Virus record (IMG/VR): IMGVR_UViG_3300048919_000420
Coordinates: 1-20,409 of that record
Origin: a virus
Strand: one strand, 5' to 3'
Length of the DNA: 20,409 nt
In this document: piece after piece, positions 1-20,409 of the stretch
Layout: each line of letters begins with the position of its first letter
How positions within the stretch are numbered: the first letter of the stretch is position 1
The notes under the pieces: model-generated
Seen by the model: only the letters and a program-made list of their open reading frames with translations
Databases searched by the model: none
What the model was told of the DNA's origin: nothing
Program-made: the position numbers and the translations under genes

Positions 1-1
1 A

Positions 2-76
2 CCCCAGATAACCCTCGCGCGTATCCGTGGCGCGGTCCAAGTTCTGGAAGAGTTTATTGAGGAGGCCTCCCAGTGA
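2..76 (+). CDS. C-terminal end of an unidentified protein (5' end outside the window)
   Basis: The reading frame is open from the first bases to a TGA at 74-76 and gives about 24 residues, with an acidic, helix-like end (VLEEFIEEASQ). The stop overlaps the GTG start of the next gene in a GTGA arrangement, and the last codons supply that gene's GGAGG ribosome site. This is the usual sign of a translationally coupled real gene. Nothing can be said about function from this fragment. Confidence 0.55.
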   Translation, partial: PQITLARIRGAVQVLEEFIEEASQ

Positions 77-447
77 ACCTGGGCCGTCTCGACTACAAAA
101 CGCTTTGCCTGTCCCTGCTGTTCAGCTACGGCTGCGTATGGTGGCTGCTGAGCTTCCTGATGCAGTTCGTGGTTGGCAGCCCGGAGCCTGGAACCGTGAA
201 GTACTCGAGTACGCTGTGGGTGCTGATCCCCGCCAACTTGGCCGTGCCCCCGCTTCTCGCGGGCTGCATGGTGGCACGGACGGCCACGAACCGACCGATG
301 CTGCATGCGCTGATCGCAGCGGTAGTGGGCGCTGCTGTCTACGCCATCGACTTTGTATTGCTCACCCCTATTCCGCTGGTCCTGACTGCCGTGGGTGCAG
401 GCCTGTACCTGCGCACCGTCTCGCGGCGGGCTGATCGCAGAGGCTGA
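73..447 (+). CDS. Small multi-pass membrane protein, function unknown
   Basis: This 124-aa protein starts at a GTG with a GAGGAGG ribosome site 5-10 bases upstream; the start overlaps the stop of the preceding gene. Hydrophobic segments lie near residues 11-34, 47-67, 77-97 and possibly 99-113, so three or four membrane spans in the inner membrane are likely. The C-terminus is short and Arg-rich (LRTVSRRADRRG), which by the positive-inside rule should be cytoplasmic. I do not recognise the family. A holin is possible in principle, but no lysin is adjacent, and the neighbour is a secreted protein of unknown role. A superinfection-exclusion or other lysogenic-conversion protein is an equally open guess. 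It is on the opposite strand to the virion genes. Confidence 0.6.
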   Translation: MNLGRLDYKTLCLSLLFSYGCVWWLLSFLMQFVVGSPEPGTVKYSSTLWVLIPANLAVPPLLAGCMVARTATNRPMLHALIAAVVGAAVYAIDFVLLTPIPLVLTAVGAGLYLRTVSRRADRRG

Positions 448-459
448 TACATTCCGCCA

Positions 460-1068
460 ATGCGCCGCCTGCTTGTACTCCCTGCCTTCTTGTTCGTCGG
501 CTCGGCCTTCGCCGCCGACTACGCCACCTGCCTCCTGGACAAGCTCCCCGGCGTCAAGAACGCGCCGGCCCACGCTGCTGCGCTGAACCTGTGTGCCCAG
601 CAGCACCCTGACAAGTTCTTCGAGGTTCGCCGCGGCTCGGGCCGTGGCCTGCTGGGCCCGAAGTCCCCTGAGCAGTGCACGCTGGACAAGGCGCGCGACA
701 CGTCCTGGCAGCCGGCGGCCGGAATGATCATGCGCGCGTGCGGGTGCCTGTATAGCCCGAGCGCAGGCCCCACAGACATGTGCGAGCGGTATCCGCTGTC
801 AGCGGAGATTCGCGCGCAGCACCCGCTGGTGAAGACGGATGCAGACCTGCTGAAGCTTGAGACGCACTACAGGAAGATCTACGCCGCGCACCCGGACGCC
901 GATGCGCTGTTTGCCCGGAACGACTTCTGGGCCTGGGTTACGCAGGACAAGGCCAGGGAGAACGCGATCATCAAGGGCTCCACCGACACGGTGATCCGCA
1001 CGATGGGCGAGTTCAAGGCCGAACATGGCGGCCTTGTACCGTTCAACGGAAAGCTGGATGGCCAGTAG
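460..1068 (+). CDS. Secreted/periplasmic protein of unknown function
   Basis: This 202-aa protein begins with a clear signal peptide: MRR, a hydrophobic stretch LLVLPAFLFVG, and an SAFA|AD cleavage site after residue 18. The mature part has six cysteines in its N-terminal half (including an ACGC pair near residue 95), suggesting disulfide bonds in the periplasm, followed by a charged helical C-terminal half. There is no lipobox, so it should be soluble. No strong ribosome site precedes the ATG, and expression may depend on coupling to the membrane protein gene that ends 12 bases upstream. It stops 3 bases before the end of the convergent virion operon. I do not recognise a family; periplasmic moron protein is an inference from context. 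Confidence 0.65.
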   Translation: MRRLLVLPAFLFVGSAFAADYATCLLDKLPGVKNAPAHAAALNLCAQQHPDKFFEVRRGSGRGLLGPKSPEQCTLDKARDTSWQPAAGMIMRACGCLYSPSAGPTDMCERYPLSAEIRAQHPLVKTDADLLKLETHYRKIYAAHPDADALFARNDFWAWVTQDKARENAIIKGSTDTVIRTMGEFKAEHGGLVPFNGKLDGQ

Positions 1069-1071
1069 GGC

Positions 1072-2607
1072 CTACGCTCCCACAAACCGCCGGCCGTTCG
1101 CGTCCTCGTATACCGGCTTCCCGCCTGATGTCCCGACCTGCTTGGTCATGCCTGGTGGAAGGCCAGCAGCAGCATCCACCCTCTGCACATCCCCCGAAGC
1201 CTTGTTGATCCGGTAGACGCTGGATTCCGTGGTGGAGCCGTCGGCGTTCTTGGTGGCCGGGGTGACCTGCAGAGCCCACTGGGACGGATCCGCCTCACCG
1301 TTGATCGCACGCAGGTACTGCTGTGCCTGCTGCCGCTGCTGTGGTGTTGCGTTGGGATCGAGGAAGGTATTGCGCAGCTGCTCCTCCTGGCGCTGGGCCC
1401 GGGTCTTGAAGCCGCGCGCCGTGATCTCCGAGTCCGCCAGGCGGCGCTCGGTGTCCAGCCGCTGCTGATCCACATTGAAGCCGCGGGCTGTACGGAAGGT
1501 GTCGGCTGCGATGCGGTCGCGCTCCAGCTGCTGCTGGCCGGCGGCGAAGCCCAGGCGAGTGTCGTAGCGCTGGGCCTCCTGCAGGCGTGCCAGGTCGCCG
1601 CGATCTGATGCTCGGAGGTTGCTGGCACGGCGGAAGCCGCGCGCGTCCCCGGAGCCCATGATGGCCACGCGCTGGATGGGCGATGTGGGTGGCGGCGCCA
1701 TGGCGGCCTGCACGCGGCCCATGGATTCGGCCTGTTGCTGGCCTGCCAGGTTGTTGGCCGCGTTCTGGTTCTGCCAGGACGGAAGGCCGCGCGGCTGGTC
1801 GCCCAGGGCTGCAGCCTGCGCGCTGTCGGCGTAGCTGTTGCCGCGACGATAGACGCCCGGCATCACTTCGGACGGGGCCGCGGCATCCGGCGGGCCCATG
1901 CTGGCACCAGAGCCGGCAAGCGCCGTGCCGCTGGAGGAATTGCTGCCAGGAGATGCCGGAGGGGTTGTGGAGCTGGTCGTGCGGAGGGATGGCAGGCCGC
2001 CCACGGGCCGGTCAGCCTGATAGGCCGCGCCCAGGCCGACGGCGCCGGCTGCAGGCACACCCAGGGGCGCCGCAGTGGACGAAGCCCGGCTCGCAAAACC
2101 TGCTGCACGCCCAGCGCCCAGTGCTGCATTGGCGCCCATACCCGCGTCCACGGCGCGCGCCACAGCGCCAGATGCGCCGGCCGCACCACCGCCGAGGGCA
2201 TTGAGGGTGTTGGTCACATTGCGACCCAGCTCCGAATTCATCGGATTGTCCTGGGAGCCGTCGGCGGCAGGCGCCGCGCGCTGGCCATCCAGGGGAATCT
2301 GGTCTTCAGGCCGGCCGCCATTGGCGAAGAATACCTTGGGCTTGAAGCCGCGCGGAACCCAAGCATCTTCGGCGGCGGGTGTATGGGTGGCATCCACGGC
2401 TGCCTGCAGCGCGCCCGCGCCGCCCATGGCGTGCACGGTATCGGGGGGCAGAACGAACTCGCCTGGCTTGAACATGCCGGGGATGGAGTCTGGCGCCTGG
2501 TTCTGGGCCTGTGCCAGTGCCTCGCTCTGGCGTTGGTTGCGCGTGCGAAAGCCCAGCTTGGGCTGCGGGGCCGGCGGCGCCTTCTTGTCAGGTTGAAAGC
2601 CGAACAT
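1072..2607 (-). CDS. Virion-associated protein, Gln/Ala-rich, possibly an internal or ejection protein
   Basis: This is the last gene of the head operon. The ATG at 2607 (MFGFQPDKKAPP) is preceded by GAAAGG; the open frame continues upstream to 2817 but that part overlaps the adaptor gene. The product is 511 aa. Residues 48-63 carry PGEFVLPPDTVHAMGG, a motif I associate with phage structural proteins of the tape-measure/internal type. The middle is Gly/Ala/Ser-rich and low in complexity. Residues about 350-450 form a Gln/Arg-rich stretch with likely coiled coil (QQQLERDRIAAD, TERRLADSEITARG). The end (KPVYEDANGRRFVGA) looks folded. Position after the adaptor suits an internal or ejected virion protein. 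The exact role is unproven. Confidence 0.6.
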   Translation of the reverse strand: MFGFQPDKKAPPAPQPKLGFRTRNQRQSEALAQAQNQAPDSIPGMFKPGEFVLPPDTVHAMGGAGALQAAVDATHTPAAEDAWVPRGFKPKVFFANGGRPEDQIPLDGQRAAPAADGSQDNPMNSELGRNVTNTLNALGGGAAGASGAVARAVDAGMGANAALGAGRAAGFASRASSTAAPLGVPAAGAVGLGAAYQADRPVGGLPSLRTTSSTTPPASPGSNSSSGTALAGSGASMGPPDAAAPSEVMPGVYRRGNSYADSAQAAALGDQPRGLPSWQNQNAANNLAGQQQAESMGRVQAAMAPPPTSPIQRVAIMGSGDARGFRRASNLRASDRGDLARLQEAQRYDTRLGFAAGQQQLERDRIAADTFRTARGFNVDQQRLDTERRLADSEITARGFKTRAQRQEEQLRNTFLDPNATPQQRQQAQQYLRAINGEADPSQWALQVTPATKNADGSTTESSVYRINKASGDVQRVDAAAGLPPGMTKQVGTSGGKPVYEDANGRRFVGA

Positions 2608-2617
2608 GGCGGGCCTT

Positions 2618-3289
2618 TCAGAGAATGATTGATTCGGTGACGTGCGGCACGTCTTCGCGCGTCTCCCGACGCATGTCGGAATCGGGGCGCCGGCCGAAAT
2701 ACTTGGTGAACTCGCGCTCGGACAGCTCGGCACGGGTCGGGTCGAAGGCCTCGGAGTCGGGCTGGGAAAAGCCGCGATACAGCGCCCAGAGCACCAGCTT
2801 GTCGTGGCTGAAGGCATGGATCTCGGGCACGTCGGCCCCGGATCGCATTTCGCTCAAGGGCAGCCGGTAGCCTTCCAGCATGATCTGGCCGTCGCGCGGC
2901 GGTGCCGGCACCAGGCGAATGGCGCCTTCGCTCTGCACGGCCCATCGCACACGGTCCATGCGCTTGTGGCGCCACCCCGGTTGATTGCGGTCCAGCCATT
3001 CAGTGGAGACCAGGTCCAACTGCTGCGGCTCGCTCGCACCGTCGCATGCATAGGACAGGTGCGTGATCTCGTAGAGCGCCGGGTGCAGCTGGTATGTGCT
3101 CTGCCCTTCCTTGGCCGCAATGCGGCAAATTCCCGCAAGGCTGGATTCCAGCAGGAGCCGCCCGCGCACCGCGGCCTCGGCCACCGCGTCGTTCAGCCAC
3201 ATGGTGATCTTCTTGTCAGTCCACCGATAGGTCTCGACCTCATCATCGGCCGCGACCCGGAACCGCGCGATCAGGTCTTTGAGGTTCAT
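2618..3289 (-). CDS. Phage head-tail adaptor protein (DUF6682-like)
   Basis: This 223-aa protein should form the adaptor ring below the portal where the tail attaches. It shows WLNDAVAEAAVRGR near the N-terminus, ITHLSYACDG, STEWLD, a RLVPAPPRDGQIMLEGYRLP strand block, and a conserved end with FDPTRAEL and KYFGRRPDSDMRR. These are features I associate with phage adaptor proteins found beside podoviral portal/capsid cassettes. I chose the ATG at 3289: the longer frame to 3313 begins with TTG and runs into the upstream gene, whereas ATG follows that gene's TGA by one base, which suits coupling. It lies 10 bases before the 511-aa gene. Confidence 0.75.
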   Translation of the reverse strand: MNLKDLIARFRVAADDEVETYRWTDKKITMWLNDAVAEAAVRGRLLLESSLAGICRIAAKEGQSTYQLHPALYEITHLSYACDGASEPQQLDLVSTEWLDRNQPGWRHKRMDRVRWAVQSEGAIRLVPAPPRDGQIMLEGYRLPLSEMRSGADVPEIHAFSHDKLVLWALYRGFSQPDSEAFDPTRAELSEREFTKYFGRRPDSDMRRETREDVPHVTESIIL

Positions 3290-3290
3290 G

Positions 3291-3740
3291 TCAGCGGGCT
3301 CCGAACTGCTCAATCAGGGTTGCCACTTCGGCGCGCATCTTGGCCTCGCCCTTGCGCGCGTCCAGCTTGACCTCGTACTTTGCGGCGTACTCGGCCAGGG
3401 CCCCCTTGTCCATGCCTTCGATGGTCAGCAGCATGGCCTCGGTGGCCGCACGCTCTTGCTGCTGCAGTTGCTCTGCCTGCTGCTGGGCGGCCTGGGCCTG
3501 TTGAAGCGCAGCATCGTCCTGTGTCTGCGTGGTGTCAGGCTGCTGGTCCTGCTGGTCGGCAGGCTGCAGCTGCTCTGCCTGCTGCTGATCGACGGAAGCG
3601 CGGCGGAATTCCACGAAGCGCAGCAACTTGCGCGCGACGGCCTCGGGCACCAGCTTGGTATCGCCAGGCTGCCAATGGGTGGCTGCGTGACGGTCGTGAT
3701 AGGGCTTCTTGCCCGTGTATTCCAGCTTGTCGAACTTCAT
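3291..3740 (-). CDS. Small Gln-rich head-module protein, unknown function
   Basis: This 149-aa protein starts at ATG 3740 with GGAG six bases upstream. The N-terminus (HWQPGDTKLVPEAVARKLLRFVEF) is conserved-looking and probably folded. Residues 50-100 are a low-complexity Gln/Ala/Asp run likely to be coiled coil or disordered, encoded by repetitive CAG-type codons. The C-terminal 45 residues look like a small helical SAP/Rho-N-type domain (MDKGALAEYAAKYEVKLDARKGEAK). It sits between the decoration protein and the adaptor, and its stop abuts the adaptor start. This fits an accessory head completion protein, though I cannot assign a family. Confidence 0.65.
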   Translation of the reverse strand: MKFDKLEYTGKKPYHDRHAATHWQPGDTKLVPEAVARKLLRFVEFRRASVDQQQAEQLQPADQQDQQPDTTQTQDDAALQQAQAAQQQAEQLQQQERAATEAMLLTIEGMDKGALAEYAAKYEVKLDARKGEAKMRAEVATLIEQFGAR

Positions 3741-3762
3741 GATTCGCTCCGTTCATGTGAAA

Positions 3763-3783
3763 CAAGCCGGACAGGCCGGCTTG
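3763..3783 (-). terminator. 8-bp hairpin, possible weak terminator or processing site
   Basis: The arms CAAGCCGG and CCGGCTTG pair perfectly around a 5-base loop. On the transcribed (minus) strand the stem is followed by TTTCAC. The short U run makes it at best a partial terminator. It lies in the gap between the decoration gene and the 149-aa gene, where it could lower expression of the genes after the capsid. Confidence 0.45.
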
Positions 3784-3816
3784 CTGCATGGTTCATCGCC
3801 GCGAGCGCGGCTTCGG

Positions 3817-4293
3817 TCAGGCCACGCCTTCGGGGACGCCCAGCACCACCACGTCCAGCGCGCTGGCCTTGGCGTTGTCCGCGCCGCCCACGGTCAGGAT
3901 CAGGTAGGCGTCCTTGGGCAGCGTGATGACCGGGTTGGCAGTGGCGTTGCGCAGGCGCGCCGTGGCGGCCAGGTTCACGGCCGCGCCGAAGTAGTCGTCG
4001 TCCTGGGGAACCGCCGGCACGTCCACGCCGTCGGCATACTCGAAGCCGATCTTGGCGGTGACGGATGCCGTCATGCCAACGGCAACGACGACCAGGCTGT
4101 CGATCAGCTTGAAGCCAGCGGGCAGCAGGCCCAGGCGGATCTTTGTGCCCTGGATGGCGGGTGTAAGGATGTCGCCGCCCAGGGCCGCGCCGGCCGCGTT
4201 GGTGGCCAGGGTGTAATGCAGGGCGCTCAGGTTGCCCCACGGCGTCGCGCCCAGACGATTGCTGGCGGACTGCACTTTGGTGATGGTTGCCAT
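3817..4293 (-). CDS. Probable capsid decoration/stabilisation protein
   Basis: This 158-aa protein starts at ATG 4293 behind a strong GGAGG(CCAAC) site. It is mostly beta-strand-like and rich in Ala, Val, Thr and Gly, with few charged residues (ATLATNAAGAALGGDILTPA, GFKLIDSLVVVAVGMTASVTAKIGFEYADG, VNLAATARLRNATANPVITL). Strong translation start, beta-rich composition and position directly after the major capsid gene all fit a protein made in many copies on the capsid surface. I cannot name a family, so decoration protein is inferred from position and composition. A minor head protein is the alternative. Confidence 0.6.
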   Translation of the reverse strand: MATITKVQSASNRLGATPWGNLSALHYTLATNAAGAALGGDILTPAIQGTKIRLGLLPAGFKLIDSLVVVAVGMTASVTAKIGFEYADGVDVPAVPQDDDYFGAAVNLAATARLRNATANPVITLPKDAYLILTVGGADNAKASALDVVVLGVPEGVA

Positions 4294-4366
4294 GTTGGCC
4301 TCCGATGAAATGGTGAAGAACTCAGCGGAGGACAGGCGATCAGCTGACCGCCCGCCCTGGGGCGCG

Positions 4367-5659
4367 TCAGTTGCGCTCGCCGATGATGCGCACTGCCGTG
4401 TCGATGGCCGTGGCGCCGTGATCGGTGTAGTGCTTCTTGCCGTTGCCCTGCGACACCAGCCAGCGGATCTTGAACACGCCCATGATGGCGCCGATCAACA
4501 GCTCCAGCTTGTCGCCGTGGTCGAAGTCCTTCTCGCTCCAGAAGAAGGGCATGCCGCCGTGCTTGGACTTGCCGAAAGCCTGGGCCAGGGACTGGCCGCC
4601 CAGCAGGATCGCGCGGTCCACTGCGTGGGTGGTGCCGAACGAGGCGGGGACGACGCAGGTGCTTTCCGTCTCGGTCTCGTAGGAGGCGCAGTAGCGCACC
4701 GTGTCGCCGGCATAGAAGCGGATGGGCTTGGGCATCTTGCAGATCAAGATGCCGTTCCACAGCCCTACTTCACCCAGGAACAGGGGGTGATTGTTGGCCT
4801 TGGACGCGCGTGCCAGGGCGTTCGCTTGGAACTGGCGGAAGCCGGGGTCCTGGGCGAAGGCGTGGTATTGAGCAGGCGAGACCAGCAGAACGCGCAGCGG
4901 CGAATCCTCGGCCACCTTGTCCTCGGGGATCTTGATGGCAGGCGGCGGCAGCGGGATCGATTCCATCGTCGTGCGAATGCTGTCCACCACATCCATGCCG
5001 AGTACGTCGGTGGATGCAATGTCCAGCTCACCCGCGTTGGCGGCCACGGTCTTGATGGAATCGCCATCGGCAATGTAGTGGCGGTTGCGTGTGGGCGCCT
5101 TCACTTCATTGATGGCGAATTCCGCGAACTGCGGATGTGCCTCGGTAGGCAGGCGCCATTCGATGTTGTCGTGGAAGCCGCGCGCGCCGGCCAAGTGGGT
5201 CAGCATCAGCTGGTCCTGGTAGCCGTTCATCAGCGACAGCGCAATGGGTCGGCCGATGCGACGGAATTCAACGGGGGAATTCATATCGGTCATCGTGTCG
5301 CCAATGTCCACCGGGAAGCGGACCTGGTTCACGCGCACGCGGCCGTTGTCCAGCTCGATGCCCGTGCCCTTGCCCTCGGCCATACGGCTGCCCATGATGG
5401 GATAGGCATTGGTGGGCTGCACGAAGTGGAACTCCACCTCGGAGCCCTTGCCGCGCGTCAGGTCCACCGTGCGAACGATGGGCATGTCGGTGGAGGTCTG
5501 CTTGCTCAGAACGGCGCTGACGTGAGCCTCGCCCTGGGGGACGGTGCCCACCATGCGGTTCAGCGTCGAATTGCGCTGCATGGACTGAGCGAACAGCCCG
5601 GCAGCCTGGACGAATTGGGCATTCGGCGAGCCGGTTGCCACATTGGTTTTTCCGGACAT
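4367..5659 (-). CDS. Major capsid protein, DUF4043/N4-gp56-like family
   Basis: This 430-aa protein forms the icosahedral shell. Its N-terminal third carries the run VDLTRGKGSEVEFHF, an ...AEGKGTGIEL... loop and VNQVRFPVDIGDTMTD, followed by a helix with RPIALSLMNGYQDQLMLTHLAG. This is the layout I know from the DUF4043 / N4-gp56 capsid family (HK97-type fold). The C-terminal half has FLGEVGLWNGILI and a long strand region ending RWLVSQGNGKKHY. The start is set by an ACGGAGGACAT ribosome site before ATG 5659; the frame extends upstream to 5695 without support. It follows the scaffold gene, the usual order, and length is typical. Confidence 0.85.
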   Translation of the reverse strand: MSGKTNVATGSPNAQFVQAAGLFAQSMQRNSTLNRMVGTVPQGEAHVSAVLSKQTSTDMPIVRTVDLTRGKGSEVEFHFVQPTNAYPIMGSRMAEGKGTGIELDNGRVRVNQVRFPVDIGDTMTDMNSPVEFRRIGRPIALSLMNGYQDQLMLTHLAGARGFHDNIEWRLPTEAHPQFAEFAINEVKAPTRNRHYIADGDSIKTVAANAGELDIASTDVLGMDVVDSIRTTMESIPLPPPAIKIPEDKVAEDSPLRVLLVSPAQYHAFAQDPGFRQFQANALARASKANNHPLFLGEVGLWNGILICKMPKPIRFYAGDTVRYCASYETETESTCVVPASFGTTHAVDRAILLGGQSLAQAFGKSKHGGMPFFWSEKDFDHGDKLELLIGAIMGVFKIRWLVSQGNGKKHYTDHGATAIDTAVRIIGERN

Positions 5660-5712
5660 ATGTCCTCCGTCTTGGGGAGAGGGCTGCCTCATCACGAGGT
5701 GGCCCGGGTTTC

Positions 5713-5739
5713 AAAAAATGCTTCAGTGGCTCACGCCAC
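5713..5739 (-). terminator. Weak hairpin plus T6 after the scaffold gene
   Basis: On the transcribed strand GTGGC-GTGA-GCCAC forms a 5-bp stem closed by a GNRA-type tetraloop. It overlaps the scaffold stop codon, and TGAAGCA then T6 follows. The U run starts about 7 bases after the stem, so termination would be inefficient. It may tune the scaffold:capsid ratio or may be chance. Confidence 0.3.
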
Positions 5740-6831
5740 GCTGTTCATCAGGGCATCCAGCTTTGCCGGTGACATTCCGCTCATCACGTTGATCAGTGCA
5801 GCCGGGTTATCGGCCAGGGCCTGCACACGCTCTGCTTCGCTGGCACCGGCTGCCGCGCCCGTCAACTCGGACAGACTCACCGGCACGGCTTGCTCGGCAC
5901 CAGCCTTCGCCTTTGCCACAGCCGCGTCCACGGCGTTGGCGGGAGTTGCTGGGCTGGCGGCAGGAGCTGCGGCAGGCTTTGCGCCCTTGAAAGTGCTGAA
6001 CACTTCCACGATTTCCGCAGCAGAACCGTTCTGCAGGACATTGGCCACAGCTGCACGCGCGAAAGCAGGCTGGGCATCCACCCACTGCTTGAACTCGGCA
6101 GAGTCGGCAATTTCGTCCGCGTCGGCGTGCGCCGCGTAGATCGCGTTTTCATGCGCCTGCTGCGCGCTGAGCTGTTCGCGCTGCTGGAGCGGCTGCATGG
6201 CCTGGGCCAGTCGCGCGTCCACCAGTGCTGCAGCACGCTGGTCCACCAGCGCAGCCACGCCCTTGGCGATCCCCTCTTCCGAGAAGTCGCCGAACAGGGC
6301 CATGTCCACGCCTTGGGTGGCAGCGGCCTGGGCAATGGCCAGGTTCTTGTCGGCCGAGGTCGGCGCCGCGCCAGCTTGCTCGCGGGCCGCGGCATCCGCC
6401 TGGGCTTGAGCGAGGTTGCTTTGCTGGCTGCGGTTCAACTGCTCGATCTGCGCCTTCAAGGTGGCGTTCTCGCTCTCCAGCGAGTCGCCGCGCGCCTTGA
6501 ACTGGTCACGCTCGGTGCGGGCCTGGGCCAGCTTTTCAAAGGGGATCGTGTAGCTGCCCGACTTGCTGGCAATAGGCGCGCCGGCCGGCTCGTCATCCTG
6601 AGCCGGAGCCGCGCCTGCAGCAGATGCAGGAGCCGGGGTTGCTGCAACAGCGGGTGCGGCAGCAGGAGCGGGAGAAGGCGCTGCAGCAGTTTGCTCAGCG
6701 CCAGGGGTGGCGGTTGCGGGAATAGCAGTGCTCGCGGCGTTGCTGGCTTCGGCGGTCTGGGCCGCGTCCGCGTCCAGATCCAGTTGTCCTGCAAAGGCGG
6801 ATTCGAGCAGTTGCTCAGGTGACATCGGCAT
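5731..6831 (-). CDS. Capsid scaffolding protein
   Basis: This 366-aa protein is expected to guide capsid assembly and then leave. The N-terminus (MPMSPEQLLESAF) is followed by a long Ala/Pro/Thr-rich disordered segment to about residue 85. A charged coiled coil lies near residues 90-150 (EKLAQARTERDQFKARGDSLESENATLKAQIEQL), with further helices and a short C-terminal helix (AALINVMSGMSPAKLDALMNSVA) of the type that contacts capsid subunits. Start ATG 6831 has TGGAG seven bases upstream. The location between portal and major capsid genes, the acidic helical character and disorder are typical of scaffolds. I see no protease motif. Sequence families of scaffolds diverge widely, so context carries the call. 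Confidence 0.75.
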   Translation of the reverse strand: MPMSPEQLLESAFAGQLDLDADAAQTAEASNAASTAIPATATPGAEQTAAAPSPAPAAAPAVAATPAPASAAGAAPAQDDEPAGAPIASKSGSYTIPFEKLAQARTERDQFKARGDSLESENATLKAQIEQLNRSQQSNLAQAQADAAAREQAGAAPTSADKNLAIAQAAATQGVDMALFGDFSEEGIAKGVAALVDQRAAALVDARLAQAMQPLQQREQLSAQQAHENAIYAAHADADEIADSAEFKQWVDAQPAFARAAVANVLQNGSAAEIVEVFSTFKGAKPAAAPAASPATPANAVDAAVAKAKAGAEQAVPVSLSELTGAAAGASEAERVQALADNPAALINVMSGMSPAKLDALMNSVA

Positions 6832-6901
6832 GTAGGTGCTCCACATCCCCGGCTATCCGGCCGGGCCTGTTTGAAGGGGCACGCAGATTCGAGGATCAGG
6901 C

Positions 6902-6917
6902 CGGGGCCGAAGCCCCG
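6902..6917 (-). other. UUCG-capped GC hairpin between portal and scaffold genes
   Basis: On the transcribed strand CGGGGC-TTCG-GCCCCG gives a 6-bp stem with the very stable C(UUCG)G tetraloop. No U tract follows, so it is not a standard terminator. It lies in the 219-base portal-scaffold gap, the longest gap in the head operon; I see no convincing gene in that gap. It may stabilise or separate mRNA segments. Confidence 0.5.
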
Positions 6918-7050
6918 ACCATCACGCTCTCCAGCTGCGGGAGGTGCCGACCCATCACGGGCAGGCTTCTCGTCTCTGGCTTTCGCCTTCAACGTGGACA
7001 CAGTGTCAGGCGGCACGCCCGCCGTATCCAACTCTGGACGGAGTGTGCCG

Positions 7051-9312
7051 CTATAGGTTGTCGGCAGGGGTGGCGGTCTCGATCCCCTGCATGCCGCGCG
7101 ACGGGTCCTGAGGGATGGGCGGGAATGAAGGGCTGGTGTTCTCGCGCACCTGGCCAATGTCGCCGGCCGCGCCCGGCCCGCCAGACTGAGGCGCGGGGCC
7201 ACCGGCAACAACGCCCGGCACCGGAAAGTCCGGATCATCACCACCTGGATTCGGCTTCTGGTAGCCCGCGCCCTGCATGATGGCGTCCGCGATGGGGGCG
7301 ATGGCAGGATTCATGGCGACCTGAGCCCCGCCCTGCATCGCCGAGAAGGCGGCCTGCACGCCCACCTGCACGGCGTCGGCCATCACCTTCTTGATCTGGG
7401 CGTCCGTCAGGCGCTCCTTCATCTCCAACTCCCTCGCCTTCAGCTCGTGGCCGGCCTTCAGCAGCGCGGCCTGCACCTCCTGCTGCACCCGCTGCTCGAT
7501 CTGCTCCGGCGTCTGCTGGCCCGTCGCCGCGCGGATGGCCTCCACCACCTGCTTCTTGCGGGGCAGATCCATCAGGTCGATCAGGAATGGGAGCGCGACC
7601 ACTTGGATATGCTCGGGCAGGGACTTCACCGCCTCGGACAGCGAGCTGAGCTGCTGGCCTCGGAAACTGCTGGTGCTCGGCACGTCCTCCAGAGCGACCT
7701 TCATGCGCGTGCGCAGAACGTCGTTGGACCGATATGCCAGGCCTGTTTCGGGGTCCTCTTCAGCCTTGTTCAGCACCACGGTGCGCGGTGGGTTGAGCAC
7801 GTCGCCCTCGATCACGATGATCTGCTCCTCGTCGCCCATGTCCTCGATGATCAGGGACATCAGCAACTCGCCGACCATCGTGCGCCCGTCCTTGGTGTTG
7901 TCCATCAAATCAGCCATTCCGATTTGGGACTGCTCCACCTGGGTGGTTTCCTGCAGACCGCTGCGCGCGGTGCCGGCCTGGCCCTGCATGGCCGGCGTGA
8001 CGGGGCTGACACGGCCCAGCGCGCGCCGGCTGTCTTCCATCAGCTGCAGGTGCTGGGCGTTGAGCTGGAAGTCGCGCTCCACATCGAATATGCCCCCTTC
8101 CTTCATGTGCTCGGCGTCCAGCACGATGTCGGCGTCCGGGCGGGCCAATTGCTGGCGGATCTGCGCGCTGGTCATCTCCGTTGCGCCCTTGGTGCGTCGA
8201 ACCCGCGTCGAGGCCATGCCCCAACGCAGCTTTGCCATGGTGCTGTTCAGGTTGTCCTGCGGGAAAAGCATGTCGCGCACCAGGCCGAAGGGCATGCCCG
8301 TCTGGTCCTCCCGGTAGCCCCAGAACGGCACATATGGGAAATGCTGATGCGGATAGGGCGTAGGCCCATCATGCAAACAGAAGGGTCCGATCCAGTAGGA
8401 CCGACGCAGCCGCGTGACGGTCTCGCGCGACAGCGTGCCCGCGCCCGAGGCCACGGCCAGGCGGTGCTGCTGGTTGGATTCATCGAACTCGACCACGCGG
8501 CCGCCGCGCAGGCGCAGCACCAGCGCCGACACCCAGCGCCGGTACCAGAGCTCACACAGGCTGAGCTCGTCGGTCTCAGAGCGGTACCAAGCATGCTCGC
8601 GCGGCGTCCAGGCCCGGGACACATCCAGGCCCGGCACCAGACCCGTGGAGTAGCCGCCCTCGCCCAGATAGCCGCCGTATCCGCCAGGGCCTGATGCAGA
8701 GTCCGCGCGCATGATCAGTTCGCGGTGCTTGGGGAATGCCGCCGCGACCCGGTCTTTGCGGATGAAGCGCTCCCGAAGCAGCCAGTGGGCATCGGACAGA
8801 TCAGCCTCCTGCGCCCGGATGTCCCACCAGATTTCATTGCGGTGCACATACCGGCAGCGGTAGGGGTAGGCAAACGGATCGCTGGCCCGCGCGACCTCCA
8901 CCCAGCCCAAGCCCACGCTCACCTGGGGCTTGAAGGCATCGCTGACCGCGCGATCTGCCCGGCTGTGGCGCTCGGCCTGGTTCAACCGGAAGTTGAGCGC
9001 ATCGGCCACATCCTGGCCGCCAGGTTCGCCGTCTGGCGTTACACGCCAGTCCGTCCGCGTCTTGGCCTCGTAGCCGCACACAGATGCAATGGCCGGGCCG
9101 ATGATGTTCTCCTTGGCCGGTGGGATGCCGAAGCGCTTCATGCGCGCAAGCAGTTCGCTGCCCAGTTGGTTGCCGTCGGCATAGTCGGCCTCCATGTCGG
9201 CCTGCCGGCGCCACGGCGGCTGCTCCAGGATGTCATCGATGATGCGGGCATATTCGTGCGGCGTCAGGGCCGCGCCCAGGTCTGCAGTGCTTGGGGGTTT
9301 TGCATAGTTCAT
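7051..9312 (-). CDS. Portal protein (P22-like, podovirus type)
   Basis: This 753-aa protein should form the dodecameric ring through which DNA enters and leaves the capsid. Its N-terminal region (RIIDDILEQPPWRRQADMEADYADGNQ, then RFGIPPAKENIIGPAIASVCGYEAKTRTDW) is typical of P22-type portals. Further hallmarks are VGLGWVEV, YRCRYVHRNEIWWDIRA, and VPFWGYREDQTGMPFGLVRDM before a helical stem region (MAKLRWGMASTRVRR). The C-terminus is a long coiled coil (residues about 620-680) plus a Gly/Pro-rich tail, longer than in siphovirus portals. Start ATG 9312 has GAGG seven bases upstream and lies 9 bases after the large terminase stop. Function is known for the family; identification here is by motif and gene order. 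Confidence 0.85.
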   Translation of the reverse strand: MNYAKPPSTADLGAALTPHEYARIIDDILEQPPWRRQADMEADYADGNQLGSELLARMKRFGIPPAKENIIGPAIASVCGYEAKTRTDWRVTPDGEPGGQDVADALNFRLNQAERHSRADRAVSDAFKPQVSVGLGWVEVARASDPFAYPYRCRYVHRNEIWWDIRAQEADLSDAHWLLRERFIRKDRVAAAFPKHRELIMRADSASGPGGYGGYLGEGGYSTGLVPGLDVSRAWTPREHAWYRSETDELSLCELWYRRWVSALVLRLRGGRVVEFDESNQQHRLAVASGAGTLSRETVTRLRRSYWIGPFCLHDGPTPYPHQHFPYVPFWGYREDQTGMPFGLVRDMLFPQDNLNSTMAKLRWGMASTRVRRTKGATEMTSAQIRQQLARPDADIVLDAEHMKEGGIFDVERDFQLNAQHLQLMEDSRRALGRVSPVTPAMQGQAGTARSGLQETTQVEQSQIGMADLMDNTKDGRTMVGELLMSLIIEDMGDEEQIIVIEGDVLNPPRTVVLNKAEEDPETGLAYRSNDVLRTRMKVALEDVPSTSSFRGQQLSSLSEAVKSLPEHIQVVALPFLIDLMDLPRKKQVVEAIRAATGQQTPEQIEQRVQQEVQAALLKAGHELKARELEMKERLTDAQIKKVMADAVQVGVQAAFSAMQGGAQVAMNPAIAPIADAIMQGAGYQKPNPGGDDPDFPVPGVVAGGPAPQSGGPGAAGDIGQVRENTSPSFPPIPQDPSRGMQGIETATPADNL

Positions 9313-9321
9313 AGCAGTGCC

Positions 9322-10932
9322 TCACGCGCGCCAGTCCGGCGCATCCTCTTCCTCTTCGGGCTCAGCGCGCGCGCCGTACCCATCGTCATTGGGGTTGAAC
9401 AGCCCGCTCTCCTTGGCTTGGGCCCATTGCCGAAGTGCGTCCGCGCCTTCCGTGCAGCCGTTGGACTTGTCGGGTTCATCGATGAACTTGTTCAGCGCCC
9501 GGCTGAATTTCTTGCTGTAGCCGCGCAGGCGCTCCAGGCCGAAGGCACAGGCTTCCCGGTCGAACCAGGCGCCGCGCAGGTGCTTGCGCACCAGGTTGAC
9601 GCCCGTCTGTAGCTCGGTGATGCGCGGCACCACCGTGAATTTCTGTCCAGGCATGAGGGCCTGCAGCTGCTGCTTGGTGGATCGGTTGGTGTCGCCCAAG
9701 CGCTTGTGATTCGCGTCGTGCGGAAGGAAGTGCGCGCCGAACACGTAGCCGAGGCCCTGCAGGTGGCGCACGTAGTGCCGCAGGTCTTCCTCGTGCTCCT
9801 CGTAGTAGTTGATGAAGCGATCCTCGCCGCGCAGGGACTGCATGAACCAGATGGCCGTCCCGTCCGCGCGCCCGATGTCCCAGAAGGTGTAGACGGGCAG
9901 GTCCAGCTCTGGCACCGAGGTGATGCCGCCGCGCTTCGTGAGCGCAACCATGGCCTTGGCGTAGTACCGGCCCGCGCTGGACTGCTGGAATGCCTCGGCC
10001 GGCGTGGACGGGTACTCCTGCCACATGCGCTCAGGCGCGCCGGGGAAGTCCGCTTCCTGGGTGGCCACATACCAGGCCCGCTGCTCCAGATCGATGGCGC
10101 ACTGCATCTCGCCCTCGACCTGGTCGAAATAGTCGTGCTGCTCGCGCGTGACATGGACCAGGCCCGCGTCCATGCGGTAGTTGGGCTCCTGCCACCATGC
10201 ATAGAAGTGGAAGCGATAGTCGCGCGGGCTCAGCTTCTTGTGTGTGTAGTGCAGGGCCTCCGCACGCTGGGACAGGTGGTAGAACTCGCCGTTGGCGCCT
10301 TCGGCCGTGCTCTCGATCACCAGGATGCCCGTGGTGGGCACGGCCGGGATGGAGCCGGTCATCACCTCCTTGGCCTTGTGCGGGAAGCGCGCCGAGATCT
10401 TGCCCAGCTCGGAGACGTGCAGCCGGTGGATGGTGCCAGAGCGCATGGAGGTGGCCACGCGCACGCTGCTGTTGTTGTGGGCGAAAAGCAGTTCTACCGC
10501 ACTATCGCGTGCCAGGGGGAAGCGGTCGCGAATCTCCTCGGGCAGGTTCTCGTAGGCGTACTTCACCTTGTCCCGGAAAATGGCCTCGGCCGCTTCGCGG
10601 TCGTGCGCGATGATGCCGCAGCGCTGATCCGCATTGAATAGCGCGTGGTCCAGCCACAGGATTGCGATCAGGGTGGTGAAGCCGAGCTGCCGCGCCTTCA
10701 GGATGATGTTGCGGTGCCAGAGCCGGCTGATGAACCGCTTCTGCGCGCGATTGGGCCGGAAAGGCATGGTGAAGGTGTCGGCCTCTTCCCCATCCTTGGA
10801 ATCGCCCTTGACCATGATTTTGTACAGGCAGCCGGAGAACAGGCGCCATTCGGGATCACGCAAGCACCGCTCCAGCTCCTCGGGCGTGTCGGGGAGCCGG
10901 TTCAGGGGAGCACTGTGGACGCGCGCGGCCAC
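9322..10932 (-). CDS. Terminase large subunit (packaging ATPase and nuclease)
   Basis: This 536-aa protein pumps DNA into the prohead and cuts the concatemer. The ATPase domain shows a variant Walker A (KARQLGFTT, residues 79-87), an LHVSELGK segment near 171-178 at the Walker B position, and a coupling motif ESTAEG at 207-212. The nuclease domain has the metal-binding aspartates in FWDIGRADGT (D352) and FLPHDANHK (D406). EYPSTPAEAF at 306-315 is also typical of large terminases. The start is GTG 10932, chosen for the AAGGAGG site nine bases upstream; it lies just after the small subunit's TGA. Gene order small terminase-large terminase-portal is canonical. Confidence 0.93.
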   Translation of the reverse strand: MAARVHSAPLNRLPDTPEELERCLRDPEWRLFSGCLYKIMVKGDSKDGEEADTFTMPFRPNRAQKRFISRLWHRNIILKARQLGFTTLIAILWLDHALFNADQRCGIIAHDREAAEAIFRDKVKYAYENLPEEIRDRFPLARDSAVELLFAHNNSSVRVATSMRSGTIHRLHVSELGKISARFPHKAKEVMTGSIPAVPTTGILVIESTAEGANGEFYHLSQRAEALHYTHKKLSPRDYRFHFYAWWQEPNYRMDAGLVHVTREQHDYFDQVEGEMQCAIDLEQRAWYVATQEADFPGAPERMWQEYPSTPAEAFQQSSAGRYYAKAMVALTKRGGITSVPELDLPVYTFWDIGRADGTAIWFMQSLRGEDRFINYYEEHEEDLRHYVRHLQGLGYVFGAHFLPHDANHKRLGDTNRSTKQQLQALMPGQKFTVVPRITELQTGVNLVRKHLRGAWFDREACAFGLERLRGYSKKFSRALNKFIDEPDKSNGCTEGADALRQWAQAKESGLFNPNDDGYGARAEPEEEEDAPDWRA

Positions 10933-10936
10933 AGCC

Positions 10937-11908
10937 TCAATCCTCCTTGTCCGTCGGGTCTTGCTTCACCTGCAGCGTGGAGCCCGAGCGCGGGCCCGTG
11001 CGCTCAGGGTCATCTGCAATCGGTGCGAAGCCGTTGCCGTTCTCCTTGGAGATGCGATGCAACAGCGCAGCCAGCGGGTCCGACTTCTGCTGGTTGTCCT
11101 TCTCGTACAGGCCCAGGTACTTCCACAGCTTCTCGGCAAAGGCCTCCTTGCTGTGCATCAGGACCTGCAGCCCTTCCTTGGTGCGCTTCACGCCGGCATA
11201 GAGCTGGACTGCGGCCGGGCTCAGGGTTCGAGTGTCCTTGATGACCTCGCGCGCATATCCATCGCCAACGCATGCAGTGCACTCCGGGTGCGGCTGCCGA
11301 TGGGGATTGAAGCCAATGCCGCCTTCTTCATCGAAATCCGCGGGCGCCTTGCCTTCAGCGCGCCATGCTTCGCGTGCATGGTTCATCTCGCTGACGGTGC
11401 GCTGGTAGCGGAAGTTCTCACCCCAGCAATGGCGGCAGCATGCGACCTTGGTCTCGATCAGCTCACGCGCATCGGCTGTGGCGATCAGCCAGGCCTGCTG
11501 GAGCATGGCATCAGCAGTGATCTGCGTGCGCTCCTGCTGCTGCTTTCGGGCTTCCGCTATCGAGACTTGGATGTGAGGTTTTGACAGGTTCTCAGAGGCG
11601 ATCTGCCGAGCTGTCTTGACGCTGTAGCCGGCCCGAATCGCCGCTTGGGTTCCATTCAGGTCCACCAGGAATTCATCGATGAACTTCGACTCCCTCGCGG
11701 TCAGTGCCTGTGCGTCTGTTCGCTTAGAGGTGCTGGCCTCTTTGACCGCCGCCTTCTTCAATGCCGGTTTCGCGGTGGTGCTCGGCAGCTTCTTGACCGA
11801 TTGCCGAACAGCGGGCGCAGCAGAGCCTGCGACCTTCTTAGCGGCCGCAGGCTTCTTGGGTGCAGATTTCTTTTGAGGCTCGGACTTGCCGGCAGGACGT
11901 TGTGCCAT
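10937..11908 (-). CDS. Terminase small subunit with basic tail and Cys zinc-binding-like insert
   Basis: This 323-aa protein recognises phage DNA for packaging. Residues 69-113 match the Terminase_2 HTH domain (LTARESKFIDEFLVDLNGTQ, AAIRAGYSVKTARQIA, ENLSKPHIQ). Two additions are unusual. Residues 1-65 form a Lys/Ala/Pro-rich, histone-H1-like tail, and residues 157-213 contain CCRHC and CTAC pairs that look like a zinc-ribbon-type metal site. The C-terminal third is helical (EAFAEKLWKYLGLYEKD). Start ATG 11908 lacks a strong ribosome site. It is the first gene of the head operon; no convincing promoter was found directly upstream, so transcription may come from the early operon or the upstream C92 gene. 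Confidence 0.88.
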   Translation of the reverse strand: MAQRPAGKSEPQKKSAPKKPAAAKKVAGSAAPAVRQSVKKLPSTTAKPALKKAAVKEASTSKRTDAQALTARESKFIDEFLVDLNGTQAAIRAGYSVKTARQIASENLSKPHIQVSIAEARKQQQERTQITADAMLQQAWLIATADARELIETKVACCRHCWGENFRYQRTVSEMNHAREAWRAEGKAPADFDEEGGIGFNPHRQPHPECTACVGDGYAREVIKDTRTLSPAAVQLYAGVKRTKEGLQVLMHSKEAFAEKLWKYLGLYEKDNQQKSDPLAALLHRISKENGNGFAPIADDPERTGPRSGSTLQVKQDPTDKED

Positions 11909-11975
11909 CGCCCAAGTGTTCCGGCCTGCTCGACTAGCGTCGAACCCTAGCCAGAGAAGGCTGTCTCAAGCAAGC

Positions 11976-12000
11976 CGCCGAAAATAAATCGGCGATTTTT
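11976..12000 (+). terminator. Rho-independent terminator-like hairpin, plus orientation
   Basis: CGCCGA and TCGGCG pair around a 7-base AAATAAA loop, followed by ATTTTT on the plus strand. The neighbouring genes are all on the minus strand, where the stem is followed by GCTTGCTTG, so it would terminate antisense transcripts, not the head operon. The AT-rich loop and tract belong to the edge of the low-GC island at 12028-12666. Confidence 0.45.
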
Positions 12001-12027
12001 CGATGATAAGCCCGTCTTCAATTGCAC

Positions 12028-12666
12028 TCAAAGCGAGGTTCGGAAATGATCTTCTTCCGGAACCTTATAACCATCGTCTCGTATCAAATAACCCTGAAAA
12101 AACCCAAATACTTTATCTAGACCTATTTTGCTAGGATAAATCGTTTCTGGAGACAAGACAATCTCCGCTGACTCATCAATTATTCCTACATCAACGAAAG
12201 CGCGAGCAACTAGCTCAGAACAAAAAAAGGCATCATGGCTCGGTCTATCTGGAGGAGCAGATTGCGTAAAGAATCTCTCCAATCTTCCCCTCCAATCCTT
12301 CTCTAGACTTCTTATCTTATCTGGTGCACCCTTTAAACCATCTCTATTGAATTTCTTCCCATCGTGGGCAATAGCAAATTGCTCAAGTAATTGAAGTCTT
12401 CGCGCACTCCATGTCAAAGATGCTCGAAGCACAGCCAAATGATCATACTCATCAAAGAGCGAAGACAGCTCTATAATGTGAACTCCTGATCCAGAGGCAT
12501 CCAACACTCTCCCTTCGGATATTGCGATAGATGCATGTGAGTATCCAATTGGCTGGCTATATATTTCCTCAGACATTATTGAAGCATAAGCTAAAAGCAC
12601 GTCCCCAGGAAGAACGTCAGTTGTCTTTAAGATAATTGCCTCATTGTCTGGAAGTGGGTAATCCAT
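12028..12666 (-). CDS. Permuted papain-fold hydrolase, YiiX/C92-like, AT-rich moron gene
   Basis: This 212-aa protein resembles the NlpC/P60-related YaeF/YiiX (C92, PF05708) family, in which the catalytic His precedes the Cys. LPGDVLLAYAS leads to IGYSHASIAI with the likely catalytic His44, then GRVLDASGSGVHII, a HDGKKFN segment (101-107), and AFFCSELVARAF with the likely nucleophile Cys149. No signal peptide is seen, so it should act in the cytoplasm; substrates in this family are amide, thioester or lipid-linked bonds, and here unknown. The gene is much poorer in GC than its neighbours (three counted 60-base lines: 20, 22 and 29 G+C, against 42 in a line at 15121), which points to recent transfer. 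It has its own upstream gap with possible promoter. A role in lysogeny or phage exclusion is inference. Confidence 0.75.
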   Translation of the reverse strand: MDYPLPDNEAIILKTTDVLPGDVLLAYASIMSEEIYSQPIGYSHASIAISEGRVLDASGSGVHIIELSSLFDEYDHLAVLRASLTWSARRLQLLEQFAIAHDGKKFNRDGLKGAPDKIRSLEKDWRGRLERFFTQSAPPDRPSHDAFFCSELVARAFVDVGIIDESAEIVLSPETIYPSKIGLDKVFGFFQGYLIRDDGYKVPEEDHFRTSL

Positions 12667-12686
12667 GCGTCTATTCTTGCGTTACA

Positions 12687-12700
12687 GTGCAGAACTGCAC
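12687..12700. promoter_or_regulatory. 14-bp dyad GTGCAG-AA-CTGCAC upstream of the C92 gene
   Basis: A perfect 6+6 palindrome with a 2-base centre lies 21 bases before the C92 start codon, downstream of the candidate promoter. Size and place suit an operator for an HTH dimer. As RNA the loop would be too small for a tight hairpin. Confidence 0.4.
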
Positions 12701-12703
12701 CAC

Positions 12704-12736
12704 CATATATCTTCGCAAAAAAAGATCGATTGTCAA
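12704..12736 (-). promoter_or_regulatory. Possible promoter of the C92 gene
   Basis: The minus strand has a perfect -35 hexamer TTGACA (12731-12736). The best -10 (TATATG, 12704-12709) is 21 bases away, longer than ideal; other frames of the AT-rich stretch match less well. A T7 run lies in the spacer. A separate promoter would allow expression from a prophage, but the spacing leaves doubt. Confidence 0.35.
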
Positions 12737-12756
12737 GCGCCAATTCCACAGTCCAC

Positions 12757-13302
12757 TCAGGGCGCAATCCCCAGGAGTAAATCCCCCTGTCGGGAGTCAT
12801 GTCTGTTGGAATTCTTCAATGCTTTGACCTCTTTCTCCAGCGCCCGCCGCTTCGCCACCTCTTCCAACAACTGGTCCTGTAATTCCGTGACGCGTGTCAG
12901 CGCCGTGTGTTCCAGGGCCACGCCCGCCAAGCCTTGGCCAAGGCGCGCGGCCTCAGGGCGGACGAGGTGCAACACATGCTCACCGATCTCCAGCATAGTC
13001 CGGCCATCGTTGAGGTGCACGATGACGACATCCCGCGCCGGCCCATGCTGGTGCACCGGGCGGTAGCACTGCTTTACCGCCGCAATCATTCCCTCGCCGC
13101 GCAGCACCTTGATGCGGTCGTCCACAGTGGTGAGGTTCAGGCCCGTCATCTTGTGGATGCGGTCGCGCGTGGGCTCTTCCCCTGCCTCATGCAGCTGACG
13201 GATCGCCTCGTAGACCTGCGTCAGCGTGGGCACGGCCTCGACCGCGCCCGTGTCCGGATTGCCGCCGGCTGTCTTATGGATTGTGCTGGTGGCTTGGGTC
13301 AT
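12757..13302 (-). CDS. Winged-helix DNA-binding protein with C-terminal coiled coil
   Basis: This 181-aa protein is the last gene of the early operon. Residues about 25-83 look like a winged helix (TLTQVYEAIRQLHEAGEEPT, DRIHKMTGLNLTTVDDRIKV, LRGEGMIAAVKQCYRPV), followed by a strand pair with RDVVIVHLNDGRTMLEIG and a coiled coil from about 138 to 165 (VTELQDQLLEEVAKRRALEKEVKALK). Start ATG 13302 has GGAG nine bases upstream and overlaps the preceding stop as ATGA. As the last early gene before the late head operon it could control late transcription, but that is only positional inference. No family name can be given. Confidence 0.65.
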   Translation of the reverse strand: MTQATSTIHKTAGGNPDTGAVEAVPTLTQVYEAIRQLHEAGEEPTRDRIHKMTGLNLTTVDDRIKVLRGEGMIAAVKQCYRPVHQHGPARDVVIVHLNDGRTMLEIGEHVLHLVRPEAARLGQGLAGVALEHTALTRVTELQDQLLEEVAKRRALEKEVKALKNSNRHDSRQGDLLLGIAP

Positions 13303-13826
13303 GCGGTTTCACTCCAGAGTGGCAGGCGTTGTGGCCATTGGCCGGATTCAAGAATCGTGTGGCGGGTGATGCGGCCCCATTCGAGGCCGTAGTCCCGATG
13401 AGCTTCTCGGCCGCCGTCTACAAGGCGGTATTGGTCATAGGCGACGTGGCAGCCCTCGATGTCGGGGCGCGTGCAGCACAGGGGGAAGCCAGTGCGGTCG
13501 TCGGTCTTGAGCGCGAAGCCTTTGCCCAGGTTCAGATGGGCGTGCTGGCTGTAGTCGCTGATGCCGCACCAGATGCACGGCAGCGCGGCCACGGCGCGGC
13601 GGTAGGCCTCGCATTCCAGGATCTCGGCCTTGGGCACGACCAAGCCCGTGCTGGCGGCACCCATCACCACGATGCTGGTGCATGCCAAGCCGGCAGTGGC
13701 GCGGGCACTGCTCATGGCTCGGGCCGCGCGCTGCGCCAGAAGGTCCTCGCGGTCCTCAACCTGGGCGGCGGATGGCTGCCGGCGGCCAAAGCTGCGGCGG
13801 GGCCAGGTGCTCCGGTTCTGGATCAT
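13299..13826 (-). CDS. HNH-like metal-binding nuclease protein (Ref/DUF968-like)
   Basis: This 175-aa protein has a basic N-terminus and a C-terminal domain in which metal and catalytic ligands can be seen in order: LPCIWCG (CxxC), YSQHAHL (HxH), FPLCCTRPDIEGCH (C and CH). This arrangement is that of HNH-fold proteins such as the Ref/DUF968 phage recombination-associated group. It would nick or cleave DNA during recombination or replication. The start is ATG 13826, overlapping the preceding stop (ATGA) with GGAGGG upstream; the open frame to 14003 is not used because it runs through the previous gene. The neighbouring RuvC-like gene suggests a recombination set. Confidence 0.6.
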   Translation of the reverse strand: MIQNRSTWPRRSFGRRQPSAAQVEDREDLLAQRAARAMSSARATAGLACTSIVVMGAASTGLVVPKAEILECEAYRRAVAALPCIWCGISDYSQHAHLNLGKGFALKTDDRTGFPLCCTRPDIEGCHVAYDQYRLVDGGREAHRDYGLEWGRITRHTILESGQWPQRLPLWSETA

Positions 13827-14080
13827 CGGATGTCGCCCTCCACATCCACCTGCACCAGGAAGCCGTGATCGCCCATCACGCATACACGCGTGGGGCCGTA
13901 CTGCTCCAGGCGGCAGCAGCGGTTTTCCGACCAGACGGAGAAGCGGTAGCGCCCCAAGGCATCGGGGCCTTCGATGCGCTCGCGCATTGCGGCGCCACGC
14001 CACAGGGGCGGGTGCTGGGGCGTGGCACGCACGGGGCCGCGCTGGCCACGGCGCGGAAGGTCGGGGCGGAAATCAAGCAT
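13823..14080 (-). CDS. Small conserved-looking phage protein, unknown function
   Basis: This 85-aa product is read from ATG 14080, preceded by GGGGAGGG and overlapping the DUF4406 gene by 8 bases; its own stop overlaps the next start. The C-terminal half is a tidy beta-rich sequence (RYRFSVWSENRCCRLEQYG, TRVCVMGDHGFLVQVDVEGD) with a CC pair, suggesting a small folded domain. A longer frame from 14203 only overprints the DUF4406 gene. I do not recognise it. The overlapping starts and stops on both sides are the main reason to believe it is real. Confidence 0.55.
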   Translation of the reverse strand: MLDFRPDLPRRGQRGPVRATPQHPPLWRGAAMRERIEGPDALGRYRFSVWSENRCCRLEQYGPTRVCVMGDHGFLVQVDVEGDIR

Positions 14081-14393
14081 GGGCGCCGCCCTCCCCTGCG
14101 CTGGCATCGAAGTCCTGCACCTCCATGCCCAGATCCAGGGCCAGCCCGTGCTCCACGCGCGCACCCTTGGAGCCGCGCCATCCCGGCAGCATGTAGACCG
14201 CATCGCAGGTGCACAGCTGCGGCAGCGCCAGACGCATGTAGCCGGCCCAGCTTCCGCATGCTGGCGCGGGGTTCTCGGCCGGGTTCTCGACGTGGTGGCC
14301 CTGCGCGCGCAGCGTGGCGGCCGCGCGGTTGAAGGCCGGGTAGTTGAACTCGGGCAGGCCTGTCATCGGGCCAGCGATGTAGATGCGCTTCAT
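14073..14393 (-). CDS. DUF4406 protein, nucleoside 2-deoxyribosyltransferase-like
   Basis: This 106-aa protein begins KRIYIAGPMTGLPEFNYPAF, the hallmark of DUF4406, a small Rossmann-like group related to nucleoside 2-deoxyribosyltransferases. The segment RGSKGARVEHGLALDLGMEV holds the conserved Glu that acts as nucleophile in the enzyme relatives, and CDAVYMLPGW lies before it. It may act on nucleosides or nucleotides, perhaps in DNA modification or nucleotide salvage; activity of DUF4406 itself is not established to my knowledge. Start ATG 14393 (GGAGGG upstream) overlaps the RuvC-like stop. It is an early gene, in line with nucleotide metabolism during replication. Confidence 0.8.
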   Translation of the reverse strand: MKRIYIAGPMTGLPEFNYPAFNRAAATLRAQGHHVENPAENPAPACGSWAGYMRLALPQLCTCDAVYMLPGWRGSKGARVEHGLALDLGMEVQDFDASAGEGGAHA

Positions 14394-14857
14394 GGCCGGG
14401 CCCTCCGGAAGGACCACGCGATCATTGCGGCGTCACGCTGGTGCTGATTGCTGCGGCCAGCCCAGCCGGTCAGGCGGCTGAATGTGGCGGCATCGATCTT
14501 TGCGCCGTGGGCACTGCCGGCCTTGGCGCTGGGTGCCAGGCCGAAGCAGGCAATGCCGAGGCTGGCGCACAGGGTCTCGATGAGCACGCACCATGCATCG
14601 ATCTCGCCCACGTTGCGCGCCATCTTGGCCCGAGCTGCAGCGCTGCCCTGGCCGGTCCAGGTCCTGCGCGCCTTGCGGCTGTCCTCGAAGATCACCAGCG
14701 TGGGCGCCCTGCCCTGCAGCGTCTGCAGGATCTGCGCTGGAGCAATCTCCTCCAGCGCCTGCAGCTGGCCATCCACGATCCAGGCCAGCCCGGTGTGCTT
14801 GCCCGGGTCCATGCCCAGAACCGTGATCGGGCCCTGGTGGCCAGCAGGCACCGTCAC
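14390..14857 (-). CDS. RuvC-like (RNase H-fold) Holliday junction nuclease
   Basis: This 155-aa protein shows the RuvC/RNase H-fold acidic residues in order: Asp17 in VLGMDPGKHTGLAW, Glu58 in LVIFEDS, and His139/Asp142 in NQHQRDAAMIAW. Length is close to RuvC. It would resolve branched DNA made during phage recombination and before packaging. I place the start at GTG 14857, which overlaps the stop of the 75-aa gene as GTGA. No ribosome site is visible, so translation must be coupled. The frame stays open to 15055, but that part would be Gly/Ala/Arg-rich overprint of the neighbour. It lies beside DUF4406 and HNH-like genes. Confidence 0.75.
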   Translation of the reverse strand: MTVPAGHQGPITVLGMDPGKHTGLAWIVDGQLQALEEIAPAQILQTLQGRAPTLVIFEDSRKARRTWTGQGSAAARAKMARNVGEIDAWCVLIETLCASLGIACFGLAPSAKAGSAHGAKIDAATFSRLTGWAGRSNQHQRDAAMIAWSFRRARP

Positions 14858-15081
14858 GCGCGGGGCGGCGGGCGCCAGGCGAGCGCCTGCAGCTGCTGCA
14901 CCACCTGCCGCTCGATGTCCACGAACAGGCGGGACTCGTCCCTGTCCAGCTCCCTGGCCCTGGCCTTGACGTACTCCCACCACCCGGGTTGCTGGGCCAG
15001 CTTGACGAGGTGCGCCACGGCTGCCGCGCTGAGATTGTTTGGTTGTTGCTGCCATTGGTGTTCAGACGACAATGAATTCAT
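14854..15081 (-). CDS. Small helical phage protein, unknown function
   Basis: This 75-aa product is read from ATG 15081 (MNSLSSEHQWQQQ). It has a helical core, SAAAVAHLVKLAQQPGWWEYV then KARARELDRDESRLFVDIERQVVQQLQ, with an aromatic WWEYV patch. The start overlaps the previous gene by 20 bases and no strong ribosome site is seen; its stop overlaps the RuvC-like start. I do not recognise a family. An accessory protein to the nuclease downstream is possible from coupling alone. Confidence 0.6.
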   Translation of the reverse strand: MNSLSSEHQWQQQPNNLSAAAVAHLVKLAQQPGWWEYVKARARELDRDESRLFVDIERQVVQQLQALAWRPPPRA

Positions 15082-15568
15082 GGGTATCGCTGCCGTGGCT
15101 GTTGACCAGCAGCTCGCGCAGACGGCGTTCGGTGGCGCGGTGCGCACGGATGAAGGTGCGGGCCGGGATCACCTCCAGTACTTGGCCGTAGGCCTCGCCG
15201 AACTCGACCAGGTGGCCCAGCTGCACGGCGTTCAGGCGCATCTCCTGGCCATGGCCGTGCTTGCGGCCCAGGTCCACGACGGCCGCCACGGCATCAGCAA
15301 ACAGGCTCTGGGCCTCGGGCTCGGTGAAGACGCCCATGCCCAGCAGCGTTTCGGACAGGTTCGCGGCGTCGGCCAGGTCGCGCCAGTGCTGCACTGTGGG
15401 AGCGGCGTAGCCCACGGCATGCACAGCGCCCTGGACTGCTGCAGCCAGGGGCTCGCGCTTGCGCTGGTGCAGCGGTTGCCGCTCGCTGGCCGACAGCTCC
15501 TGTGCCAGCGTGTAGGTGTAGGGCAGCGTCAGGTAGTCGCGGCTCACGGAGGAATGGATAGCGCTCAT
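15062..15568 (-). CDS. Early-operon protein, unknown function
   Basis: This 168-aa protein starts at ATG 15568 with GGGGAG upstream, overlapping the preceding stop as ATGA. It is mainly helical: an N-terminal part with YLTLPYTYTLAQELSASERQ, a middle part with TVQHWRDLADAANLSETLLGMG, and a basic end with TFIRAHRATERRLRELLVNSHG. The central part could contact partners or RNA/DNA, but I see no catalytic motif. I do not recognise a family. It follows the replication genes. The open frame to 16060 is an overprint of the upstream gene. Confidence 0.6.
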   Translation of the reverse strand: MSAIHSSVSRDYLTLPYTYTLAQELSASERQPLHQRKREPLAAAVQGAVHAVGYAAPTVQHWRDLADAANLSETLLGMGVFTEPEAQSLFADAVAAVVDLGRKHGHGQEMRLNAVQLGHLVEFGEAYGQVLEVIPARTFIRAHRATERRLRELLVNSHGSDTHEFIVV

Positions 15569-16347
15569 GGCTGGCTCCCCTGCTGGTGCTGCGCCACAGC
15601 GGCGGCAGTGCGGCGCTTGGCCTGGCCGAGGCGCATCCGGTCTGCACGGGCCTGGACTTGCACGGGCGTGAAGCGCGAGGCCTTGACCGCGAAGGCTTCG
15701 CGCAGGGTGGCCAGCTGGGCCAGCACTTCGCGCTTCGGACCGGTGGGCACCGAGTCCGGAGCCGGCAGCGCCAGGGCGGCGCGCGGGGCCGGCAACTGCA
15801 GCTGCTCGCGCAGGTCGTCGGTCAGGCCCCCCAGCCCGCCCGGCAGTCGGCCTGCCGTGATGGCTTCCTGCACGGCGCGCGTCCGGGCTTCGGGGTCGTG
15901 GCCCAGGCTGACCTGCACCACAGGACGGCGGCGCAGCGCACGGGCCTCGCCAGTGATCCGGCCGTAGGCCTCGATGAAGGCCTGCCGTGCCCCGAACTTG
16001 TCGCCGGCATTGAGCAGCGGCGCGGCCACGGCCCATGCCTGGGCGATCTCGTCGGTCCACACCACGGTGGCCTGCTGGTCAGCGCTGGTCAGCGCCAGGC
16101 CATAGGCTTCGGCGGGCAGCATGCGACCCATCGCGTGGTCCACGTACTGCAGCACAGTGCCAGTCAAGATCGGGCCGCGATGCTCGGCACGGATGCGGGC
16201 CAGGGCCAGGCGCAGCACAGGCTTTTCGATGTGGGCCAGGTCTTCCGCCAGCAGCAGCAGTGCAGCAGGCCGGACCTGCTGGCCGCTCAGCTCCATCGTG
16301 GCGCCCAGCTCTTCCAGCAGCCAGTCGGTGTCGTGGTCGTCACGCAT
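15565..16347 (-). CDS. Probable replication accessory protein (helicase-loader position)
   Basis: This 260-aa protein follows the O-like initiator, where lambda has the helicase loader P. The N-terminus is a helical domain with LLLAEDLAHIEKPVLRLALA and ILTGTVLQYVDHAMG, resembling the small helical domain of phage replicative helicase loader/inhibitor-type proteins. The middle (TVVWTDEIAQAWAVAAPLL, NAGDKFGARQAFIEAYGRI) is a pattern I associate with proteins next to phage initiators, and SLGHDPEARTRAVQEAI follows. There is no Walker ATPase motif, so it is not a DnaC-type AAA+ loader. Start ATG 16347 has GGGGAGGG upstream and overlaps the initiator stop. Loader function is inference. Confidence 0.6.
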   Translation of the reverse strand: MRDDHDTDWLLEELGATMELSGQQVRPAALLLLAEDLAHIEKPVLRLALARIRAEHRGPILTGTVLQYVDHAMGRMLPAEAYGLALTSADQQATVVWTDEIAQAWAVAAPLLNAGDKFGARQAFIEAYGRITGEARALRRRPVVQVSLGHDPEARTRAVQEAITAGRLPGGLGGLTDDLREQLQLPAPRAALALPAPDSVPTGPKREVLAQLATLREAFAVKASRFTPVQVQARADRMRLGQAKRRTAAAVAQHQQGSQP

Positions 16348-17296
16348 TGCCGCCCTCCCCGTTGCCCCGGCCGCCGCGCTGGCGCAGCAGCCGCTTAGCC
16401 TCCTCGATGGCGTCGAAGTTGGCGCTCGTCTTGTCGGCCGCCTGCGCTGCCGTGCCGGTCACGGCCTGGCCACGAGCCCACTGGGTGCGGAAGCTCTCGG
16501 CCTGGTTCACCAGCACGCCGACGCCGTGGGAGTTCTTCACCACGAATGCCTCGTTCACGCTGGCCACGTACCAAGCCGCCACCAGCGGTGCCTCTTCGAA
16601 GCCCAGGCGCTTGACCAGCGTCTTCACGTTGGCGTTCACGACCTGGTTGCGCACCGGCTTGACGCCATACCGCTGCTCGTAGGCCAGGCTGTACGACGCC
16701 CAGGTGAGCTTGCAGGCAGCCTGCAGGGCTGTCTCGCCGTCGTCTGGATCACCGCCAGCCCCATCGCGGGCCGACGGCGCAGCCGGCGGGGATGGTTCTT
16801 TGGCGGTTCCTTTACGGTTCCTATTACGGTTCAATGATGATTTGGGTGCGCCATCTGCACCCCTGGGGTGCGCCATCTGCGGGGGTTGAGGTGCGCCATT
16901 TGCACCCCCTGGTGCGCCAGCTGCGGGGGGTGGTGCGCCGTCTGCACCCGGTGCGCCATTTGCGGGGGGTGCGCCATTTGCACCCGGTGCGGCATCTGCA
17001 CCCGTACCACGCCTGCGCTTCGCAGGCGCTGCAGCCGGGTTGAAGTTGGCCGGAGTGATGGTGTAGCTGGTGCTCGAGTTGATGCGGTACTCACGGAACA
17101 CCACGCCAACAGTCTGCAGCCAGGCGATGGCATCCTGCACCGCGCGCTCGGACAGGCAGGTGCGCTTCGCAATCGTCGCAACACCGGGCCAGCACACGCC
17201 GTCATCGTTGGCCTGGTCAGCCAGGGAAATCAGCACAGCCTTCTGCGCGGGGGACATCGCCAGCGGCCAGCAGGCCGCCATGATCATCGTGCTCAT
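16340..17296 (-). CDS. Lambda-O-like replication initiator with repeat-encoded linker
   Basis: This 318-aa protein is expected to bind the phage origin and recruit the replisome. Residues about 10-80 form a HTH_36-type winged helix (AMSPAQKAVLISLADQAND, CWPGVATIAKRTCLSERAVQ, DAIAWLQTVGVVFREYR). A Gly/Ala/Pro linker (about residues 90-150) is made of GADGAP/GANGAP units. It is encoded by the 18-bp repeat array described separately, just as lambda's origin repeats lie in the middle of O. The C-terminal part (KLTWASYSLAYEQRYGVKP, FEEAPLVAAWYVASVNEAFV) is a helical domain probably for partner contact. Start ATG 17296 has AGGAGGG upstream and overlaps the Rha gene stop. Confidence 0.8.
   Translation of the reverse strand: MSTMIMAACWPLAMSPAQKAVLISLADQANDDGVCWPGVATIAKRTCLSERAVQDAIAWLQTVGVVFREYRINSSTSYTITPANFNPAAAPAKRRRGTGADAAPGANGAPPANGAPGADGAPPPAAGAPGGANGAPQPPQMAHPRGADGAPKSSLNRNRNRKGTAKEPSPPAAPSARDGAGGDPDDGETALQAACKLTWASYSLAYEQRYGVKPVRNQVVNANVKTLVKRLGFEEAPLVAAWYVASVNEAFVVKNSHGVGVLVNQAESFRTQWARGQAVTGTAAQAADKTSANFDAIEEAKRLLRQRGGRGNGEGGNA
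16804..16832. repeat. Three short AT-richer direct repeats beside the iterons
   Basis: CGGTTC recurs at 16804, 16815 and 16827, each followed by an AT-rich tail (CTTTA, CTATTA, AATGATGATTT). The 11-12 bp spacing resembles unwinding-element repeats of replication origins. They encode the NRNRNRK segment of the initiator, on the gene-3' side of the iterons, the same side as the AT-rich part of lambda ori. Confidence 0.5.
16845..17003. repeat. Eight 18-bp iterons, candidate origin of replication
   Basis: Consensus GGTGCGCCATCTGCACCC. Copies start at 16845, 16867, 16890, 16911, 16932, 16950, 16968 and 16986. Copies 2, 4 and 6 end in CGGGG, the others in CACCC; the latter are dyads with GGTGC/GCACC arms. 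Spacings are 22, 23, 21, 21, 18, 18 and 18. Copy 2 is read in a different frame (PQMAH instead of GADGAP) yet keeps the DNA sequence, so selection seems to act on DNA. Position in the initiator gene matches lambdoid origins. Confidence 0.75.
17011..17027. repeat. 7-bp perfect inverted repeat at the edge of the iteron array
   Basis: GCCTGCG-CTT-CGCAGGC lies 7 bases beyond the last iteron. It encodes the basic AKRRRG segment of the initiator, so codon constraint alone could produce part of it, but the perfect pairing next to the repeats suggests an origin element or a hairpin that could form when DNA is unwound. Confidence 0.4.
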
Positions 17297-18006
17297 TGCT
17301 GTGCGCCCTCCTGCGCCAGGCGGGCCTGGTGCTGGCCCCACAGGCCGGCAATCCAGGTCACGCCCTTGCTGGTGAACTTGGCCTGGGTGAAAGCGTGGTC
17401 GCTGTGCTGGGCATGGCCTGCCTTCACCACGAATCGGCCTGCGTCCAAGTGCTGGGCCAGCGGAGTCAGCCGGCCCCCCAGGTGGTACATCACCTTGTTG
17501 TCCAGAAGGAACGCGCGAAAGCGCTCCTCGTTCGCGCGCAGCAGCTTGCAGACCTGGCGGAAGCCCATGGCGCCGGTCTCGGCCGCCACGAAGCGATCCA
17601 CGAACTCCGCTTTGGGCGCAGCCAGGGCCAGCGCCTCGGCCGTGCGCAGCTCGGATTCCTTGGCATCGGCCCAGGCGCGCGCGGCGGCCACCGGGTTGGA
17701 GAAATCAGGCAGCGCGGGAGCGGCCTGGGCCTCCAGTTCCTGCCAGCGATCCACCAGGCGCGCAGTGAACTCAGGAGACAGCTGCGCCACCACGACATAG
17801 CTGTCACGTTTGCACAGTTGGTAGACGCTCACGGTTTGGCCGAGGTGGTTCCGAACTTCCTGCAACGCAGGGAGTTGGATCACGCCGCGCGCGCCCAGGC
17901 GCTCGATGGAGGTCTTCACGTTGTCGTGACGAGACTCCACCAAGGTGGCGATTTCTTCGCTGCTCATGGTCAGCACGGCGGCGGAAATTGCAGTGATCGC
18001 GTTCAT
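17293..18006 (-). CDS. Rha-family regulator with C-terminal KilAC antirepressor domain
   Basis: This 237-aa protein joins two known phage domains. Residues about 14-95 are Rha-like (MSSEEIATLVESRHDNVKTS, SVYQLCKRDSYVVVAQLSPE, FTARLVDRWQELE). From about 130 the KilAC/ANT domain follows (KAEFVDRFVAAETGAMGFRQ, VCKLLRANEERFRAFLL, FTSKGVTWIAGLW). Such proteins bind DNA or repressors and act in lytic switching or in countering the resident repressor. Start ATG 18006 has GGAGGG upstream and overlaps the preceding stop (ATGA). Its own target here is not known. It lies in the early operon under PR, so it would be made after derepression. Confidence 0.82.
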   Translation of the reverse strand: MNAITAISAAVLTMSSEEIATLVESRHDNVKTSIERLGARGVIQLPALQEVRNHLGQTVSVYQLCKRDSYVVVAQLSPEFTARLVDRWQELEAQAAPALPDFSNPVAAARAWADAKESELRTAEALALAAPKAEFVDRFVAAETGAMGFRQVCKLLRANEERFRAFLLDNKVMYHLGGRLTPLAQHLDAGRFVVKAGHAQHSDHAFTQAKFTSKGVTWIAGLWGQHQARLAQEGAQQ

Positions 18007-18428
18007 CGGGCAGGCCCTCCGAATTCGGGGCTACCAAAAGGCCCTATGAGCTTGGCCAGCGCCTCGGTACGCTGCGCGTCATGGTTCACTTTCTCCACCA
18101 CCATCTGCCGATAGGTCTTGCCGTAGACCAGGGCATACACGCAGTCGCGCAGCACCATGGAGGTGTCCGTCGCCTGCTGGCCGCAGTGGCGCAGGAACAG
18201 GTCGGCCGTGGCCTCATCCACCTTGGTGCGCAGCGGGATGTCCAGCTTGCCCAGCGGGCCGGCAACGCCGCGCGCGAACATGGGCGCGGGAGTGTCTTCG
18301 CCCAGTTGGTCCTGGACACGGGCCAGCACGCGCTCGGCCTGCTCTGCGTCGAGGTCGGCAAGGACTGTCTGGATAGCCCTGAATGCAGCCGCTTCAGCTC
18401 GGCTCAGCTTTTCGTGGGTGTCACGCAT
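18003..18428 (-). CDS. Early-operon protein, unknown function
   Basis: This 141-aa protein starts at ATG 18428 behind AAGGAG. It is helical. The first 50 residues are acidic (EAAAFRAIQTVLADLDAEQA), and the central segment LDIPLRTKVDEATADLFLRH, CGQQATDTSMVLRDCVYALV, YGKTYRQMVVEK looks like a compact helical domain with two Cys. I do not recognise it. The IPLRTKVDEATADLF segment is somewhat like ribbon-helix-helix proteins (a basic strand leading to a helix), which would make it a DNA-binding regulator, but this is weak. Its stop overlaps the Rha gene start. Confidence 0.6.
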   Translation of the reverse strand: MRDTHEKLSRAEAAAFRAIQTVLADLDAEQAERVLARVQDQLGEDTPAPMFARGVAGPLGKLDIPLRTKVDEATADLFLRHCGQQATDTSMVLRDCVYALVYGKTYRQMVVEKVNHDAQRTEALAKLIGPFGSPEFGGPAR

Positions 18429-18434
18429 GCGGGA

Positions 18435-18869
18435 CTACTCCTTGGATGTGGTGACAGGTGGAGGGGAGTCGGGACGCCAGCGGTTGAGGCGGGACCAACC
18501 CAGCAGCCAGCTCAAAACAGGCCGACGCGAAGGTGGTGCTGTGGGCGCCACGGTGGCGCAGTCGGATGTGTGCCGCACCGTCAACGCATTCATTCCAGTG
18601 CGGGCCTGGTCTGCGATCGACTGCTGGAGGGCAGCCATCACCGCTTGCCGGTCCAGAAGCTGCGCTTTAGCGCCTTCCAGTTCTTCGCTGGCAAAGGAGG
18701 AGGCGTCATCGAGCCAGCGCGCCATCCTTTTCTCGCGGGCATCAGCGTTTGCCTCGATGTGGGCCAGCGTCGCCGAGCTCTCCTTGAGCAGCCGCCCGCT
18801 TCGGGCGATGGACATGCGCTTCTGGAACGGCAGCGGGCCAGGCCGCTTGGACTTGCGGGGGCTATGCAT
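18435..18869 (-). CDS. Coiled-coil early protein, unknown function
   Basis: This 144-aa product is read from ATG 18869 (AGGAG seven bases upstream), overlapping the Cro-like gene by 8 bases. A Lys/Arg-rich N-terminus (HSPRKSKRPGPLPFQKR) is followed by a continuous helix predicted as coiled coil (residues about 28-92: LLKESSATLAHIEANADARE, KRMARWLDDASSFASEELEG, AKAQLLDRQAVMAALQ). The C-terminus is Pro/Ser-rich with a short hydrophobic PVLSWLLGW patch that might touch the membrane. I do not recognise a family. It is the second gene behind PR. Confidence 0.55.
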   Translation of the reverse strand: MHSPRKSKRPGPLPFQKRMSIARSGRLLKESSATLAHIEANADAREKRMARWLDDASSFASEELEGAKAQLLDRQAVMAALQQSIADQARTGMNALTVRHTSDCATVAPTAPPSRRPVLSWLLGWSRLNRWRPDSPPPVTTSKE

Positions 18870-19125
18870 GGCCTGGCTCCTGGGGGCGTGCAGGAAGGGG
18901 AGGAACCGCTCGCGGAGGCAGCGCAGCGGCGCCATAGATGTGGTCGTAACTCAGGGCAAGACCAAACCCGCTTGCTGCGAAAGCAATGAGCTTCGTGGCC
19001 ATCTCCGGAGAGAACGTTTGGCCCTTCTCGTAGTGGTACACGTTGCCTTGCGTGCAGCCGATGCCTTCGCCCAAGGCCTTCTGAGAGATTCCGAGATGCT
19101 TTCGGATGCGTCGGAGGTTATGCAT
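18862..19125 (-). CDS. Cro-like HTH repressor, first gene of the early operon
   Basis: This 87-aa XRE/Cro-type protein has one HTH: LRRIRKHLGISQKALGEGIG, CTQGNVYHYEKGQ, FSPEMATKLIAFAA. It should bind the operators in the adjacent control region and oppose CI. I choose ATG 19125 and not ATG 19134: the earlier ATG overlaps the -10 box of PR, so it could not be in the transcript. From PR the expected first base is within one or two bases of ATG 19125, so the mRNA may be leaderless; no ribosome site is visible. The C-terminus is Pro-rich (LPPRAVPPLPARP). Its TAG overlaps the next start. Confidence 0.8.
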   Translation of the reverse strand: MHNLRRIRKHLGISQKALGEGIGCTQGNVYHYEKGQTFSPEMATKLIAFAASGFGLALSYDHIYGAAALPPRAVPPLPARPQEPGHA

Positions 19126-19132
19126 ACCCAAC

Positions 19133-19160
19133 ATACTAGCAGTGCTTGTAATTATGTCAA
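19133..19160 (-). promoter_or_regulatory. PR-like early promoter
   Basis: On the minus strand there is TTGACA (19155-19160), a 16-base spacer, then TAGTAT (19133-19138). The spacer and -10 carry operator O1, so repressor binding would block RNA polymerase. It drives the Cro-like gene and, through overlapping genes, the whole early operon. Confidence 0.75.
19135..19149. promoter_or_regulatory. Operator O1 (in PR)
   Basis: ACTAGCA-G-TGCTTGT is a near-perfect dyad (13 of 14 arm bases match ACAAGCA-N-TGCTTGT). The minus-strand form ACAAGCACTGCTAGTAT, including the -10, is identical over 17 bases to the PL operator at 20155-20171. Confidence 0.7.
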
Positions 19161-19173
19161 TAGCTCTGCTTTT
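19159..19173. promoter_or_regulatory. Operator O2, degenerate
   Basis: AATAGCT-C-TGCTTTT keeps 10 of 14 arm bases of the O1 consensus. Its centre is 24 bp from O1, about two helical turns, as expected for cooperative binding. It starts at the edge of the PR -35. Confidence 0.45.
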
Positions 19174-19193
19174 TGCTGATTTAGGGTAGTTTT

Positions 19194-19208
19194 ACTAGCC
19201 TCGCTATT
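19194..19208. promoter_or_regulatory. Possible operator O3 beside the cI start
   Basis: ACTAGCC-T-CGCTATT keeps 9 of 14 arm bases. It ends one base before the cI ATG and overlaps a weak promoter candidate (TTGCTG at 19173, 17-base spacer, TAGCCT at 19196), where it could mediate repression of cI. The match is poor, so this is tentative. Confidence 0.3.
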
Positions 19209-19209
19209 T

Positions 19210-19707
19210 ATGAGTGATGAGATCCGCAGAACCCTGACTGACGAGCACCGCGAGGAGTCGCGCAAGCTCAAGGCCTTGTGGGCAGAACGCAAAGACCGCG
19301 TGTCCCAGGCGGAGTTCGGTCAGGCTTATGACATCGGCAGCCAAGCGGCTGTAGGGCACTTCCTGAACGGTAAGGCCGCCATCAGCCTGAAGGCAGCACG
19401 GGGCTTTGCGAAAGGCCTTGGATGCGATATCGCAGACTTCAGCCCCAGACTGGCTAGCGAAGCCGCCTCACTAGGAGAGGTGGCCGGCGGTGGCAACCAG
19501 CCGCTGAACTTCACCCAGCTATCCAAAGACGAGATGCAACTGATCATGGTGTACCGGAGCGTCCCAAAATCGATCCAAGCCAAGTTGCTGGCCGATGCCG
19601 AGGGCCAACTCCGCCAGCTGCAGGCTGCAGCGGAGCGCCAAGCTGCGGCACCTCAGGCGGCAAAGCCGGCGACAGCTCGTCGTCGCGTGGCGGAGCACAC
19701 GGAGTAA
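19210..19707 (+). CDS. CI-like HTH repressor without self-cleavage domain
   Basis: This 165-aa protein lies divergent from the Cro-like gene, in the position of the lysogeny repressor. The HTH is at residues about 32-75 (VSQAEFGQAYDIGSQAAVGH, FLNGKAAISLKAARGFAKGL). The rest has a helical segment MVYRSVPKSIQAKLLADAEG, perhaps for dimerisation, and an Ala/Arg-rich tail. There is no S24/LexA-like peptidase domain (no cleavage Ala-Gly context, no Ser/Lys dyad region), so it should not be inactivated by RecA. No ribosome site precedes ATG 19210; the message may be leaderless. Its last 164 bases overlap the convergent HTH gene. Confidence 0.75.
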   Translation: MSDEIRRTLTDEHREESRKLKALWAERKDRVSQAEFGQAYDIGSQAAVGHFLNGKAAISLKAARGFAKGLGCDIADFSPRLASEAASLGEVAGGGNQPLNFTQLSKDEMQLIMVYRSVPKSIQAKLLADAEGQLRQLQAAAERQAAAPQAAKPATARRRVAEHTE

Positions 19708-19981
19708 CCCGCTCTTCTTGGGTCCCGGTGCCAGGCAAAAGGGCCTTCACGTTCAAGCGCTCGTAGTGCACCCCAAACAGAAGTTGATGTGCTGAAGCGC
19801 AATAAGCGGCAGCGAGATCAGCCACCTGGAGTGCTGTGGGCACGGTAAGTCCGGTCTCCCATGCGGAGACTGTCTGTCTCTTCACCCCCAGAAGCTCCGC
19901 TACATCGTCTTGGGATAGCTCGCAGTTTCGACGGGCGGCCCGCAACCGGTCGCCCAGTGCTCTTTTTCGTATTGGCATCAT
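19544..19981 (-). CDS. SOS-box-controlled HTH regulator, convergent with cI
   Basis: This 145-aa protein has a good XRE HTH (LGDRLRAARRNCELSQDDVA, ELLGVKRQTVSAWETGLTVP, TALQVADLAAAY) and ends its recognisable domain near residue 85 (SAHQLLFGVHYERLN). The remaining Pro-rich tail runs antisense into the cI 3' end and may be an overprinted extension. Start ATG 19981 (or 19978) has GAGG five bases upstream. Its promoter overlaps a LexA-type box, so it should be induced by DNA damage. In a phage whose CI lacks the cleavage domain, such a gene could act as antirepressor or competing regulator. That role is inference. Confidence 0.75.
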   Translation of the reverse strand: MMPIRKRALGDRLRAARRNCELSQDDVAELLGVKRQTVSAWETGLTVPTALQVADLAAAYCASAHQLLFGVHYERLNVKALLPGTGTQEERVTPCAPPRDDELSPALPPEVPQLGAPLQPAAGGVGPRHRPATWLGSILGRSGTP

Positions 19982-19996
19982 CGCGTCCTCGCGAAA

Positions 19997-20016
19997 TACT
20001 GTATTTGCATCCAGTA
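19997..20016. promoter_or_regulatory. LexA-type SOS box
   Basis: TACTGTATTTGCATCCAGTA matches the E. coli-type consensus TACTGTATATATATACAGTA at 16 of 20 positions and keeps the essential CTG-N10-CAG. Longer arms AATACTG/CAGTATT pair perfectly. It lies 16 bases before the HTH start codon and overlaps the -10. Confidence 0.78.
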
Positions 20017-20041
20017 TTCCTGATCGACTCCACTTTTGCAA
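20013..20041 (-). promoter_or_regulatory. Promoter of the SOS-controlled HTH gene
   Basis: On the minus strand TTGCAA (20036-20041), a 17-base spacer, then AATACT (20013-20018). The -10 is inside the LexA-type box, so LexA would block the promoter until DNA damage. Confidence 0.6.
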
Positions 20042-20043
20042 AT

Positions 20044-20058
20044 GCAAGCCATGCTTGC
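20044..20058. promoter_or_regulatory. Palindrome GCAAGC-CAT-GCTTGC (copy 1)
   Basis: A perfect 6+3+6 palindrome sits just upstream of the -35 of the SOS-controlled promoter. It differs from the CI/Cro operator, so it may bind the HTH protein encoded next to it, as activator or autoregulator. Confidence 0.5.
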
Positions 20059-20080
20059 GCAACGCTTGATTGCAGAACTC

Positions 20081-20095
20081 GCAAGCGTGGCTTGC
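20081..20095. promoter_or_regulatory. Palindrome GCAAGC-GTG-GCTTGC (copy 2)
   Basis: It has the same arms as copy 1 with a different centre; centre-to-centre distance is 37 bp. It lies between the SOS-controlled promoter and PL, so one protein bound here could affect both. Confidence 0.5.
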
Positions 20096-20129
20096 GGCGT
20101 TGAAATTTTTCCTCTACAGAAATCAAATT

Positions 20130-20144
20130 ACAAGCAGTGCTGTT
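20130..20144. promoter_or_regulatory. Operator O4 (upstream part of PL)
   Basis: ACAAGCA-G-TGCTGTT keeps 12 of 14 arm bases of the O1 consensus. Its left side with flank, AATTACAAGCA, is identical to the minus-strand sequence at PR. It touches the PL -35; centre 25 bp from O5. Confidence 0.65.
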
Positions 20145-20171
20145 GCAAAGAATAACAAGCACTGCTAGTAT
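20143..20171 (+). promoter_or_regulatory. PL-like promoter, rightward out of the window
   Basis: TTGCAA (20143-20148), a 17-base spacer, then TAGTAT (20166-20171), the same -10 as PR. Operators O4 and O5 flank and cover it. It would drive early genes to the right of this window. Confidence 0.65.
20155..20169. promoter_or_regulatory. Operator O5 (in PL)
   Basis: ACAAGCA-C-TGCTAGT keeps 13 of 14 arm bases. With the next two bases it forms a 17-mer identical to the PR operator/-10 in the same orientation relative to transcription. Confidence 0.7.
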
Positions 20172-20234
20172 TCGCTCTAACAACTCTTTGAACCGCGTAC
20201 GCGGCTCGGCAGGGAAGTTGGGCACCACGGCATC

Positions 20235-20256
20235 GACCGGGTAAGCCCCGGTCTTT
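20235..20256 (+). terminator. Hairpin followed by TTT in the PL leader
   Basis: GACCGGG-TAAGC-CCCGGTC is a perfect 7-bp stem with 5-base loop, then TTTC. It could be a weak terminator early in the PL transcript or an RNA signal for an antiterminator. Confidence 0.45.
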
Positions 20257-20280
20257 CACAAGTTGCACGCCGATGTTGCT

Positions 20281-20298
20281 TGCCCCACCCGAGGGGCA
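20281..20298 (+). other. Second hairpin in the PL leader
   Basis: TGCCCC-ACCCGA-GGGGCA forms a 6-bp GC-rich stem, followed only by TT. It is too short of U residues for a standard terminator. It is 27 bases after the first hairpin. Confidence 0.4.
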
Positions 20299-20409
20299 TT
20301 CGTCCGGCGCAATGGCGCTCCTGGGCATGGGCCAGGTCAGCGCGCCGCGTCTCCGCGCGGTTGCCAGTCCGTCAAAGCACGGTTCACGGCATAGGGAAGG
20401 AACTGCGGG

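Follow-up and report, generated by a model that had tools for sequence, protein, structure and literature searches.

The viral record, 20.4 kb in size, was analysed at its full length of 20,409 nucleotides (the window). Its genes include a terminase, a Rha/KilAC-type antirepressor and a Cro/CI-like gene, and it is closely related to Delftia and Comamonas prophages. Among its genes is one for an O-like replication initiator (Table 1), whose start codon is likely the ATG at 17296 and not the listed GTG at 17341. The initiator consists of an N-terminal winged helix-turn-helix (HTH_36), a disordered linker, and a helical C-terminal domain. In Pfam, the N-terminus matched HTH_36 (PF13730) with an E-value of 1.3e-10 and 41 bits against a cut-off of 25, and in PHROG, residues 16 to 317 of the longer listed ORF matched phrog_391, 'replication initiation O-like', with an E-value of 8.6e-41; the profile match covers both the N- and C-terminal parts and makes this an initiator of the HTH_36/PHROG 391 type. 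The lambda O family (Pfam Phage_rep_O) was not matched, and HTH_36 was the sole Pfam match up to an E-value of 0.1. In the AlphaFold2 model, the HTH helices span residues 16 to 27, 39 to 46, and 50 to 63 and the wing strands residues 66 to 69 and 77 to 80, while residues 94 to 185 are unstructured with pLDDT below 50; it is because of this linker that the overall confidence of the model is low. A PDB sequence search with the initiator gave weak winged-helix regulators only, and Foldseek with the model gave generic winged helices only, at an E-value of about 0.1.

The gene in the lambda P position had no Pfam match, and the AlphaFold2 model of its product (pLDDT 81) had no PDB fold match; that it encodes a new helicase loader would be a guess. 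Beside initiators of one iteron class of relatives (class E, see below), the first 165 residues of this product show a conservation of about 40% identity. Downstream on the same strand, the gene at 14390 to 15055 weakly matches the Holliday junction resolvases of phages (phrog_1770).

Table 1. Features of the initiator locus, in window coordinates.
Feature	Position	Strand	Remarks
O-like replication initiator gene	16340..17296	-	318 aa from ATG 17296
Gene in lambda P position	15565..16347	-	phrog_6028, E 1.2e-54, no function label; helical
Gln54 codon CAG	17135..17137	-	recognition helix (SERAVQ), helix 50-63 in model
Iteron copy 1	16845..16862	-	full dyad GGTGC-N7-GCACC; GADGAP frame; adjoins AT-rich region
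Iteron copy 2	16867..16884	-	displaced frame (PQMAHP); CCCCGC half-site variant
Iteron copy 3	16890..16907	-	full dyad
Iteron copy 4	16911..16928	-	half-site variant
Iteron copy 5	16932..16949	-	full dyad
Iteron copy 6	16950..16967	-	half-site variant
Iteron copy 7	16968..16985	-	full dyad
Iteron copy 8	16986..17003	-	full dyad; varying middle base
Junction	16835..16846	-	CCCAAATCATCA; links last iteron to AT-rich repeats; K-S-S in window
AT-rich-region repeat 1	16824..16832	-	GAACCGTAA
AT-rich-region repeat 2	16812..16820	-	GAACCGTAA; 12 bp on
AT-rich-region repeat 3	16801..16809	-	GAACCGCCA; 11 bp on, other frame
AT-rich-region repeat 4	16790..16798	-	GAACCATCC; 11 bp on, third frame

The eight 18-bp repeats lie at 16845 to 17003, between the two domains of the initiator, in the linker that is disordered in the model. 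Their start-to-start spacings, from copy 1 to copy 8, are 22, 23, 21, 21, 18, 18, and 18 bp. Both the coordinates and the spacings are those given in the preliminary description, and its claim that copy 2 is out of frame was likewise borne out: one codon frame is common to seven of the eight copies, and copy 2, set off by the spacings of 22 and 23, is read differently. The full dyad is present in five copies, and three have CCCCGC where the others have GGGTGC; in all of them the opposite half-site stays GCGCACC or a near variant. The 'two classes of sub-site' proposed earlier are thus tenable as two versions of one half-site, and not in any other sense.

The dyad occurs five times in the 20.4-kb record, each time within the array, while 0.14 occurrences are expected from dinucleotide shuffles and no shuffle reached five. 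None of 20,000 synonymous draws (same protein, window codon usage) equalled the mutual similarity of the copies, and alanine in the array is encoded by GCA in 14 of 17 codons, compared with 80 of 539 across nine other genes of the window. In a single genome the displaced copy proves little, because the peptide PQMAHP already fixes most of its letters; given the peptide, 1,044 of 20,000 shuffles reached this copy in this genome, which is not significant. The proof that this copy is conserved at the DNA level is supplied by the relatives. A search of a plasmid collection for similar DNA found none.

The relatives comprised 102 distinct genes from 127 loci, which fell into five iteron classes (A to E) with 4 to 10 copies per array; for class E, a simple consensus undercounts the copies. 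Class A, the type of the window (24 distinct genes), uses two frames, and a displaced copy with its core kept is present in all 24. In class B, the Comamonas type (16 genes), GGCGCACC is replaced by GCCGCCCC in every copy, also in the displaced one. Both half-sites are changed (GGGGC-N7-GCCCC in class B versus GGTGC-N7-GCACC in class A), and the displaced copy reads EGQMPPP instead of PQMAHP. In the Pseudomonas-type classes C and D, one DNA consensus is practically identical in all three frames and is read as, for example, PPQEMHP, TPADAAP, and PRSKCTP. The alignment of relatives, which had been proposed as a check, shows that the 18-mer core persists as the encoded peptide varies, over two frames in classes A and B and over three in C and D. 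The refuting case would have been a synonymous loss of the DNA repeats with the peptide kept; none of about 100 distinct genes showed it.

The junction CCCAAATCATCA was found in 24 of 24 class A and 16 of 16 class B genes (CCCAAATCGTAA being allowed in three of class B). K-S-S is its reading in 22 class A genes; in the other two and in nearly all of class B it is read N-H-Q, and one extra base restores the frame. One class B locus (L039:5046-5500) has its array collapsed to one iteron, apparently by the joining of an in-frame and an out-of-frame copy; its initiator is frameshifted and ends early, and the collapse is either a deletion that arose in nature or an artefact of assembly. Two other loci (L036 and L037, about 5040-6233) have some 90 extra residues between the HTH and the array that look GIY-YIG-like by eye; Pfam confirmed no domain in this insert, and beyond it the array has a decayed appearance.

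On the 3' side of the last iteron, four GAACC(G/A)-type repeats 11 to 12 bp apart (16790-16832) follow directly. The GC content of the region is lowest here, with 0.52 to 0.53 in 60-bp steps over 16780 to 16869 versus 0.58 to 0.77 elsewhere in 16300 to 17379. The repeats spell NR, TV/TI, and EPS in the three frames. GAACC-type repeats stand beside the array in all five iteron classes, and the order of iterons and AT-rich region is fixed. In 96 genes, the mean number of 11- to 12-bp phased steps was 2.53 versus 0.17 in synonymous draws, in a test that placed the region by its first pair and so had one step built in for nearly every gene; for the window alone, three phased steps were reached by 20 of 20,000 shuffles. 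The initiators of phages Parlo and Pavtok (L051 and L052) have a similar C-terminal and a different N-terminal domain; their genes contain other repeats (GGGTCGGTTCA-like) and, at about 13 bp, AACCAGTAA motifs related to GAACC.

As an independent check, a scan of the viral collection with the DNA triple AACCNTMA alone gave at least 120 matches, of which 32 were recognised by their periodicity as 6-mer microsatellites and excluded; L140, L143, L162, and other viral contigs carry long 6-bp microsatellites of the AACCGT/ACCGGA type in which no link to an origin was seen. Among the remaining matches listed, a direct-repeat array lay upstream in 71 of the 82 with full upstream sequence, compared with 4% of random positions, and the iterons preceding the triple were often unrelated to classes A to E. 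Long ORFs holding the triple matched a phage replication-initiation PHROG in 62 of 67 cases and HTH_36 in 58 of 67, again among the matches listed. The triple was also found in an ORF that carries a DnaB helicase (L194:475-2163, minus strand) and in one that carries an IstB/DnaC-like ATPase (L199:4121-5395, plus strand). This suggests fusions around the GAACC element and fits a role at helicase loading.

Which domain of the initiator goes with the iterons can be judged from the same relatives. Nearest neighbours by N-terminal domain had the same iteron class in 97 of 102 cases, a count in which some class members are near-copies (81 with identities of at least 90% barred, 50 at 85%). The C-terminal domains of the window initiator and L041 are 88% identical, yet their iterons belong to classes A and B, respectively, and those of L053 and L078 are 90% identical, yet go with classes C and D. 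By this comparison, it is the N-terminal and not the C-terminal domain that the iteron type follows. The single N-terminal column that separates classes A and B throughout is residue 54, a glutamine or an arginine in the recognition helix. For the last iteron of 191 distinct genes from several collections, we counted 112 cases of Gln with the A-type base and 67 of Arg with the C- or G-type base, with no contrary call and nine undecided. Over all iteron copies, the base was A in 554 of the 567 that go with Gln54, and G or C in 228 of the 242 that go with Arg54. The nearest-neighbour mismatches L032, L040, L053, and L054 fit this rule. In four Gln54 arrays (L087, L112, L122, and L128) the final copy carries TGCCG, and in class E, whose iteron register is harder to place, A and G come out even in six arrays. 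On an N-terminal tree of 55 columns, with the residue 54 column left out, the Gln/Arg state needs five changes; well-supported branches force only one of them, too few for a sign test on the Gln/Arg label to reach significance. The independent pairs that can be drawn on the tree agree with the rule. Gln-A and Arg-G contacts are chemically standard. Since the letters of the array are kept in any frame and co-vary with one residue, DNA recognition, and not the linker peptide, would have shaped it.

These comparisons argue that the array and the adjoining AT-rich stretch are a phage replication origin of the lambda type inside its own, HTH_36-type initiator gene, a reading to which we assign a probability of about 0.88. 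The preliminary description had proposed such an origin without the dyad symmetry, the AT-rich repeat family, or the co-variation with the recognition helix; the reading frames, the N-terminal specificity, the co-variation with residue 54, and the GAACC repeats now lend it good support. We infer initiator binding, melting, helicase loading, and use as the origin. Initiator dimers would contact the iterons with their N-terminal winged helices, residue 54 reading base X in a general half-site (T/C)GC-X-CC, and the initiator-bound array would melt the adjoining AT-rich region, in which the phased GAACC(G/A) repeats would be elements of unwinding and loading. The C-terminal domain and a partner may then recruit the helicase. 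The GAACC single strand is most likely bound by the initiator or the helicase-loading machinery, for which the plasmid proteins TrfA and RepE, which bind one strand of the repeats of their unwinding regions, would be the best model; TrfA depends on every 13-mer (PMC4081077).

All that the comparisons say in favour of binding by the N-terminal domain would fit equally well if the repeats were operators through which the initiator represses or regulates its own gene, with replication starting elsewhere. We consider this improbable, as operators in mid-gene would be oddly placed and would leave unexplained both the lambda-like layout and the AT-rich region whose phased repeats are fixed beside the array in five iteron classes. 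More improbable still is a repeat without a DNA-binding role, arising as a repeated linker peptide or by neutral slippage or gene conversion, even though seven copies of the window encode a similar peptide, copy number varies, and the L039 array has collapsed. The similarity of the copies lies beyond all 20,000 synonymous shuffles, and neutral homogenisation predicts neither one DNA sequence serving in two or three frames nor a base X that changes together with residue 54, which belongs to a separate domain; on these grounds, peptide-only selection and neutral repeat drift were rejected.

If the origin reading holds, the GAACC repeats could nevertheless be something other than a recognition element of the initiator, either read as duplex by a host factor or merely helically phased DNA that melts easily. 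Because the consensus stays constant while iterons and C-terminal domains change, a host partner common to these phages is conceivable; Parlo and Pavtok, which have another N-terminal domain, carry the related motif. However, the sequence and the 11- to 12-bp spacing are conserved beyond AT content, with the GAACC core kept, and plasmid initiators need exact unwinding-region repeats (PMC4081077). We regard this explanation as possible rather than probable.

We hypothesize, with about an even chance of being right, that the HTH_36 phage initiators share one modular origin code, in which residue 54 reads the variable iterons, a constant GAACC(G/A)TMA element recurs every 11 to 12 bp, and DNA kept in all frames dictates the linker peptide. 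The constancy of the GAACC element while iterons and helicase-recruiting domains are exchanged would imply a recogniser common to these phages, and the conservation of the DNA in all three codon frames would imply that the origin dictates the linker peptide. The shared unwinding-region motif and the Gln/Arg rule appear to be undescribed: neither was found in the literature searched, which covered a minority of subscription journals, and this is no proof of novelty. Within the same scope, no description of phage HTH_36 origins was found, and for the letters of the GAACC motif the papers listed were all unrelated. With the motif, replication origins can be located by sequence within many phage genes that are still uncharacterised, and residue 54 matches initiators to iterons by a rule at the level of one residue. 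A motif common to the iteron classes also gives experiments direct access to the way in which a melted origin is recognised once the iterons are bound.

The parallel with lambda drawn in the preliminary description is right and close. At 39034, 39054, 39078, and 39101 within O, the annotated lambda iterons have spacings of 20, 24, and 23 bp and use all three codon frames, so that a frame change is expected here and not surprising. As in the lambda origin, the initiator gene holds dyad-symmetric iterons of about 18 bp (spaced 20 to 24 bp in lambda) between its N- and C-terminal parts, these iterons occupy more than one codon frame, and an AT-rich flank follows 3' of them inside the gene (PMC7466680, PMC6022878). 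In lambda, initiator dimers on the iterons, two initiators per iteron (PMC6022878), lead to melting of the AT-rich region and helicase loading (PMC7466680, PMC6022878). In the lambdoid origins of Shiga-toxin phages, extra iterons within O lengthen the linker and the AT-rich tract is required for unwinding; these origins keep the lambda iteron family, from which the present array differs, and the accessible part of the source contains no frame or recognition-helix analysis of them (PMC7466680). Unlike lambda, the present origin has an HTH_36 initiator that does not match the lambda-type O family of Pfam, eight iterons unrelated in sequence, GAACC repeats in the AT-rich flank that lambda lacks, and a following gene that is not recognisably P. 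Given lambda, frame-displaced iterons are not new; the present origin varies the lambda-type intragenic arrangement by using another initiator family.

In RK2 oriV and F oriS, the origin lies outside the initiator gene, whereas the present array lies within the ORF. These plasmid origins resemble it in that the iterons adjoin an unwinding region with short repeats of its own and the initiator is a winged-helix protein; they differ in that the plasmid initiators have two winged-helix domains and the RK2 repeat consensus, TAAACnTTnTTTT, is not that of GAACC (PMC4081077). Also close are the PHROG 391, 345, and 270 initiators of LESphi3, PotUPM1, CUB19, Itty13, and PseuP_224, which share the N-terminal family, the intragenic iterons, and the GAACC repeats and differ in having class C iterons and varied C-terminal domains.

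Follow-up and report, generated by a model that had tools for sequence, protein, structure and literature searches.

How a temperate phage may leave lysogeny upon DNA damage, if its repressor carries no self-cleavage domain, is the question raised by the right end of the window, which is the whole stretch of DNA analyzed here, namely the 20,409-base IMG/VR fragment IMGVR_UViG_3300048919_000420. This end is organized as a lambda-like immunity region consisting of a cro-like gene, cI, an HTH gene, an operator pair and a PL-like promoter. The following features are located here:

17293-18006, minus strand: pRha/KilAC antirepressor-type gene of the early operon, downstream of cro (PF03374, PF09669; phrog_63, anti-repressor Ant)
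18862-19134, minus strand: Cro-like HTH gene (Pfam HTH_3, 4.3e-9)
19135-19149: OR1, putative CI/Cro operator over the PR -10, ACTAGCAGTGCTTGT
19159-19173: OR2, putative CI/Cro operator, AATAGCTCTGCTTTT (operator-matrix score 20.4)
19210-19707, plus strand: cI-type repressor gene, 165 aa, without Peptidase_S24 (weak HTH_3 match only in Pfam)
19544-19981, minus strand: XRE-type HTH gene, 145 aa (Pfam HTH_31, 7.8e-14, and HTH_3)
20130-20144: OL2, putative CI/Cro operator, ACAAGCAGTGCTGTT
20143-20171, plus strand: PL-like promoter predicted from sequence, TTGCAA-17-TAGTAT, directed out of the window
20155-20169: OL1, putative CI/Cro operator, ACAAGCACTGCTAGT

The putative CI operators are ACNAGCANTGCTNGT-like and lie at both ends of the region. 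In relatives, left-operon-like genes follow the PL-like promoter and their translations, judged by eye, resemble recombination genes.

According to Pfam, the CI of 165 aa does not contain the Peptidase_S24 domain of a lambda-type CI cleaved via RecA, and homologues of its N-domain found elsewhere carry S24. The dN/dS of CI outside the overlap with the HTH gene is 0.02-0.05. The predicted structure is all-helical at modest confidence (mean pLDDT 66.6), and a C-terminal domain at approximately residues 99-137 is common to other CIs paired with the HTH family described below.

The HTH ORF is considered to be a real gene, since its product matches Pfam and the dN/dS of its DNA-binding domain is low (0.07-0.09 against 70%-identical relatives, 0.17 against the closest relative). 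The core covers approximately residues 1-85 and is predicted by AlphaFold with a pLDDT of 85-96; the tail from about residue 86 on lies within the cI overlap, is predicted to be disordered and is relaxed, with a dN/dS of 0.55-0.66 against the 70%-identical relatives. Weak matches aside, Pfam and PHROGs assign the protein to HTH and regulator families only. A fold search with the model gave generic XRE domains (P22 c2, C.AhdI, DdrO), none with E < 0.001, and tblastn against described phages and plasmids likewise gave generic XRE proteins only; three of these matches turned out on inspection to be ordinary repressors or an XRE protein beside an ImmA/IrrE gene.

Upstream of the HTH gene a LexA (SOS) box and a putative promoter are present:

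19997-20016, minus strand: LexA (SOS) box, TACTGTATTTGCATCCAGTA, reading TACTGGATGCAAATACAGTA on the minus strand; 16/20 to consensus, core CTG-N10-CAG at 19999-20014
20013-20018, minus strand: predicted -10 of the HTH promoter, AATACT, under the SOS box and 17 nt from TTGCAA; similar geometry in relatives
20036-20041, minus strand: predicted -35 of the HTH promoter, TTGCAA; positions 20036-20043 invariant in six aligned relatives

The box was scored against the E. coli-type consensus TACTGTATATATATACAGTA and is located ~16 bp upstream of the ATG of the HTH gene (19981). It is kept in 8/8 IMG/VR relatives, with changes in both halves, and among six sequences 70% of its columns are invariant compared to 28-44% in the stretches separating the features. 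When the whole window was simulated 300 times with a Markov-1 model, the best CTG-N10-CAG score was 14, obtained twice. This simulated maximum together with the conservation rules out that the box is a chance match. Both hexamers of the promoter are weak (4/6 each), which explains why it is missing from a plain consensus scan; distant relatives display a similar promoter spacing and a TGTG-N-AATACTG-like -10. Furthermore, a umuDC operon with a 17/20 LexA box, CTGTATATTCATACAG, is found on the contig of G001, the closest relative (L072:1194-2958), which indicates that the E. coli-type LexA box is in use in that DNA. The first-pass annotation had described a 16/20 box with intact CTG-N10-CAG over the -10, a CI without S24 peptidase and a convergent overlap of the HTH gene with cI. 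The box is borne out by sequence, simulation and conservation, the Pfam search agrees on CI, and the overlap amounts to 164 nt at 19544-19707.

Three GCAA-N7-TTGC sites at 20044-20095 directly precede the HTH -35, on the side facing PL:

20044-20058: palindrome A, GCAAGCCATGCTTGC, presumed operator of the HTH protein; 14/15 columns invariant, present family-wide
20059-20073: palindrome B, GCAACGCTTGATTGC; GCAA-N7-TTGC constant, center variable
20081-20095: palindrome C, GCAAGCGTGGCTTGC; GCAA-N7-TTGC

Invariant columns in the palindromes A, B, and C amount to 93%, 67%, and 80%, respectively (six sequences). High-scoring GCAA-N7-TTGC sites are confined to the HTH-promoter region in the relatives G001 (62.9 kb) and G002 (54.5 kb), and the HTH protein probably binds these palindromes of its own and thereby regulates itself. 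The sites are distinct from the CI operators and are retained throughout the family although the CI types change. Since they are kept while the DNA-binding domains of the CIs differ, a Cro-like competition at the CI operators is unlikely.

A genome scan with the alignment A1 of close relatives gave distant XRE proteins only; the wider family was reached via a related host genome located through CysM. The flanking CysM is 69.5% identical to a Caballeronia protein and identical to the CysM of genome G202. Members were identified by profile search in genomes of the related host family and genus as well as in IMG/VR, and we infer that the HTH family resides in Burkholderiales (pro)phages. Its core comprises ~90 aa with the signature CxCAHxLLFG. 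A CTG-N10-CAG box scoring 13-18/20 is present at most 60 bp before the ATG in 21/21 distinct members, and one to four 15-bp GCAA-N7-TTGC palindromes lie upstream of the box in 20/21, compared to 1/512 and 6/512, respectively, for a background of 512 other ORFs of the same loci, whereby the counts of family members are not independent due to their common ancestry. Both box and palindromes persist at a protein identity of ~33-50%. L114 and L115, two XRE look-alikes devoid of the CAHxLLFG signature, carry none of these elements. With a 16/20 box over the predicted -10 in the window and a box in every distinct member, the gene is a candidate member of the SOS (LexA) regulon, and we strongly infer from these comparisons that LexA controls it.

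A short CI, which belongs to one of several types, adjoins the HTH gene on the opposite strand. Among the neighboring CIs for which the full reading frame is available, none showed S24 in Pfam or in a local S24 profile search, the latter covering 20 loci; L105 comprises only the end of CI, and L106 lay outside the S24 search. Conversely, twelve loci of S24-bearing CIs with related N-domains, as well as F116 and phi1, contain no member of the HTH family. In four further loci with a CI without S24 (L058, L059, L065, L066), neither the HTH gene of this family nor an SOS box is present within the DNA covered, so that the module cannot be predicted from the loss of S24 alone.

The paired CIs contain several different DNA-binding domains, and their operators, where these could be read, differ as well. 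Common to all of them except the L091/L107 type is a C-terminal stretch of ~38 residues with the consensus xDxTxLSKLExQLVLxFRxLP..., which was encountered exclusively where the HTH family is present. A reciprocal genome search using CI revealed the HTH gene beside 5/5 CIs with this C-domain, two of which were known from longer stretches, and beside 0/4 without it. No match to the C-domain was obtained in the PDB or, using one query, in described phages. As the HTH-proximal end of cI encodes the C-domain, a recombination inside cI would leave both together, and part of the linkage could reflect physical neighborhood. The link nevertheless holds at a separation of 1-6 kb (L092, L103, L104, L131).

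The box, the gene, the overlap, the repeated sites, their conservation, the pairing and the absence of S24 are read from the sequence itself. On this ground we favor, with somewhat better than even confidence, a LexA-controlled induction module that acts on an uncleavable repressor via an XRE protein. As the HTH gene is always located beside an S24-less CI and is apparently repressed by LexA, it probably wakes the dormant phage after DNA damage. In the lysogen, host LexA would sit on the SOS box over the -10 and keep the HTH gene off, while CI would occupy OR and OL. Upon DNA damage LexA would be cut and the HTH protein made, which would then probably bind its upstream palindromes and relieve the repression by CI, most likely by contacting the shared short C-terminal domain. 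A module of this kind presupposes that LexA binds the box, that DNA damage switches the gene on, and that the HTH protein attaches to the palindromes and acts on CI. The evidence that the HTH protein antagonizes CI is indirect and consists in the constant pairing with S24-less CIs, nearly all of which carry the C-domain. A contact with the C-domain is the economical reading, since the CIs vary in their DNA-binding domains and, where read, in their operators, whereas HTH protein, palindromes and C-domain are constant; the one CI type without the C-domain (L091/L107) counts against it.

Overall, CI may be disabled by contact with its C-domain, by activation from the HTH operators or by convergent transcription. 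Concerning the second route, the HTH protein could be an SOS-released activator, which acts from the palindromes on the PL-like promoter or on a second gene following the logic of TF-small ORF modules, so that CI would be antagonized only indirectly. The conserved palindromes between HTH promoter and PL in the window fit to this, and inducing modules composed of an XRE regulator and a small ORF have been described (PMC10432266). Furthermore, roughly half of the more distant loci (L092, L104, L105, L108, L130-L134) carry a member of a small ORF family directly after the HTH gene. Examples of these ORFs of ~70-90 aa, which are LTPEQ..ITLGG-like and have almost no match in Pfam or PHROGs, are:

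L104:3289-3561, small ORF family
L131:5673-5930, small ORF family
L133:5720-5965, small ORF family
L092:8155-8636, small ORF family

On the other hand, the palindromes lie closest to the promoter of the HTH gene itself, and the link to the CI C-domain is better explained by a contact with CI. An HMM search for the small ORF family found no homologue in the window or in the available DNA of its close relatives, which speaks against a partner of this family in the clade of the window; an unrelated small ORF may exist there. Taken together, an activator appears rather unlikely. Where the extra small ORF is present, it could be the true antirepressor; in the window clade it is absent.

In the third route, the effector would be transcription itself: a LexA-controlled promoter firing against cI would act by interference and antisense RNA, and its transcript might continue across OR into cro and the early operon, both encoded on the strand of the HTH gene. 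This would operate independently of the CI type, and it is favored by the convergent overlap of 164 nt. In addition, no terminator on the HTH strand was found from the HTH gene to cro (minus strand, window 19000-20409), and in L094 none was found on that strand from the HTH gene to cI. It does not account for the strong purifying selection on the HTH protein, and in L104 the HTH gene is located ~1.8 kb from cI with terminator-like sites in between, which indicates that transcriptional interference is not general. As the sole explanation we regard this as improbable. Within the clade of the window interference is possible, where transcription from the HTH promoter would converge into cI and may lower the synthesis of CI. 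A role outside induction, as an accessory (moron) gene that responds to damage and controls for example the umuDC repair genes, is suggested for the HTH gene by L092, where it heads a gene run including umuDC, but is very improbable given its constant place beside S24-less CIs and its absence beside S24 CIs.

In L092 (7861-10393) two small ORFs and umuDC come after the HTH family gene with its SOS box, all in one orientation; in the window, umuDC was not seen after the HTH gene.

An induction module in which an XRE protein may contact CI can be compared with known systems. Gifsy of Salmonella (GfoA/GftA), 186 (Tum) and N15 (AntC) use LexA-controlled antirepressors for induction (PMC3121763), and the best reading by analogy is that the HTH module would be functionally like Tum of 186, AntC of N15 and GfoA of Gifsy. 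A repressor without self-cleavage domain, as expected for this class, is present. In GfoA/GftA, too, a small LexA-controlled protein acts on a short repressor lacking a cleavage domain (PMC3121763). However, the gene of GfoA/GftA lies outside the immunity region (PMC3121763), whereas the HTH gene has cI on one side and OL on the other; its product is set apart from GfoA/GftA by its description as an XRE DNA-binding protein with palindromes of its own. Tum contains a DinI-like half (PMC3121763), in contrast to the XRE domain with CxCAHxLLFG, which by description separates the family from Tum and AntC.

In TF-smORF modules, a phage XRE regulator is tied to CI inactivation in an SOS-independent manner and the small ORF is counter-oriented (PMC10432266). 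The XRE regulator is shared with these modules and some of the present loci also possess a small ORF, but SOS control is predicted here from the box, and the small ORF, if there is one, has the same orientation as the HTH gene; in the window and its close relatives, the HMM search places no member of the small ORF family beside the regulator. The HTH family therefore resembles the LexA-controlled antirepressors in logic and the TF-smORF modules partly in components.

Pseudomonas phage F116 (Hollowayvirus), whose terminase is related (68% identity), also contains an SOS box before a small gene convergent with cI; in contrast to the window, its CI carries Peptidase_S24 and the small gene encodes DUF1654 instead of an XRE protein. 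Here (L084, 17720-18019), the box TACTGTATGGATATACAGCT lies ~14 bp before gene 28 (DUF1654), convergent with the S24-type CI, so that a related named phage has an apparently SOS-controlled gene at the equivalent place. Separately, a strong SOS box, CTGTATTTTTATACAG, is located at L076:10842 of the relative G004.

The first-pass annotation had interpreted the HTH protein as a possible LexA-released antagonist of a CI without cleavage domain. The comparative evidence strongly supports LexA control and the missing self-cleavage domain; the three palindromes, the operators and the CI C-domain had been overlooked. It had also called the layout unfamiliar from described phages. The same layout is present in other prophages, some of which carry an additional small ORF or umuDC downstream of the HTH gene. 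A full-text literature search, with most subscription journals outside its scope, yielded no description of the HTH family.

Tentatively, the module may be regarded as a cassette of several Burkholderiales prophages, which combines uncleavable repressors, with exchangeable DNA-binding domains and a common docking C-domain, with a LexA-controlled, self-regulated XRE protein. The latter would act in two ways, on DNA by regulating its own promoter and on CI as the antirepressor that recognizes the docking domain, so that induction would be kept while the immunity specificity changes.

If true, this module would account for the response of temperate phages to DNA damage in cases where the repressor cannot be cleaved; for this bacterial order, no such system was found in the literature searched. 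The combination of box, palindromes, HTH signature and CI C-domain provides a search handle for further members. Furthermore, a simple and testable account would be given of how immunity specificity, residing in the DNA-binding domain of CI, can change while the induction circuit stays.
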